DNA from: Bradyrhizobium sp. CIAT3101
GTDB lineage: Bacteria; Pseudomonadota; Alphaproteobacteria; Rhizobiales; Xanthobacteraceae
Direction: 5' to 3'
NCBI RefSeq assembly: GCF_029714945.1
Contig: NZ_CP121634.1
Span: 310,001-374,000, forward strand
DNA length: 64,000 nt
The translations under genes were made by a program, and so were the position numbers. Below are positions 1-64,000 of the stretch, one piece after another. The number at the start of each line of letters is the position of its first letter. Position 1 is the first letter of the stretch. The notes below the pieces were generated by a model that was not told the DNA's origin, made no database searches, and was given only the letters and a program-made list of their open reading frames with translations.

Positions 1-1160
1 TCCTGCGCGATCATCAGGCGATGGAATGGCGTCTTGGCGCGGTCGGACTCGATCGGCAGCTCGCCCTCGATGAAGAACGGTGTGCCGTAGACGTGGAGCG
101 ATTTGTCGACCGCGATCGAACGGCCGGCGGTCAGCGGGATACCCTGCGCACCGACCGCTTCGTCCTTGTCGGACAGATTGACCTCATGGAAGAAGATGTA
201 GGAGCGGTTCTGGCGCCGCAGCTCCTTGGCGCCGTCAGGATTCTGCGCCATCCACTCCCTGATCTTCTGCATCGACATCTCCTCCCTCGGAATGATGCCG
301 CGCTCGATCAGGACACGCCCGACGGCGGTGTAGGGATAGCCATTATAGGAATCGTAGTTGAGCCGAAGGGTGGCACCGTCGTCGAACTTGATCCGCGCCG
401 AGCCCTGGATCTGGGCGAACAGCAGATCGGTCGGATCCTTCAGCCAGGCGATCTCCAGGCCGCGGCCGGCGATCTTGCCGTCCTCGATCTCGCCGCGGTC
501 GTAATAGGGCACCAGCTTGCGGCGGCCGATCTTGCGGTAGACCGATCCCTTGTTGGGCAGGCTGACCGAGGCCTGATTGAAGCCGCGCACGAACAGGTTG
601 GAGGGGCGGCGATAGACCGGGACGTTGTAGACATCGGTCTGCGTGCGCGATCCGTCCAGCACCGGCTCGTAATAACCGGTGACGAAGCCGTCGGGCTCGC
701 CGAGCCGCGAAATCCGCAGCGGCGAAAAATTCTCCTCGAAGAAAATCTTCGCCTGGGCGTCGTCGGCCGGCTCGAGCGATTTGACGGCCCGGCAGGGTTC
801 GCTCAACGAGCCGCCCAGGGCCTTCTGTTCGGGAGCGCCGGTCTGCGCATTGATCGAGCGGCAGCTGGCGCGAAAGGTCTTGTAGGCCGCGAGATGATCG
901 TCCTCGCTCCAGCCCTTCACGTCGGCCCAGGCCAGCGGCAGATATTGCGCGCCGGGAATCTCGAACGGGAGCGGGAGCTGCGGGTAGGGCAAGGCCCGCG
1001 GCGGGATCGCAGCGACTTCGGGAAGGTGGTGGTAATGGCTGCGGTAGTGACGCCGCGCAGCCTCGGCGCCAAGCGAAAACGAAGCCAGCACAACGAGGCC
1101 TGCGCAAAGCGCCGTCGCGCTGTTCTTCAGAAAGATCTTAATTCGCGCTTCCGGTGCCAA
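1..1160 (-). CDS. mltA: MltA-family membrane-bound lytic transglycosylase, C-terminus off the window
   Basis: Lytic transglycosylase that cleaves peptidoglycan glycan strands in the periplasm. The frame read leftward gives an N-terminal hydrophobic signal segment (ALCAGLVVLASFSLGAEA), then the MltA barrel region with GFVTGYYEPVLDGSR and, further on, IQGSARIKFDDG and YNGYPYTAVGRVL. The C-terminal 3D domain with the catalytic Asp is beyond the left edge. No ATG lies upstream of the signal peptide. The most likely start is TTG at 1160, which overlaps the last codons of the Tim44-like gene and suggests translational coupling in one leftward unit. The start is uncertain by a few codons; the family assignment is firm. 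Confidence 0.85.
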   Translation of the reverse strand, partial: MAPEARIKIFLKNSATALCAGLVVLASFSLGAEAARRHYRSHYHHLPEVAAIPPRALPYPQLPLPFEIPGAQYLPLAWADVKGWSEDDHLAAYKTFRASCRSINAQTGAPEQKALGGSLSEPCRAVKSLEPADDAQAKIFFEENFSPLRISRLGEPDGFVTGYYEPVLDGSRTQTDVYNVPVYRRPSNLFVRGFNQASVSLPNKGSVYRKIGRRKLVPYYDRGEIEDGKIAGRGLEIAWLKDPTDLLFAQIQGSARIKFDDGATLRLNYDSYNGYPYTAVGRVLIERGIIPREEMSMQKIREWMAQNPDGAKELRRQNRSYIFFHEVNLSDKDEAVGAQGIPLTAGRSIAVDKSLHVYGTPFFIEGELPIESDRAKTPFHRLMIAQ

Positions 1161-1842
1161 CCAGCTTCCAGTTCGGATCGCGAGAGGTGGTGTCGCGGGC
1201 GAAAGTCCAGATATCGGTGATATCGGCGACCTTGTCGGCGCTACCGTCGACGATGTTGCCGGCCTTGTCACGGGTGGCCGAGATCATCTGCGAGACGAAG
1301 CGGATGGTCAGCTGCGCCGTGCGGTCGCGCAGCTCGGCGCCGACCAGCTCGGCCTTGTCGATCGAGACGAAGCGCGTCTCGGTCTTCTGCTCGTTCTTCT
1401 CGCGGTCCTTGATCGCGGCGTCGAAGCTCTCATAGACCTCCGACGACAGCAGGTCGCGCAGCGCGCGGCGGTCGCCATTGGCGAAAGCCAGCACGATCAT
1501 CTCATAGGCGCCGCGGGCGCCCGAGATGAAGTGACGCGGATCGAAGGTGGAATCCTTGTCGACGATGGCATCGAGGCCCTGGGCGAGCGCAGTGCCCGGT
1601 TCGGTCAGGCCCTTCCAGCGATCGGAGGGCGGAGCCGGCTCGGCCGTCGGCGCCACGGGCGCCTGGTCGATCACCTTGCCCGGCATGGTCACGACGTTCT
1701 TGTCCGGGGCACCACCCAGCGTGTTGCGAGCCGTGCGGTCGAACGGCGGCCGTTCGTTGCCGGTCCGCTGCCCCAGCACGCTGCGCAGTCGCAGGAAAAT
1801 AAAGACCGCCAGCGCCAGGAAAATGATGGTGTAGATGTCCAC
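1138..1842 (-). CDS. Tim44/TimA-family putative adaptor protein
   Basis: Protein of 234 aa. It starts with a single membrane anchor (DIYTIIFLALAVFIFLRLRS), then a proline- and charge-rich linker to about residue 80, then a C-terminal Tim44-like domain of about 140 residues ending in WKLVGTGSAN. The bacterial family is related to the mitochondrial import motor component Tim44 and to ribosomal protein L45. Its role in alphaproteobacteria is not settled, but a membrane-attached adaptor is usual. I chose GTG at 1842 because it places the membrane anchor at the very N-terminus and has AGAAAG upstream; a longer frame to 1917 adds a non-conserved stretch. It lies just upstream of and overlaps mltA, and is divergent from secB. 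Confidence 0.85.
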   Translation of the reverse strand: MDIYTIIFLALAVFIFLRLRSVLGQRTGNERPPFDRTARNTLGGAPDKNVVTMPGKVIDQAPVAPTAEPAPPSDRWKGLTEPGTALAQGLDAIVDKDSTFDPRHFISGARGAYEMIVLAFANGDRRALRDLLSSEVYESFDAAIKDREKNEQKTETRFVSIDKAELVGAELRDRTAQLTIRFVSQMISATRDKAGNIVDGSADKVADITDIWTFARDTTSRDPNWKLVGTGSAN

Positions 1843-2245
1843 GTGGTATTCGCTTTCTGGTCTTTTCGAGAAGGGGCCGTCGCCGGGAAAATCGATCCGG
1901 CCAGTAGACCGTTCCATACGGGAACGGCAAGTCTACATCACCATTTTGGGTCCGAGCGTCACGTCCGCCGGATGTAGGCACGAAATTTGGCCCGGCCAAT
2001 GGCGCCTTTTGGCACAGCGCGGAGTGTAGCGCGTTTTATGCTTAAGGGGAAACCCGATCCTGGCCGGAAATCGCGCATCTTCAAGCGTTTAACATGCGAT
2101 TTCGGGTTAGGGACGGGTCAAACGTCACAGTTACGGGCGCGGCCCGGATCGATCCTCCGGAGCCGTTCGTCCTTGTCGAATGAGGCGGCCCTATGTTAGC
2201 CAACCGCCGCGAAATTCAGCCCAAATCGGGTAAGGAGACACTTCG
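1843..2245. promoter_or_regulatory. Intergenic region between divergent Tim44-like gene and secB
   Basis: 403 bases without a convincing gene. It must hold the promoters of the leftward Tim44-mltA unit and of rightward secB. The only clear element is the secB ribosome binding site AAGGAGA at about 2231-2237. I see no strong sigma-70 hexamer pair and no inverted repeat. In some relatives an fxsA gene lies near here; none is present. Confidence 0.5.
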
Positions 2246-2731
2246 ATGACCAACGGTAACGGTACCCCTCCCGAGGCGGCCCAGGCTCCCCAGCTCAACG
2301 TGCTGGCGCAGTATACCAAGGACCTCTCGTTCGAAAATCCGAACGCACCGGGCTCGCTCCAGCCGCAGAACCAGGCGCCCCAGATCAACATCCAGATCAA
2401 TGTCAGCGCCAACAACCTCAGCGATTCCGAGTTCGAGGTCACGCTGTCGGTCGAGGGCAAGGCCGAGAACGCCGGCAAAGTGATGTTCTCGTTCGAGCTC
2501 GCCTATGCCGGCGTGTTCCGGATCGTCAACGTGCCGAAGGAAAACCTGCACCCGCTGGTCATGATCGAGTGCCCGCGCCTGCTGTTCCCGTTCGCCCGCG
2601 AGATCATCGCGACCGCCGTGCGCGACGGCGGGTTCCCGCCCCTAATGTTGGACCCGGTCGATTTCGTCGGTCTCTATCGCCAGAACATGGAGCGGCAAAT
2701 GGCCGCCGGTGGTCAGGCCGGCCAAGCGTAA
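2246..2731 (+). CDS. secB: Protein-export chaperone SecB
   Basis: 161 aa, normal length for alphaproteobacterial SecB. The tetrameric cytosolic chaperone holds precursor proteins unfolded and hands them to SecA. Family features are visible: [13 protein letters not shown] in the N-terminal third, then [12 protein letters not shown], and the conserved [25 protein letters not shown] segment near residues 110-135, followed by [15 protein letters not shown] at 2246 has AAGGAGA nine bases upstream. It converges on dnaQ with a nine-base gap and no obvious terminator. Confidence 0.97.
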
Positions 2732-2740
2732 GGCTAAGGC

Positions 2741-3460
2741 CTAACCAGCAGGATCGACGGCAGCTGGAGCGGGCAGGAACTCGTTCCAGATCGCCTTATC
2801 GCCGAGCGTTGCGATGAAAGCCCGGTGGGCTTCGCGCTCGGCGTCTGACACCCGCGGCGCGAGCGGCACGGACCGCTGCCGCCGCGGCGCATCGCCCGCG
2901 GCATTGACACGAATCTCCTGGGTGTCCGACGCCAGCAGCAGCTGCGACTGCCGCGCCCCGACCAGATCAACATAGACTTCAGCGAGCAGTTCGGAATCGA
3001 GCAGCGCGCCGTGCTTGGTGCGGTGTGAATTGTCGATCGAATAGCGCGAGCAGAGATCGTCGAGCCGGTTCGACACGCCGGGATGCTTGCGCCGCGCCAA
3101 CAGCAGCGTATCGACCAGCCGCTCGCGCGGGATCGCGGGACGCTTGATCCGGTCGAGCTCGGCATTGATGAAGCTGATGTCGAACGAGGCGTTGTGGATC
3201 ACCAGCGGCGCATCGCCGATGAATTCCAGAAACGCGTCGACCACCTCGGGGAATAGCGGCTTGGTCGACAGAAACTCCGCCGACAGCCCGTGCACCGCGA
3301 AAGCCTCCGCCGGCATATCTCGTTCGGGATTGATATAGACGTGGTACGTCTGGCCCGTCGGCATGCGGTTGAAGATCTCGACGCAGCCGATCTCGACCAG
3401 ACGATCGCCGCGCAAGGGATCGAGGCCGGTGGTTTCGGTATCGAGAACGATTTCACGCAT
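2741..3460 (-). CDS. dnaQ: DNA polymerase III epsilon subunit (3'-5' proofreading exonuclease)
   Basis: 239 aa. Proofreading subunit of the replicase core. ExoI motif VLDTETTGLDP is at residues 5-15, ExoII (HNASFDISFINAEL) lies around 90-103, and ExoIII (HGALLDSELLAEVY) is near 150-163, so the catalytic Asp/Glu set and the DEDDh histidine are present. The C-terminal tail rich in Pro and Arg should bind the alpha subunit. It is the last gene of the leftward unit ppsR-like, maf, coaE, dnaQ, with about 38 bases to coaE. This order is the conserved alphaproteobacterial origin-proximal arrangement. Confidence 0.96.
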   Translation of the reverse strand: MREIVLDTETTGLDPLRGDRLVEIGCVEIFNRMPTGQTYHVYINPERDMPAEAFAVHGLSAEFLSTKPLFPEVVDAFLEFIGDAPLVIHNASFDISFINAELDRIKRPAIPRERLVDTLLLARRKHPGVSNRLDDLCSRYSIDNSHRTKHGALLDSELLAEVYVDLVGARQSQLLLASDTQEIRVNAAGDAPRRQRSVPLAPRVSDAEREAHRAFIATLGDKAIWNEFLPAPAAVDPAG

Positions 3461-3498
3461 GATTCTGAGAGGTCTGAGGCGCCGTGTGGAGCGGCGAA

Positions 3499-4098
3499 TC
3501 AGGCTCGCCGCTGCGGCATCTTAACGACCTCGGCCAGGATGTGCGTGATTTGCGCGCGCACCGGCTCAAGTCCGTGTGAGGTATCCACGACGAAATCGGC
3601 CCGCTTGCGCTTTTCGGCATCGGGCGTCTGCTTGGCGATGATGGCGTCGAGCTTTGCTTCGTCCATGGTTCCCCGCGCCAGCACCCGTTCGCGCTGGACC
3701 TCCGGCGAGGTCGAGACCACGACCACGGCGTCGACGCGCTTCTCGCCACCTGTTTCGAACAGCAGCGGAATATCGAGAACCACGACCGGAGCCTTGGCGG
3801 CTTCGGCATCGGCAAAGAATTTCTGCCGGGAGGCACCGAGCATGGGGTGAACGATCTGCTCAAGCTGCTTGATCGCGGCGGGATCATGCACCACGCGCGC
3901 TGACAGTTTGGGACGATCGACCTTGCCGTTCGCGGTGGTGCCGGGGAAGGCGGCCTCGATCGCGGGCGCGGCCTCGCCTTCATAGAGCTGATGGACGGCG
4001 GCATCGGCGTCGTAGACGGGCACACCGGCCTCCGCGAACAATTTCGCGGTGGTGGATTTGCCCATTCCGATCGAGCCGGTCAGTCCGAGAATCCGCAT
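3499..4098 (-). CDS. coaE: Dephospho-CoA kinase
   Basis: 199 aa. Last step of coenzyme A synthesis: ATP-dependent phosphorylation of the 3'-hydroxyl of dephospho-CoA. The P-loop [12 protein letters not shown] begins at residue 4, [10 protein letters not shown] follows near residue 33, and the conserved [15 protein letters not shown] block is near residue 110. I chose ATG at 4098 because the family begins directly before the P-loop; a GTG at 4125 would add nine residues and overlap the maf stop. It directly follows maf. In many alphaproteobacteria aroE lies between them, and here it is absent. Confidence 0.95.
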
Positions 4099-4121
4099 CA
4101 GCGCAAAACCATCCCTGTCAA

Positions 4122-4730
4122 TCACACCGTCATGAGCCGTTCGCGCCGCAGGAACGCAAGCAGCGGCAGCAGCGGTAGGCCGAGAATGGTGAAATGGTCG
4201 CCCTCGATCCGCTCGAACAGATGGATGCCAAGGCCTTCGAGCTGATAGGCTCCGACGCTGGTGGTGACGGCATCACCGGCGGCGTCGAGATAGGCCGAAA
4301 GCTCGGCCTCGGTCATAGCTCGCATGGTCATGCGGGCAATCGACACATCCTCGAAAACAATCTTGCCGTCATGCGCCACTGTGACGGCGGAATTCAGCTC
4401 GTGGCTGTGACCGGCGAGATCGCGCAACTGCGCCAGCGCCTGTGTCCGACCGGTCGGCTTGTTGAAGAGGCGCTCGCCGAGCGCGAGCGTCTGGTCGGCG
4501 CCGATCACATAAGTTCCGGGACGATTGGCCGAGACGGCCTTGGCTTTCTCGCCCGCCAGCAGCAGGGCGATCTCGCGCGGGCTTGAAAGTCTCGAAGCAG
4601 CCTGGATACCGCGCTCGTCGATGTCGGCGGTCGCAGTCTCGAATTCGAGCCCGGCGTTCGCCAGCAGCATTTTGCGTGCGCTGCTCTGCGAGGCCAGGAT
4701 CAACGGAGTTTTGCCGCGCCACAGAGCCAT
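4122..4730 (-). CDS. Maf-like nucleotide pyrophosphatase
   Basis: 202 aa. Maf/YceF/YhdE-type house-cleaning nucleoside triphosphate pyrophosphatase. The family signature [14 protein letters not shown] is at the N-terminus, with [11 protein letters not shown] in the middle and the C-terminal [28 protein letters not shown] block; the central D and the S/R residues expected at the active site are visible. ATG at 4730 is preferred to a TTG two codons upstream. It sits ten bases after the stop of the DUF299 gene and leads directly into coaE, so the four genes are probably one transcript. Confidence 0.93.
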
Positions 4731-4739
4731 TTTCAAAAG

Positions 4740-5585
4740 CTATTCAGAAGGCCGGTTACGCTGGCGATCGCTGTAGAGCTTCATGATCGCCGCCGCGGTT
4801 TCCTCGATCGAGCGCCGCGTCACGTCCAGCAGCGGCCAGTCGTGCTTGGCGCTCAGCTTGCGCGCGAACGCGACCTCCTCGGTGACCGACTGCCTGTCGG
4901 TATAGGTGTCGCTGCCGGATCCGGATTCGGCGCCCATGGAGAGCAGGCGGTTCTGACGGATCTGGATCAGACGTTCCGGTGTCGCATGCAGGCTGACCAC
5001 CAGCGGCCGGGTCAGCGTCTCCAATTGCGCCGGGACAGGAATGCCCGGGACCAGCGGCACGTTCGCAGTGCGGATGCCGCGATTGGCAAGATAGATCGAC
5101 GTCGGCGTCTTCGAGGTGCGGGACACGCCGACCAGGACGACGTCGGCTTCCTCGAGCCCTTCGACGTGCTGGCCGTCGTCATGGATCATCGTGTAGTTCA
5201 ATGCGTCGATGCGCTTGAAATATTCGGCGTTGAGCACGTGCTGTGCGCCGACGCGACCCGTCGTCGCAGCGCCGAGATAGGCTTCGAACAGCTGCATGAC
5301 CGGGCCGATGATCGACAGGCTCGGAACATTGATCGCCTTGCACTTGTCCTCGAGCCGCGAGACCAGATCCTTCTCCAGCAGCGTGAACAGCACGATGCCC
5401 GGCGCTTCCTCGATCTCGTCGAGCACGCGGTCGAGCTGCTTCTGGCTGCGCACCAGCGGATAGACATGTTCGACCGGCGTGACGTTCGCGTATTGCGCGG
5501 CGACGGCGCGCGCGACCGTGATCAGGGTCTCGCCGGTGGAGTCGGAGACGAGGTGCAGATGGAAATAATTGTTCGAGGTCGGCAC
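4740..5585 (-). CDS. DUF299 family kinase/pyrophosphorylase (dikinase regulatory protein)
   Basis: 281 aa. This bifunctional family switches pyruvate,phosphate dikinase or PEP synthase on and off by threonine phosphorylation and phosphorolysis. SDSTGET is near residue 15 and the P-loop-like [18 protein letters not shown] is near residues 150-170. It starts with GTG at 5585 preceded by AAAGAGA. It is the homologue of Rickettsia RP001, the gene that flanks the replication origin in the Caulobacter/Rickettsia conserved cluster, which is why the gap upstream is of interest. Which dikinase it acts on cannot be told from this window. Confidence 0.93.
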
Positions 5586-5921
5586 AAAATCTCTTTGTAT
5601 GTCGGCGGTGTGGTTTGTGGATTTCTGTGGACCTTAACCCCTCGGAAAGGGTTGCGCGACACCAGGGGCGGGACAAGTGCCAATTTTCTTCACACCACGG
5701 CCCGTCAGAATAACTCCGGCGGTCGGTCGCGCGAGAAGCGGGATTGCGCGGACAAGCCCCTTGATAGGCTGCGGATGGAAATGCGCAAGCCTTTGAGTCC
5801 GGACCACTTATCTGGTCGGGCGGGAACTGTCGCGGACATGTTGATGGATGTGAACAAGCGTCTGCGAAGTGGCGGACGGCATTGTGTGAGTCCAATCCAC
5901 GGTCACTCAGACTCAAACCTT

Positions 5922-5938
5922 AAGAATCTAAGATTCTT
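5922..5938. repeat. Perfect 7-base inverted repeat AAGAATC-TAA-GATTCTT
   Basis: Short dyad in the AT-rich part of the DUF299-hemJ gap, about 106 bases upstream of hemJ. It could be an operator for hemJ or part of the origin unwinding region. It is followed by TTTATTGG and has no terminator-like U-run. Confidence 0.5.
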
Positions 5939-5983
5939 TATTGGAGAAGGGCGCTCCAGCGAGATATGTGTGCAGGTAAGATC

Positions 5984-5998
5984 TTAACGAGTTCTTAC
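5984..5998. promoter_or_regulatory. CtrA-like box TTAA-N7-TTAC
   Basis: TTAA CGAGTTC TTAC matches the CtrA consensus TTAA-N7-TTAA with one mismatch, which is the common TTAAC-type variation. CtrA sites occur in the Caulobacter origin and in cell-cycle promoters. Here it lies between the putative origin and hemJ, about 47 bases before the hemJ start. A single match of this information content can arise by chance. Confidence 0.35.
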
Positions 5999-6044
5999 TA
6001 TCCCCAGATCGCCGAACGGCTGGGCGCACAGATGGACGCCGGAC

Positions 6045-6479
6045 ATGTTTGAAGACGTCTATCTCTGGATCAAGGCGCTGCACGTGATCGCCGTCATCTC
6101 CTGGATGGCCGGCATGCTCTATCTGCCCCGGCTGTTCGTCTATCATTGCGAGGCCGAGATCGGCTCGAAACAGTCCGAAACCTTCAAGGTGATGGAACGT
6201 CGCCTGCTCAAGGCGATCATCAACCCCGCCATGATCGTCACCTGGCTTGCCGGGCTTTACCTTGCCTGGGCCGGCCATTGGTTCACCTTCGGCTGGCTGC
6301 ACGTAAAACTGGCACTGGTGCTGGCGATGTCTGCGGTCCACGGCTTTTTTTCCCGCTGGCTCAAGGACTTTGCTGCCGACCGGCGCCCGCACAGCCAGAA
6401 ATTCTTCCGAATTATCAATGAGGTGCCGACCGTCCTGATGATCATCATCGTCTTCATGGTGATCGTGAAGCCGTTCTAG
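6045..6479 (+). CDS. hemJ: Protoporphyrinogen oxidase HemJ
   Basis: 144 aa inner-membrane protein of the HemJ/UPF0093 family, which oxidises protoporphyrinogen IX to protoporphyrin IX in haem synthesis. It has four hydrophobic helices. Conserved features are YLWIKALHVIAVISWMAGM at the N-terminus, LPRLFVYH around residue 30, and RWLKDFAADRRPHSQKFFRIINEVPT near 105-130, with the conserved His/Arg/Lys residues. In many relatives hemE or hemH lies nearby; here hemJ stands alone directly at the right edge of the candidate origin and just before rho. Confidence 0.93.
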   Translation: MFEDVYLWIKALHVIAVISWMAGMLYLPRLFVYHCEAEIGSKQSETFKVMERRLLKAIINPAMIVTWLAGLYLAWAGHWFTFGWLHVKLALVLAMSAVHGFFSRWLKDFAADRRPHSQKFFRIINEVPTVLMIIIVFMVIVKPF

Positions 6480-6727
6480 GCAATCATCGGGAACGATCGC
6501 CCAGCGCTTCGGCTTGCGGAGTGGGAAGCGATTTTCTATATTATCGATATCCCACCCAACGCAGGCGGATGTGGTTGTGTCCGAGCTTTTTGAAGGCCGG
6601 ACACCGCATCAGGTTTGAAGCCCCCACCGGCACTTAACCTTGCCAGACCTGCGGACCTTACCTTCTCACGTCCGCATTTCAGAGCCTCCTCGCACCCCTC
6701 CCAAGGTTACCCCACAGGACCACCCCA

Positions 6728-7993
<1,266 letters not shown>

Positions 7994-8017
7994 GCCAGGG
8001 TGCAGCAGAAGATCACA

Positions 8018-8040
8018 GGGCGCCTTCGGGCGCCCTTTTT
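8018..8040 (+). terminator. Intrinsic terminator of rho
   Basis: GGGCGCC-TTCG-GGCGCCC: a seven-pair perfect stem (8018-8024 with 8029-8035) closed by a UUCG tetraloop and followed by five Ts. It lies 24 bases after the rho stop. Confidence 0.92.
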
Positions 8041-8307
8041 GTTGTGCGGCTTTGCTGCGGGAAAAGTGCAGCATGGCGAGCGGCCGGACCTCAATCCCGT
8101 ACTTCTCTGAAGCTGTTGATATATCGGGATAATGATTGACTTCTGACCGGCCGAAATTGTCTCGGACAGCGGTTTCTGCACCAGAATCTCAAGATTATAT
8201 TGCAGAGCAATATGAAATTTGTTGCAGGCCAGGCCGCAGCAAAATCGTCGTTGCCGTGGTCCCGGACGAGCCGTTTGCCTTTTCCTCGCCAGCCGGACAA
8301 ATAGGCC
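8041..8307. other. Gap between rho terminator and mnmE
   Basis: 267 bases, part of the 314-base rho-mnmE gap. The middle is AT-rich (around 8110-8220) and presumably carries the mnmE promoter. No open frame with credible coding character, no inverted repeat and no parS site is visible. Confidence 0.5.
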
Positions 8308-9612
8308 ATGCACCCGCGTGACCAGACCATCTTTGCGCTGTCGTCCGGCCGTCCGCCGAGCGCGATCGCGATGGTACGAGTCTCGGGCCCACACGCCGGC
8401 CTGGTGTTGACGGCACTGACCGGCAAGCTGCCGACGCCGCGTCAGGCCAGCCGCCGGCTGCTCCGGGACCATTCCGGCCAACCGATCGACGATGCGGTCG
8501 TGCTCTGGTTTCCGGGGCCGGGGACCGCGACCGGTGAGGACGTCGCCGAATTTCACGTCCATGGCGGACGCGCCGTGCTGGCGGCGCTCCTCGCCGTTAT
8601 TTCGTTAATTCCGAATACGCGTGCGGCGGAGCCCGGCGAGTTCACGCGGCGCGCATTCGAGAACGGCAAGCTCGATCTCACCGAGGCCGAGGGTCTCGAC
8701 GATCTCATCCACGCCGATACCGATCGCCAGCGCCGCCAGGCGCTGCGGCAGTTGCAAGGCCTGCTCGGTAATCGCGCGCGTGATTGGCGCGAGCGGATCA
8801 TCGAGGCCTCGGCGCTGATCGAAGCGGGAATCGATTTTTCCGATGAAGGCGATGTGCCTGCGGAATTGCGTGCGCCGGCGGTGAAAGCGATCAAGGCGCT
8901 TCACGACGAAATCACAAAAGTCCTTGCGGCACAGGGACATTCCGAACGCCTCCGCGACGGTCTGGTGGTTGCGATCGCAGGCGAGCCGAATGTCGGCAAG
9001 TCGACGCTGATGAATCAACTCGCCCGCCGCGACGTCGCGATCGTTTCGCCGCACGCCGGCACCACGCGCGACGTGATCGAGGTGCAGCTCGATCTCGACG
9101 GCTATCCGGTCACGGTGATCGACACGGCCGGCATCCGCGAGACCAATGATCCTGTCGAGCAGGAAGGTGTGCGCCGGGCGAGGGCGCGGGCCGAAGACGC
9201 CGACCTCGTGCTGTGGCTGGTGGAGGGCGAGCGCGCCGTCGATCCGTCCGGCGGCCAGGTCTGGATCGTCCGCAACAAGATCGATCTTGGAGGAGCACGG
9301 TCACCCGGCGAGTTCGGGATCTCGGCGAGTCGGGGCGACGGAATTCCGGAGCTGGTCGAGGCCCTCGTGAAATTCGCGGCGGACTTCTTCGGGACCACCG
9401 AGGGCGCATTGGTGACCCGGGCCCGGCAGCGAGACTTGTTGAGCCGCGCCTCGGACAGCTTGCGCCGGAGTCTCGACCTTGTAGAAGAGGGCGAAGAGCT
9501 CGCGGCCGAAGAGCTGCGTGCCGCGGCTTATGCCCTGGGCCGGCTGCTCGGCCGGGTCGACGTCGAGGACGTCCTCGGGGCCATTTTCCAGAAATTCTGC
9601 ATCGGGAAGTAG
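8308..9612 (+). CDS. mnmE: tRNA uridine-5-carboxymethylaminomethyl modification GTPase MnmE
   Basis: 434 aa. With MnmG it adds cmnm5 to the wobble uridine of certain tRNAs. N-terminal folate-binding domain ([46 protein letters not shown]), helical domain interrupted by a G domain with GEPNVGKS near 225-232, [17 protein letters not shown] and NKID near 322, and the invariant C-terminal FCIGK whose Cys is catalytic. It shares the region with its partner mnmG, separated by the parS cluster. Confidence 0.97.
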
Positions 9613-9641
9613 CGCTAGTTCTTCAATGTAGAACTAGCGCT
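9611..9641. terminator. 12-pair perfect hairpin overlapping the mnmE stop codon
   Basis: AGCGCTAGTTCT (9611-9622) pairs perfectly with AGAACTAGCGCT (9630-9641) around the loop TCAATGT. The left arm contains the last two bases of the mnmE stop codon. Only TTGTT follows, so termination would be weak or Rho-assisted; RNA 3'-end protection is also possible. Confidence 0.6.
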
Positions 9642-9656
9642 TGTTCCATTGCTTGC

Positions 9657-9670
9657 GTTTCACGTGAAAC
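9657..9670. promoter_or_regulatory. parS site 1
   Basis: Perfect 14-base palindrome GTTTCACGTGAAAC, the ParB-binding core. It is 44 bases after the mnmE stop codon. Confidence 0.92.
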
Positions 9671-9691
9671 AGGGTTTGGGGGTTCCGGGCC

Positions 9692-9705
9692 GTTTCACGT
9701 GAAAC
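9692..9705. promoter_or_regulatory. parS site 2
   Basis: Second exact GTTTCACGTGAAAC, 35 bases after site 1. Confidence 0.92.
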
Positions 9706-9712
9706 AGGTATC

Positions 9713-9814
9713 GTAGGGTGGGCAAAGCGGAGCGTGCCCACGATCTCGGTCCGAATATGCCGGCGGCTCGTGGGCACGGCGCGCGAAGGGTGCACCCGCC
9801 TTTGCCCACCCTAC
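9713..9814. repeat. Palindromic dispersed repeat (GTAGGGTGGGCAAAG type) between parS 2 and 3
   Basis: Terminal arms GTAGGGTGGGCAAAG (9713-9727) and CTTTGCCCACCCTAC (9800-9814) are exact reverse complements. A second nested dyad CGTGCCCACGA/TCGTGGGCACG lies inside. It is related to the element between parA and parB (GTAGGATGGGTAGAGCG). Such REP-like elements are scattered in Bradyrhizobium genomes. Confidence 0.85.
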
Positions 9815-9833
9815 AGGGTCTGTTCCGCGCATT

Positions 9834-9847
9834 GTTTCACGTGAAAC
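9834..9847. promoter_or_regulatory. parS site 3 (full 16-base consensus)
   Basis: GTTTCACGTGAAAC flanked by T and A, giving TGTTTCACGTGAAACA, the only one of the five sites that matches the extended 16-mer. Confidence 0.93.
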
Positions 9848-9870
9848 AGCAGCCGTTTGGACGCACTTCC

Positions 9871-9896
9871 TACTGTGCATGGGGTTGTTGTCGCGG
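9871..9896. repeat. Copy 1 of a short non-palindromic motif shared with 51358-51383
   Basis: TACTGTGCATGGGGTTGTT then a variable base and TCGCGG. The same 19 bases followed by one changed base and TCGCGG occur in the gap before the sorbosone-dehydrogenase-like gene. It lies between parS 3 and parS 4. Confidence 0.6.
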
Positions 9897-9924
9897 CACT
9901 GCTCTCAGTCGCTCCAGCACTTCC

Positions 9925-9938
9925 GTTTCACGTGAAAC
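9925..9938. promoter_or_regulatory. parS site 4
   Basis: Exact GTTTCACGTGAAAC, 58 bases upstream of the mnmG start. Confidence 0.92.
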
Positions 9939-9995
9939 ACCCGCCTCCCCAGTTTCCACTTCCGGCTTTCCTGCCGCTGAGCTAGAAGTCCGGCC

Positions 9996-11876
9996 ATGCG
10001 ACCAGAGCGAGAGAGTTTCGACGTCATCGTCATTGGCGGCGGCCACGCCGGCTGCGAGGCCGCGGCTGCGTCTGCCCGGATGGGCGCGACGACCGCTCTG
10101 GTGACACACCGTTTCTCGACCATCGGCGCGATGTCCTGCAATCCCGCGATCGGCGGTCTCGGCAAAGGTCATCTGGTCCGCGAGGTTGATGCTCTCGATG
10201 GTCTGATGGGCCGCGTCGGTGATGCCGGCGGCATCCAGTTCCGCGTTCTCAATCGCCGCAAGGGCCCGGCTGTCCGTGGTCCGCGCGCCCAGGCGGACCG
10301 GAAGCTCTATGCCGCCGCCATGCAGGCCGCGATCCGGGCGACCGAGGGTCTTTCCGTCATCGAAGGCGAGGCCGACGAACTGATCGTGGTCGATGGCCGG
10401 GTCACGGGATTGCGCCTGGCGGACGGTCGGGCGCTCCGGGCAGGGGCTGTCGTCATCACCACCGGCACCTTTCTCCGCGGTCTGATCCATCTCGGCGAGA
10501 AGAATTGGCCTGCCGGCCGCGTCGGCGAGGCCCCGGCGATGGGTCTTTCGGCCTCCTTCGAGCGTGCCGGCTTCACCCTCGGACGGCTGAAGACCGGGAC
10601 TCCGCCGCGTCTGGACGGCTCCACGATCGACTGGTCCGCGGTCGAGATGCAGCCCGGAGACGAGCCGCCGGAGCCGTTCTCGGTCATGACCAAAGGGATC
10701 ACGACCCCACAGATCCAGTGCGGGATCACCCGGACCACGACCGCCACCCATGAGGTGATCCGGGCCAACGTTCATCGCTCTCCGATGTACTCCGGTCAGA
10801 TCAAGAGCTCCGGTCCGCGCTATTGTCCCTCGATCGAGGACAAGATCGTCCGCTTCGGCGACCGGGACGGCCACCAGATCTTCCTGGAGCCGGAAGGTCT
10901 CGACGACACCACGGTCTATCCCAACGGCATCTCGACCTCTCTGCCGGAGGAGGTCCAGCTCGCGATCCTCGCCAGCATCCCTGGCCTGGAGCGGGTCAAG
11001 ATGGTCCGCCCGGGCTATGCCATCGAATACGACCACATCGATCCCCGCGAACTCGATCCAACCCTGCAGACCAAGCGTCTGCGCGGTCTTTTCCTGGCCG
11101 GGCAGATCAATGGCACGACGGGATACGAAGAGGCCGCCGGGCAGGGCATCGTGGCCGGCCTCAACGCGGCGCTCTCCGCCAGCGGAGCTGCACTGACAGT
11201 GTTCGACCGTGCGGACGGCTATCTCGGCGTGATGATCGACGACCTCGTGATCCGCGGGATCAGCGAGCCCTATCGGATGTTCACCTCACGGGCCGAATAC
11301 CGGCTGACCTTGCGGGCCGACAATGCCGATCAGCGCCTGACCGAGAAGGGGATCGCGCTGGGCTGTGTCGGGAGTGCCCGGACCCAGCATCATCGCGCCA
11401 AAATGGACGCCCTGAACGCCGCGCGGGCGCTGTCGAAGTCACTGACCATCACCCCGAACGAGGCGATCAAGCACGGGCTGTCCCTGAACCGGGATGGCCA
11501 GCGCCGCTCGGCGTTCGAACTGATGGCCTATCCGGATATCGGCTGGAGCCAGGTCCGAGCGATCTGGCCGGAGCTGTCCGCCATCGATCCCGTCATCGCC
11601 ACCCACCTCGAGATCGACGCCAAGTACGACGTCTATCTCGAGCGCCAGAGCGCTGACGTCGAAGCCTTCCGGCGCGACGAGGGGATGGTGCTGTCGGAGG
11701 TCGACTACAGCCTCGTCCCCGGTCTCTCCAATGAGGTTCGGGCCAAGCTGGAGAAGGCGCGGCCGTTCACCGTCGGCCAGGCCGGTCGGATCGACGGCAT
11801 GACGCCGGCGGCCCTCGGCATCCTCGCGGCCTATCTCCGCCGCGAGGCACGCAAGACTTCCAAAGCAATCGCATAG
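9996..11876 (+). CDS. mnmG: tRNA uridine-5-carboxymethylaminomethyl modification enzyme MnmG (GidA)
   Basis: 626 aa FAD-dependent partner of MnmE. The N-terminal dinucleotide-binding motif [19 protein letters not shown] is at residues 9-27. It is followed by [35 protein letters not shown] (residues 199-209) and [25 protein letters not shown] near 370-390. The C-terminal MnmE-binding helical region includes the conserved [14 protein letters not shown]. It ends at TAG 11874-11876, three bases before parS 5. Order mnmE-mnmG-rsmG-parA-parB is the common bacterial origin-side arrangement. Confidence 0.98.
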
Positions 11877-11878
11877 GC

Positions 11879-11892
11879 GTTTCACGTGAAAC
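11879..11892. promoter_or_regulatory. parS site 5, containing the rsmG start codon
   Basis: Exact GTTTCACGTGAAAC in the two-codon gap between mnmG and rsmG. Its internal GTG (11886-11888) is the only usable start codon for rsmG. Confidence 0.9.
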
Positions 11893-12653
11893 AGCGCGGC
11901 GGGGACAAACCGCTCTCCCGACGACCCGGAACAGGTGAGGGCGCCGGTCGTCGAACCGAGCCGGCACCGACCAGGCCTAAGATCGACAAGGCCAACGCCA
12001 ACGATCAGGCGCTCGATTCCATCATCGCCGCGGACAAGCGCACGGCCCTGAAGCTCGCGCCCGTTTCACATGAACTAGAGGCGCGGCTCGATCGTTACAT
12101 CGCGCTGCTGCGGGAGTGGCAGGCCAAGACCAATCTGGTCGCGCCCTCGACCTTGCCGCAGCTCTGGACCCGTCACATCGCCGACTCGCTTCAGCTCGTC
12201 GACCTCGCGCCATCGGCAAAACGCTGGGCCGACCTTGGCAGCGGCGGCGGATTTCCAGGCGTCGTGCTGGCGTGCGCCATGGCGGGGTCGCCGGGCGCGA
12301 GCGTCCACCTCGTCGAGCGAATCGCCAAGAAGGCCGCTTTTTTGCGCGAAGCAATCCGCGTCACCACATCTCCGGGAGTCGTACATCTCGCTGAGATCGG
12401 GGATAATGTGGATAGAATCACCGGCCCCGTCGATTGCGTCACCGCCCGCGCGCTGGCTCCGCTACATCAACTCATCGGCTTTGCGGAGCCGCTGATGCGC
12501 CAGGGCGCAAAAGCGCTGTTTCCGAAGGGTCAAGATGTAGAGGCTGAATTGACCGAAGCCGCTAAATATTGGAATATTCAGCCGCAACTCCACCGAAGCC
12601 GGACCGGTGACGGTTGGATCGTCGAGCTGACTTCAGTTGAACGGCGCGGGTGA
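11886..12653 (+). CDS. rsmG: 16S rRNA (guanine-527-N7)-methyltransferase RsmG
   Basis: 255 aa; S-adenosylmethionine-dependent methylation of 16S rRNA G527. The core carries ADLGSGGGFPGVVLA (SAM-binding), LVERIAKKAAFLREAIR, and TARALAPLHQLIGFAEPL. The first 55 or so residues (Lys/Arg/Pro-rich) are not part of the usual fold. The frame has an in-frame stop (that of mnmG) just upstream, and GTG at 11886 is the only ATG/GTG/TTG before the conserved core, so translation appears to begin inside parS 5. No good ribosome binding site precedes it, hinting at coupling to mnmG termination. Confidence 0.93.
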   Translation: MKQRGGDKPLSRRPGTGEGAGRRTEPAPTRPKIDKANANDQALDSIIAADKRTALKLAPVSHELEARLDRYIALLREWQAKTNLVAPSTLPQLWTRHIADSLQLVDLAPSAKRWADLGSGGGFPGVVLACAMAGSPGASVHLVERIAKKAAFLREAIRVTTSPGVVHLAEIGDNVDRITGPVDCVTARALAPLHQLIGFAEPLMRQGAKALFPKGQDVEAELTEAAKYWNIQPQLHRSRTGDGWIVELTSVERRG

Positions 12654-12684
12654 GGCACTCAGGGGTTGAGTTGGGGAATTTTCG

Positions 12685-13539
12685 ATGACCGTGATTGACG
12701 AGCCGCAGCAAGAACAGACCGATCAAGTGCCCCATGGTCACCCACGCATCCTGGCGTTGGCGAATCAGAAGGGCGGCGTGGGAAAAACAACCACGGCGAT
12801 CAACCTTGGCACGGCACTCGCCGCGATTGGCGAGCGCGTCCTGATCGTCGACCTCGATCCGCAGGGCAACGCCTCGACCGGCCTCGGCATCGATCGCCGC
12901 AACCGCTCTTGCTCGACCTATGACGTGCTGATCGGCGAAGCCCCGCTGCGCGAAGCATTGGTCTCGACCGCGGTGCCGCGGCTGCACATCGCGCCTTCCA
13001 CCATGGATCTCTCCGGCCTCGAGCTCGAGCTCGGCACCACGCCCGGACGCGCTTTCAAGCTGCGCGATGCGATCGGTGCGCTCAACAACAACGTCTCGCC
13101 GGACGCCGATTACACCTACGTGCTGATCGACTGCCCGCCGTCGCTGAACCTGCTCACGGTCAATGCGATGGCCGCGTCGGACGCGATCCTGGTGCCGCTG
13201 CAGTGCGAGTTCTTCGCACTCGAAGGTCTGTCGCAATTGCTGCAGACGGTGGAGCAGGTGCGCTCGACGCTGAACCCGAACCTGTCGATCCACGGCATCG
13301 TGCTGACCATGTTCGACTCGCGCAACAACCTCTCGAACCAGGTCGTGGCCGACGTCCGCCAGTTCATGGGCGAGAAGGTCTACAAGACCATGATCCCGCG
13401 CAACGTGCGCATCTCGGAAGCGCCGTCCTACGGCAAGCCGGTGCTGGTCTACGATCTCAAATGCGTCGGCAGCGAAGCTTACTTGCGACTCGCCACCGAA
13501 GTCATCCAGCGCGAGCGCGAGCTGCGCGTCACGCATTGA
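12685..13539 (+). CDS. parA: Chromosome-partitioning ATPase ParA
   Basis: 284 aa. Deviant Walker A ATPase that drives segregation of ParB-parS complexes. About 20 non-conserved residues precede LALANQKGGVGKTTTAINLG with the deviant Walker A (K near 33). Walker A' LIVDLDPQGNASTGLG and Walker B YVLIDCPPSLNLLT follow, then the conserved PLQCEFFALEGLSQLL. Preceded directly by rsmG and followed by parB after a palindromic insertion. Confidence 0.97.
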   Translation: MTVIDEPQQEQTDQVPHGHPRILALANQKGGVGKTTTAINLGTALAAIGERVLIVDLDPQGNASTGLGIDRRNRSCSTYDVLIGEAPLREALVSTAVPRLHIAPSTMDLSGLELELGTTPGRAFKLRDAIGALNNNVSPDADYTYVLIDCPPSLNLLTVNAMAASDAILVPLQCEFFALEGLSQLLQTVEQVRSTLNPNLSIHGIVLTMFDSRNNLSNQVVADVRQFMGEKVYKTMIPRNVRISEAPSYGKPVLVYDLKCVGSEAYLRLATEVIQRERELRVTH

Positions 13540-13553
13540 AGCGACGTTGATTC

Positions 13554-13633
13554 GTAGGATGGGTAGAGCGCAGCGAAACCCATCATCATTTGCACGAACG
13601 GCGATGGGTTTCGCTTCGCTCTACCCATCCTAC
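13554..13633. repeat. Palindromic repeat inserted between parA and parB
   Basis: Arms of 31 bases (13554-13584 and 13603-13633) are reverse complements with one mismatch. They begin GTAGGATGGGTAGAGCG and end in the matching CTACCCATCCTAC. Related to the element at 9713-9814. It fills most of the 149-base gap before the parB start and would form a large hairpin in the parA-parB transcript. Confidence 0.88.
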
Positions 13634-13688
13634 AAGTTTCGAAATTTCAGTTCTGGAGTGCTGCAGCGTGAATCCAAGGGAGCTGGCG

Positions 13689-14576
13689 ATGGCCGACGAA
13701 GCGCGTTCGCGACTGGGCCGGGGTCTTGCAAGTCTGATCGGTGATGTCGGCGGCGAGGCTCAGCACGTCGACCGTCCGCGCGCGCAGCGCAAGGTGCCGA
13801 TCGAATTCATCAAGGCCAATCCGCGCAATCCGCGTCGGACCTTTTCGGACACCGAGCTCAAGGAGCTCTCCGAATCCATCAAGCAACACGGCGTGATCCA
13901 GCCGATCGTGGTGCGCCCGGTGAAGGGCACGCAGGATCGCTTCGAGATCATCGCCGGCGAACGGCGCTGGCGCGCCTCGCAGATGGCCGGCCTGCATGAA
14001 GTGCCGATCGTGCCGGTCGACATCAGCGACAGCGATGCGCTGGAATTCGCGATCGTCGAGAACGTGCAGCGCGAAGACCTCAACCCGATGGAAGAGGCGC
14101 TCGGCTACCACGCGCTCGCCAACGAATTCAAGCGCAGCCAGGACGACATCGCCAAGGTCGTCGGCAAGAGCCGCAGCCACATCGCCAACATGATGCGGCT
14201 GACCAAGCTGCCGGCCGAGGTGCAGGCCTTGATCACCAGCGGCGATCTGACCGCCGGTCACGCCCGCGCATTGATCGGTGTGCCCGATCCACTCGCCGCT
14301 GCGAAGCGTATCGTCGCGGAGGGCCTCAACGTCCGCCAGGCCGAAGCGCTCGCGCATGAAGAGGGCGTGCCGGAGCGAAAGCCGCAGAAGGCCCGTGCGA
14401 CTGCCGGGAAGGAAAAGGATCCGGATACGATCGATCTCGAGAAGCGCGTCAGCGATGCGCTCGGCCTCAAGGTCACCGTCAATCACCGCGATCCCGGCGG
14501 CTCTGTCCAGATCAACTACCGCAACCTCGATCAGCTCGACGAGGTGATGAAGCGGCTCGCGAAGGGCGCGCTGTAG
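13689..14576 (+). CDS. parB: Chromosome-partitioning protein ParB
   Basis: 295 aa. CTP-dependent DNA clamp loaded at parS. Starts ADEARSRLGRGLASLIGD, the short ParA-stimulating N-terminal tail. Then VPIEFIKANPRNPRRTF, the CTP-binding GERRWRASQMAGL, the EFAIVENVQREDLNPMEEA block, a helix-turn-helix (DDIAKVVGKSRSHIANMMRL), and a C-terminal dimerisation domain. I chose ATG at 13689, with AAGGGA upstream, because a longer frame starting at 13590 would be translated from the palindromic repeat. Confidence 0.96.
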   Translation: MADEARSRLGRGLASLIGDVGGEAQHVDRPRAQRKVPIEFIKANPRNPRRTFSDTELKELSESIKQHGVIQPIVVRPVKGTQDRFEIIAGERRWRASQMAGLHEVPIVPVDISDSDALEFAIVENVQREDLNPMEEALGYHALANEFKRSQDDIAKVVGKSRSHIANMMRLTKLPAEVQALITSGDLTAGHARALIGVPDPLAAAKRIVAEGLNVRQAEALAHEEGVPERKPQKARATAGKEKDPDTIDLEKRVSDALGLKVTVNHRDPGGSVQINYRNLDQLDEVMKRLAKGAL

Positions 14577-14584
14577 GCGTCGGT

Positions 14585-14711
14585 GTCGTCCTGGCGAAAG
14601 CCAGGACCCATACCGCGCGATCCATCGATTGGATCGGGTCGCAGTACCGGACTGCGAATCTTCGCCAAACCGCTCCCTGTGGTTATGGGTCCCCGCGTTC
14701 GCGGGGACGAC
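14585..14711. repeat. Long palindromic repeat A1 between convergent parB and holA
   Basis: Starts GTCGTCCTGGCGAAAGCCAG and ends with TATGGGTCCCCGCGTTCGC then GGGGACGAC. The interior contains the family hallmark CTTCGCCAAACCG...CCCTGTGGTTATGGG. Five copies of this family lie in the window; all are between convergent genes. Confidence 0.9.
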
Positions 14712-14743
14712 ACCGAGTGTGTGGTGCGCGTCTGGTCCCATGT

Positions 14744-14773
14744 CGTCATTGCTTCGCTTCGCTCGCAATGACG
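14744..14773. repeat. Small palindrome CGTCATTGC...GCAATGACG
   Basis: CGTCATTGC (14744-14752) and GCAATGACG (14765-14773) flank TTCGCTTCGCTC. It is a second, shorter repeat type 3' of element A1 in the same parB-holA gap. Confidence 0.8.
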
Positions 14774-14788
14774 GGGAGAGAGCGGGGC

Positions 14789-15817
14789 CTACCCCCGCCG
14801 CTTCGCATTCGCCGCGATGGCCATCAGCGTGCGCTGGGCGATTGCCGCGGCGAGCGTCGATTGCTTGCGGGTGTCGAGCGCGGCGGTCGCGAGCTGCTCG
14901 ATGATGCCGGCGAGCCGTGCCACGCTGAAATTGCGCAGCGCGGTTTCGACCATCGGCTTTCGTGAAAAATGCAAGCGCGGATATCCGCCGTCGAGCACGG
15001 CGGAGGCAGGCTGGCCGTCGGCGATCGCGAGCGCGGATTTGTGCAGCCACGCGGCCTGGCGCTGCGCGGCCGAGATGATCACGCCGGGATAAGTGCCGGC
15101 GATCATGGCCTTTGCGAATTCGGTCTCGACGATATCGGGACGGCCGGCGAAGGCGCCATCGACGATCGGATCGAGCTTCAGCTCGGAGGCATCCGCGACG
15201 ACGGACATCACATCATCCAGCGTGATCTCGCCCTTGCCGTGGGCATAGAGCGTGAGCTTGCGCAGCTCGTTGCGCGAGGCCTGGCGGTCGCCGCCGAGGA
15301 ACGACATCAGCGCGGCGCGGGCATCTTGCGCGATGCGCAGGTTCGCGATGCGAAGCTCGTCCTCCATCAGCTTGGCGAGGTCGCGCTCGGTGTCGGGATA
15401 GCAGCCGATCGCCACGGCCGTCTTGGCCTTCTCGCAGGCCTTGCGCAGCGGCGATTCCGGGCGCAGCTCGCCGGCCTCGATCACGATGCGGCATTCCTTC
15501 ACGTTCATCTCGGCCAGCGTGTCGACGCCGCTGGCAAAGCTGCGCGAGCCGGCGCGGATGCGAATGGCGCGGCGGCCGCCGAACAGCGGCACGGTCATGG
15601 CCTCGTCGACCAGGCGCGACGGCTCGGCCGAGAGCTCGTCGCCGTCGAGTTTGACCAGGGAGAAGGGATCGTTGGGATCGTCGACGGCGGACGCAATCAG
15701 TGCGTCGGCTCGCTCGCGCACGAGGCCGGCATCGGGACCGTAGAGCAGGATGATCGGACGACCCGCGTCGGGGCGGGCGAGGAAGGCGTCGATCTCTTTT
15801 CCGCGCAACGCGACCAT
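14789..15817 (-). CDS. holA: DNA polymerase III delta subunit
   Basis: 342 aa clamp-loader subunit that opens the beta clamp. The N-terminal ILLYGPDAGLVRERADALI, the clamp-contacting VDEAMTVPLFGGRRAIRIR and the FLGGDRQASRNELRKLTLYA block are family features. ATG at 15817 fits the usual MVALRGKEIDAFL start; a TTG three codons upstream is possible. Third gene of the leftward run leuS-lptE-holA, 58 bases after lptE. Confidence 0.94.
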   Translation of the reverse strand: MVALRGKEIDAFLARPDAGRPIILLYGPDAGLVRERADALIASAVDDPNDPFSLVKLDGDELSAEPSRLVDEAMTVPLFGGRRAIRIRAGSRSFASGVDTLAEMNVKECRIVIEAGELRPESPLRKACEKAKTAVAIGCYPDTERDLAKLMEDELRIANLRIAQDARAALMSFLGGDRQASRNELRKLTLYAHGKGEITLDDVMSVVADASELKLDPIVDGAFAGRPDIVETEFAKAMIAGTYPGVIISAAQRQAAWLHKSALAIADGQPASAVLDGGYPRLHFSRKPMVETALRNFSVARLAGIIEQLATAALDTRKQSTLAAAIAQRTLMAIAANAKRRG

Positions 15818-15875
15818 CGGGCCCAATATGGATCGAGACTCCGGGCTCGCCCGTCAGGCACCCCGAAAGGACAGA

Positions 15876-16427
15876 CTAGGTGCCCGCGGTGAAGAACGCG
15901 GCGAGCCTTGTGTTGATATTGTCGGCAATCTCGTTGGAGGCACGATCCTCGGCGTCACGCACCGCGCGGTTGCGGGAGAAGCGCTGGTAGGAGCCGGGCA
16001 TGTCGTAAGACACGCGCGAGAACGTCGTGCCGGTCATCACCGATTTGCCGGTCGCGATCTCGATCAGATTGTACTGGCAGTCGATGCCGTAGTTCTCGCT
16101 GTTCGGCAGGCCGGTGTTGGGATCGACGATCAGGGACGTCTTGCTGGAGGTGAAGCGGATCACCAGGCGGTGGGTCGGCGGCATGCCCGTGGCCGAGCCG
16201 TAGAGCTTGAACGCCAACGCGTTGCGGACTTCAACGCCGACGCGGGCCTCGCGGGAGGCATTTGCCTTGTCGATCGGCGGAAGATCGACACCCATCAGCT
16301 TCTCGCGCAAGCCGGGGGTGCCGTCGGTATGCTCGGCATACATCGGCTGGAAGCAGCCGGCCGTCGTCGCCGCCAAGGCGGCAACCGCCAGCAAGCGGGC
16401 TGCGATACGGATCCTAGCCGACAACAT
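15876..16427 (-). CDS. lptE: LPS-assembly lipoprotein LptE
   Basis: 183 aa. The signal peptide ends in a lipobox TTAGC, with the lipidated Cys near residue 25 followed by [11 protein letters not shown]. LptE plugs the LptD barrel and delivers lipopolysaccharide to the outer leaflet. Its 5' end overlaps the 3' end of leuS by 14 bases. The leuS-lptE-holA order is conserved across proteobacteria and strongly supports the assignment, since LptE sequence itself is weakly conserved. Confidence 0.92.
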
Positions 16428-19038
16428 TCACGATCCTCTTGGGGACGATGATCACCTTGCGGACGGGCTTGCCGTCCAGGGCCAATTTTACCGCATCGAG
16501 GGCCAAAACGGCAGCCTCGATTTCCGGATTCTGGGCCGCTGTTGCAACTGTGACATCACCCCGTTTCTTGCCGTTGACCTGAACCACGAGGGTCACGCTG
16601 TCTTCAACCAGCAAATCGCGTTCGATTTGCGGCCAATTGGCCTCGGAAACCAGCCCCTTGTGGCCGAGAACCTGCCAGCATTCCTCGGCCAGGTGCGGCA
16701 TCATCGGGGAGAACAGCTGGACCAGGATCTGGCTGGCCTCCCGGATGGCCCAGGCGAGATCGGCCGCCGGCTGGCCGGGGCGCTGCAGCACCTCCGAAAA
16801 CGTGTTCGTGAATTCGCGGATATGGGCGAGGCAGACGTTGAAGTGCAGCCGCTCGACGCCGGTCGTCACCTTGTCGAGCGCGCCGTGGGCGGCCTTGCGC
16901 AGGAGGAGCGCGTCGTCGCCGAACGAGGCCGGCCGGGCCACGGGGGCGGCCTTGCCGAGTTCAACCGCATCGTTCACCAGCCGCCACAGCCGCTGCACGA
17001 AGCGCGAGGCGCCTTGGACGCGCTCGTCGCTCCAGATCACGTCGCGGTCGGGCGGGGAGTCCGATAGCATGAACCAGCGGGCAACGTCGGCGCCATAGGT
17101 CGCGATGATGTCGTCGGGGTCGACCGTGTTCTTCTTCGACTTCGACATCTTCTCGATCGCGCCGATCTGGACGGCTTCGCCGGTCGCGAGCAGCGTGGCA
17201 CGGCGGTCACTGCCGGTGCCTTCGACCTTCACCTCGGCCGGCTGCACCCAGCTGCCGTCGGCCTTCTGGTAGGTCTCGTGCACCACCATGCCCTGCGTAA
17301 ACATGCCGGCGAACGGCTCGTCCAGCGCGATGTGCCCGGTCGCCTTCATGGCGCGGGTGAAGAAGCGGCTGTAGAGCAGATGCAGGATCGCGTGCTCGAC
17401 GCCGCCGATATACTGATCGACCGGCAGCATCCGGTTGGCGACCGCAGGCGTCGTCGGCGCGGTCTCGTTCCAGGGATCGGTGAAGCGCGCAAAATACCAG
17501 GACGAATCCACGAAGGTGTCCATGGTGTCGGTTTCGCGCTGCGCCTTGCCGCCGCATTTCGGGCAGGCGACGTGCTTCCAGGTCGGATGATGATCGAGCG
17601 CATTGCCCGGCTTGTCGAAGCTCACGTCCTCCGGCAGCACCACCGGCAACTGGTCATCCGGCACCGGTACCACGTCGCACTTGGGACAGTGGATGACGGG
17701 AATCGGGCAGCCCCAATAGCGCTGGCGCGAAATGCCCCAGTCTCGCAGGCGGAAATTGACCTGGCGCTCGCCGACCGGCGCGTTGCCGCGCAGCTCGTTT
17801 TCCAGGCGTTTTGCGACTTCGTCCTTGGCTTGATCGATGGTCATGCCGTCGAGGAAGCGCGAATTGATCATGCGCCCGTCACCGTCATAGGCGGTGTCGG
17901 ATATGACGAACGTCTTGGGATCCTGGCCCTCGGGACACACGACCGGCGTGTTGCCGAGATTGTACTTGTTGACGAAGTCGAGGTCGCGCTGGTCATGCGC
18001 GGGGCAGCCGAAGATCGCGCCGGTGCCGTATTCCATCAGCACGAAGTTCGCGACATAGACCGGCAGCTTCCAGCTCGGATCGAACGGATGCACCGCGCGG
18101 ATGCCGGTATCAAAACCCTGCTTCTCCGCGGTATCGATGATCGACTGCGCCGTGCCGATCTTCTTGATGTCGGCAATGAACTCCGCAAGCTTCGGGTTCT
18201 TCGCCGCGGCTGCCTGCGCCAGCGGATGATCCGCCGAGATCGCCATGAACTTCGCGCCGAACAGCGTGTCGGGGCGCGTCGTGAAGATCTTCAGCTCGCT
18301 CTCGCCGGCAGGCGTGGTCGCCTGGTCCAGCGCGAAGCGGACCAGCAGTCCCTCGGAGCGGCCGATCCAGTTGCGCTGCATCAGCCGCACCTTGTCGGGC
18401 CAGCGGTCGAGGCTATCCAGCGCGGACAGCAATTCCTGCGAGTACTTCGTGATCTTGAAGACCCACTGGCTCATTTCCCGCTGTTCGACGACAGCACCCG
18501 AACGCCAGCCGCGGCCGTCGATCACCTGCTCGTTGGCGAGCACGGTCATGTCGACCGGATCCCAGTTGAGCTTGCGCTTCTCGCGCTCGGCGAGACCCGC
18601 GGCGAGCATGTCCAGAAACATCTTCTGCTGATGCTTGTAGTAGCTGGGGTCGCAGGTCGCGAACTCGCGGCTCCAGTCCAGCGACAGCCCGATCGAGCGG
18701 AGCTGCTTCTTCATCGCGGCGATGTTGTCGTAGGTCCAGGCCTTGGGCGCGACCTTGCGCTCGATGGCGGCGTTCTCGGCCGGCAGGCCGAAGGCGTCCC
18801 AGCCCATCGGATGCAGCACGTTAAAACCCTTGGCGCGCATGAAGCGGGCCAGCACGTCGCCGAGCGTGTAGTTGCGGACATGGCCGATATGGATGCGCCC
18901 GGACGGGTAGGGGAACATCTCCAGCACATAGTATTTCGGCCGCGAATCGTCGTTCTTCGAGACGAAGATCGCCTGTTCGTCCCACTGGCGTTGCCAGCGC
19001 GGTTCGGCGTCGCGGGCGTTATAGCGTTCGGAGGTCAT
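16414..19038 (-). CDS. leuS: Leucyl-tRNA synthetase
   Basis: 874 aa class I synthetase. [17 protein letters not shown] carries HIGH near residues 51-54. The editing (CP1) domain lies around 230-420 with [16 protein letters not shown] and [17 protein letters not shown] zinc-knuckle-like HCPKCD and CPKCGG pair follows, and KMSKS lies near residue 630. The anticodon-binding domain occupies the C-terminus. First gene of leuS-lptE-holA. Confidence 0.98.
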
Positions 19039-19230
19039 GGAATCGTTGCGTTTTCGTGGTTTCGGCGGCCTGAAGAGGCCGGACTAGGCCATAGAAGTCC
19101 TCGGGGGGTCAATGGGTTGCCGCCGGCGGCGGTGCCCCGCAATGCTGCTCCGCAAAAGTACGGATCAGGGCATTGGGATCGGATTAAGGGGCCGGTGCGA
19201 ATTTGGCCCTCACAGCACCCCCTGCAGGCG

Positions 19231-20102
19231 ATGGATTCAGGCTTCGACGATCCCGATTACGACTATGCCGCGTCCATTGCCGGACGGGCGGTGCGGAGCA
19301 TGGAAGACCAGCGGATTCCGCCGACGCCGACCAATTTTGCCATCTGGTTCCAGTATTACGCCGGCAGCCATGATGACCTGCGCAACGCCATCGACCTCCT
19401 GATCGACCACAACCGTCCCTTCGACACCAGGACCAATCAGGACCTGTTCGAGACCTATATCGCGCCCCAGGTGAGCGCCGTCGTGGTCCACACGTCCGAG
19501 CGGTTGCATGCCTGATGGGCGCGGCGAAGGAGTTTTTGGCCACCGCGATCGCCGACAATCGCTCCCAGATGCAGGCGATCAGCCAGGTGGCCGACCAGGG
19601 CCAGGCCGGCGTCGATCCGAAGACACTGGTCGCCCAGCTCATGAACGAGCTGGCGCGGGCGGCCACCCGAACGACGCGGCTCGAGGCGGGCTTTGCAGAA
19701 AAGACACGCGAGCTCGACGTGATCCGTGATTCGCTATCCAAGTCCGAAGAGCGCGCCCGGACCGACACGCTGACCGGGCTGGCAAACCGGCGGGCGCTGG
19801 ATGAATTCCTGCGCAAGGCGCAGACGACGGCGGATTGGGGCGAACCGCTCAGCGTGCTTCTTCTCGACATCGACCACTTCAAGACCTTCAACGACAATTT
19901 CGGCCACGGCGTCGGCGATCAGGTGCTGCGTCTGATGGCGAAGGTGTTGCGCGAAAAGGTGCGCCCGCGGGATCTGTCCGCGCGCTATGGCGGCGAGGAG
20001 CTGATCGAGCGCTGCGACCGCGCGCTCTATCTTGCCAAGGGCGGTGGGCGCAATCGCGTGGTGACGGAGAGCGAGCTCGATCGTGCCGAGGCTGCGGGTT
20101 AG
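19231..20102 (+). pseudogene. Decayed diguanylate cyclase (frameshift plus truncated GGDEF domain)
   Basis: The first part (19231-19515) encodes an N-terminal region ending SERLHA then TGA. The protein sense continues in the next frame from LMGAAKEFLATAI. Inserting one base in CATGC/CTGATG would restore RLHALMGAAKEFL, so a one-base deletion near 19510 is likely. The second part (from 19515) has a coiled region, DTLTGLANRRALDEFL, an RxxD inhibitory site (RPRD) and GGEEL. It then jumps at once to LIERCDRALYLAKGGGRNRV, skipping the roughly 50-55 residues that normally separate them. The cyclase fold cannot be complete. The two lesions together argue for a real pseudogene rather than a sequencing error. 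Confidence 0.85.
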
Positions 20103-20138
20103 ATCGAGCACAACGCGCGCGGAACAAGCCGTCGCGCT

Positions 20139-21836
20139 TTAACCTGCCATCGCGATTTCGGCGGTGGTGCCCTCGATCCGCAAAATGCCGTGCTCGACGA
20201 CATTGTTGCGGCCGCGATGTTTGGCGGCGTAGAGCGCAGCGTCGGCGGCTTCGATCAGATCGCCCGGACGCAAGGTCTCGTTCGGCCGCGTCGCCGCAAC
20301 GCCGATCGACACCGTGACCACCATGTGGGCGGAGGTGATGTGCGGCAGGCAAAGCTTCAGCACCGCGGCACGCACCAGCTCGCCGATCTCGACAGCGCGG
20401 TGCACGTCGGTGTTCGGCAGCAGCAGGCAGAATTCCTCGCCGCCATAGCGCGCCGCAAAGCCCATGGTGTCGGCGGCGATGCCGGACAGCGATTCGCCGA
20501 GCCGGGTCAGGCAGGAATCGCCTTCGAGATGGCCGTAGGTGTCGTTGAACAGCTTGAAATGGTCGACGTCGATCATCAGAAGCGCAAGCTCGCTGCCATA
20601 TTGCTGCGCGCGCATCCACTCGAAGTCGAGACGGCTCTGGAAGCCGCGGCGGTTGGCAAGTCCTGACAGCATGTCAATCGACGCCATCACCGTCAGCCGG
20701 TCATTGGTCGCAATCAGCTCGCGCTCGCGCTGGCTGAGCTGCGCCGCCATCGCGTTGAAGGCGCGCGCCAGCGGCACGAATTCGGACGGCAGCCGGTTGC
20801 GCGCCGCGCGGGCCGACAGATCGCCCTCGCCGAGGCGCTTGGCCATGTCGGCAAGCATTTCGATCGGCTTGATCACGAGCTTCTCGGCGGCGATCAGCGC
20901 GCCGAGCAGCACGAACACGACGACGAAGGCGAGCTGGAGATAGGCGGTGCGGATGTCGCGGCTGACCGCCGCGGACACCTTATCCTCGTCGATGCTGGCG
21001 ATCAGGCGGGCATTGGTGCCGGCGATGCGCGTGTAGCTGACCGCGCGCCGCGATCCGTCGGCGGCGAGAAACGACAGCGAGCCTTCGTCCTGGTCGGAGC
21101 GCAAGGCCATGTCGGCGATCGCCGACATCAGCGGCATATTGTCGAGCGGGCGTCCGACCGCGCTGTGCTGGTCGGCGGGCGCAGCCAGCACGGTGCCGGC
21201 GCTGTCGACCAGCACCGCCGTGATGCCGGCGCGGCCGCCCAGATTGTTCATGACCTTCGACATCCAGTCGAGGTTGACGGTCGCGAGCACGACGGCATCG
21301 GCAACGCCGCTGAACGCGGAGACCGGATAAACCGCCATGACCGTCGGCGACTGCACCGGCCGCGACAGGATGAAGTCGGACAGCACGAAGCGGCCGGTCT
21401 CCTGCGCCTGCTGGAAGTAGGGCCGATCGGAGAGATCGAGGCCGACATACATGTTGTTGGTCGCGCACTGGATACGGCCGTCCTGGCCGGCGATCAGAAG
21501 CGTGCGGATCCAGGGAAGACTCGTCGGCAGGCTCGCGCGCAACACGTCGCAGCTCTTGCTGACGCCGCCGGCGGAGGCGCGGATGAAGGCTTCCGATTTC
21601 AGGATGGTCTCGACCGACGAGATCACCTCGCGCTGCGCGTCGGCGCTGTGCCGTGCGACGGTGGTGAATTCAGCGGTGGCTTGCGCGATCTGCTTGGTGC
21701 GGGTGTCCTCAAGCGAGCGAATGCGCTCGAGCATCAACGGCGCGACCAGAATCACCGCGAGCAACGCAAGCCGGGCCCTGATGCCGAGGACCTGCTTGAG
21801 TTTTGCTCGTTTGCGGTTGAAACTAACGTTTGCCAT
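20139..21836 (-). CDS. Membrane diguanylate cyclase with periplasmic sensor and HAMP
   Basis: 565 aa. N-terminal membrane helix (RLALLAVILVAPLML), a periplasmic Cache-like sensor region to about 285 (SDRPYFQQAQETGRFVLSDF is typical of double-Cache domains), a second helix (LQLAFVVVFVLLGALIAA), HAMP, and a C-terminal GGDEF domain with DMLSGLANRRGF, DVDHFKLFNDTYGH and active-site GGEEF. There is no RxxD inhibitory site five residues before GGEEF. It should make cyclic di-GMP. ATG at 21836 was chosen; GTG and TTG lie a few codons upstream. It converges on the decayed cyclase with a 36-base gap. Confidence 0.92.
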   Translation of the reverse strand: MANVSFNRKRAKLKQVLGIRARLALLAVILVAPLMLERIRSLEDTRTKQIAQATAEFTTVARHSADAQREVISSVETILKSEAFIRASAGGVSKSCDVLRASLPTSLPWIRTLLIAGQDGRIQCATNNMYVGLDLSDRPYFQQAQETGRFVLSDFILSRPVQSPTVMAVYPVSAFSGVADAVVLATVNLDWMSKVMNNLGGRAGITAVLVDSAGTVLAAPADQHSAVGRPLDNMPLMSAIADMALRSDQDEGSLSFLAADGSRRAVSYTRIAGTNARLIASIDEDKVSAAVSRDIRTAYLQLAFVVVFVLLGALIAAEKLVIKPIEMLADMAKRLGEGDLSARAARNRLPSEFVPLARAFNAMAAQLSQRERELIATNDRLTVMASIDMLSGLANRRGFQSRLDFEWMRAQQYGSELALLMIDVDHFKLFNDTYGHLEGDSCLTRLGESLSGIAADTMGFAARYGGEEFCLLLPNTDVHRAVEIGELVRAAVLKLCLPHITSAHMVVTVSIGVAATRPNETLRPGDLIEAADAALYAAKHRGRNNVVEHGILRIEGTTAEIAMAG

Positions 21837-21943
21837 CTTCACTACCCACCCCGCGGGCAAGGTAAAGCGAAGGGTTCAAAAACTCTTTCTTGAACTCGGT
21901 AAAATTGGAACTACCTCCGTTACTCCTGCAATTGATCGACGTC

Positions 21944-22633
21944 ATGACAGATGAAAACGCCGCGCCGGTAACCGGCGGTTCACCAAATGCGCTCGCCGCG
22001 GTCGAAGCGGAAATTGCACGCGCCTGCAAGGATGCGCGCCGCGAGCGCGCATCCGTGACGCTGATTGCGGTGTCCAAGACTTTCGCCGCGGATGCAATTA
22101 TCCCGGTTATCGGCGCCGGACAGCGCGTGTTCGGCGAGAATCGCGTGCAGGAGGCCAAAGGCAAGTGGCCGGCGTTAACGTCCGTTTACCCGGACATCGC
22201 GTTGCATCTGATCGGGCCGCTGCAATCCAACAAGGCGAAAGAGGCGGTGGCGCTGTTCGATGCCATCCATTCGGTCGACCGTCCGAGCATTTGCCAGGCG
22301 TTAGCCAAAGAAATCGAATCCCAGAACAAGCACCCGCAACTCTTCGTGCAGATCAATGTCGGAGAGGAGCCGCAGAAGGCCGGCGTCGCGCCCGCTGACG
22401 CCGACGCCTTCCTCGCGAGCTGTCGCGACACCTACGGCCTGACGATCTCCGGCCTGATGTGCATCCCGCCGGTCGACGAGCCGCCGGCGGCGCATTTCGC
22501 GCTGACCGCCAAGATCGCTGCGCGCAACGGATTGCAGAACCTGTCGATGGGCATGAGCGCAGACTATGCGACCGCCATCATGCTGGGCGCCACCCATGTG
22601 CGCGTGGGCAGCGCGATCTTCGGGCACAGGTAG
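21944..22633 (+). CDS. YggS-family pyridoxal-phosphate homeostasis protein
   Basis: 229 aa, PLP-binding, single-domain alanine-racemase-like fold. VTLIAVSKTF carries the PLP lysine near residue 40. FGENRVQEAKGKW, HLIGPLQSNK, FVQINVGEEPQKAG and the C-terminal LSMGMSADYATAIMLGATHVRVGSAIFG are diagnostic. ATG at 21944 is preferred over a TTG 54 bases upstream because the family begins near here. Divergent from the diguanylate cyclase. Confidence 0.94.
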   Translation: MTDENAAPVTGGSPNALAAVEAEIARACKDARRERASVTLIAVSKTFAADAIIPVIGAGQRVFGENRVQEAKGKWPALTSVYPDIALHLIGPLQSNKAKEAVALFDAIHSVDRPSICQALAKEIESQNKHPQLFVQINVGEEPQKAGVAPADADAFLASCRDTYGLTISGLMCIPPVDEPPAAHFALTAKIAARNGLQNLSMGMSADYATAIMLGATHVRVGSAIFGHR

Positions 22634-22635
22634 TT

Positions 22636-22781
22636 GCTGTCGTCCCGGCGAAGGCCGGGACCCATACCGCGTGATCTTTCGGTGGCGGATGGTCTTGGTA
22701 CCGGCGAAGGTTCGGCAACTGCCGGTCTTCGCCAAACTTCTCCCTGTGGTTATGGGTCCCGGCCTTCGCCGGGACGACAGC
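22636..22781. repeat. Long palindromic repeat A2 between convergent yggS-type gene and hydratase
   Basis: 31-base arms (22636-22666 and 22751-22781) are perfect reverse complements, beginning GCTGTCGTCCCGGCGAAGG. It starts three bases after one stop codon and ends five bases before the other, filling the intergenic space. The hairpin would form in both transcripts. Confidence 0.93.
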
Positions 22782-22786
22782 GAGGC

Positions 22787-23560
22787 CTACCCAAACCTCA
22801 CGGACACCTTCCCCAACACGCCAAAATCCACCGCAAAATGATCGCCGGCCTGGATCGGGAGTGGCGGATGGCACGTGCCCGTCGTCACCACCTCCCCTGC
22901 CCGCAAGGTGATGCCGAGTCCGCGCAGCTCGTTGGCGAGCCAGGCCAGGGCCACGCGGGGATCGCCGAGCACGTTCTTGCCGTGACCGACATAGCGCTCG
23001 CCGCGCAGCGTGATTTGCGGCCGTTCCTCGACGAGATCCATCGCGCGCCAGTTGGCCGACGTCGCGGCACCCAGCACGAACAAATGCGCGCAGGCATTGT
23101 CGGCGATCAACTGCGCCTCGCCGGCACGGGCAAAATCGGTAAAGCGCGAATCCGGAATTTCGATCGCGGGATGCAAGCTGTCGACGGCCGCAAGCACCTC
23201 ATCGACGCTGTAGGGCGAAGGCCGTGGCGCCAGATCGCGTCCCATGCGGAAGCAGAATTCGGGCTCGCCAACGCGCATCGCGTTGCCCTTCATCGATGCG
23301 GTGCCGCCGTCGGCGATGACGGTGTCGCGCATGATGCGACCGGCCAGCGGGCCCGCGACATTGATGTGCTTCTGTCCGGCCTCGCTCGTCGCGGCGATCT
23401 TCCAGCCGAACACTTGATCGCCAAGTGCGGCCTGCACCGCGTAACCGTCAGCGCGGCTTTGGGGTCGAAGCGGTGGCTCGAGCGCGTCAAGCTTGCTGCC
23501 GTCGCGCCAATGTTGAACGAGGACCTGCGAGGCGGCGGCGATCTGATCCTTGTCGAGCAT
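22787..23560 (-). CDS. 2-keto-4-pentenoate hydratase-like protein
   Basis: 257 aa, MhpD/FAH-superfamily fold. Visible features: FGWKIAATSEAGQKHINVAGPLAG, VGEPEFCFRMGRDL (metal-ligand Glu residues), AVDSLHPAIEIPDSRF and RVALAWLANELRGLGITLRAGEVVTTGTCHPPLPIQAGD at the C-terminus. The family hydrates 2-hydroxypenta-2,4-dienoate in aromatic meta-cleavage, or acts on related enols. No other meta-cleavage gene is nearby, so the substrate here is unknown. Confidence 0.88.
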   Translation of the reverse strand: MLDKDQIAAASQVLVQHWRDGSKLDALEPPLRPQSRADGYAVQAALGDQVFGWKIAATSEAGQKHINVAGPLAGRIMRDTVIADGGTASMKGNAMRVGEPEFCFRMGRDLAPRPSPYSVDEVLAAVDSLHPAIEIPDSRFTDFARAGEAQLIADNACAHLFVLGAATSANWRAMDLVEERPQITLRGERYVGHGKNVLGDPRVALAWLANELRGLGITLRAGEVVTTGTCHPPLPIQAGDHFAVDFGVLGKVSVRFG

Positions 23561-23566
23561 GTGTTC

Positions 23567-24103
23567 TCACCCGATGATGATTCTTGTTCTTGGTCCGATC
23601 AGCCGCAGCAATTGTAGCATCGCCGCCTTGGTCATGGAGACGCAGCCCGCGGTCGGGCCGAAATTGTCGCGCGCCAGATGCAGGAACACCGCGCTGCCGC
23701 GGCCGGCGATGCGCGGCCTGGTGTTGTGGTCGATTTCGATGATGAAGTCATAGAGATGGTCGGCGCGCTTGAGCCGGTCACCGCCCTCGCCCTCCCCGCG
23801 CCGGATCCACCGGTTGTAGTGGCGATCGGCGGGATCCTCGCACCAGGCGTCCGCGCCGGTGATGAGCCGGGCCGGTAGAAGCGTCCGGGGGCGGCTGTGC
23901 CGGTCGCCCCGCCACCACAATTGCCGGGGTCGAAAGCTGCCCCTGGGGGTGCCGCCGTCGCCCTCGCGCTTGTTGGCCAGAATGCCGCCGCGCCCCAGCG
24001 CCACCGGAATCGTCAGCTGTCCGGCCGTCAGCCAGCCCCGGCGCGGATTGCCGGCGGCAGGCTTAACGCGGATCGCCGAGAGCTGCTGGACGCGTCGATT
24101 CAT
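23567..24103 (-). CDS. YkuD-type L,D-transpeptidase family protein
   Basis: 178 aa, one catalytic domain. The C-terminal HLARDNFGPTAGCVSM carries the expected His and nucleophilic Cys. Unlike classical periplasmic L,D-transpeptidases no clear signal peptide is seen, as is common in this rhizobial subgroup. The start is uncertain: ATGs occur at 24160, 24136 and 24103, none with a convincing ribosome binding site. I chose the one nearest the conserved part. Six bases after the hydratase start, so probably co-transcribed with it. Confidence 0.85.
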   Translation of the reverse strand: MNRRVQQLSAIRVKPAAGNPRRGWLTAGQLTIPVALGRGGILANKREGDGGTPRGSFRPRQLWWRGDRHSRPRTLLPARLITGADAWCEDPADRHYNRWIRRGEGEGGDRLKRADHLYDFIIEIDHNTRPRIAGRGSAVFLHLARDNFGPTAGCVSMTKAAMLQLLRLIGPRTRIIIG

Positions 24104-24339
24104 GGTATAAGCATCTGACTTGGCGTGAGTTTTCATGTGACCGGGCGGTATCGAATTCATTACAGGACATTCATCAATCCGCCCTGCTATTCTGGGTTAG
24201 AGTAATTCCGGCTTGTGAATCGGTAACAGCCCACTACTTCAACACGAACAACAATAAAAACAGCGACCCTTTAAACTTCCCATCACGGCTGGGTGCGGCA
24301 TGCATGCGCGCCTGGTCGACCCCAAAAGGATGATCCCCC

Positions 24340-25026
24340 ATGGCCAATGCCCGCAAGATCCTGATCGTGGATGACGATACCGATCTGCGCGACACGTTGG
24401 TGGAGCAATTATCGCTGCACGAAGAATTTGAAGCCTCCGCCGTCGATACTGGCGCCAAGGGCGCCAGCGCCGCAAAGGCCAACGCCCCCGATCTCGTGCT
24501 GATGGATGTCGGACTTCCCGACACCGACGGCCGCGAAGTGGTCCGCTCCCTGCGCAAGGGCGGCTTCAAGGCGCCGATCATCATGCTGACGGGGCATGAC
24601 ACCGATTCCGACACGATTTTGGGCCTGGAATCCGGCGCGAACGATTATGTCGCAAAGCCCTTCCGTTTTGCCGTGCTGCTGGCCCGCATCCGCGCCCAGC
24701 TGCGCCAGCACGAGGCCAGCGAGGACGCGGTGTTCTCGGTCGGCCCCTATTCCTTCCGTCCCGGCTCGAAGATGCTGACCGCTGCCAATGCGCGCAAGGT
24801 CCGCCTCACCGAGAAGGAGACGGCGATCCTGCGCTTCCTCTACCGCGCCGGCCAGATGCCGGTGTCGCGCGAGACCCTGCTCCAGGAGGTCTGGGGCTAC
24901 AATTCGGGCGTCACCACCCACACGCTGGAAACCCACATCTACCGTCTTCGCCAGAAGATCGAGAAGGATGCCGCCAACCCGGAAATCCTGGTGACGGAAG
25001 CCGGTGGCTACAAGCTGGTGCCGTGA
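24340..25026 (+). CDS. cenR: OmpR-family response regulator, CenR-like
   Basis: 228 aa. Receiver domain with DDD near 11-13, phosphoacceptor D56 in LVLMDVGLP, T in MLTGHDTD and K in YVAKPF. Winged-helix DNA-binding domain with VRLTEKETAILRFLYRAGQ and the C-terminal THTLETHIYRLRQKIE. The receiver, especially GHDTDSDTILGLESGANDYVAKPFRFAVLLARIRAQLRQHE, resembles CenR, an essential alphaproteobacterial envelope regulator, as I remember it. The name is from recall, not a search. No kinase gene is adjacent. The 179-base upstream gap holds its promoter; no operator was recognised. Confidence 0.85.
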   Translation: MANARKILIVDDDTDLRDTLVEQLSLHEEFEASAVDTGAKGASAAKANAPDLVLMDVGLPDTDGREVVRSLRKGGFKAPIIMLTGHDTDSDTILGLESGANDYVAKPFRFAVLLARIRAQLRQHEASEDAVFSVGPYSFRPGSKMLTAANARKVRLTEKETAILRFLYRAGQMPVSRETLLQEVWGYNSGVTTHTLETHIYRLRQKIEKDAANPEILVTEAGGYKLVP

Positions 25027-25086
25027 TACGTTCCAGGAACGCGCGATTCGTCGTAAATTAGCGCGTTCCACGAGCCTCGGACCGGA

Positions 25087-25530
25087 ATGTCAATCGATGA
25101 CGACGTAGCGCTGCTCGAGCGTGTCCCGACACTGCGCCTGTTGGGAGACGCCTCGTTGCGCATGCTGGCGATCGGCTCCGAGCAGCGTGACTTCGTGCGC
25201 GGCGACATCCTCTTCAATCTCGGTGACGATGCCGACGCCGGCTTCGTGGTCCAGCGCGGCGCCTTTCGCGTCGATGACGGCGCCGGCGCCGAGATGATTG
25301 CAGGCCCCGGTACGCTGATCGGCGAGCTCGCGCTGGTCGTGCCGATGAAGCGGCCCTCGGGCGCGGTGGCGCTGGAACATTCCTCCGTCATCCGCGTCGC
25401 GCGCAGCCTGTTTCAGCGCGTGCTCGAAAGCGACCCCGCCGCCGCGCTCCGCCTCCGCGACGAGTTTGCGGTTCGCTCAAGCCAGATCGCGAGCGACATT
25501 CTGATGGCGGGTGCGAAGCTGAGCACCTGA
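25087..25530 (+). CDS. Stand-alone cyclic-nucleotide-binding (CRP-like) domain protein
   Basis: 147 aa, a single cNMP-binding barrel: LRMLAIGSEQRDFVRGDILFNLGDDADAGFVVQRGAFRV, then GPGTLIGELALVVPMKRPSGAVALEHSSVIRVARSLFQRVL. The phosphate-binding cassette has GELAL and, in place of the usual R-P-A/T-A, KRPSGAVA. There is no helix-turn-helix, so it is not a CRP-type activator by itself. It follows the CenR-like gene by 60 bases on the same strand and is probably co-transcribed. Ligand and partner are unknown. Confidence 0.85.
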   Translation: MSIDDDVALLERVPTLRLLGDASLRMLAIGSEQRDFVRGDILFNLGDDADAGFVVQRGAFRVDDGAGAEMIAGPGTLIGELALVVPMKRPSGAVALEHSSVIRVARSLFQRVLESDPAAALRLRDEFAVRSSQIASDILMAGAKLST

Positions 25531-25566
25531 GCGCGGCAGATTTAGCCGAGCCCTGCTCCGCCGATG

Positions 25567-27129
25567 TCATCCTTTGCTCAATTCATACAGCGCGCTGCGG
25601 TCGTCCTGGTATAGAAGCCGCAGTCCCGGCATGACCGGCAGGTGCGACGCATCGACGTCGAGCAGCCAGACATGATCGAAGCGATCGCGCGGAATTTGCG
25701 CGATCCTTTGCGCGAGCGCGGCGCTCAGATCGCCATCGCAGTCGCCCGGGGGGGCCTCGATGTACTGAGACGGATCCGCGTTGAACGCGGTGCCGCGTGC
25801 ACGGAGCGGTGTCAGGAGTTGCTGACCACCCGATGCGTCCCATTGCGAATTGACGAAGGCGTCGCGCCGGACGATGGCGAGCGACCCCAGATGCGCGACA
25901 CGCGGCGCACGCCATCGCTCGCAGCTTGGCGGCCGTGTCAGGACGGCGATGCTTGCGCCGCGCGGAACGTCGTTTAGGGCCTGCAAATGTTGCGCGTAAC
26001 CGGAATCATAGGCCGCAAATCCGGCAGCCATGGCGGCGATCCGAATCGCAAAAACAGCCAGCGTCATGGCGGCGATCATCGCGGCGCCGCGCCGCAGGCG
26101 GTCGGTGGGCGCGATGGCGGTGAGGCCGACGATGAAGAAGATGGGCCATAGCCGCACATCGGCATAGACCGCGCCGAACATCTCGCCTGGCATCAGCAGG
26201 ATCAGAATGAGGAGGCTTGCGGCTCCGACCAACAGTGCCGGATTGCGCCTGACGTCGCGGCTGCGGATTCCAAAGTACAGCAGGCCGATGGCCAGCAGCA
26301 GGCTCAGCGTATCGAGCCAGATATTCTGGTCACGCAGCGTCCAGACCAGTCCAGTGATCTTCGTACTGATGTCGAAGAAATGCCCCGTCGCGGCGGCGCC
26401 ATTGCCTTGCCGCCAGACGATCATGAGCAAAGCGGGAATCATGACGGGCCAGGCGCGTCGCAGAATGACGAGCACCATGGAAGGCCATGCTGCCGGCGCA
26501 CGATTCCAGCTGCGGCAGAGCTCGAAGGCGCCGACGAGGACGACCAGAACGACCCAGCCATAGGCGTGAGCGAGCCAGACCAGGCAGGCGGCCGCCGCGA
26601 ACAGCGCGACGCGCACCAGCGAGCCGTTCTTCCCTGTCGTCTCGACCCAGGACGCGAAAACGTGCAACGCGAGCGCACAGCCGAGCCAGTAATTCACGAA
26701 GCCGAGCTGGAACGGATAGGCCATCGCGAACCATGCGGCCGCAATGGCAAAGGGCGTGAGCTCGCCGTGCAGCGCCCGGCTGATACGCCCGATCGCGGAG
26801 ATCATGAGCAGCGGAAGCGCCAGCGCAATCAGCCAGGCCGCGCGTTCGAGACCGAGCAGAGGCGCCAGCGGCGCGATGAGCAATTCGACGCCGAGATTGC
26901 CGACCAGTTGCCAGTGAAAATCCCAGCTCTGCTGGAGCGCCGGCGAGTCCGCCAGGTGCAGCTGCACATGGTAGCGGCCGATATGAGCGAGGTAATCGAT
27001 CAGCGGCGGCGTTTGCACGAACCAGAACGGGACCGTGCTCAGCAACATCAATCCCGGCACGACGAAACGGGAATTCCACCACGCACGAACCGGTGGTTCT
27101 GGGGGCTCTGACGGTGCGGGCGTGCCCAT
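25567..27129 (-). CDS. Multi-pass membrane protein of unknown function
   Basis: 520 aa. About ten or eleven hydrophobic helices run from residue 20 to about 380. A soluble C-terminal part of about 130 residues (PRGASIAVLTRPPSCERW, then FNADPSQYIEAPPGDCDGD) follows. The layout, with a long first loop containing DYLAHIGRY, resembles GT-C glycosyltransferase-like membrane proteins of rhizobia, but no catalytic motif is certain. GGAGA precedes the ATG. It lies 16 bases after xthA on the same strand. I do not assign a function. Confidence 0.8.
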   Translation of the reverse strand: MGTPAPSEPPEPPVRAWWNSRFVVPGLMLLSTVPFWFVQTPPLIDYLAHIGRYHVQLHLADSPALQQSWDFHWQLVGNLGVELLIAPLAPLLGLERAAWLIALALPLLMISAIGRISRALHGELTPFAIAAAWFAMAYPFQLGFVNYWLGCALALHVFASWVETTGKNGSLVRVALFAAAACLVWLAHAYGWVVLVVLVGAFELCRSWNRAPAAWPSMVLVILRRAWPVMIPALLMIVWRQGNGAAATGHFFDISTKITGLVWTLRDQNIWLDTLSLLLAIGLLYFGIRSRDVRRNPALLVGAASLLILILLMPGEMFGAVYADVRLWPIFFIVGLTAIAPTDRLRRGAAMIAAMTLAVFAIRIAAMAAGFAAYDSGYAQHLQALNDVPRGASIAVLTRPPSCERWRAPRVAHLGSLAIVRRDAFVNSQWDASGGQQLLTPLRARGTAFNADPSQYIEAPPGDCDGDLSAALAQRIAQIPRDRFDHVWLLDVDASHLPVMPGLRLLYQDDRSALYELSKG

Positions 27130-27145
27130 CGTCGTCTCCGAAGGC

Positions 27146-27961
27146 CTAGACGTCCAGCGTCACCGTCACCGGCACGTGGTCTGACGGCCGTTCCCAGCTT
27201 CGCGCATCGCGCAAGATTTTGAAATCCTGGATCGCGTCTTTCAGCGCGCGCGAGACCCAGATGTGGTCGAGCCTGCGGCCGCGGTCGCCGACGGTCCAGT
27301 CGGCGGAGCGATAGCTCCACCACGTGTAGACCTTTTCCGACATCGGGATGCGGTCGCGCGCGACGTCGACCCACTCGCCGGCGCTGAGTGCGGCCTGCAG
27401 CTTCTCGGTCTCGATCGGCGTGTGCGAAACGACCTTCAGCAGTTGCTTGTGCGACCACACGTCGTTCTCGTGCGGCGCGACGTTGAGATCGCCGACCAGG
27501 ATGTGGCGATCCTCCCCGCGCGGATGCAGCGGTTCGCACGTCTTCATCTCGTCGAGGAAGCGGAGCTTGTGGTCGAACTTCTCGTTCAGCGCGGGATCGG
27601 GAATGTCGCCGCCGGCAGGCACGTAGAAATTATGCAGCACCAGCGGCTTCGCGATGCTCGCCTTCTCGCCGAACGACACCGAGATATGACGCGAATCCAC
27701 CTTGTCGCAGAAGGTGCGGATGTCCGTGGATTCGAACGGAATCTTCGAGACGATGGCGACGCCGTGATAGCCCTTCTGCCCGTTCAGCGCGACGTGCTCG
27801 TAGCCGAGCCGCTTGAAGCGCTTCAGCGGAAAGGCGTCGTCGATGCACTTGGTCTCCTGGAGACACAGCACGTCCGGCCGCGCGCTCTTGAGAAACTTCG
27901 CGACCAGATCGATGCGCAGCCGCACCGAATTGATGTTCCAGGTTGTCAGGGAAAGACGCAT
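27146..27961 (-). CDS. xthA: Exodeoxyribonuclease III / AP endonuclease
   Basis: 271 aa. Cuts DNA 5' to abasic sites and removes 3' blocks in base-excision repair. Endonuclease/exonuclease/phosphatase motifs in order: TWNINSVRLR (N ligand), LCLQETKC (Glu metal ligand), YHGVAIVSKIP, FYVPAGGD, LVGDLNVAPHENDVW, RRLDHIWVS and SDHVPVTV with the catalytic D-H pair. It is 59 bases downstream of the LolA-like gene. Confidence 0.96.
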   Translation of the reverse strand: MRLSLTTWNINSVRLRIDLVAKFLKSARPDVLCLQETKCIDDAFPLKRFKRLGYEHVALNGQKGYHGVAIVSKIPFESTDIRTFCDKVDSRHISVSFGEKASIAKPLVLHNFYVPAGGDIPDPALNEKFDHKLRFLDEMKTCEPLHPRGEDRHILVGDLNVAPHENDVWSHKQLLKVVSHTPIETEKLQAALSAGEWVDVARDRIPMSEKVYTWWSYRSADWTVGDRGRRLDHIWVSRALKDAIQDFKILRDARSWERPSDHVPVTVTLDV

Positions 27962-28020
27962 GGGAATTGCGTCTTAGCATGGATTGGCGTGGGGGAATCG
28001 CTTGTCCACAGGGGCGGTGC

Positions 28021-28836
28021 CTACCCCGGCGACGGCACGCTGTAATTGGTGAAGTCGATCTTGAACATGCTGGGATCGAGCTTCTTGCCGGCATCGAGAT
28101 TGTAGACCGCGATCGTGGTGTCGTAGCCCTGCGGATCGGTGACGGTCCATTGCTTGAGCTGGCCGTCCTTGGCGCCGATCATCAGCAGCAGGCGGCTGGT
28201 GCCGACCAGCGCCTGCTTCTCCTCGATGGTGACGCTGATGAAGAGATCGTCGGCGGTCACGTTGACCACGTTGGTGTCCTTCATCAGGTCGATGCGGTCC
28301 GACAGCAGGAAGCGCAGCGGCGTCTGCGACAGCGGATAGACGTCCTGGGTCGCGAGCTTGCGGTCGCGCACCACCACCGAGGATCCGTCGGCGACGATGT
28401 CGATCGGGCTCGGCGGATCATATTCGAAGCGCAGCTTGCCCGGCTTCTGGATGTAGAAATCGCCCTGTGTCTTGCTGCCGTCGGGGCCGACCTGGACGAA
28501 GTTTCCGACCAGCGTCGATAGCGACGACAGGTAGGCGCTGACCTTGGCCGCCTGCGCCTTCTGCTTGTCGTCGAAGGTCTGGAAGATGCTGCTCGGCACG
28601 TTGCGGCGCGGATCGGGAATGATCGGATTCGGCGGTGTCTGCGTCGCGCCGGTGATCGACGGTCCGCCCGACGGCGGAGCCGCGTCGCGGGCCTTCGGTG
28701 CCGGCTTCGGCACGGGGACCGTCTGCGCCATCGACGCCGAGGTCACCATCGCGGCGGTGGCGAGAAGCACGGCCGCCACGCGCGCGCCGCGCGTGGCAAA
28801 AGAAGCCGCGAATCGAATGTCCGGATGTTGGGTCAA
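28021..28836 (-). CDS. LolA-like outer-membrane lipoprotein carrier
   Basis: 271 aa. Signal peptide VAAVLLATAAMVTSASMAQ, a Pro-rich linker, then a LolA-like domain with LSTLVGNFVQVGPDGSKTQGDFYIQKPGKLRFEYDPPSPIDIVADGSSVVVRD. LolA carries lipoproteins across the periplasm. I chose TTG at 28836 because AGGACG lies just upstream and the signal peptide then starts correctly. A GTG at 28935 overlapping the ftsK stop would add 33 residues with no matching feature. Directly downstream of ftsK. Confidence 0.87.
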   Translation of the reverse strand: MTQHPDIRFAASFATRGARVAAVLLATAAMVTSASMAQTVPVPKPAPKARDAAPPSGGPSITGATQTPPNPIIPDPRRNVPSSIFQTFDDKQKAQAAKVSAYLSSLSTLVGNFVQVGPDGSKTQGDFYIQKPGKLRFEYDPPSPIDIVADGSSVVVRDRKLATQDVYPLSQTPLRFLLSDRIDLMKDTNVVNVTADDLFISVTIEEKQALVGTSRLLLMIGAKDGQLKQWTVTDPQGYDTTIAVYNLDAGKKLDPSMFKIDFTNYSVPSPG

Positions 28837-28931
28837 CGCGTCGTCCTGTATGGCTGGGCGTCGTTTTAGCGTGATTTCGGGCAAAAGCAGATAACGATTT
28901 TGCGTGAAATAGGACTTTGAGGCGGCTTGCC

Positions 28932-31412
28932 TCACATATGGCTGTCTTCTTCCTCGACCAGAATCTCGCGCTTGCCGGCGTGGTTGGCGGGGCCGACGAT
29001 GCCTTCCAGTTCCATGCGCTCCATCAGCGATGCGGCGCGGTTATAGCCGATCTGCAGGCGGCGCTGGATGTAGCTGGTCGAGGCCTTGCGGTCGCGTTTG
29101 ACGATGGCAACGGCCTGCTGGAACAGGTCGCCGCCGCCATCCGCGCCCATGCCGCTGGCGTCGAACACGGCGCCACCGTCCTCGTCTTCGGTCGGCTCCT
29201 CGGCCGTAACCGCCTCGAGATATTCGGGCTGGCCCTGCGTCTTGAGGTGGCGCACCACCTTCTCGACTTCATCGTCCGAGGCGAAGGGACCGTGCACGCG
29301 GCTGATGCGGCCACCACCGGCCATGTAGAGCATGTCGCCCTGGCCGAGCAGCTGCTCGGCGCCCATCTCGCCCAGAATGGTGCGGCTGTCGATCTTCGAG
29401 GTGACCTGGAAGGCGATGCGGGTCGGGAAGTTCGCCTTGATGGTGCCGGTGATGACGTCGACCGACGGACGCTGCGTCGCGAGGATCACATGCAGGCCGG
29501 CGGCGCGCGCCATCTGCGCGAGACGTTGGACGGCGCCTTCGATGTCCTTGCCGGCGACCATCATGAGGTCGGCCATTTCGTCGACGATGATGACGATGTA
29601 GGGCAGCGGATCGAGCGAGAGCTTCTCTTCCTCGTAGATCGCCTTGCCGGTTTCCTTGTCGAAGCCGGTGTGCACGGTGCGCGTCGGCTCTTCGCCCTTG
29701 GCCTTCAATTCGCCCAGGCGCGTGTTGTAGCCGTCGATGTTGCGCACACCGAGCTTAGCCATGTTCTTGTAGCGCTCTTCCATCTCGCGCACGGCCCATT
29801 TCAGCGCGACCACCGCCTTCTTCGGATCGGTCACGACCGGGGTGAGCAGATGGGGAATGCCGTCATAGACGGAGAGTTCGAGCATCTTCGGATCGACCAT
29901 GATCAGCCGGCACTGGTCCGGGCGCAGCCGATAGACCAGGCTGAGGATCATGGTGTTGATCGCGACCGACTTGCCGGAGCCGGTGGTACCGGCGATCAGC
30001 ATGTGCGGCGTGCGCGCGAGGTCGATGATGACGGGATCGCCGCCGATGGTCTTGCCGAGGCAGAGCGGCAGCTTTGCAACCGTGTCGACGGTCTCCTTGG
30101 CGACCAGCAGCTCGCGCAGATAGACCTTTTCACGATGCGCATTCGGCAGCTCGATGCCGATGGCATTGCGGCCGGGGACGACGGCGACGCGCGCCGACAG
30201 CGCGCTCATCGAACGCGCGATGTCGTCGGCGAGCCCGATCACGCGCGACGACTTGATGCCGGGCGCAGGTTCGAGTTCGTACAGCGTGACGACCGGGCCC
30301 GGATTGGCCTTCACGATCTCGCCGCGCACGCCGAAATCCTGCAGCACGCCTTCGAGCGAACGCGAATTGGCTTCCAGCTCGGCCTTGCTGAGCGGCTGGC
30401 GATCGCCGGCCTTCGGTGCAGCGAGCACGGAGACGGAGGGAAGCTCGAACTTGTCGGAGGATTTCTTGGAAGCGGCTTTCGGCGCAGCCTTCTTGCGCGT
30501 CGCGCGCGCGGGCGCCTCTTCCTCTTCCTCCTCCTCCTCGTCTTCCTCTTCTTCTTCCTGCTCGTCCTCGTGCTCCTCGTCCTCGGACTGCGGTGAGATC
30601 GAGGGCGCGGCGCGGCCGCCGAGATTGGGTTCCTGCCGGCTGAACGAAACGGCCTTGGTCTTCGAGCCGCTCGACACCAGCGAGCGGTAGGCCGCGCCGA
30701 ACAGCCAGATCAGCCGCGCCTTGGTGCTCATCAGCGCGTGGAACAGCCAGCCCAGCGATACCGAGCCACGATCGCTCTCCTCGTCATCGAGCGGCTTGTC
30801 GTCGTCCTCGATCTCCGCGAGCTCTTCGTCATGCTCGCGGGCGCCGAGCCCGCAGGCGATCAGGAAGGTCGCAGCGAGCGCGACGAACAGGATGATTCCG
30901 AGCACCATGCGATAGATCACGCCGGGAGGCCCGAAGATCACCGCCGGCGCGCGCACCAGCGCATCGCCGACCACGCCGCCAAGCCCGGTCGGCAGCGGCC
31001 AGGCGCCACCATGCGGCCAGCAGCTGACGAAGCCCGCCGCGATCACGGTGCAGAGAATCCAGGAGCCGAGCCGCAGCGCCTCGCGGTCGAACGGGCGATG
31101 CGTCATCATCCGCCAGCCCCACACCGCGACCGTCAGGATCAGCATGATCGCGCCGAGCCCGAGGATCTGCATCGCAAGGTCGGCGCCGATGGCGCCGGCA
31201 TAGCCGAGGATGTTGTGGATCGGCCGCGAGGTCGCGTGGCTGAGGCTCGGATCCTGCACCGACCAGGTCATCAGCGCGGCGGACGCGACACCCGACAGCG
31301 TGATCAGGCCGAGGCCGGTGAGCTCGCGCACGCGCCGGCTCAGCGCCTCGCGGATCGAGGGCGGCAGATGGCCGACCAGGGGAATCACACGTTCGATTGC
31401 CGACATGCTCAT
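28932..31412 (-). CDS. ftsK: DNA translocase FtsK
   Basis: 826 aa. Four N-terminal membrane helices (to about residue 195), an unusual linker with a near-continuous Glu/Asp run around residues 273-298 followed by an Ala/Lys-rich stretch, then the RecA-like motor. Walker A is GTTGSGKS near 476, Walker [16 protein letters not shown], and [28 protein letters not shown] follows. The C-terminal gamma winged helix ends [20 protein letters not shown] and should read KOPS sequences. It couples division and terminus segregation. Leads into the LolA-like gene. Confidence 0.97.
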
Positions 31413-31420
31413 GGGCCCGC

Positions 31421-32629
31421 CTAACCCAGAGTTTCGACCAGCCGGTGCAGCGCCTGCGCCGTGGTCTCACTATCCTGCACCAGTGCCAGGCGAATGTAGC
31501 CGGCACCGGGATTGAAGCCGTCGGGCTGACGCCGCGCCAGATAGGAACCGGGCACCACGCGCACGCCGGCTTCCTTGAAAAGCTTGAGAGTCACCGAGAC
31601 GTCGTCGCCGATCTCGGACGTATTGAGCCAGACGCAGAAGCCGGCGTCGGGCCGGCGATAGCCGTAACGATTGCCGATGATCTGGTCGGCGAGATCGAAC
31701 TTGATCCGGTACAGCCGGCGGTTCTCCTCGACATGGGCCTCGTCGCCATAGGCAACGGTCGCGACATGCTGGAGCGGCACCGGCACCTGCGGCGCTGCGA
31801 TGTTGCGCAGCTCCAGGAACATGCCGATGAGCTTCTTGTCGCCGGCGGCGAAGCCGACGCGCAGGCCCGGCAGGTTGGAGCGCTTCGACAGCGACTGGAA
31901 CGCAGCCACGCGGGTGAAATCGGGGCCCGCGCATTCAAGCGCGCTGCCCGGTGCCTCGCGGGTGTAGATCTCGGAGTAGCACTCGTCGCTCAGGATCACG
32001 AAGTTATGGCGATCGGCGAGGCTCTTCAGGCGCGTGAAATAATCGCGCGATGCGACCGAGCCCTGCGGATTGGCGGGCGACGCCAGATAGAACGCCACCG
32101 TGCGCGCGAGGGTCGCTTCGTCGATGGCGTCGAGATCGGGCAGGAACCCGTTGTCGAGCGTCGTCGGCAGATAGACCGACTCGCAGGCCGCGGCGCCGGC
32201 GCCGGCGCCATAGACCGGATAGAACGGGTTCGGCATCAGGATGGCGGGCTTGCCGGGCTTCGGCCCGACATAGCGCGCTGCCGCGATCGCGGCGAGGAAC
32301 AGCCCCTCTCGGCTGCCATTGAGCACGAGAATCTCGGCCTTGGGGTCGAGCGGCCGCGGCAGCTTGAAGCGCGACGACAGCCAGGCGCTCGCTGCCTGGC
32401 GGAATGGCTCGGTGCCCTGGTTCATCGGGTAACGGCCGAAATCGGCGATATGCTTGGCCAGCACCGGACCGACGAAATCGGGCACCGGATGCTGCGGTTC
32501 GCCGACTGCGAGCGAAATCAAGGGTTTACCGGGCTGATGCGGCGCCAACAGCTCGTTCAGCCGGACAAAGGGCGAGCGTTCGGTGTCGGAGCTTCCACTG
32601 GCCTGCGGCGCACGGGATGAAGCGGTCAT
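31421..32629 (-). CDS. Class I/II PLP aminotransferase (DapC-like)
   Basis: 402 aa. Fold-type I features: [85 protein letters not shown] and the PLP lysine in [17 protein letters not shown]. Close in style to succinyl-diaminopimelate aminotransferases annotated in rhizobia (lysine/peptidoglycan precursor synthesis), but substrate cannot be fixed by eye. Eight bases upstream of ftsK, so in the same transcript. ATGs at 32629 and 32635 are equivalent. Confidence 0.88.
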
Positions 32630-32877
32630 GACCATTCTGGGCGCCAGTACTCTCGGAACGGCCGGTCGCGCGCAGGCGCCGGCGGGAAAGCGGTTCAGTT
32701 CACCATAGATAGGGCGAGGTTAAGACGCGATTAACCATCGGTCGGCCGACCCGTCCAGAGCGGGAATAATGAGGCCGGATAACAACGGGATGCATGGCTT
32801 ATACGCGTCGCCGCGGCGCGATCGCGTCGATGACGCAATCGCCGCCGCGGTGTTGATCCGCCGACAGGCGGTGCCGG

Positions 32878-33282
32878 TCAGTGTGCCGGCAGCTTCTCGA
32901 AGGTCGCCATGCCCGCGGGGATCGCGTGGAACTCCTGCTTGTCGCAGGTGTAGATCGCCATCTGCGGATGGAACTGTTTGGGTTCGTCCAGCGTGCCGAC
33001 CTTGAGGATGGCCGCCGGCAGTCCCGGAACCTTGGTCACCAGATGGGTGCCGCATTCGGCGCAGAATTCACGGGTGACCGCGCGCTCGAGGTCCTTGCGG
33101 GTGAATTGCTTCGGTTGGCCGGTGATGTAGCTGAAGCCTGCCGCCGGCATGGCGATGAAGGTGTTGGGCGCGCCGCCCGAAATGTACTGGCACTCGCGGC
33201 AGTGACATTGGGCCTGCATCATCGGATCGCCCTCGGCCACGTAGCGCACTTCGCCGCAATAGCATCCGCCTTCCAAACGCAT
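32878..33282 (-). CDS. GFA-family (glutathione-dependent formaldehyde-activating-like) zinc protein
   Basis: 134 aa. Cys positions typical of the Mss4-like/GFA fold: EGGCYCGEVRY at the N-terminus, QAQCHCRECQYISGGAPNTFIAMP, then REFCAECGTHLVTKVPGLP and CDKQEF. Only the founding members act on formaldehyde-glutathione adducts; the role of this one is open. It is separated from amtB upstream by a strong terminator, and the 240 bases downstream to the aminotransferase are without a gene. Confidence 0.9.
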   Translation of the reverse strand: MRLEGGCYCGEVRYVAEGDPMMQAQCHCRECQYISGGAPNTFIAMPAAGFSYITGQPKQFTRKDLERAVTREFCAECGTHLVTKVPGLPAAILKVGTLDEPKQFHPQMAIYTCDKQEFHAIPAGMATFEKLPAH

Positions 33283-33384
33283 GACGACCTCCCGTTTTGT
33301 TGTTCGTTGTGGTCGTTATTTCTGCGCCGGCTACCTGGAATGGCAATCTTTTTCTGCTTCGCGCGGGTCAAAAAGAATCCCGCC

Positions 33385-33420
33385 AAAAAGAAAGGGGCTC
33401 CAACTTGCGCTGGAGCCCCT
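33385..33420 (-). terminator. Intrinsic terminator of the amtB-glnK unit
   Basis: Ten-pair perfect stem AGGGGCTCCA/TGGAGCCCCT (33393-33402 and 33411-33420) with an eight-base loop. On the minus strand it is followed by TTTCTTTTT. It ends the leftward glnK-amtB transcript 86 bases after the amtB stop. Confidence 0.92.
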
Positions 33421-33505
33421 CAACGGTCGGGGCATTGCCGGGTATGTGCCCAAACCGTAGTTGTGGACGCGATCCCCGAGGAGAGATCGCGTCCGGGAGG
33501 AGAGG

Positions 33506-34954
33506 TTACATGTTGTAGGCGCGCTCGGTGTGGTCGGTGATGTCGAGGCCTTCACGCTCGCTCTCGACATTGGCGCGGAGGCCAACGATCACATCGACGA
33601 CCTTGTAGAGGATCGCCGAACCGATGCCCGACCACACCAGCGTGGTGCAGACGGCTTCGATCTGGGAGATCATCTGCGCGGCGAAGTCGTAATCGGCAAC
33701 CTTGGGCGGGATCGCGGTGTAGTCGATGATGCCCGCACCACCGAGAGCCGGATTGACCAGGATGCCGGTGCCGAGTGCGCCGACGATGCCGCCGATGCAG
33801 TGCACGCCGAAGACGTCGAGCGAGTCATCGTAGCCGAGCGCGTTCTTCACGACGGTGCAGAAGAACAGGCAGACCACGCCGACCACGAGGCCGAGGACGA
33901 TCGCACCCATCACGCCGGAGAAGCCGGCGGCAGGGGTGACGGCCACGAGGCCCGCGACAGCGCCGGAGATGACGCCGAGCACCGACGGATGACCCTTCAC
34001 GATCCACTCCGCGAACATCCACGACAGCGCGGCGGCTGCGGTGGCGACGAAGGAGTTGGTCATGGCGAGGGCAGCGCCGCCGTTGGCTTCGAGGTTGGAG
34101 CCGGCGTTGAAGCCGAACCAGCCGACCCAGAGCAGCGAGGCGCCGATCATCGACATGGTCAGCGAGTGCGGAGCCATCAGCTCCTTGCCGTAGCCGGTGC
34201 GCTTGCCGATCAGCAGAGCGCCGACGAGACCTGCGATGCCGGCGTTGATGTGCACCACGGTGCCGCCAGCGAAGTCGATCGCGCCCTTCTTGAAGATCCA
34301 GCCGGCGTCGGCGTTGATCTCGTCGAGCTTGGCCTGAGCCGCGGTCTTCGCAGCCGCGTCACCCGCAGCGGCCAGAGCCTTGGCAGCGTCCTGGATCGCG
34401 TCCGGGCCGGGCCAGTACCAGACCATGTGCGCGATCGGGAAGTAGATCAGCGTGACCCAGAGCGGGATGAACAGGGCGATCGCCGAGAACTTCATGCGCT
34501 CGGCGAAGGCGCCGACGATGAGGGCGGGCGTGATCGCCGCGAAGGTCATCTGGAAGCACACATAGACGAGCTCCGAGATGTTGGCGTCGACCGAGAAGGT
34601 CGCGGCCTTCGAGTCGGTGGTGACGCCCATCATGAAGGCCTTGGAGAAGCCGCCGATGAAGTCGGAACCGCCGGTGAAGGCGAGGCTGTAGCCGTACACG
34701 GCCCAGATCACGGTGACGACGCAGACGGTGTAGAACACCTGCATCAGGACCGAGAGCATGTTCTTGGAACGAACGAGGCCGCCGTAGAACAGCGCGAGAC
34801 CCGGGATCGTCATCAACAGCACGAGCACTGTCGATGTCAGCATCCAGGCGTTATCTCCCTTGTTGACCGTTGGCTCGGCATAGGCCGCGGTCGCAGCGAA
34901 CAGGCCGACTGCGAGAGCCGCCAATCCCGCGCCATAGGGACGCTTAAACGTCAT
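33506..34954 (-). CDS. amtB: Ammonium transporter AmtB (copy 1)
   Basis: 482 aa. Signal-like N-terminus ending ATAAYAEPTVNKGD, then AWMLTSTVLVLLMTIPGLALFYGGLVRSKN and 11 membrane helices. Pore-lining twin histidines lie in IAHMVWYWPGPD and DVFGVHCIGGIVGALGTG. An Ala-rich loop around 210-235 is longer than in copy 2. ATG at 34954 has CAGGAG upstream. Preceded by glnK (38-base gap), the standard pairing in which GlnK blocks the channel when nitrogen is sufficient. Confidence 0.96.
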   Translation of the reverse strand: MTFKRPYGAGLAALAVGLFAATAAYAEPTVNKGDNAWMLTSTVLVLLMTIPGLALFYGGLVRSKNMLSVLMQVFYTVCVVTVIWAVYGYSLAFTGGSDFIGGFSKAFMMGVTTDSKAATFSVDANISELVYVCFQMTFAAITPALIVGAFAERMKFSAIALFIPLWVTLIYFPIAHMVWYWPGPDAIQDAAKALAAAGDAAAKTAAQAKLDEINADAGWIFKKGAIDFAGGTVVHINAGIAGLVGALLIGKRTGYGKELMAPHSLTMSMIGASLLWVGWFGFNAGSNLEANGGAALAMTNSFVATAAAALSWMFAEWIVKGHPSVLGVISGAVAGLVAVTPAAGFSGVMGAIVLGLVVGVVCLFFCTVVKNALGYDDSLDVFGVHCIGGIVGALGTGILVNPALGGAGIIDYTAIPPKVADYDFAAQMISQIEAVCTTLVWSGIGSAILYKVVDVIVGLRANVESEREGLDITDHTERAYNM

Positions 34955-34992
34955 TTCATTTACTCCTGATTGGATTTTGGTTGAGCGCGAAA

Positions 34993-35736
<744 letters not shown>

Positions 35737-36339
35737 TCAGGCGGCCTCGCGCTCGGCAAAGACCCGGTCGACCAATCCCCACTCCACCCCTTGCTGGGCG
35801 GTCATGAAATGGTCGCGGTCGAGCGTCCGCTCCACCTCTTCCTCGGTACGCCCGCAGTGCTGGGCATAGAGCCGGGTGATGCGCCGCTTGGTCTCCTGCA
35901 TTTCGTTGGCATGGATCAGGATGTCGGACGCCTGGCCCTGGAAGCCGCCGAGCGGCTGATGCACGTGCAGGCTCGCATTGGGCAGCGCGGCGCGGTGACC
36001 GGGCTCGCCGGCCATCAGCAGGAACGACCCCATCGAGCGCGCGGTGCCCATGCACAGCGTATGAACCGGCGCCTTGATGAACTGCATGGTGTCGTACATG
36101 GCGAGCCCGGAGGTGACCACGCCGCCATAGGAGTTGATGTAGAGATTGATCGGCCGGTTCGGATTCTCCGCCTCCAGGAACAGCATCTGCGCGCATACGA
36201 GGCCCGACATCGCATCATTGACCTCGCCGTTGAGGAAGATGATGCGCTCGCGCAGGAGCCGCGAATAGATGTCGAAGGATCGTTCGCCGCGCGCGGATTG
36301 TTCGACGACCATAGGGACGAGCTGAAGCATGTCGCGCAT
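35737..36339 (-). CDS. clpP: ClpP-family serine protease subunit
   Basis: 200 aa. Catalytic triad residues are visible: Ser in [14 protein letters not shown], His in [12 protein letters not shown] and Asp in [33 protein letters not shown] and [12 protein letters not shown] are family motifs. The N-terminus and the TARS variant differ from the housekeeping form beside clpX, so this is probably an extra ClpP paralogue; no clpX or clpA is here. ATG 36339 has GGAGG upstream. Third gene after arsR and the SRPBCC gene, 42-base gap. Confidence 0.92.
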
Positions 36340-36381
36340 CGGCGACCTCCATGTCTGCAGGTGATGAAGTCTTAGTTGGTG

Positions 36382-36732
36382 TCAGGCAGCCGCGCGCATC
36401 AGGCAGCAATTGCTGTTGGCTGCTCGCGGGAGCGTGACCTCGCAGGCTTGCTGGATGATCCGGAAGCGCGTGCCGCCGTCCTCGTTCGGCTCGATCCGGA
36501 AGATGACGTGGCTCTCGCGAAACGGCGGTTCTGAATCGCGCAGCCGGTAGCGCACCTCTTCGCCTGTGATCGTTGATTCCGGCTCGGCGCCCGCAAGGTC
36601 GCAATCCGGCAGCCAGCGCTCGCGCAGGGCCGGAATGGTCACGGCGCGCCAGACCTTTGCCGGCGGCGCATCGAATTCATATTCGAGCACCAGCTTTGCA
36701 TCGGGACGATCAGTTTCGACTGCGTCGCTCAT
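36382..36732 (-). CDS. SRPBCC/AHSA1-domain protein
   Basis: 116 aa, a single START/Bet v1-like fold: LVLEYEFDAPPAKVWRAVTIPALRERWLPDC, then EVRYRLRDSEPPFRESHVIFRIEPNEDGGTRFRI. This is somewhat short at the C-terminus for the family. Small SRPBCC proteins bind hydrophobic ligands and are very often encoded next to an ArsR regulator, as here. Its ATG overlaps the arsR stop in an ATGA. Confidence 0.88.
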   Translation of the reverse strand: MSDAVETDRPDAKLVLEYEFDAPPAKVWRAVTIPALRERWLPDCDLAGAEPESTITGEEVRYRLRDSEPPFRESHVIFRIEPNEDGGTRFRIIQQACEVTLPRAANSNCCLMRAAA

Positions 36733-37043
36733 TGATCCATATCCTTCAGGAGGTCAGCGAGTGCTTCCATGCGCTTCGGCCAATAGGCGCGGTAGCGCGC
36801 AAGCCATGCCCCGATCGCCACGATTCCGTCGGGGTCGACTTCGTAATTCACAAAGCGGCCCTGCCGCTGCTCGCGCACGAGCCCTGCCGCGCGCAGCACC
36901 GAAAGATGCTGCGACATCGCCGGCTGGCTGATCTCCAAACCGTCGCGCAAGGCGCTGGCGTTCAGGCTTCCGCCGGCGAGCTTCTCAAAGACCTTGCGCC
37001 GCGTCGGGTCCGCCAGCGCCTTGAAGATGTCCGCTTCGATCAT
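36729..37043 (-). CDS. ArsR-family transcriptional regulator
   Basis: 104 aa winged-helix repressor: DIFKALADPTRRKVFEKLAGGSLNASALRDGLEISQPAMSQHLSVLRAAGLVREQRQGRFVNYEVDP. The metal-binding ELCVCDL box of classical ArsR is missing, so it likely senses something other than arsenite. This matches the subgroup paired with SRPBCC proteins. First gene of arsR-SRPBCC-clpP, with a perfect palindrome directly before the start. Confidence 0.93.
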   Translation of the reverse strand: MIEADIFKALADPTRRKVFEKLAGGSLNASALRDGLEISQPAMSQHLSVLRAAGLVREQRQGRFVNYEVDPDGIVAIGAWLARYRAYWPKRMEALADLLKDMDQ

Positions 37044-37047
37044 GCCG

Positions 37048-37071
37048 ACACATAAGCACGTGCTTATGTGT
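37048..37071. promoter_or_regulatory. 24-base perfect palindrome, probable ArsR operator
   Basis: Half site ACACATAAGCAC followed immediately by its exact reverse complement. It ends four bases before the arsR ATG, so bound repressor would cover the ribosome binding site region and the start of the transcript. Confidence 0.8.
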
Positions 37072-37098
37072 TGCGCAAGCCCTTCCTGACAGTCCCGC

Positions 37099-38400
37099 TT
37101 ACTGGAGCGCTTCGCCGTGTTGCGAGATATCGAGTCCCTCGAGCTCGTGCTCGCGCGACACGCGCAAGGGCACGAACAGGCCGACCAGCTTGAGCAGGAT
37201 GAAGCTCACCCCCGCCGACCAGACGAAAGTGACGGCGACGCCGTAGAGCTGGATCAGCAATTGCTGCGGATGACCCTCGAGCAGGCCGGCGGTGCCGCCG
37301 ATTGCGCTGGTCGCGAACACGCCGGCGAGCAGCGTGCCGGTCAGTCCGCCGATGCCGTGCACGCCGAACACGTCGAGCGAATCGTCGTAGTTGAAGCGGT
37401 GCTTCAGCCAGGTGCAGGCCCAGTAGCAAATCCCGCCTGCGGCGATGCCGATGACGATGCCGTGCCACGGCGCGACGAAGCCGGACGCCGGCGTGATGGT
37501 GCCGAGGCCAGCGACCGCGCCCGAGATCATGCCGAGCACGGACGGCTTGCGCCGCGTCGACCATTCGATCGCGCCCCAGGTCAACGCGCCGGAGCAGGCC
37601 GCCAGATGCGTTGCGATGATCGCCATCACCGCGCGCGAATTGGCTGCTCCCGCCGAGCCGCCGTTGAAGCCGAACCAGCCGACCCACAGCAGGCCGGTGC
37701 CCATCACCGCGAGCGAGAGATCGAACGGCGAGAGATTTTCAGTGCCGTAGCCGTGACGCCGCCCCATCACCTTCGCAGCGACGAGGCCACCGGTGCCGGC
37801 CGACAGATGCACGACGAGACCGCCGGCGAAATCCAGCACGCCCATGCTGTTGAGGAAGCCGCCGCCCCACACCCAATGCGCCAGCGGAATGTAGACGAAG
37901 ATGAACCAGGCGACGGAGAACAGCAGATAGGCGGAGAACCGCATCCGGTCGGCGACGGAGCCCGCGACCAGCGCCACCGTGATGATCGCAAACGTCATCT
38001 GGTAGAGCATGAACAGCGCTTCCGGGATCGTCTTCGCCGCCGGGTTGACGCTGTCCATGGTCATGCCGGCGAGAAACCAGCGGTCGAGCGAACCGAGCCA
38101 CGGGCCGTCGCCGACGAAGCACAGCGAATAGCCGAACGCGACCCAGAGAATGGAGATGATCGTCACCGCGGCGAGGCTCTGCGCCATGGTCGCGAGCACG
38201 TTCTTCTTGCGGACCATGCCGGAATAGAACAGCGCGAGCCCCGGGATCGTCATCATCAGCACCAGCGCGGTGGCGACGATCATCCAGGCGGTGTCGGCGG
38301 TGTTGATCTCGCCCGTCGCGGCGCGCGCCGGCGAAGCCATGACCAACGCAAATCCGATCGGCGCAGCCACAGCGGCTACGCGGCGCAACAATCCCGCCAT
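37099..38400 (-). CDS. amtB: Ammonium transporter AmtB (copy 2)
   Basis: 433 aa. Signal peptide ending ASPARAATGEI, then AWMIVATALVLMMTIPGLALFYSGMVRKKN and 11 helices. Pore histidines are in LAHWVWGGGFLNSMG and DVFGVHGIGGLTGTLLAG. It lacks the extended Ala-rich loop of copy 1. Preceded by its own glnK with a 78-base gap. The leftward reading ends 27 bases before the palindrome of the arsR unit. Confidence 0.95.
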   Translation of the reverse strand: MAGLLRRVAAVAAPIGFALVMASPARAATGEINTADTAWMIVATALVLMMTIPGLALFYSGMVRKKNVLATMAQSLAAVTIISILWVAFGYSLCFVGDGPWLGSLDRWFLAGMTMDSVNPAAKTIPEALFMLYQMTFAIITVALVAGSVADRMRFSAYLLFSVAWFIFVYIPLAHWVWGGGFLNSMGVLDFAGGLVVHLSAGTGGLVAAKVMGRRHGYGTENLSPFDLSLAVMGTGLLWVGWFGFNGGSAGAANSRAVMAIIATHLAACSGALTWGAIEWSTRRKPSVLGMISGAVAGLGTITPASGFVAPWHGIVIGIAAGGICYWACTWLKHRFNYDDSLDVFGVHGIGGLTGTLLAGVFATSAIGGTAGLLEGHPQQLLIQLYGVAVTFVWSAGVSFILLKLVGLFVPLRVSREHELEGLDISQHGEALQ

Positions 38401-38478
38401 GTCATTTCCCCCGGCATCAATTGGCGTCGCACGCTATGGCGTCGTTGCCCGGTGCGATCGAAGAAGGCGTGTATTTAT

Positions 38479-39060
<582 letters not shown>

Positions 39061-39062
39061 TC

Positions 39063-39953
39063 ATGGCGAGTTGGTTCTACGCATCCGAGGGCAAGCAGCA
39101 GGGGCCCTATCCGGAGGGGCAATTCCGCGACCTGATCGCCCAGGGCGTCGTGCGCGGCGATACGCTGGTCTGGTCCGAGGGCATGGCGGGCTGGCAGAAG
39201 GCGGCCGAAATTCCCGGTCTGATGGCAGGCGGCGGCGCGCCGCCGATCATTCCCGCCGGAGGGCCGCCGATGATGGGCGGCGGAAGCTATGCCGGTGCCG
39301 GCAGTGCGGCCGGCGGATCGCTGTCGGTCGATTTCGGCATCCTCGACTTCACCTGGCGCACGCTGGTGATGCTGATCGGCTCGTGCTTCATCATCCCGAT
39401 TCCGTGGCTGTTCGTCTGGTACACGCAATGGATCGTGTCCTACGTGAGGGTCCCCGGGCGGCCGAACCTCTCCTTCACCGGCACTGCCATGGCGATCGTG
39501 CCGTGGTTCTTCGGCTTCATCGTCGCAGCCATTGTCATCGGCTACATCGGCAGCCAGATTCTGAGCACCGCATTCTACATCGTCCAGATCGTCCTCTACT
39601 GGATGCTGCTGAAATGGATGATTGCGAACATCGCCTCCAACGGGCAGCCGCTCGGCCTCAGCTTCACCGGCTCGGTGCTGGCCTATATCGGCTGGAACCT
39701 GCTGTTCGCGATCTCCATCATCACCATCATCGGATGGGCTTGGGTCGCCGCGGCACAGCTGCGCTGGACCTATCGCAACATCCAGGGCACGCGTCGCGAG
39801 ATCATCTTCCGCGGCAGCGGTCTCGGGATTCTCTGGCGCGGAATCGTGGCCGCGATCCTGTGCAGCTTCATCATCCCGATCCCGTGGGTCTATCGCTGGA
39901 TCATGAACTGGTTCGCATCGCAGACCGAGCTCGCGCCGCGCGGCGCGATGTAA
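39063..39953 (+). CDS. GYF_2 (DUF4339) domain membrane protein with DUF898-like repeats
   Basis: 296 aa. N-terminal GYF_2 domain (residues 1-50: WFYASEGKQQGPYPEGQFRDLI and WSEGMAGWQKAAEIP), a Gly/Pro/Ala linker, then six or so membrane helices. Two segments are alike: CFIIPIPWLFVWYTQWIVSYV near 112-132 and CSFIIPIPWVYRWIMNWFASQ near 265-285, suggesting an internal duplication as in DUF898 proteins. Function unknown; GYF_2 domains are thought to bind proline-rich peptides. Divergent from glnK copy 2. Confidence 0.82.
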   Translation: MASWFYASEGKQQGPYPEGQFRDLIAQGVVRGDTLVWSEGMAGWQKAAEIPGLMAGGGAPPIIPAGGPPMMGGGSYAGAGSAAGGSLSVDFGILDFTWRTLVMLIGSCFIIPIPWLFVWYTQWIVSYVRVPGRPNLSFTGTAMAIVPWFFGFIVAAIVIGYIGSQILSTAFYIVQIVLYWMLLKWMIANIASNGQPLGLSFTGSVLAYIGWNLLFAISIITIIGWAWVAAAQLRWTYRNIQGTRREIIFRGSGLGILWRGIVAAILCSFIIPIPWVYRWIMNWFASQTELAPRGAM

Positions 39954-39968
39954 GCACGACCCAAACAG

Positions 39969-39996
39969 CCCCGAGCGCGATTGTTCGCGCTTGGGG
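39969..39996. terminator. Bidirectional hairpin between convergent genes
   Basis: CCCCGAGCGCGA (39969-39980) pairs with TCGCGCTTGGGG (39985-39996) over 12 positions with one G-T, around loop TTGT. No long T-run. It sits in the 48-base gap between the GYF_2 gene and tesB. Confidence 0.65.
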
Positions 39997-40001
39997 CGCG
40001 A

Positions 40002-40865
40002 TCAGCTCCGCCGCTCGCGCACGGAGCCTTCCTGGGCTACGGACGCCACCAGCGTGCCGTCGGGCTTGAAGATCGAGCCGCGGGTCAAACCGCGGCCGCC
40101 TTGCGCGCTCGGCGAATCCTGCGCGTAGAGCAGCCATTCGTCGGCACGGAACGGGCGGTGAAACCACATCGCGTGGTCGAGGCTCGCCGGCATCATGCGC
40201 TTGTCGAACAGCGTGCGGCCATAGCGCGCCATGATCGCATCGAGCAGCGAGAAGTCCGAGGCATAGGCGAGTGCGCACATGTGCAGCGCCGGATCGTCCG
40301 GCAGCGTCGCCGCCGTCTTGATCCAGACATGGATACGGCCGTCCTCGATCTTCTGGCCGAAGTAGCGGCCGAGCTCGACCGGGCGCAGCTCGATCGGGCG
40401 ATCCGATTCGTAGTAGCGGCGGATGAAGTCCGGCATCTCGCGGAACATCGGCTGCTTCGCCACCTCCTCCGCCGTGAGCTTTTCCGGCGGTGGCACGTCG
40501 GGCATCTTCTCCTGGTGGTCGAACGCGGTCGCTTCCTCGGCATGGAACGACACCATGATCGAGAAGATCGCGTTGCCGTGCTGGATCGCGGTGACGCGGC
40601 GGGTCGAATAGCTCTTGCCGTCGCGGAGCCGTTCGACCTGGTAGATGATCGGGATCTGCGGATCGCCCGGCAGGATGAAATAGCAATGCAGCGAATGCGG
40701 CAGCCGCCCTTCGACGGTACGGCAGGCCGCGACCATCGCCTGTCCGATCACCTGTCCGCCGAACACCCGCTGCCAGCTCGTCTTCGGGCTGTTGCCGCGG
40801 AACAAATTCACCTCGAGCTGCTCGAGGTCGAGGATCGAGATCAGGTCGATCAGGCTCTTGGACAT
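40002..40865 (-). CDS. tesB: Acyl-CoA thioesterase II
   Basis: 287 aa, double hotdog. LEVNLFRGNSPKTSWQRVFGGQVIGQAMVAA, LHCYFILPGDPQIPIIYQVERLRDGKSYSTRRVTAIQHG, and in the C-terminal half MPASLDHAMWFHRPFRADEWLLYAQDSP and the terminal VASVAQEG. The latter carry the expected Asp, Ser/Thr and Gln active-site residues. It hydrolyses acyl-CoAs. ATG at 40865 was chosen; a longer frame would be translated through a palindromic repeat. Confidence 0.95.
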   Translation of the reverse strand: MSKSLIDLISILDLEQLEVNLFRGNSPKTSWQRVFGGQVIGQAMVAACRTVEGRLPHSLHCYFILPGDPQIPIIYQVERLRDGKSYSTRRVTAIQHGNAIFSIMVSFHAEEATAFDHQEKMPDVPPPEKLTAEEVAKQPMFREMPDFIRRYYESDRPIELRPVELGRYFGQKIEDGRIHVWIKTAATLPDDPALHMCALAYASDFSLLDAIMARYGRTLFDKRMMPASLDHAMWFHRPFRADEWLLYAQDSPSAQGGRGLTRGSIFKPDGTLVASVAQEGSVRERRS

Positions 40866-40884
40866 GGAATTCAGCTTTCGCATC

Positions 40885-40914
40885 GTCATTCCAGCTTCGC
40901 TGCTCCGGAATGAC
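40885..40914. repeat. Small palindrome GTCATTCC...GGAATGAC upstream of tesB
   Basis: GTCATTCC (40885-40892) and GGAATGAC (40907-40914) around AGCTTCGCTGCTCC. A minimal member of the CGTCATTCC/GGAATGACG repeat family also present at 52999-53095. Confidence 0.7.
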
Positions 40915-41004
40915 ACAATGAGGGCGTTCCGCCCTTGTTTCACCGCACTGTTTCGCCCACCTCAAGTCTGCTAGCAAGACCCGAGAATTGGCCGGGAATT
41001 TTGT

Positions 41005-42222
41005 ATGTCACAGAATAGCATAGTCATTGGCGGCGGCGCGTTTGCGGGCCTGGCGCTTGCACTTGCCTTGCGCCAGGGGCTCGGGCCCGAGATTCCCGTC
41101 ATCGTCGCCGATCCCGCGCTCGCCACACGGCCGAGCCGTGATCCCCGCGCCACCGCCATCGTCGCGGCCTGCCGCCGCCTGTTCGAGGCGCTCGGCGCCT
41201 GGGACGACGTCAAGGCTGAGGCCCAGCCGATCCTCGACATGGTCGTCACCGATTCCAAGCTCGAGGACGCCACCCGCCCGGCATTCCTGAATTTCGCCGG
41301 TGACGTCGCGCCCGGCGAGCCCTTTGCGCATATGGTCGAGAACCGCCGCCTGATCGATGCGCTGGTCGTCCGCGCCGAAGCCGAAGGGATCGATCTCCGC
41401 GCGACGATTGTTGCGTCCTACGACGCGAGCGCCGATGGCGTGGATGTGACGCTCGGCGACGGCAGCAAGATTGCCGCGAGCTTGCTCGTCGCCGCCGATG
41501 GCGCGAAGTCGAAGCTGCGCGAGCGGGCCGGCATCGCCACCCATGGCTGGGAATACGATCAATCCGGCATCGTCGTCACCGTCGGCCACGAGCGCGATCA
41601 CGACGGCCGCGCCGAAGAGCACTTTTTGCCCGCGGGCCCCTTTGCGATCCTGCCGCTCGCAGGCAAGCGATCGTCGCTGGTGTGGACCGAGCGCCGCGCC
41701 GAGGCCGCGCGCATCATTGCGCTCGGCGACGAAGAGTTTCACGGCGAGCTCGAACGCCGTTTTGGTTTGCATCTCGGCGAGATCAAGGCGCTCGACAAGC
41801 CACGTGCGTTCCCGCTGTCCTATTTCGTGGCGCGCTCCTTCGTCGCGGAGCGCCTCGCGCTGGTCGGCGATTCCGCCCACGTCATCCACCCCATCGCGGG
41901 GCAAGGCCTCAACATGGGGCTGAAGGATGTCGCAGCCTTGGCCGAGGTCGTGGTCGATGCCGCGCGGCTCGGCATGGATCTCGGCGGCGCCGATGTGCTC
42001 GAGCGCTATCAGCGCTGGCGTCGCTTCGACACCATGGCGATGGGGGTTGCCACCAACTCGCTGAACTTCCTGTTCTCCAACCAGTCGACGCTGTTGCGCA
42101 CGGTGCGCGATATCGGCCTCGGTATCGTCGACCGCACCCCGCCGCTGAAGAATCTGTTCATCCGCCAGGCGGCGGGTTTGACGGGGGAGATTCCGAAGTT
42201 GCTGAAGGGCGAGGCGCTGTAG
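41005..42222 (+). CDS. UbiH/UbiF-family FAD-dependent hydroxylase
   Basis: 405 aa. Flavin monooxygenase of the ubiquinone-synthesis type: IVIGGGAFAGLALALAL (ADP-binding), VENRRLIDALVVRA, LLVAADGAKSKLRERAGI (DG motif), and FVAERLALVGDSAHVIHPIAGQGLNMGLKDVAALAEVV (GD motif with ribityl-binding HPIAGQG). Probable ring hydroxylation in ubiquinone synthesis; which position cannot be read from sequence alone. Divergent from tesB. Confidence 0.92.
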   Translation: MSQNSIVIGGGAFAGLALALALRQGLGPEIPVIVADPALATRPSRDPRATAIVAACRRLFEALGAWDDVKAEAQPILDMVVTDSKLEDATRPAFLNFAGDVAPGEPFAHMVENRRLIDALVVRAEAEGIDLRATIVASYDASADGVDVTLGDGSKIAASLLVAADGAKSKLRERAGIATHGWEYDQSGIVVTVGHERDHDGRAEEHFLPAGPFAILPLAGKRSSLVWTERRAEAARIIALGDEEFHGELERRFGLHLGEIKALDKPRAFPLSYFVARSFVAERLALVGDSAHVIHPIAGQGLNMGLKDVAALAEVVVDAARLGMDLGGADVLERYQRWRRFDTMAMGVATNSLNFLFSNQSTLLRTVRDIGLGIVDRTPPLKNLFIRQAAGLTGEIPKLLKGEAL

Positions 42223-42253
42223 CCATCGAGTTCCCGCCGGCGCCTCGTTCTCC

Positions 42254-42391
42254 GCTGTCGTCCCGGACAAGCGAAGCGCAGATCCGGGACCCATACGCCG
42301 CAGCAAGAGTTTTGCGAATATTCGGAGTTACCAGCTTCGTCCCAAACCACGCCCTGTGGTTATGGGTCCCCGCGTTCGCGGGGACGACAGC
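42254..42391. repeat. Long palindromic repeat A3 between convergent ubiH-type and Trm112 genes
   Basis: Left arm is of the variant type GCTGTCGTCCCGGACAAGCG, continuing AAGCGCAGATCCGGGACCC. The right arm is of the other type (TATGGGTCCCCGCGTTCGC, then GGGGACGACAGC). The arms therefore pair only at their ends, as if two variants had been joined. Confidence 0.88.
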
Positions 42392-42431
42392 GAGACTATT
42401 GCGACGCTATCGCGTAAATCTCGCGTCGGTC

Positions 42432-42629
42432 TCAATCGATCTTGCGCGCCTCTTCCGGCAGCATGATCGGGATGCCGTCGCGGATCGGATAAGCGAGTTT
42501 TGCGGACCGCGAGATCAGCTCCTGCTTGGCCGCGTCGAATTCCAGCGGGCCCTTGGTCAGCGGGCAGACCAGGATCTCCAGCAGTTTGGGATCGACGCTG
42601 TTTTCGGGACGTTCGGTGGGCGTGTTCAT
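42432..42629 (-). CDS. Trm112-family protein
   Basis: 65 aa. [19 protein letters not shown] then [26 protein letters not shown], the typical small zinc-ribbon-like Trm112/YcaR fold that acts as partner of methyltransferases. In bacteria its role is poorly known. ATG at 42629 has GGAGA upstream. Confidence 0.93.
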
Positions 42630-42687
42630 CGTGGTCTCCGGCGATCGGCTGCCTGTAGCATAGAATAATTCGCCCGCCCATCGCGGG

Positions 42688-43218
42688 CTAGGCCGAGACC
42701 ATCCGCTGGATCTCGTCGAGCAGGCCCTGCAGGCGTGCGGCCGGCACCGGCGCGGCCGAGAGCGCATAGCCCAAAAACGTCCAGTACAGGATCTGCGCGC
42801 GGGCCTGCGCGCTTGAGGCGGGGAATCCGCGGCGTTGCAGCAGGGCCTCGATATAGTCGAGCCTGCGGCGGTCGATGGCGCGGACGGCCGCCTGCGCCGC
42901 CGGATCGAACGCCGCCCAGTTGCGCACCGCGCGCTCCAGGTCGAGCCGGGCGCCGAAGGTCCGGCGCAGCAGCGCCGTCAGCGGCTCGTCGCTGTCGGCC
43001 TCGACGCGCGCGATGATCTCCTCGGCGGCGATCTCGCGCCAGCGCTTCAGGATGGCCGCGTGGAACGCGCCGAGATCGGCAAAATGCCAGTAAAAGCTAC
43101 CGCGGGAGACGCCCATGGCTTTTGCCAATGGATCGGCCTTCAGCGCGGTGAAGCCGCTCCTGGTGAGTGCCTTGAGGCCCTGGCTGATCCAGTCGTCGGC
43201 GGAAAGCTGGTCGGTCAT
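42688..43218 (-). CDS. TetR-family transcriptional regulator
   Basis: 176 aa. N-terminal helix-turn-helix: [43 protein letters not shown]. The C-terminal ligand domain contains [21 protein letters not shown] and [27 protein letters not shown]. It is divergent from a small membrane protein gene, and two palindromes lie in the 90-base gap, so it probably represses itself and its neighbour. Confidence 0.93.
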
Positions 43219-43239
43219 GTCGGGTTCCGAAGTCGGGCC

Positions 43240-43253
43240 ATACACTAGTGTAT
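43240..43253. promoter_or_regulatory. TetR operator 1 overlapping a -35 TTGACA
   Basis: Perfect palindrome ATACACTAGTGTAT. Its last base is the first T of TTGACA (43253-43258). A plausible -10 (CTATCT region, about 43275-43280) follows at about 17 bases, pointing to the membrane protein gene. Confidence 0.75.
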
Positions 43254-43282
43254 TGACAGGCGGCAGGCCAGCCTCTATCTCA

Positions 43283-43300
43283 CCATACACAGATGTATGG
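43283..43300. promoter_or_regulatory. TetR operator 2
   Basis: CCATACA-CAGA-TGTATGG, seven-base arms sharing ATACA/TGTAT with operator 1 and centred about 45 bases from it. It overlaps the GGAGG ribosome binding site of the downstream gene. Confidence 0.7.
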
Positions 43301-43308
43301 AGGCGTCG

Positions 43309-43659
43309 ATGCGTGATCTCTTGCTCCAGTGCGCTGGAATCCTTGCCATCGTGGTGGCCGTCATCCACGGCGTCCTCGGCGAGACCAAGGTTTTCCCCCG
43401 CGCCACGATCGAGCCGCCGCGGCTCCGCACCCTGATCCGCCTGGTCTGGCAGGCCTCGACCGTCGCCTGGATCGGCTGCGGCGTGCTCCTGATCGCGACG
43501 CCCTGGATGGACTCCGCGCCGGCGCGCCGCTGGATCGTCCTCACCATGATCTGCGTGTTCGGCTTCTCCGCCTGCGCCAACGCATGGGCGACGCGTGGCC
43601 GCCATTTCGGCTGGATGGCGCTGAGCGTGGTCGTGGCGATGGCGGTGGCCGGCTACTGA
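43309..43659 (+). CDS. Small membrane protein under TetR control
   Basis: 116 aa with four predicted helices (LLLQCAGILAIVVAVIHGVLG, LVWQASTVAWIGCGVLLIA, WIVLTMICVFGFSACANAWA, WMALSVVVAMAVAGY). GGAGG five bases before ATG 43309 decides this start over an ATG at 43297 that lies inside operator 2. I do not recognise a function. Confidence 0.8.
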   Translation: MRDLLLQCAGILAIVVAVIHGVLGETKVFPRATIEPPRLRTLIRLVWQASTVAWIGCGVLLIATPWMDSAPARRWIVLTMICVFGFSACANAWATRGRHFGWMALSVVVAMAVAGY

Positions 43660-43866
43660 GGGCGGTGCGGAATTGCAGCCCGTCGAATCCGTGAGACGTA
43701 AGGCCGCAGCGCGCCGCAAAACCCGCCCTGCCCTCGGACCGCGCTGATGTTTTGGCGACCGTTAGAATATCTCTAAGGCGTCGCGGCTCCGAACCCCGAT
43801 TGACTTCACCCTCCCCTTTGTTTCCTTCGGGCGCGCTTCGCGCACACGACAGAGGAGGAGACATTC

Positions 43867-44145
43867 GTGAGAGTCATTCGTGTTCTTGCCATCGCACTGA
43901 CGGTCGGGATCGGCATGGGGTCGACGGCGATGGCCGACGGTTTCAAGAACTGCACCAAGCTCGACAAGGCGTCGTGGAAGCCGGCGAGCGAAGCCGAAGC
44001 CAAGGCCAAGGCACTGGGCTACGAAGTGCGCCGCTCCAAGATCGAAGGCTCGTGCTATGAGGTCTACGGCGTCAAGGAAGGCAAGCTCTACGAGCTGTTC
44101 TACAGCCCGGAAGATCTCAGCCTGAAGCACACGATCGCCAAGTAG
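43867..44145 (+). CDS. Periplasmic PepSY-domain protein
   Basis: 92 aa. Signal peptide VLAIALTVGIGMGSTAMA, then a short PepSY-like domain (EAEAKAKALGYEVRRSKIEGSCYEVYGVKEGKLYELFYSP). Two Cys residues could form a disulphide. Starts with GTG at 43867 after GAGGAG. It is followed by a cytochrome b561 gene, a common pairing in which the PepSY protein is an accessory to a membrane haem protein. Confidence 0.85.
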   Translation: MRVIRVLAIALTVGIGMGSTAMADGFKNCTKLDKASWKPASEAEAKAKALGYEVRRSKIEGSCYEVYGVKEGKLYELFYSPEDLSLKHTIAK

Positions 44146-44161
44146 GCCTCTGCGCCAAAGG

Positions 44162-44764
44162 GTGGTCAAGGGTGGTCCCGGCTTGAACGACAAAGCGCTG
44201 CGAGAGACGCGCGGGGTGTCCGACCGACGCCCCGCGGATCGGACGGTGGCGGTCTGGGACCTTCCGCTGCGGCTCTGGCACTGGGCGCTCGCGGCCAGTG
44301 TCCTGGCCGCGTGGTTCACGCCCACCGTCTACGACAGCCTTCACCGCATCGTCGGCTACACCGTCATCGGGCTTTTGGCGTTCCGCCTGGTCTGGGGATT
44401 TTGGGGCAGCCGCTATGCGCGCTTTCGCATGATCGGTGTCAGGCTTCGCGCTGCGCCCAACTATCTCTGGAATCTGCGTCGCGGCATCACCGGCCGCTAC
44501 ATCGGGCTCAATCCCGCCGGCACGTTGATGCTGGTCGCGCTGCTGTTGTCGCTCACCGTCTCGGCGATCACGGGCGCCCTGTCGGTGACCGTCACCTTCT
44601 TCGGCGTCTGGTGGATCGAGGACACCCACGCTTACGCATCCGACGCCGTGATCGTCCTGGTCGTGCTGCACATCGTCGGCGTGGTCGCGATGGGCCTGCT
44701 TCAGCGCGAGAATCTGATCCGCGCGATGATCACGGGCCGCAAGCGCATCCGCCATCATTCGTAG
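44162..44764 (+). CDS. Cytochrome b561-type membrane protein
   Basis: 200 aa, four helices. Haem-ligand His candidates are in LRLWHWALAAS, DSLHRIVGYTVIG, DTHAYASDAV and LVVLHIVGVVAM. DiHaem b561 proteins shuttle electrons between the quinone pool and periplasmic partners. The start could be GTG 44162 or TTG 44183 (AAGGGTGG six bases upstream). Sixteen bases after the PepSY gene. Confidence 0.9.
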   Translation: MVKGGPGLNDKALRETRGVSDRRPADRTVAVWDLPLRLWHWALAASVLAAWFTPTVYDSLHRIVGYTVIGLLAFRLVWGFWGSRYARFRMIGVRLRAAPNYLWNLRRGITGRYIGLNPAGTLMLVALLLSLTVSAITGALSVTVTFFGVWWIEDTHAYASDAVIVLVVLHIVGVVAMGLLQRENLIRAMITGRKRIRHHS

Positions 44765-44790
44765 AGTTCTTAGGCGCGAAACTCTTTCCT

Positions 44791-44904
44791 CGTCATGGCC
44801 GGGCTCGACCCGGCCATCCACGTCTTACCTGCAGCACGAAAAACGTGGATGCCCGGGACGTCTACCGCGAAGACGCGCTTCGCGCTTTTGCCCGGGGCAT
44901 GACG
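44791..44904. repeat. Palindromic repeat (CGTCATGGCCGGG type) between convergent genes
   Basis: Starts CGTCATGGCCGGGCTCGACC and ends CCCGGGGCATGACG, with internal dyads GGCCGGG/CCCGGCC and ACGTGGATG. A different family from A1-A5, but again in a convergent gap (cytochrome b561 / LON-domain gene). Confidence 0.85.
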
Positions 44905-44929
44905 GAGTTGGAGGCTGACAGGCTCAGTC

Positions 44930-45607
44930 TTACTGCAACGGTGGATCGCCGCTGGTGCGCTTCTTGGCGAGGTCCATCTCGGTCACCGCGATCAAGATCT
45001 CGGCGCGGGTCTTCAAATCCAGTGCTTCCAGCATCGCCTGCTTCTCGGCGGGGCCGTAAGGCGACATCATCGCCAGCGCATTGACCAGCGCCTCGTTGGG
45101 CGCGCTCTCGACGCCTTCCCAGTCGACCTTGAGGTTGTTGGCCTTCAAGAAATCCGCCAGCACCGTCAGCAACGCCTCGCGATCGACGTCGTCCTCGCCC
45201 TTGCGCGCGGTGAAGTCGTCGACGTAGGCGAAGAAGTCCACCTTGCACTGCCGGTACGCGGTCAGCACCTCGAGCTCCTCGACCACCTTGAAGCGTGCGA
45301 CGCCGGTGAGCTCGAGGATGTAGCGGCCGTCGCCGGATTCGGCGAGCTGGGTGATACGGCCGACGCAGCCGACGCGGAACAGCGCTGGCTTATCGGAATT
45401 TTTCGGCGAATGCGCCGCGTCCGGCTGGATCATGCCGATCAGGCGATGGCCATCGCGAAAACTGTCGTCGACCATCGCCAGATAGCGCGGCTCGAAGATG
45501 TTGAGCGGCATCTGGCCGCGCGGCAACAGCAGCGCGCCCGGCAAGGGAAACACCGGGATGATTTCCGGAAGGTCGGCGGGGCCGCGATATTCGATGTTGA
45601 TCGGCAT
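44930..45607 (-). CDS. LON substrate-binding-domain protein
   Basis: 225 aa, the N-terminal domain of Lon only: IIPVFPLPGALLLPRGQMPLNIFEPRYLAMVDD, GCVGRITQLAESGDGRYILELTGVARFKV. There is no AAA or protease domain. Stand-alone LON domains are common in alphaproteobacteria and usually follow the thioredoxin/TPR gene, as here (24-base gap). Role unknown; possibly proteostasis. Confidence 0.92.
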   Translation of the reverse strand: MPINIEYRGPADLPEIIPVFPLPGALLLPRGQMPLNIFEPRYLAMVDDSFRDGHRLIGMIQPDAAHSPKNSDKPALFRVGCVGRITQLAESGDGRYILELTGVARFKVVEELEVLTAYRQCKVDFFAYVDDFTARKGEDDVDREALLTVLADFLKANNLKVDWEGVESAPNEALVNALAMMSPYGPAEKQAMLEALDLKTRAEILIAVTEMDLAKKRTSGDPPLQ

Positions 45608-45631
45608 CTGGTCCCCGCTGACGCGCTAATC

Positions 45632-46552
45632 CTATGAAAACAGGATCGTCGACAAGCGCTTGCGCCCCTCGACGGTCGCTTCGTCCGCACCGCCCCAGGC
45701 CTCGAAGAACTGCACCAGCTGCTTGCGGGCGCCGTCGTCGTTCCATTTGCGGTCGCGCTTGACGATCGCGAGCAGTTGCTCGGTGGCGGCGGCACGGTTG
45801 CCCTGCGCATTCAGCGCGGTGGCGAGATCGAAGCGGGCCTGATGATCGAGCGGGTTTGCGGCGACTTTCTGTTCCAGCTCGGTGACGGGCCCGAGCTGTT
45901 CCGCCTGCTCGGCGAGGTCGATCGCGGTCTGCACGGCCTTCACGGCCGCATCGTTGCGCTTGGATTCCGGCACCATGGCCAGGGTCTGCTTGGCCTGCTC
46001 CATCGCACCGGAGGTGACGTAGCATTTGGCGAGGCCGGCAAGCGCTGCGATGTTGGTCGAATCGTACTGGAGCACCTCGGCGTAGATCTGGGCGGCGGCT
46101 GCGGCGTCGCCCTCGGCGAGAACGGCCTCGGCCTCCTGCAGAATCTCGGCGATGTTGGGCTCGCCGGGTGCCGTCACGCCCTTGGTCACCTTTTCGATGA
46201 AGGCATTGATCTGGCTCTCCGGCACCGCGCCCATGAAGCCGTCGGCGGGCTGGCCGTTGACGAAGGCGATCACGGCCGGGATCGACTGGATGCCCATCTG
46301 GCCCGGGATCGCCGGATGCTGGTCGATGTTCATCTTGACCAGCTTGACCTTGCCCTTGGCCGCCTTGACGGCCTTTTCGAGCACGGGGGTGAGCTGCTTG
46401 CAGGGGCCGCACCACTCCGCCCAGAAGTCGATCAGCACCGGCTGGCGCTTCGATTCCTCGATGACGTCCTTCACGAAGGTCTGTGTGGTGGTGTCCTTGA
46501 TCAGATCGGCTGCAGCCGGGCTCGCTCCGTTACCCTGGTCGATGATCGTCAC
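45632..46552 (-). CDS. CnoX/YbbN-type thioredoxin-TPR chaperone
   Basis: 306 aa. N-terminal thioredoxin fold with active-site WCGPC near residues 47-51 (VLIDFWAEWCGPCKQLTP) and SIPAVIAFVNG, then C-terminal TPR repeats (EAEAVLAEGDAAAAAQIYAEVLQYDSTNIAALAGLAKCY). The E. coli homologue protects proteins under hypochlorous stress; forms with an intact CXXC also have reductase activity. Upstream of the LON-domain gene in the same unit. Confidence 0.93.
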   Translation of the reverse strand: MTIIDQGNGASPAAADLIKDTTTQTFVKDVIEESKRQPVLIDFWAEWCGPCKQLTPVLEKAVKAAKGKVKLVKMNIDQHPAIPGQMGIQSIPAVIAFVNGQPADGFMGAVPESQINAFIEKVTKGVTAPGEPNIAEILQEAEAVLAEGDAAAAAQIYAEVLQYDSTNIAALAGLAKCYVTSGAMEQAKQTLAMVPESKRNDAAVKAVQTAIDLAEQAEQLGPVTELEQKVAANPLDHQARFDLATALNAQGNRAAATEQLLAIVKRDRKWNDDGARKQLVQFFEAWGGADEATVEGRKRLSTILFS

Positions 46553-46826
46553 GGGATCCCCTCGTCTGATGTCTGGAATGGCGGGTCTTTAGCACGTCGC
46601 CATCACATATGCTTCGTTTCAGGCCCTAAAATTGGGCCGGGTCGGCCGAATTTCAATCCGTCCGCGGCGATTCGGTGGTTCCTGGGCATTTTGGGGTGAT
46701 TCGACCGGATTTGGGCGCATATTGGGGCCCCGAAAACGTATTGATGCCGCCGGTAGCTGTTGCAATCGCCTCCCGCTTTTGGCATACGACAGCCGTTGCC
46801 GGCGCGTCACGCGACCGACACAGGAT
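46553..46826. other. Gap upstream of tRNA-Gly
   Basis: 274 bases. Contains a small hairpin GGCCC-TAAAATT-GGGCC at 46622-46638 and an AT-rich, T-rich stretch from 46660 to 46750. No gene, integrase site or repeat family was recognised; it presumably carries the tRNA promoter and that of the CnoX gene. Confidence 0.4.
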
Positions 46827-46901
<75 letters not shown>

Positions 46902-46977
46902 ATTTTTCCCAGCGCATCCAGCCAAACCGGGTCGGGCCGTGGTTTTCCACGCCGCTGGCGGCTGGCTTGGGTCTCCC

Positions 46978-47964
46978 ATGACAATTCTGGTCACCGGCAG
47001 TGCCGGCCACCTCGGCGAGGCTATTCTTCGGACGCTCCGGCGCCGCGGGTCGTCTGCGCGCGGGATCGACCTGAAAGCATCGCCTTTCACCGATGCGGTC
47101 GGCTCGATCGGCGATCCCGGCTTCGTCCGGGCGCAGATGGACGGTGTCTCCGCCGTCATCCACACCGCGACGCTGCACAAGCCGCATGTGGCGACCCACG
47201 GCAAGCAGGCCTTTGTCGACACCAATGTCACCGGGACGCTCAATCTGCTCGAGGCGGCTGTCGCCGCCGGCGTGACGAGTTTTGTCTTCACCAGCACGAC
47301 CAGCGCGTTCGGTTCGCAGCTCAGGCCCGAGGCCGGGCAGGCGGCGGTGTGGGTCACCGAGGAGCTGCCGTCGGTGCCGAAGAACATCTACGGCACCACA
47401 AAACTGATGGCGGAGAATCTGTGCGAGCTGTTCTTTCGCGAGAGCGGCTTGCCGGTCGTCGTGTTGCGGACCTCGCGGTTCTTTCCGGAGGACGACGACG
47501 ATCCCGCGATGCGGTCGGCTTACCCACTGGACAACGCGCAAGCCAACGAGCTGCTCTATCGGCGGCTGGACATAGCGGACGCGGTCAGCGCCCATCTGCT
47601 GGCCGTAGCGCGAGCGCCGGAGATCGAGTTCGCCCGCTATATCGTGTCGGCGACAACCCCGTTCGGACAGCACCATCTCGCTGCGCTCGCGCGTGATGCT
47701 GCCGGCGTCGTGCGCGAGCTCTACCCGGATTGCGCCCAGCTCTACGCGGCGCGGGGCTGGCGGCTATTTCCCGGGATCGACCGCGTCTATGTCAACGCGC
47801 GCGCACGGCGCGAACTGGGCTGGCATCCGGAATTCGATTTCGTCCATGTGCTGAGCAGCCTGCGCGATGGCTCCGATGTCCGCAGCTCCCTGGCGCGTGA
47901 GGTGGGATCGAAGGGCTATCACGACAGGCAGTTTGACGACGGGCCGTATCCTGTCGCCGGGTAG
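46978..47964 (+). CDS. NAD-dependent epimerase/dehydratase family protein
   Basis: 328 aa extended short-chain dehydrogenase. Rossmann ILVTGSAGHLGEAILRTL, VIHTATLHKPH, FTSTTSAFGS (catalytic Ser/Thr) and IYGTTKLMAE with YxxxK. Substrate not identifiable. ATG at 46978 begins directly before the Rossmann strand. It starts 76 bases after the tRNA-Gly and converges on the cyclase-type response regulator with a nine-base gap. Confidence 0.88.
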   Translation: MTILVTGSAGHLGEAILRTLRRRGSSARGIDLKASPFTDAVGSIGDPGFVRAQMDGVSAVIHTATLHKPHVATHGKQAFVDTNVTGTLNLLEAAVAAGVTSFVFTSTTSAFGSQLRPEAGQAAVWVTEELPSVPKNIYGTTKLMAENLCELFFRESGLPVVVLRTSRFFPEDDDDPAMRSAYPLDNAQANELLYRRLDIADAVSAHLLAVARAPEIEFARYIVSATTPFGQHHLAALARDAAGVVRELYPDCAQLYAARGWRLFPGIDRVYVNARARRELGWHPEFDFVHVLSSLRDGSDVRSSLAREVGSKGYHDRQFDDGPYPVAG

Positions 47965-47973
47965 CTCTGGCCG

Positions 47974-49224
47974 TCATTCCAAACGGATCTGCACGCCGCC
48001 GGCTCCGTTCAGCAGGCGCCTGAGGTGATATCCGGCCAGGCGATCGCCCGCGTTGTTTGCGACCAGCGCCGCGAAGGCCGGCAGGGCATCCGCCTCTTTT
48101 CCCTCCAGCTTGGCATAGGCTTTGAGATAGCCGGCGGTGTTCTCGGTCGCGAAGTCCGCGGCCGACATCGGCTCGAAAGCCTGGATGGGCTCGCTCCTGC
48201 CGCGCAGCATCAACTCGCCGATCGGCCGGCCATGGAATCGGTCCGCCCGGCCGGCGACGGCGCCGCTTGCGCAAATCCTGGTTCCCAGGAACTTGTTCGC
48301 AGCCTCCAGCCGCGCAACCGTGTTCATGGTGTCCCCGTGAGCGGTGTAGTCGAAGAACCTTTCTCCTCCGAAATTGCCAACGAGCGCCGTGCCGGCATGT
48401 ACGCCGATGCGGGTCGAGCCGAAATCGACGTCCCTTTGCTTCCAGCGCAACCTGAAATTCTCGGCCCAGCCATCGAGTGCATGCGCGCAGGAAATGGCAC
48501 GCGTTGCGTAGTCCGCCTGGTCGGCCGGCGCGTTGAACAGGACCTGGATCGCGTCACCCACCACCTTCGCGACCGTGCCCTCATAGTTGAAGACGATCTC
48601 GGTCATGCCGAATATGTACTCGTTCAGCAAGTCGCCCAGAATCGAGGGCGGCATCTTCTCGACGAGAGACAGGAAGCCGGTGATGTCGGTGAAGATCACA
48701 CCGATCTCGCGAGAGTGCGCGTTCATGCCGTCGCCTTCCGAGCCGCGGGCCAGGCGTGTGGCAAGCTCGGGAGAAAAATAGCGCGAAAGGGATGTGTGGG
48801 CGCGCTCGGCTTCCAATTGACGCCTGCGAATATCGCGCATCATGCCGACGTGACGTATTGTCTTTTTGAGCGTCAGCTCCAGGTCTTCGAGGTCGATCGG
48901 CTTGGTCACGAAGTCGAAGGCCCCCCGGTTCATCGCGCCGCGGATATTCTCCATGTCGCCATAGGCCGAAACGATGATCGTCGATTTCATGTCGTCCGCC
49001 TGCTGCAGTTTCTGCAGCGTGGACAGGCCGTCCAGCCGGGGCATGTTCAGATCCAGCAGCACGACCTCGATTTGAGGATTTCCCTGCACGGACTGCAGCG
49101 CCTCCAGCCCGTCATGGGCGAACAGGAAGCTGATCTGTCCATCGCCGATCTGCCGCTCGAAATGCTGAAGGATGACATCCTTCAGATCGGGCTCGTCATC
49201 GACAACAAGAACCGTTGCGGTCAT
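47974..49224 (-). CDS. Response regulator with class III adenylate/guanylate cyclase output
   Basis: 416 aa. Receiver domain (1-125) with DDEPD, phosphoacceptor D58 in VVLLDLNMP, VSAYGD and K in VTKPIDLEDLELTLKKTIRHV. Then a coiled linker (RRRQLEAERAHTSLSRYFSPELATRL, a typical cyclase N-terminal signature) and a cyclase domain. Its metal Asp residues (FTDITGF and VGDAIQ), the Lys in GTVAKVVGD, the Asp in FDYTAHGD, and the transition-state Asn and Arg in DTMNTVARLE are all present, so it should be active and probably adenylate-specific. It ends with a further roughly 50 residues. 19 bases downstream of a histidine kinase gene. Confidence 0.93.
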   Translation of the reverse strand: MTATVLVVDDEPDLKDVILQHFERQIGDGQISFLFAHDGLEALQSVQGNPQIEVVLLDLNMPRLDGLSTLQKLQQADDMKSTIIVSAYGDMENIRGAMNRGAFDFVTKPIDLEDLELTLKKTIRHVGMMRDIRRRQLEAERAHTSLSRYFSPELATRLARGSEGDGMNAHSREIGVIFTDITGFLSLVEKMPPSILGDLLNEYIFGMTEIVFNYEGTVAKVVGDAIQVLFNAPADQADYATRAISCAHALDGWAENFRLRWKQRDVDFGSTRIGVHAGTALVGNFGGERFFDYTAHGDTMNTVARLEAANKFLGTRICASGAVAGRADRFHGRPIGELMLRGRSEPIQAFEPMSAADFATENTAGYLKAYAKLEGKEADALPAFAALVANNAGDRLAGYHLRRLLNGAGGVQIRLE

Positions 49225-49242
49225 GGCAATTCCAATCCGGGC

Positions 49243-51012
49243 TTATTCGAGCTTTCCGCGGGGCAGGCGTACGATGAACTCACAGAAGTCGCCCGGCTCC
49301 GTCTCGACATCGATGGTGCCGCCATGTTGCTTCACCACCACGTCATGCGAGATGGACAGGCCGAGGCCGGTCCCTTCGCCTGCGGGCTTGGTCGTGAAAA
49401 AGGGATCGAAGATCTTGTCTCGGATCAGCGGCGAGATGCCGTCGCCGTTGTCGCGGATTCGCACCTCGACTGAATCGCCCAGATTGACGGTCTTGACGCT
49501 CAGCATCGGCTCAAAGTCTTTTCCCGAGCTGTCGGTCCGACGATGGGTTGCGGCGTAAAAGCCGTTGGAGATCAGGTTGAGGAAGACGCGGGAAATCTCT
49601 TGCGGGTAGAGGTCGAGTTTCCCGGCGTCATCGTCGAGCTCGCGCTGCAGCTTCACGCTGAAGCCTGGTCGTTGCGCCCGTGCACCATGGAACGCCAGAT
49701 TGAGAGTCTCATCCAGGAGGCCGTTGATCTCGATGGGGCGATGATCACCCGATCCGGAGCGCGAGTGCATCAGCATGTTGTTGACGATGCTGTCCGCCCG
49801 TTTGCCGTGCTGGACGATCTTCGCGAGATTGTTCTGGATGGTGATCGTCAGGCGATTGATGTCGACGACCGTCTTCGAAGGCGTCGTGGCGTCGCCGAGA
49901 ACGGCCATCAGCTCCGCTACCCGGTCGCTCGATAGCCGGGCGAAATTGTTGACGAAGTTCAGCGGATTCTTGATCTCGTGTGCGATGCCGGCGGTCAGCT
50001 GGCCGAGTGATGCCAGCTTCTCCGCTTGAATGAGCCGGTCCTGCGTGGCGCGCAGTTTTTCGAGTGATTGGGAAAGCTCCTGCGCCAGCTTCTTGTATTT
50101 TTCCTCGCTTTGGCGAAGCGCTTGCTCGGCTAGCACCTGATCCGTGACATCGGCGTGAGCGCCGACCAGGCGGACGGCCTTTCCGTTGTCGTCGCGTTCG
50201 ATCTCCGTCTTCGCGAGAATCCACCGCGTCTCGCCGTCACAGGGCCGAATGATCCTGTACTGTATCGAGTAGCCCTCGACGTCGCCGTTGATGGCGTCGA
50301 GAAACGTGCCTTCGGCCCTGGATCGGTCCTCCGGATGGATGCGCCTCACCCAATCTTCGTGGGTTTCGGTGGCGGCTTCCGGCGGCAGGCCGTGGATGGC
50401 GAGGTATTCGGGCGAGCGACGATTGCGGAAGCCGGCGGTGAGATTGACCTCAAGGCCACCGATCTTTCCGATCTGCTGAACGCGAGCCAACTCCGCCTCG
50501 CGTGCCAACAGGGCCAGCGTCGCCCGATATTCCTGGGTCTCATCGCGGCAGACAACCAGCACGCCCTGGACAGTGTCTCCCTGCTCGATCGGGCTGAAAC
50601 TGTAGGTCCAGTAGTGCTGCTGTGACCCGGCGAGGTCCGCCGGCATCAATCGATGTTCTCGCCAAACGCCGCCTTTGCCGCTCATGACGTGCTCGACGTC
50701 AGGACCGATAACCGACCAAAGAGCCCGCCAATAGGAGCGTCCGGATGTCCCGAGCGCCGGCTTTTGGAGTGCGTTCGCTGCGATCGCGGAGAAGGCGTCG
50801 TTGTAGAACTGGATCAGGTCCGGTCCCCACCAGACCAGCATCGGGTGATTGGTCGTCAGAAGGACTTTCAAAAAGATCCGCAGAGGTTCCGGCCAGCGAT
50901 CAGGCGTGCCGAGCCTGGTGCTGGACCAATCGAATTGGCGCATGGCAGCGCCCATCTCTCCACCCCCGGTGAGACATGATTCCAGCAAATCTCCTGAATC
51001 CGACATTCTCAT
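49243..51012 (-). CDS. PAS-domain sensor histidine kinase (soluble)
   Basis: 589 aa with no membrane helix. Two PAS-type regions (about 45-165: LVWWGPDLIQFYNDAF; and 180-300: IRPCDGETRWILAKTEIERDDNGKAVRLVGAHADVTDQ), a coiled coil (SEEKYKKLAQELSQSLEKLRATQDRLIQAEKLA), HisKA with His near 344 (GIAHEIKNPLNFVNN), and HATPase with N-box, IRDNGDGIS and GEGTGLGLSISHDVV. Next gene downstream is the cyclase-type response regulator, its likely partner. The ATGs at 51012 and 51006 are equivalent. Confidence 0.93.
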   Translation of the reverse strand: MRMSDSGDLLESCLTGGGEMGAAMRQFDWSSTRLGTPDRWPEPLRIFLKVLLTTNHPMLVWWGPDLIQFYNDAFSAIAANALQKPALGTSGRSYWRALWSVIGPDVEHVMSGKGGVWREHRLMPADLAGSQQHYWTYSFSPIEQGDTVQGVLVVCRDETQEYRATLALLAREAELARVQQIGKIGGLEVNLTAGFRNRRSPEYLAIHGLPPEAATETHEDWVRRIHPEDRSRAEGTFLDAINGDVEGYSIQYRIIRPCDGETRWILAKTEIERDDNGKAVRLVGAHADVTDQVLAEQALRQSEEKYKKLAQELSQSLEKLRATQDRLIQAEKLASLGQLTAGIAHEIKNPLNFVNNFARLSSDRVAELMAVLGDATTPSKTVVDINRLTITIQNNLAKIVQHGKRADSIVNNMLMHSRSGSGDHRPIEINGLLDETLNLAFHGARAQRPGFSVKLQRELDDDAGKLDLYPQEISRVFLNLISNGFYAATHRRTDSSGKDFEPMLSVKTVNLGDSVEVRIRDNGDGISPLIRDKIFDPFFTTKPAGEGTGLGLSISHDVVVKQHGGTIDVETEPGDFCEFIVRLPRGKLE

Positions 51013-51662
51013 CGTCCAGGCAGGAAGGGGATCAGACCTCTCAATTCCCAGTCGATCGGGTGCAACGAAGGGAAGTGTTACCTTCTCAAGCTACTAAAAC
51101 GCGAGTTGATTGGAAACTCCGAAAGTCAAGCGCGGCCCCGCGGCAAGGCTAGCAGGGATCATCGATGCCATATGTGAACGGCTTCACTGCGTGGTGCCCG
51201 CATGCAGCTCGTGCGGCGCAGGCCGGGAAAGGGGATCACGACGCGCAATTTGACGACGAACCTGTCCCTCCGCCAAACAGTCGCCGCTTTTGTCAAATCG
51301 CACGATGTTTCAGCTGCGTGGCTGGTGGCACCGCGCATCGTCCGGTCTCGACCGTTCTACTGTGCATGGGGTTGTTTTCGCGGTTCTGGATTGGTCGACC
51401 ATTCTGCTGCCTGCAAATGAGGCGCACGTCATTGCGATTCCGCGTTGCAGCGAGATTGTTGTCGTTATCTCGTGCGTTCGAATGGAAGATCCGTCTCAAT
51501 TTTTATTGAGCGCAACTGCAGTGCACGTGACGCGCTTTTCACCGTTCGCAGATGTGCTAACCTTTTTGCGTCTGCCACCTCGACAGACTCCAAACTTCGC
51601 CTCTCGAACTATCAGAACAAAATAACGTGCAGCCCTGACGGCTGCCTTAGGGGAGTGACGCG
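51013..51662. other. 650-base gap between kinase gene and sorbosone-dehydrogenase-like gene
   Basis: The longest gene-free stretch of the window. From about 51280 to 51640 it is clearly less GC-rich than its surroundings. Several short open frames exist but none has credible codon use, a ribosome binding site or a recognised motif. It contains the second copy of a 19-base motif found in the parS region. Divergent promoters must lie here. The dehydrogenase ribosome binding site GGGAG is at 51652-51656. Confidence 0.5.
51358..51383. repeat. Copy 2 of the motif shared with 9871-9896
   Basis: TACTGTGCATGGGGTTGTT followed by a changed base and TCGCGG, as at 9871-9896. Not palindromic, so unlike the other repeats. 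Confidence 0.6.
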
Positions 51663-52934
51663 ATGAAATCGATCATCCATCGATCCGTGTTGGCGCTTGC
51701 AGCGGTTGCCCTTCTTGCCGGGACCAGCGTTGTCAATGCACAACAAGACAAGGGCCGGGCCCTGAAGAAGTACGAATCCGGCACCAAGGAATTCTGGACC
51801 CATCCGCCGGATGACTGGTTCCTCGGCGACGAGACCGAGGCGCAGAAGGGCCTCGCGCCGCCCTCGGGTCCGCCGACCGGCGCCTCCGATGCCGAGCTCG
51901 CCAACATCATCAAGAAGGTGAAGCTGCCGGCGGGCTTCAAGATGGAGGTCTACGCCTCCGGCGTGCTGGCCGCGCGGCAGATGGCCTGGGGTGACAAGGG
52001 CACGCTGTTCGTCGGCTCGTTCGGCCTCGGCAACGTCTATGCCATCAAGGACAATGGCGGGAAGAAAGAGGTCAAGACCATTCTCAAAGGGCTGAACATG
52101 CCCACGGGTCTGGCCGTCAAGGACGGTGCGCTCTACGTCATCGCGGTCGACAAGCTGATCCGCTACGACGACATCGAGAACAAGCTCGACAATCCCGGCG
52201 AGGGCAAGGTCGTCTATGACGACATGCCGTCCTACGCCGCGCATGGCTGGAAGTATCTCGCGGCCGACAAGGACGGCTGGTTCTACATTCCGTTCGGACC
52301 TCCCTTCAACGTCGGCATTCCCCCGACCAGCGTCTCGCAGATCCGGCGCGTCGATCCCAAGACCGGCAACGCCGAAATCGTGGCGCTCGGCGTCCGCAAC
52401 TCGGTCGGTGGCGACGTCGATCCGCGCACCGGAAAATACTGGTTCACCGAGAACGCCCGTGACTGGGTCAGCGACGATCTGCCGTCAGACAAGCTGAACA
52501 TGGTCTCGAAGATGGGCGAGCACTTCGGCTATCCCTACTGCCACCAGGGCGACCTTCCCGATCCGAAGTTCGCCATGGGCCACAAATGCTCCGAGTTCAC
52601 GCCGCCCGTGCTGAACCTCGGCGCCCACGTCGCTCCGCTCGGCATGAAGTTCTATACCGGCGACCAGTTCCCCGCCGAGTACAAGAACAACATCTTTATC
52701 GCCGAGCACGGCTCCTGGAATCGTCACAAGTACCAGGGCGGCAACATCACGCGCGTGATCGTCGGACCCGACGGCAAGAATGCCAAGAAGGAGGTGTTCG
52801 CCTCCGGCTGGATCGAGGGTGACCAGGGCTATCTCGGCCGCCCCGATGACATCATCCTCGCCAAGGACGGTTCGATCCTCGTCGCCGACGATTGGGCCGG
52901 CGCGATCTATCGCATCAGCTACAGCAAGAAGTAG
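51663..52934 (+). CDS. Sorbosone dehydrogenase-like periplasmic beta-propeller protein
   Basis: 423 aa. Signal peptide ALAAVALLAGTSVVNAQ. The rest is a glucose/sorbosone-dehydrogenase-type propeller: KLPAGFKMEVYASGVLAARQMAWGDKGTLFVGS, IPFGPPFNVGIPPTSVSQIRRVDP, RNSVGGDVDPRTGKYWFTENARDW, CHQGDLPDPKFAMGHKCSEFTPP, FIAEHGSWNRHKYQGGNITRV. The family usually binds PQQ and oxidises sugars or alcohols. A dihaem cytochrome c gene follows and could accept the electrons. Substrate unknown. Confidence 0.88.
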   Translation: MKSIIHRSVLALAAVALLAGTSVVNAQQDKGRALKKYESGTKEFWTHPPDDWFLGDETEAQKGLAPPSGPPTGASDAELANIIKKVKLPAGFKMEVYASGVLAARQMAWGDKGTLFVGSFGLGNVYAIKDNGGKKEVKTILKGLNMPTGLAVKDGALYVIAVDKLIRYDDIENKLDNPGEGKVVYDDMPSYAAHGWKYLAADKDGWFYIPFGPPFNVGIPPTSVSQIRRVDPKTGNAEIVALGVRNSVGGDVDPRTGKYWFTENARDWVSDDLPSDKLNMVSKMGEHFGYPYCHQGDLPDPKFAMGHKCSEFTPPVLNLGAHVAPLGMKFYTGDQFPAEYKNNIFIAEHGSWNRHKYQGGNITRVIVGPDGKNAKKEVFASGWIEGDQGYLGRPDDIILAKDGSILVADDWAGAIYRISYSKK

Positions 52935-52998
52935 CGTACGACGACACGAGGCTGCGGTGGCCGGGAGCCGCCGCAGCCTCTTTCATTTCAACTTCGAT

Positions 52999-53095
52999 GT
53001 CGTTCCGGAATGCGTGCCAGCGCAACTCCGGAACTCATACCCTCGACTGGGGGTTATGGATTCCGGGCGCGAGCTTCGCGCGCCCCGGAATGACG
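52999..53095. repeat. Palindromic repeat (CGTTCCGGAATG type) between the dehydrogenase and cytochrome genes
   Basis: Begins GTCGTTCCGGAATGCG and ends CCCCGGAATGACG, with an inner hairpin GGGCGCGAGCTTCGCGCGCCC at 53075-53086. Both flanking genes are rightward, so it would form a hairpin between them in one transcript. Confidence 0.75.
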
Positions 53096-53119
53096 CAGTC
53101 GACAGATCGGAATTCCATC

Positions 53120-53713
53120 ATGCGCCGGCAGATCATCTCGCACGCAATCAGCGCGGCTGCGCTCCTCACGCTTGGCGCCCTCTCTGCAGGCGCCGCCGAC
53201 AATACCGCGGTCCAGGAGAAGGCGGCCGTCTGCTCCGGCTGTCACGGCGAGAACGGCATCTCGCAGACCGAGAACATTCCCTCGCTGGCCGGTCAGCCCG
53301 ATCAATTCCTGCAATGGCAGCTCGTGTTCTTCCGCGCCGGCTCACGCAAGAACGAGCAGATGCAGCCGATCGCCCAGGAGATCACCAACGAGGATATCCG
53401 CAGCCTCGGTGCCTATTTCGCTGCGATGACGCCGCCGAAGCCGGCGGAAGACAAGGACCCGGACCTCTCGAAGAAGGGCGCGCAGGTCGCGGTCGGCCGC
53501 CGCTGCGCCTCATGTCATACGGACAGCTTTGCCGGCACCAAGGCCGTCGCGCGGCTTGCGGGTCAGCGCGAGGAATATCTCGTCAAGGCGCTGCAAGACT
53601 ACAAGAGCAGCCAGCGCGTCGGCGGCGGCGGCGCCGCGATGGCCGACGTCGCCTATCACATGAGCGAAGAGGAAATCACCGCGGTCTCGCACTATCTCGC
53701 GTATTTCAAATAG
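53120..53713 (+). CDS. Dihaem c-type cytochrome (c553/c4-like)
   Basis: 197 aa. Signal peptide ISAAALLTLGALSAGAAD, then two haem sites: CSGCH near residue 38 and CASCH near 132, each followed downstream by a Met-containing segment (for example QMQPIAQEITNEDIRSLGAYF) for axial ligation. Two homologous halves as in cytochrome c4. 185 bases after the sorbosone-dehydrogenase-like gene on the same strand. Confidence 0.93.
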   Translation: MRRQIISHAISAAALLTLGALSAGAADNTAVQEKAAVCSGCHGENGISQTENIPSLAGQPDQFLQWQLVFFRAGSRKNEQMQPIAQEITNEDIRSLGAYFAAMTPPKPAEDKDPDLSKKGAQVAVGRRCASCHTDSFAGTKAVARLAGQREEYLVKALQDYKSSQRVGGGGAAMADVAYHMSEEEITAVSHYLAYFK

Positions 53714-53740
53714 CGCTGCGGTGCTGTTGCGACAAGTCCA

Positions 53741-53883
53741 GCTGTCGTCCCGGCGAAGGCCGGGACCCATACCGCGTGCTCCATCCGAGATTGGAAGTAT
53801 GAGTACCGCGGAAAGCTGAACAACTATCGGTCTTCGCCAAACCGCACCCTGTGGTTACGGGTCCCGGCTTTCGCCGGGACGAC
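53741..53883. repeat. Long palindromic repeat A4 between convergent cytochrome and panE genes
   Basis: Begins GCTGTCGTCCCGGCGAAGG and ends GGTCCCGGCTTTCGCCGGG then ACGAC. The interior contains TCTTCGCCAAACCGCACCCT and GTGGTTACGGG (one base off the family norm). Confidence 0.9.
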
Positions 53884-53905
53884 CCCGGAGTATGCGGTTG
53901 GTAAA

Positions 53906-54829
53906 CTACCCCGCGCGCTGCTTCTCATACGCCTTCAGATGCGTGTACGCGATTCGCAGCTTCGGCACCGGGACCTTGGCGGCATCTGCGCGCGCGATGA
54001 GGTCGCCGATCACGTGGTCGGCCTCGACCGGAAAGCCTCCCTTGATGTCGCGGAACATCGAGGCCGTCATCGGCGAGCCCTCGGTGGTGAGATTGCCCTT
54101 CACGCGCTCGAAGAATGGTCCGCCCGGCGTGTAGCCCGACGCGGTAGCGATCGAGCTGGTTTCGTCGAGCATGCCGAGCAAAAAGTCGCGACCGCCGGGC
54201 GCGGCGAGGATGTTGCCGACGGAGGTGCGCATCAGGCTGGTGGAAGCTGCGAGCGACGACAGGAACACCCACTTCTCCCACATGTCCTGCATGATGTTCT
54301 GGCTGGCGGTGGCGCCGACAATGCCGCTCTTGAAGGCTTCGTCGATCGCCTTGACGCGGTCCGACGGCTTGCCATCGCGCTCACCGTAGCTGATCGCCTG
54401 CATCGGCTGCAGCTGCACCACTTCGCGCTTCTCGTTCAATGTCGCGGCAATGGCGCAGAGACCGCCGAGCACGCGCTCCTTGCCGAACTTGGCATCGAGC
54501 GTGTCGAGATGCTTCATGCCGTTGAGCATCGGGATGATCGCGGTATTCGGACCGACTGCGGCCGCGAATGACTTGATGGCATCGTCGAGGTCGAACGCCT
54601 TGCAGCTCAGCAGCACGACGTCGAATTTTTCCTTGAGCGCGTCGGCCTGCACGGTCGGCGGGTTCTTCAAGGTCACGTCGCCATTCGGGCTCTTGATGAC
54701 GAGGCCGTCGCTCGCGAGCTCGCCGGCGCGCCTGGGGCGGACCAGGAAGGTGACGTCGCGGCCGGCCTGCAACAGCCTGCCACCAAAATAGCCGCCGATG
54801 GCGCCGGCGCCGACCACGAGGATACGCAT
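53906..54829 (-). CDS. panE: 2-dehydropantoate 2-reductase family protein
   Basis: 307 aa. NADP-binding MRILVVGAGAIGGYFGGRLL, LLSCKAFDLDDAI, MLNGMKHLDTLDAKFG, the Lys in WEKWVFLSSLAA, and the C-terminal SPMTASMFRDIKGGFPVEADHVIGDLI (Ser/Asp pantoate site). Ketopantoate reduction for pantothenate/CoA synthesis is the family activity; rhizobia carry several paralogues, so the symbol is provisional. Confidence 0.88.
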   Translation of the reverse strand: MRILVVGAGAIGGYFGGRLLQAGRDVTFLVRPRRAGELASDGLVIKSPNGDVTLKNPPTVQADALKEKFDVVLLSCKAFDLDDAIKSFAAAVGPNTAIIPMLNGMKHLDTLDAKFGKERVLGGLCAIAATLNEKREVVQLQPMQAISYGERDGKPSDRVKAIDEAFKSGIVGATASQNIMQDMWEKWVFLSSLAASTSLMRTSVGNILAAPGGRDFLLGMLDETSSIATASGYTPGGPFFERVKGNLTTEGSPMTASMFRDIKGGFPVEADHVIGDLIARADAAKVPVPKLRIAYTHLKAYEKQRAG

Positions 54830-54941
54830 GGGAAAGTCCTTATTGTTGCTATTGGCGGTCTATCTATAATCGCCCTTGCCCGCGAAGCGAAGCAATCCAG
54901 AATGGTGCCGCGATCACATTCTGTCGCTGGAGATGTGGAGA

Positions 54942-55568
54942 CTACGTCTCCAGCACCATCTCCTCGACCTCGCGCAGCTGCTCCTTGCCGAAGAACATCT
55001 CGTTGCCGACGAAGAAGGTCGGCGAGCCGAACGCGCCGCGCGCGACCGCTTCCTCGGTATTCTTGATCAGCTTGCCTTTCACCTCCGGCTCCTGGGCGCG
55101 GGCGAACAGCTTTTGAGCATCGAGGCCCGAGGACGCCAGCGCCTTCGCGGCAATTTCAGGATCGTCCATCTTCTTCGGCTCGCGCCACATGTGGTGGAAG
55201 GCGGCGTCAACGTACTTCTCGAACACGCCTTCGAGCTGTGCCGCGATCGCGGTGCGCATCAGGTTCAGCGTGTTGACGGGAAAGTTGGGATTGAAGACGT
55301 AAGGCTGGACCTTGAATCGCTTCAGGAAGCGCTCGGTCTCGACCTGCTGGAATTCGCGCTTGTTCTTGATGCCGGCGAGCGTTTCGGCCGGCGATTTGTT
55401 GTTGGTCGACTTGAAAATGCCGCCGAGCAGGATCGGCACATACTCGAATTTAACGCCGATGCGTTGCTCGATCGCCGGGATCGCCAGATGGCTGAGATAG
55501 GCGTTCGGGCTGCCGAAATCGAACAGGAATTGCGGGGCTGTGCGGGTCAAAATCGTTCTCCCTGACAT
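54942..55568 (-). CDS. DsbA-family / 2-hydroxychromene-2-carboxylate isomerase-like protein
   Basis: 208 aa. FLFDFGSPNAYLSHLAIPAIEQRIGVKFEYVPILLGGIFKSTNNKSP at the N-terminus has Ser in place of the CXXC of thioredoxins, as in kappa-class GST and HCCA isomerases. GAFGSPTFFVGNEMFFGKEQLREVEEML-like C-terminus. Glutathione-dependent isomerisation is the best guess. The nearest other relevant gene is a GST at 57.8 kb. Confidence 0.88.
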   Translation of the reverse strand: MSGRTILTRTAPQFLFDFGSPNAYLSHLAIPAIEQRIGVKFEYVPILLGGIFKSTNNKSPAETLAGIKNKREFQQVETERFLKRFKVQPYVFNPNFPVNTLNLMRTAIAAQLEGVFEKYVDAAFHHMWREPKKMDDPEIAAKALASSGLDAQKLFARAQEPEVKGKLIKNTEEAVARGAFGSPTFFVGNEMFFGKEQLREVEEMVLET

Positions 55569-55640
55569 CACTTTTCATCCATTGTGGCGCAGGGCGCGCC
55601 ACAGGTCCACCGTTTAATGATGGTCATAATATCTTGAGGG

Positions 55641-56990
55641 TCAGACCAGGCGCTGGATCGCCTTCTTGCGCCACACCAGGAGGTAATAGCCCATCTGCAA
55701 AACGAACATGGCGCAGAACACGATCGGATAGGCGGCCCATACGCCCTCGAGGCCGATGGTGCGGCTCAGGATCACCGCCGCCGGCAGCTCGATCGCGACG
55801 ATGGCTGATATCGACAACAGCATCGGCGTCAGCGCCACGCCCGCCGCGCGCATCGCGCCGGAAAACGTGGTCGCAAGGCCGAACGGCACCGAGCTCCACA
55901 GGGCGACGAAGAGCAGCCCCTTCGCCAGATCGAGCACGGCGCCGTCCGTGATGAAGATACCGAGCACGGCGCGCGGCACCAGATAGATCAACGCCACGAG
56001 CCCGCCAGTCAGCACGAGGTTGAACGTCAGTCCGGTGCGGACGATGCCGTCGAGCCGCGCCCGGTCGCCGCCGCCGATGGCTTGCGCGCCGAGGATCGAG
56101 ACGGCGATCGAAATCGACATTGCCGTGAACTGCGTGTAGCCCATCACCTGGTTGACCGCACCGTAAGCCGCGGTCGCATCCGAACCGAAGCCGTTGACGA
56201 GGCCGAGCAGAACCAGCTCGGCGATCGCCATCACCACCATGCCGACCGCACTGGGTAATCCGATGCCGAGGATTTGTCCGATCATAGCGCGATTGAGCCG
56301 CACCTGTCGCAGTAGTGAGAAATCCGGCGCGAGCGCGTGCTTCTTCCGCAGCAGATAGGCCGCGAGCGCAAGCAGCGTCACTGCATTGGAGATCGCGGCC
56401 GCCCAGGCCGGGCTGGTGATGCCGAACGCCGGCAGCCCGAAAGTGCCGCGGATCAGCATCGGCGTCAGGATCAGCCCGATCGCCGTCGACAATGCCAGCA
56501 CCAGCAGCGGCGTCACTGCGTCGCCGACGCCGCGGATCATCGCCGTCATCAGCAGGAAGGTGAAGCCGAGCGGCATCGTCAGCAGCATGATGCGCGCGTA
56601 GCGGCTGGCCTGGTCGAGAATGTCCGTGGGCGTTGCGAGCAGCATCATCAGCTGCCGGCTGAACAGGCCGCCGGTCAGTCCCACCGATATTGAGAGCAGC
56701 AGGCCGACGGCGAGCGTCGTGCCGACCACGATCTTGATCCTGTCGAGCTTGCCCGCACCATAGGCTTGGCCGATCAGCACGGTCGCGCCGGTGCTCAGGC
56801 CCATGACGAAGGCGAACAGGAAGAAGAACACCGGGAAGAACACCGAGACCGCCGCGAGCGCGTTCACGCCGATCATCTGGCCGAGATAGACATTGCTGAC
56901 GGTGCCGAACAGCGATTGCAACGCGTTGCTCAGCATCAACGGTGCGAGAAAGCGCAGGAAGTGTTTCCAGAGCGGTGTCGGAGCGGACAT
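55641..56990 (-). CDS. MATE-family efflux transporter
   Basis: 449 aa, 12 hydrophobic helices. Family features: FLRFLAPLMLSNALQSLFGTVSNVYLGQMIG, FAFVMGLSTGATVLIGQAYGAGK, and in the second half GYTQFTAMSISIAVSILGAQAIGGGD. Na+- or H+-driven export of cationic compounds; substrate unknown. ATG at 56990 fits the alignment start; ATG 57005 is the alternative. Confidence 0.93.
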   Translation of the reverse strand: MSAPTPLWKHFLRFLAPLMLSNALQSLFGTVSNVYLGQMIGVNALAAVSVFFPVFFFLFAFVMGLSTGATVLIGQAYGAGKLDRIKIVVGTTLAVGLLLSISVGLTGGLFSRQLMMLLATPTDILDQASRYARIMLLTMPLGFTFLLMTAMIRGVGDAVTPLLVLALSTAIGLILTPMLIRGTFGLPAFGITSPAWAAAISNAVTLLALAAYLLRKKHALAPDFSLLRQVRLNRAMIGQILGIGLPSAVGMVVMAIAELVLLGLVNGFGSDATAAYGAVNQVMGYTQFTAMSISIAVSILGAQAIGGGDRARLDGIVRTGLTFNLVLTGGLVALIYLVPRAVLGIFITDGAVLDLAKGLLFVALWSSVPFGLATTFSGAMRAAGVALTPMLLSISAIVAIELPAAVILSRTIGLEGVWAAYPIVFCAMFVLQMGYYLLVWRKKAIQRLV

Positions 56991-57083
56991 GGATGGGCCT
57001 TTCATCAGGGCAAGCGAAGCCGTTGCCGCGCGAAGCACGCGCGGCCCGGCCGTCGATGGGGGTGTTGGAGAGCGCCGCGCGGT

Positions 57084-57680
57084 TTACGCGCGGTCGCTGT
57101 AGGCGAGCTTGACGATGTGGTCGCGGATGTCGGTCGGCCAGTCGGCGATCAGTCCGGTGAAGCGCCGCCGGTCATCTGCGAACAGTGCGCGCGAGGCTTC
57201 CTCGAACTGCGCGAGATTGCCGGCCATGGTCGACATGAAGTGATAGGCCGCATCGCGCGCCTGCCGCTCCCGATCCTTGTCGCCGCTCGCGCGTCGCGCC
57301 TCGTCGACGAGTTTTCGCAGCGCGACCGAAGCACCGCCCGGCTGCGCGCCGAGCCACTCCCAGTGTCGCGGCAGCAGCGTCACCTCGCGCGCGACCACGC
57401 CGAGCTTCGGCCGGCCGCGCCCGCGCGGCTCGGTCGGTGGTGCATCTTCTTCGACCGGCGGCGGGATCAGCTTGGCCAGGCGCGCCAGCACCTCGCGGTC
57501 GCCGCCGCGCAGATCGAAGTCGATCGATCGGCCGGTGGCGTCCTCGAAGATGATGATCGGCTCGTCCGGCCGCGGCGCCACCCGCTTGACGACCAGCGCG
57601 ACCTCTCCTGCCGGCCCGGACACCAGACGACGCGGTCCCTGGAAAGCGGTGAAAATCTTCTGCATTGAAATCATTGCCAT
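57084..57680 (-). CDS. DUF2239 family protein
   Basis: About 198 aa. TAFQGPRRLVSGPAGEVALVVKRV, PIIIFEDATGRSIDFDLRG, a Pro/Arg-rich middle with RGRGRPKLGVVAREVTLLPRHWEWLGAQPGGASVALRKLVDEARR, and DAAYHFMSTMAGNLAQFEEASRALFADDRRRF, all as in DUF2239. The RGRGRPKLGVV stretch looks AT-hook-like and the following part ribbon-helix-helix-like, so DNA binding is possible. Three ATGs (57680, 57674, 57665) could start it. CCGG-centred palindromes lie just upstream. Confidence 0.82.
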   Translation of the reverse strand: MAMISMQKIFTAFQGPRRLVSGPAGEVALVVKRVAPRPDEPIIIFEDATGRSIDFDLRGGDREVLARLAKLIPPPVEEDAPPTEPRGRGRPKLGVVAREVTLLPRHWEWLGAQPGGASVALRKLVDEARRASGDKDRERQARDAAYHFMSTMAGNLAQFEEASRALFADDRRRFTGLIADWPTDIRDHIVKLAYSDRA

Positions 57681-57703
57681 ATTGACGATCTTGGGCGATT
57701 TAA

Positions 57704-57759
57704 TACCCGGGTAAATTGCGAAGGTCAATATACCCGGATGAAAATATCCATCCGGATGG
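57704..57759. promoter_or_regulatory. CCGG-centred palindromes upstream of the DUF2239 gene
   Basis: TACCCGGGTA (57704-57713, perfect), TACCCGGATG (57731-57740, imperfect) and CCATCCGGATGG (57748-57759, perfect), spaced about 27 and 18 bases. They lie between the divergent DUF2239 and GST genes, so they may be operators for one of them, perhaps of the DUF2239 protein itself. Confidence 0.5.
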
Positions 57760-57829
57760 CTCGACATTGCGGTCCCGGGCTGGCACCTACGCGACCGACC
57801 GACCACGCTTAAGCCCCGAGGATCTCGCG

Positions 57830-58495
57830 ATGCTGACCGTCCACCACCTCAACAATTCGCGTTCGCAGCGGGTGCTGTGGTTGCTCGAGGAGTTGGGCGT
57901 CCCCTACGAGATCGTGCGTTATCAGCGCCAGCCCGACATGCGCGCGCCGAAGGAGCTGCGGGCGATCCATCCGCTCGGCAAGTCACCGGTCATCACCGAC
58001 AACGGCAACACCATCGCCGAGTCCGGCGCGATCATCGAATATCTCATCGCGACCTACGGCAACGGCCGACTGATCCCGCCGCCGAACACGCCGGAGCGGC
58101 TGCGCTTCACCTATTGGCTGCACTATGCGGAAGGGTCGGCGATGTCGCCGCTGCTGCTGAAGCTGCTGTTCACGCTGATGCCGAAGCGCGCGCCGGCGCT
58201 GCTTCGTCCGCTGGTGCGCAAGGTCTCGAACCAGGCGCTCACCGCGCTGGTCAATCCGCAGCTCAAGCAGCACATGGATTATTGGGAAGGCGAGCTCGGC
58301 AAGAGCGAATGGTTCGCCGGCAACGAGTTTACCGCGGCCGACATCCAGATGAGCTTTCCGCTTGAAGCAGCCCAAGCGCGCGGCGGGCTCGAGCAGGGCC
58401 ATCCCAAGGCGATGGCGTTCCTGGAGCGCATCCATGCGCGGCCGGCTTACGCGCGTGCCCTCGAGAAGGGCGGGCCGTACCAGGTGGGGCGGTAA
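57830..58495 (+). CDS. Glutathione S-transferase
   Basis: 221 aa. N-terminal thioredoxin-like domain LTVHHLNNSRSQRVLWLLEELGVPYEIVRYQR, HPLGKSPVITDNGNTIAESGAIIEYLI (cis-Pro and the ESGAI glutathione site), and an all-helical C-terminal domain ending RIHARPAYARALEKGG. ATG 57830 follows GAGG. Substrate not predictable. Confidence 0.92.
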   Translation: MLTVHHLNNSRSQRVLWLLEELGVPYEIVRYQRQPDMRAPKELRAIHPLGKSPVITDNGNTIAESGAIIEYLIATYGNGRLIPPPNTPERLRFTYWLHYAEGSAMSPLLLKLLFTLMPKRAPALLRPLVRKVSNQALTALVNPQLKQHMDYWEGELGKSEWFAGNEFTAADIQMSFPLEAAQARGGLEQGHPKAMAFLERIHARPAYARALEKGGPYQVGR

Positions 58496-58522
58496 GCTTC
58501 CTCACCGCCCCGCGATGATCCG

Positions 58523-59818
58523 TCAGTCCGCGTGGAGCACGCGCCCGCGCGTCTCCGGCAGCGCGAAGGCGGCGATGAAGAACAGCGCGTAAGCCACCAC
58601 TGCGAAGATCGCGATCGCGTTGGCGAGCGATGTCGATGCCGACAGCGCGCCGACGAGGAACGGAAACAGCGCGCCGATGCCACGGCCGAAATTGTAGCAA
58701 AAGCCCTGGCCCGAGCCGCGCAACCGCGTCGGATAGAGCTCGGTCAGGAACGCGCCGACGCCTGAGAAATAGCCCGAGGCGAAGAAGCCGAGCGGGAAGC
58801 CGAGCACCCACAGGATCTCGTTGGTGAGCGGCAGCTGCGTATAGAGCAGCACGATCGCCATCGCGCCGATCGAGAAGATGAGGAACAGGTTGCGTCGCCC
58901 GATCCGGTCGGCGAGCCAGGCGCCGACGAGATAGCCGATGAAAGAGCCGATGATCAGCGTCGAGAGATAGCCGGTGGAGCCGACGATCGACAGATGCCGT
59001 TCCTTGGTCAGAAACTGCGGCACCCAGAAGGTGATCGCGTAGTAGCCGCCCTGGCAGCCCGTCGCCGCGAGCGACGCCAGGATCGTGGTCTTCAGGATCG
59101 GGCCCGAAAAGATCTCCCAGAGCGCGGGGCGGTCGCCGGCCGCGGCCTGCTTCGCGCGGGCCTCCGCCGCGATCTCGGGTTCGGTGACGGAGCGGCGGAT
59201 GTAGAACACCAGCAGCGCCGGCAGCGCGCCGATCACGAACATCCAGCGCCACGCCGTCTCCGCCGGCATCAGTGAGAACAGGATCGCCTGCGACAGCACC
59301 GCAAGGCCCCAGCCGACCGCCCAACCCGATTGCACCGAGCCGACCGCGCGTCCGCGATATTGCGGCCGGATCGCTTCGCCCATCAGCACGGCGCCCGCCG
59401 CCCATTCGCCGCCGAAGCCGAGACCAAGCACCGCGCGCGCGATCAACAGCTGTTCGAAATTCTGCACGACCGCGCAGACCAGAGAGAAGAACGAGAACCA
59501 GATGATGGTGATCTGGAGCGTCCTGACCCGCCCGATATGATCGGAGAGATAACCGCCGAGCCAGCCGCCGATGGCGGACGCCAGCAGCGTCACCGTGCCG
59601 GCAAGACCGGCTGAGGCCGCATCGACCTTCCACAGTGCGATGATGGTGCCGATCACCAGCGGATAGATCATGAAGTCCATGCCGTCGAGCGCCCAGCCCG
59701 CAGCGCAGGCCCAGAACGTCCTTCGCTCCGGCGCGTTCATGTCGCGATAGAAGGCGAGAAGGCTGGTGTCCTCGATCTCGGCGCGTTCGATGCGCCCAGT
59801 CGGATCGGCTGTGGTCAT
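58523..59818 (-). CDS. MFS transporter (carboxylate/sialate-type)
   Basis: 431 aa, 12 helices. CAAGWALDGMDFMIYPLVIGTIIALW in helix 1 carries the Asp typical of SHS/AAHS carboxylate symporters. GGWLGGYLSDHIGRVRTLQIT is the MFS loop 2-3 signature. RAVLGLGFGGEWAAGAVLMGE and the C-terminal half GAWLADRIGRRNLF follow. Probable proton symport of an organic acid. Directly downstream of the gamma-glutamyltransferase gene on the same strand. Confidence 0.92.
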   Translation of the reverse strand: MTTADPTGRIERAEIEDTSLLAFYRDMNAPERRTFWACAAGWALDGMDFMIYPLVIGTIIALWKVDAASAGLAGTVTLLASAIGGWLGGYLSDHIGRVRTLQITIIWFSFFSLVCAVVQNFEQLLIARAVLGLGFGGEWAAGAVLMGEAIRPQYRGRAVGSVQSGWAVGWGLAVLSQAILFSLMPAETAWRWMFVIGALPALLVFYIRRSVTEPEIAAEARAKQAAAGDRPALWEIFSGPILKTTILASLAATGCQGGYYAITFWVPQFLTKERHLSIVGSTGYLSTLIIGSFIGYLVGAWLADRIGRRNLFLIFSIGAMAIVLLYTQLPLTNEILWVLGFPLGFFASGYFSGVGAFLTELYPTRLRGSGQGFCYNFGRGIGALFPFLVGALSASTSLANAIAIFAVVAYALFFIAAFALPETRGRVLHAD

Positions 59819-59929
59819 GTGCGTTTCCCCGGCAAATTCGTTTGGCCGGGCGGTGGTAGCACGCGCGGCGGCCGGCGCAAGCCAGCGCGCGCGGTCGTGC
59901 CATGCAGGGGCGGGGTTGCAGGGGCAGGG

Positions 59930-61676
59930 TTACTGTCCTGCCGCTTCCGCGCCGCGCGTGCGTGGATCGGGTGCCCCGAGGGGTCGGCGTTATGGCAATC
60001 GAATTGGCCGACGTCTGTCCCATCGGCTCGACGATGAGATGATCCATCGCCTTCAGCTCGAACAGGACATCGTCGGGAAAGCCGTGCTCGATGCGCACCT
60101 CGTCCGGCAGCCATTGATGATGCAGCCGCGGTGCGGCGACGGCGGCGGCGACGTCCATCTTGTAGTCGAGCACGTTCACGATCACCTGGAGCACGGTCGA
60201 GATGATGCGGCTGCCGCCGGGCGAGCCTGTCACCAGCACCGGCTTGCCGTCCTTCAGCACGATGGTCGGCGACATCGAGGACAGCGGCCGCTTGCCGGGC
60301 CCGGGCAGATTTGGCTCGTAGCCGACGAGGCCATAGGCGTTGGAGGCGCCGACGGCGGCGGTGAAATCGTCGAGCTCGTTGTTGAGCAGCACGCCGGTGC
60401 CATCGGCGACGAGTCCAACGCCGTAGCTGAAGTTGAGCGTGTAGGTGTTGCTGACGGCGTTGCCGCTGCTGTCGACGACGGAGAAATGCGTGGTGTTGCT
60501 GCCTTCACGCGGTGCGGGCGGAGCGGAAACGATCTCCTTCGACGGCGTCGCGCGATCGGTCGAGAGGCTCGCACGCAGTTTGGCCGCATAGTTCTTCGCG
60601 GTAAGCGTTTCGATCGGTGCATTGACGAAGGCCGGATCGCCGAGATAGCGCGCACGATCGGCATAGGCGCGCTTCATCGCTTCGATCAACAAATGCAGCG
60701 ATGCCGGCGAACCCTGTTTCAGATCCGGGAGCTGAAAGCCTTCGAGGATGTTGAGCGATTCCACCAGCACGACGCCGCCTGACGACGGCAGCGGCATCGA
60801 GACGATGTCGTAGCCGCGATAAGTGCCGCGCACCGGCGAACGGATCACGGCCTGATAGGCCTTCAGATCGGCTGAGGTCATGATGCCGCCGGCATCGGAC
60901 ACGGCCTTGGCGAGCTTCTCCGCTACGGGGCCCTCATAGAAACCGCGTGGTCCTTGCGCTGCGACACTCGCCAGCGTGTCGGCGAGATCGCTCTGCACCA
61001 GCCTGTCGCCTTCGCCAAACGGCCTGCCATCCGGCTTTGCGAAAATTTTCGTTGAGGACGGCCAGCGTGCCAGCCGCGGGTACCATCCCGGGAGGGTATC
61101 GGCGATGTCATCGGTGACGATGAATCCGTCGCGGGCGAGCGCGATCGCCGGTTCGAGCAATTGCGCCAGCGTGAATTTACCCGAGCCGTATTTCTCGAGC
61201 GCCAAAGCAAGGCCGGCGACCGTGCCGGGCACGCCGATGCCAAGTCCGGAATCGCGCGACTTGGCGGGATCAGGCTTGCCGTCGGCTCCAAGGAAGATCT
61301 GTGCCGTGGTCGCCGCCGGCGCGGTCTCGCGGTAGTCGATCGCGATGTCCTCGTTGCGTTCGGCGGAATGGATCACCATGAAGCCGCCGCCGCCGATATT
61401 TCCGGCGCGCGGGTAAGTTACCGCCATCGCAAAGCCGGTCGCGACGGCCGCGTCGACGGCATTGCCGCCACGCTGCAGGATGTCGGCGCCGACTTGCGCG
61501 GATATCTTCTCCTGCGCCACCACCATGCCGTGTTCGGCGGGAACGGCATGCACCGTGTCGAGCGCGGGCGGGACATAAGCCCGTCGCGCATCCTGCGCGG
61601 TCGCCGATGCAAGACCAAACGCCAGAGTGGCGATGAAAGCGAAAAACGTCCGGCGTGTCGAAAATAGTGACATCAT
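59930..61676 (-). pseudogene. ggt: Gamma-glutamyltransferase with a 3' frameshift
   Basis: The body is a complete GGT: signal peptide, GGNAVDAAVATGFAMAVTYPRAGNIGGGGFM, catalytic Thr in GSNTTHFSVVDSSGNAVS, and SSMSPTIVLKDGKPVLVTGSPGGSRI. After ANSIAITPT the frame is lost. One base fewer in the C-run 59980-59983 would give LGAPDPRTRGAEAAGQ and a TAA at 59932-59930, a normal GGT ending. As written the frame runs on for some 500 codons through the downstream MFS gene and ends at 58329. Either a recent one-base insertion or an error in a homopolymer. Everything needed for catalysis is upstream of the lesion, but the last 17 residues would be replaced. Start ATG 61676 or 61673. Confidence 0.75.
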
Positions 61677-61776
61677 CAAATTTCCGCGGGGCCTTCAGGC
61701 CAATTCAAAGGTGTCGCTGTAATGCTATACGGTTTGCGCTAAGAGAGACAAAACTGTTTGTGATGGGGACTGCTTG

Positions 61777-63165
61777 ATGACGACGATCGCCCCGGAGGCG
61801 CGCATGGCCGGCGCCTCGCGGACCTATCCGCCGCGCGCCGCTGTCGTCAGCTGGATCTTCTTCGATTGGGCCGCGCAGCCTTATTTCACGCTGATCACGA
61901 CCTTCGTGTTCGCACCTTATTTCGCCACCAGCATCGCGCCGGATCCCGCCACGGGTCAATCGCTCTGGGGGTTTGCGATGGCAGCAGCTGGCATGGCGAT
62001 CGCGCTGCTGTCACCCGTGCTTGGTGCCATCGCGGATGCCGCCGGCCGCCGCAAGCCGTGGATCGCCGCGTTCGGCGCAGTGCTCGTGCTGGCCTCCTGC
62101 GCGCTGTGGATCGGCAAGCCCGGCAATCACGCCATCATTCCGCCGTTGCTGATCGCGGTCGCGCTTGCCAGTGTCGGTGCCGAGTTCGCCACCGTCTTCA
62201 ACAATGCGATGATGCCGACCCTGGTGCCGCCGGAGCGCATCGGCCGTCTCTCCGGCACCGGCTGGGCCACGGGCTATATCGGCGGCATCGTCAGCCTGAT
62301 CATCGTGCTCGGTTTCCTCGCGGCCAATCCGGAGACCGGCCGCACGCTGCTCGGCTTCACGCCGCTGTTCGGGCTCGACCCCGCCACCCACGAGGGCGAT
62401 CGTGCCGCGGGACCGTTGACCGGGCTGTGGTTCATCGTCTTTGTGACGCCGATGTTCCTGTTCACGCCGGATTATCCGGCGAAGCGCCCGGTGCGCGAGG
62501 CGCTGCATGAAGGCCTGGCGGATCTGAAGCGATCGCTGAAGGATCTGCCGAAGCAGAAATCGCTCGCGGCGTTTCTGCTCGCCAACATGATCTACACCGA
62601 CGGCCTGGTGTCGCTGTTCGCGTTCGGGGGTATCTATGCCGCAGGCACCTTCGGCTGGCACACCATCCAGATCGGCACCTTCGGCATCATCCTCGCTGTC
62701 GCCGGCACCTTCGGTGCATGGCTCGGCGGCAAGCTCGACGACTTCCTCGGGCCGAAGCGCGTCATTGCCGGCAGCTTGCTGATCCTGCTGATCGCGGTCG
62801 CGGCGATCCTGCTGGTCGACAAGGATAGCGTGCTGTTCGTCAAGGTCGCGCCGCCGGTCCCGGGCGGTCCGATGTTCGCCGCCGCCGCCGAGCGTGCCTA
62901 TATCGTGCTGGGCTGCCTGATCGGTGCAGCCGGCGGCCCGCTTCAGGCGGCGTCACGCACGCTCCTGATCCATCTCGCGCCGAAGGATCGCATCGCGCAG
63001 TATTTTGGTCTGTTCGCGCTGACCGGAAAAGTGACGTCCTTCATCGGACCGCTGCTGATCGGCGTGATCACCGCGGCCACCGCGAGCCAGAAGGCCGGCA
63101 TGGCCGTGCTGGTGGTGTTCTTCGTGACAGGGTTTGCGCTGCTGATGCGGGTGCGGGAGTCCTAG
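61777..63165 (+). CDS. MFS transporter, UMF1/Atg22-like
   Basis: 462 aa. AAVVSWIFFDWAAQPYFTLITTFVFAPYF is the hallmark first helix of UMF1 transporters. ADAAGRRKPWIA is the loop 2-3 signature, NNAMMPTLVPPERIGRLSGTGWATGYIGG is in the middle, and FGIILAVAGTFGAWLGGKLDDFLGPKR in the second half. Substrate unknown (amino acids in the yeast relative Atg22). ATG at 61777 directly follows a TTG. Confidence 0.92.
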   Translation: MTTIAPEARMAGASRTYPPRAAVVSWIFFDWAAQPYFTLITTFVFAPYFATSIAPDPATGQSLWGFAMAAAGMAIALLSPVLGAIADAAGRRKPWIAAFGAVLVLASCALWIGKPGNHAIIPPLLIAVALASVGAEFATVFNNAMMPTLVPPERIGRLSGTGWATGYIGGIVSLIIVLGFLAANPETGRTLLGFTPLFGLDPATHEGDRAAGPLTGLWFIVFVTPMFLFTPDYPAKRPVREALHEGLADLKRSLKDLPKQKSLAAFLLANMIYTDGLVSLFAFGGIYAAGTFGWHTIQIGTFGIILAVAGTFGAWLGGKLDDFLGPKRVIAGSLLILLIAVAAILLVDKDSVLFVKVAPPVPGGPMFAAAAERAYIVLGCLIGAAGGPLQAASRTLLIHLAPKDRIAQYFGLFALTGKVTSFIGPLLIGVITAATASQKAGMAVLVVFFVTGFALLMRVRES

Positions 63166-63187
63166 CTCCTCTCTTGCCCCATTCTCC

Positions 63188-63332
63188 GCTGTCGTCCCGG
63201 CGAAGGCCGGGACCCATAGCCACAGTGACAAGTTTGACGCGAGAGCCCCACTCCGAGTCTTCGCCAAACACCTTTTCGGGGGTATGGGTCCCGGATCAGC
63301 GCTCCGCTTCGCTGCGCTTGTCCGGGACGACG
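63188..63332. repeat. Long palindromic repeat A5 between convergent MFS and purH genes
   Basis: Left arm GCTGTCGTCCCGGCGAAGG (type 1) but the right arm is the variant GGGTCCCGGATCAGCGCTCCG, continuing to GTCCGGGACGACG (type 2). This is the mirror image of A3. The interior has TCTTCGCCAAACACC and GGGTATGGG. Confidence 0.88.
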
Positions 63333-63348
63333 TGTGGCGAGATCAGTA

Positions 63349-64000
63349 TCAGTGCCTGAAATGCCGCGTTCCCGTGAACACCATGGCGATGCCGTGCTCG
63401 TCGGCGGCCTTGATCACCTCGTCATCGCGCATCGAACCGCCGGGCTGCACCACGGCGGTCGCGCCGGCTTCGATGCAGGCGAGCATGCCGTCGGCGAACG
63501 GGAAGAATGCATCCGACGCGACGACCGAACCCTTGGTCAACGGCTCGGTGAGCTTCAGCTCGTTGGCCGCATCCTGCGCCTTGCGAGCGGCGATCCGCGC
63601 TGAATCCACGCGGCTCATCTGGCCCGCGCCGATACCGACGGTGGCGAGATCCTTGGCGTAGATGATGGTGTTCGACTTGACGTGTTTTGCGACCCGGAAC
63701 GCGAACTTGAGGTCACGCATCTCGGCATCGCTCGGGGCGCGCTTGGTCACGACCTTGAAGGTCATGTCGTCGACCACGGCGTTGTCGCGGCTCTGCACGA
63801 GCAGACCGCCTGCGACGGTCTTTGCGGTGAGACCAGCAGTACGCGGATCGGGCAGGCTGCCGGCGAGCAGCAGGCGAAGGTTCTTGCGCGCGCCGATGAT
63901 GGCGATCGCTTCCTCGCTGGCATCAGGCGCGATGATCACCTCGGTGAAGATTTTCGTGATCTCGCGCGCGGTATCGGCATCGAGCGCGCGGTTCATCGCG
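63349..64000 (-). CDS. purH: PurH (AICAR transformylase/IMP cyclohydrolase), 3' part only
   Basis: The C-terminal 216 residues are visible; the rest is beyond the right edge. [98 protein letters not shown] and [56 protein letters not shown] are the transformylase-domain end of PurH, with the canonical terminal HFRH. Last two steps of IMP synthesis. Confidence 0.96.

Follow-up and report, generated by a model that had tools for sequence, protein, structure and literature searches.

The chromosomal replication origins of Caulobacter and Rickettsia lie between hemE and a COG1806 gene, and either hemE or COG1806 has been described as a sufficient neighbour for locating an origin (PMC1914354). For the Bradyrhizobiaceae, Ori-Finder instead describes an oriC beside gidA (mnmG), defined by the motif TGTTTCACG (PMC2275245), and this rule was taken over in the genome paper of Oligotropha carboxidovorans, where four tgtttcacg motifs are given (PMC3091675).

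Here we consider both positions in a Bradyrhizobium sp. chromosome, using a window of 64,000 nucleotides taken from one 9,368,452-bp contig, where it occupies bases 310,001-374,000. A sequence-only reading of this window had placed a candidate chromosomal origin in the gap between ppsR and hemJ, a proposal that is supported by the GC-skew minimum, by gene-order orthology and by conserved DnaA-box cores. We put the probability that this gap is the chromosomal replication origin, and the positional orthologue of Caulobacter Cori, at about 0.88.

The ppsR-hemJ gap and its neighbours

The candidate oriC is the whole 459-bp intergenic gap at 5586-6044 of the window (genome 315,586-316,044), which lies in the region of the skew minimum, has a Caulobacter/Rickettsia-type position and carries a motif cluster that is unique in the 1.6 Mb scanned. 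To its left is ppsR (4740-5585, minus strand), a DUF299/COG1806 gene matching NCBIfam NF003742, and to its right is hemJ (6045-6479, plus strand; TIGR00701). The earlier identification of the DUF299 gene as the homologue of RP001, which flanks the Rickettsia origin, agrees with the NF003742 match and with the COG1806 flank (RP001/CC0001) given in PMC1914354. The proposed flip in transcription was likewise found, since ppsR and hemJ diverge from 5586-6044: ppsR, maf, coaE and dnaQ (the last assigned from its open reading frame alone) extend leftward, and hemJ, rho, mnmE, mnmG, rsmG, parA and parB rightward.

The partitioning functions named in the sequence-only reading, five parS sites and parAB, are also in place. 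The parS sites span 9656-11893, 3.6-5.8 kb from the gap, and are followed by parA (12685-13539, plus strand; best match NF041546, below its cut-off) and parB (13686-14576, plus strand; TIGR00180, above its cut-off). Four of the sites are in the mnmE-mnmG gap (9656-9939, plus strand), the type of locus that Ori-Finder describes as oriC (PMC2275245), and the fifth is at the mnmG-rsmG junction (11878-11893, plus strand). Shuffled sequences are expected to yield 0 such sites, and these are the genome's only five within one mismatch. In Caulobacter, parS is found a few kb from the origin. Across 23 genomes (this one and 22 chosen from those with larger contigs), parS is 3.7-14.7 kb from the gap in every case, whereas dnaA is 122 kb to 2.55 Mb away. 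Eight of 40 family stretches have no exact parS core, one of the eight being only 5.8 kb long.

Gene-order orthology

The argument from flanking genes proved stronger than first put, because hemE is across the gap from ppsR in 20/20 class-level loci fetched (selected mainly for contig size; of 190 genomes searched, 118 had a ppsR match). The gap described here is intergenic and beside COG1806, with hemJ occupying the other side in place of hemE. Among 40 family loci, fetched from the 147 of 149 genomes with a ppsR match, the gene next to the gap is hemE in 23, hemJ in 16 and neither in 1. A further set of 80 named loci gave 77 usable gaps, with hemJ next in 76; the one with hemE, from a Bradyrhizobium sp. 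(L201), is the sole named locus to retain that gene beside the gap. Thus, hemE is missing beside the gap in nearly all loci of the clade comprising Bradyrhizobium, Afipia, Tardiphaga, Rhodopseudomonas and Nitrobacter, and in the present genome it is far from the gap, at 7.43 Mb (L008, genome 7,431,869-7,432,873). Given that hemE is there in all of the class-level and 23 of the 40 family loci, its absence points to a later loss in this clade. Such a loss removes a marker gene for origin prediction, and may explain the earlier published placement.

GC skew

GC skew was sampled in sixty 20-kb samples, amounting to 1.2 of the 9.37 Mb, plus a contiguous stretch at 110-574 kb. The skew is positive in 25 of the 29 samples between 312 kb and 4.68 Mb and negative in 28 of the 31 others, with a maximum near 4.7 Mb. 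A cumulative minimum had been expected at the gap; in the contiguous stretch it falls at 299,210, on a flat floor of about 297 to about 322 kb within which the gap (315,586-316,044) is included. That the minimum falls 16 kb to the left of the gap, on a flat floor, counts against the proposal. The position of the gap is therefore compatible with the skew switch at a resolution of about 20 kb, and skew cannot discriminate between the gap and the parS cluster, only 4 kb apart. In a relative of the same genus (G015; 20 samples), the gap and dnaA are at 5.318 and 5.516 Mb, respectively, and the switch to positive skew falls between 5.096 and 5.488 Mb.

The motif GGGNAGGG follows the same two arms genome-wide, with 58 forward and 10 reverse copies in the samples from 312 kb to 4.68 Mb versus 3 and 63 in the rest. 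In the contiguous 464 kb it has no local polarity (10 forward and 12 reverse left of 316 kb, 21 and 18 to the right), which rules it out as a fine locator of the origin.

DnaA-box-like motifs

Two tandem DnaA-like nonamers ten bases apart and another on the opposite strand had been noted in the gap, and all three were located. TGTGGATTT starts at 5616 and TGTGGACCT at 5626, two and three mismatches, respectively, from the E. coli box TTATCCACA; as minus-strand boxes they read AAATCCACA (5616-5624) and AGGTCCACA (5626-5634). On the plus strand, TTCTTCACA is at 5686-5694, and a further nonamer, TGTGAACAA (TTGTTCACA on the minus strand), is at 5849-5857, where it starts a widely conserved core. 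Perfect or one-mismatch E. coli boxes can be ruled out as an origin signal, as the gap holds none within one mismatch of TTATCCACA, its nonamers being 2-3 mismatches off. The window as a whole has 5 such boxes where chance predicts 3.7, which is no excess, and a perfect TTATCCACA occurs in 0 of 116 homologous gaps (39 family and 77 named; 114 distinct).

The box cluster of the gap is made up of weak variants only, and these are the variants that recur in its homologues. The commonest box-like nonamers of the 116 gaps are AAATCCACA (55 counts), TTCTTCACA (54) and TTGTTCACA (50), all three of which are in the gap described here. The core TGTGGA/TCCACA is present in 115/116 homologous gaps, TGTGAA/TTCACA in 102/116 and GANTC in 116/116, at densities of 4.14, 4.25 and 9.40 per kb versus 0.23, 0.14 and 1.81 in a sample of the genome itself. 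In an unbiased count of 6-mers over 45 gaps, TGTGGA/TCCACA ranks first (98 observed versus 9.3 in shuffles; in 44 of the 45), followed by CCTGTG, GTGGAT, TGTGAA, CTGTGG and GGATAA. The z-scores of these motifs overstate independence, because homologous gaps are related sequences and not independent observations. The nonamers had been expected to be conserved in close relatives, and this expectation held for the cores and less so for the full sequences. For instance, TGTGGA at 5626-5631, the core of AGGTCCACA, is invariant in 30/30 genus loci, whereas TGTGGATTT is within the first 80 bases, near the ppsR end, in 15/30, and its complement AAATCCACA is somewhere in the gap in 23/30.

The gap contains 4 box cores, 4 nonamers within 2 mismatches and 5 GANTC sites. 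In a scan of 1.604 Mb of the genome (78,924 windows of 459 bp), these counts are reached by fractions of 0.00014, 0.0013 and 0.0038 of windows, respectively, the thresholds being the gap's own values, chosen after seeing the gap. All three counts together are reached by 4 overlapping windows, every one of them at the gap. Any single motif is weak evidence; the motif cluster is not.

AT-rich core, GANTC sites and CtrA-like box

The most AT-rich stretch of the gap, presumed to be the unwinding element (DUE), is at 5903-5950. The 40-mers starting at 5903 and at 5908-5911 are 67.5-70% AT, with 70% at 5903-5942; the GC content of the genome is about 63%. GANTC (CcrM-type) sites form a cluster of four at 5888-5936, starting at 5888, 5910, 5924 and 5932. 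By DNA similarity, a core block at about 5839-5938 is matched in 34 of 36 genus genomes (this one included), 15 of which match solely in or near the block, and in 0 of 24 genomes from other families. In the genus alignment, which comprises the 30 of these 34 genomes that became loci, AGACTCAAACC (5909-5919), AGA (5923-5925) and TCTA (5927-5930) are invariant in 30/30, so that the two GANTC sites at 5910 and 5924 are fixed beside and inside the part of the gap that is richest in AT; conservation of the 5888 site is a little lower, at 28-30 of 30 loci per base. The GACTCAAACC block fades outside the genus, being present in 56/116 wider gaps (56/92 of hemJ type and 0/24 of hemE type).

The AT-rich dyad of the sequence-only reading corresponds to AAGAATCT-A-AGATTCTT at 5922-5938. 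The full 17 bp are identical in only 5/30 genus loci (the inner 15 bp in 16/30), which excludes the full dyad as a conserved signature. An inverted GAGTC-N17-GACTC pair is similarly not general, and was rejected as a family signature, since the 17-bp spacer is found in 31/116 gaps and any spacer of 8-30 bp in 38/116.

Methylation of the GANTC sites is plausible, because the genome encodes one CcrM-like RAMA-domain protein (L280, genome 7,287,186-7,287,476) and, in a control set of 14, the domain was matched only in Caulobacter. The RAMA-domain protein is a 377-aa open frame and likely CcrM. Caulobacter lacking CcrM is described as still controlling initiation (PMC3973325), and for this reason a methylation gate is counted less likely.

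The CtrA-like box that had been noted in the gap is TTAACGAGTTCTTAC (5984-5998, plus strand), one mismatch from TTAA-N7-TTAA. It touches CTATCCCCA (5998-6006, plus strand), which includes TCCCCA, the core of the W-box of Caulobacter (PMC4285127 gives the consensus). As five one-mismatch CtrA matches occur in the window where 0.98 are expected, a single match is weak evidence by itself. The pattern is present in 16/30 genus loci and missing in L028-L038, which rules out CtrA control as a defining feature. Perfect sites are found in 7/116 homologous gaps, and instead of the several TTAA-N7-TTAA sites of Caulobacter Cori the present gap has one one-mismatch site. CtrA or methylation control of the gap may be predicted from these motifs, as may DnaA binding and a melting site from the boxes and the AT-rich stretch.

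Sequence conservation alone cannot serve as proof of an origin, because the hemJ-rho gap is more conserved: in 75 loci, 37.9% of its columns are at >=90% conservation versus 14.8% for the ppsR-hemJ gap. Of the three intergenic regions compared, the hemJ-rho gap (6480-6727) ranks first in conservation, and it is possibly a rho leader element. TGTGGA/TCCACA occurs there in 64/110 relatives, and not in this genome.

Alternative interpretations

If TGTTTCACG were a family-specific DnaA box, as in the published prediction of Ori-Finder for the Bradyrhizobiaceae (PMC2275245), the origin would be the mnmE-mnmG (gidA) gap at 9613-9995. This gap shares the skew floor with the ppsR-hemJ gap, and skew cannot tell positions 4 kb apart. 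The motif is moreover linked to this place, since in 25/40 family stretches no exact parS core is more than 700 bp from the start of mnmG or rsmG; in the other 15 the parS motif is absent (8), partly near (3) or away from mnmG/rsmG (4). Against this, TGTTTCACG is identical to a parS half-site, the sequence crystallised with Caulobacter ParB as parS, TGTTTCACGTGAAACA (PMC8367383), is the same 16 bp found in the window, and parAB is encoded next to these sites. The mnmE-mnmG gap itself contains no DnaA core, no box with 2 or fewer mismatches and no GANTC site, and over 90 homologous mnmE-mnmG gaps the cores reach 0.58 per kb, below the 4.14 per kb of the 116 ppsR gaps. We thus consider an origin in the mnmE-mnmG gap very unlikely. 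The published TGTTTCACG motif, and with it the Bradyrhizobiaceae oriC description, probably marks the centromere, judging from the sequence identity with parS. Among the matches listed in literature searches there was no title correcting the TGTTTCACG rule, which is no proof of absence.

In many bacteria oriC is beside dnaA, which here is at 25-1404 of the contig, about 314 kb from the gap, and the origin could accordingly be the intergenic region between rpsT and dnaA, where the deposited contig begins. This long region (L281:1159-2452, genome ~9,367,159-9,368,452) holds several DnaA-box-like sites and GANTC. Its best 459 bp, tested later and outside the 1.604-Mb scan, contain 6 GANTC sites and 5 boxes with no more than 2 mismatches, 1 box having no more than 1 mismatch, and so reach the counts of the ppsR-hemJ gap for boxes within 2 mismatches and for GANTC, but not for cores (2 versus 4). 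Such boxes and GANTC sites are expected for control of the dnaA promoter, which is probably what they represent, and they could mislead a purely motif-based origin search. Skew is net negative in the samples taken at 9.20 Mb, at 1-20 kb and at 156-176 kb, and over the stretch 110-299 kb, which on this coverage places dnaA about 300 kb inside one arm and not at the switch. In G015 the skew is already positive between the gap and dnaA, and across the 23 genomes parS stays within 15 kb of the gap at all of the dnaA distances given above. An origin at dnaA is, on this evidence, a highly improbable alternative. In two family relatives, G118 and G132 (the latter treated as circular), the ppsR gap and the parS cluster are separated from dnaA by about 2.55 and 1.25 Mb, respectively, indicating that some members of the family have dnaA and the origin region unlinked. 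Least probable of all is a gap that is only a divergent ppsR/hemJ promoter, with conserved blocks that are transcription-factor, CtrA or leader-RNA sites. The two genes do diverge across it, the CtrA-like box is 46 bp before hemJ, and Caulobacter Cori is described as also making an RNA, CcnA (PMC8959179). However, the box cores persist while the right-hand gene alternates between hemJ and hemE (though GACTCAAACC is in 0/24 hemE-type gaps), and a promoter alone leaves the skew and the parS linkage unexplained. No Rfam match was found in 4700-12700, and no sigma-70-like promoter or terminator in 5500-6100.

A model for initiation at the gap

With the ppsR-hemJ gap as origin, DnaA produced from a gene about 314 kb away would bind a dispersed set of weak boxes with the cores TGTGGA and TTCACA, oligomerise in the direction of the AT-rich core at about 5888-5945, in which the GANTC sites are clustered, and melt this core for helicase loading. 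Two forks would depart from the gap, each co-directional with the flanking genes, and the parS cluster, which is 3.6-5.8 kb rightward of the gap, would be copied soon after and captured by ParB/ParA.

A broader reading can be put forward only tentatively, and as a whole is rather unlikely: that in Bradyrhizobium, Afipia, Rhodopseudomonas, Nitrobacter and Tardiphaga the oriC of the TGTTTCACG rule would be parS centromeres, that the true origin would be a hemE-less Cori about 4 kb off with an invariant GANTC pair in its unwinding core (aligned in Bradyrhizobium), and that CcrM methylation could gate melting and once-per-cycle firing. The part that concerns location, with the TGTTTCACG rule marking a centromere, is likely; the CcrM methylation gate on melting is speculative.

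The gap provides coordinates for the probable origin of the nitrogen-fixing genus Bradyrhizobium. Bradyrhizobium bacteroids can become polyploid, and origin control is thus a live question in this genus. The analysis also indicates that the DnaA-box rule published for the whole family describes a parS half-site, and origins placed by it would shift by about 4 kb in the present genome, which is small for genome-scale studies but decisive for origin cloning, DnaA work and minichromosomes.

Comparison with known origins

The Ori-Finder oriC of the Bradyrhizobiaceae, beside gidA, and the ppsR-hemJ gap belong to a common origin-proximal cluster about 4 kb apart, and differ in that the motif defining the former is parS, at a locus without DnaA cores. 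The chromosomal origin of Sinorhizobium meliloti is, like the present one, from the Rhizobiales. It is described without CtrA-binding motifs in PMC4433202, and 14/30 Bradyrhizobium loci are likewise without them by the pattern used here. The Rickettsia prowazekii origin (hemE-RP001, 384 bp) follows the same flanking-gene rule (PMC1914354), and is far more AT-rich, with table figures of 71.0 and 82.6 versus 36.8 and 44.9 for the genome and gap described here.

In the case of Caulobacter crescentus Cori, differences are found in hemE, which in the present genome has moved to 7.43 Mb, in the five CtrA boxes of Cori versus one CtrA-like box here, and in the TGATCCACA G-boxes of Cori, none of which are among the listed boxes of the gap. 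The likenesses begin with the COG1806 left flank common to both, hemE being the right-hand neighbour in most of the loci examined from the family and the class. Cori is given as 404 bp in the table of PMC1914354, versus 459 bp here, and the figures of 32.8 and 43.6 for C. crescentus in that paper, read as the AT content of genome and origin, resemble those of the present genome and gap. Both have weak DnaA boxes, an AT-rich element and GANTC sites (for Cori, PMC1914354, PMC4468827 and PMC3973325). The ppsR-hemJ gap is very probably a hemE-less member of the known alphaproteobacterial COG1806-type origin.
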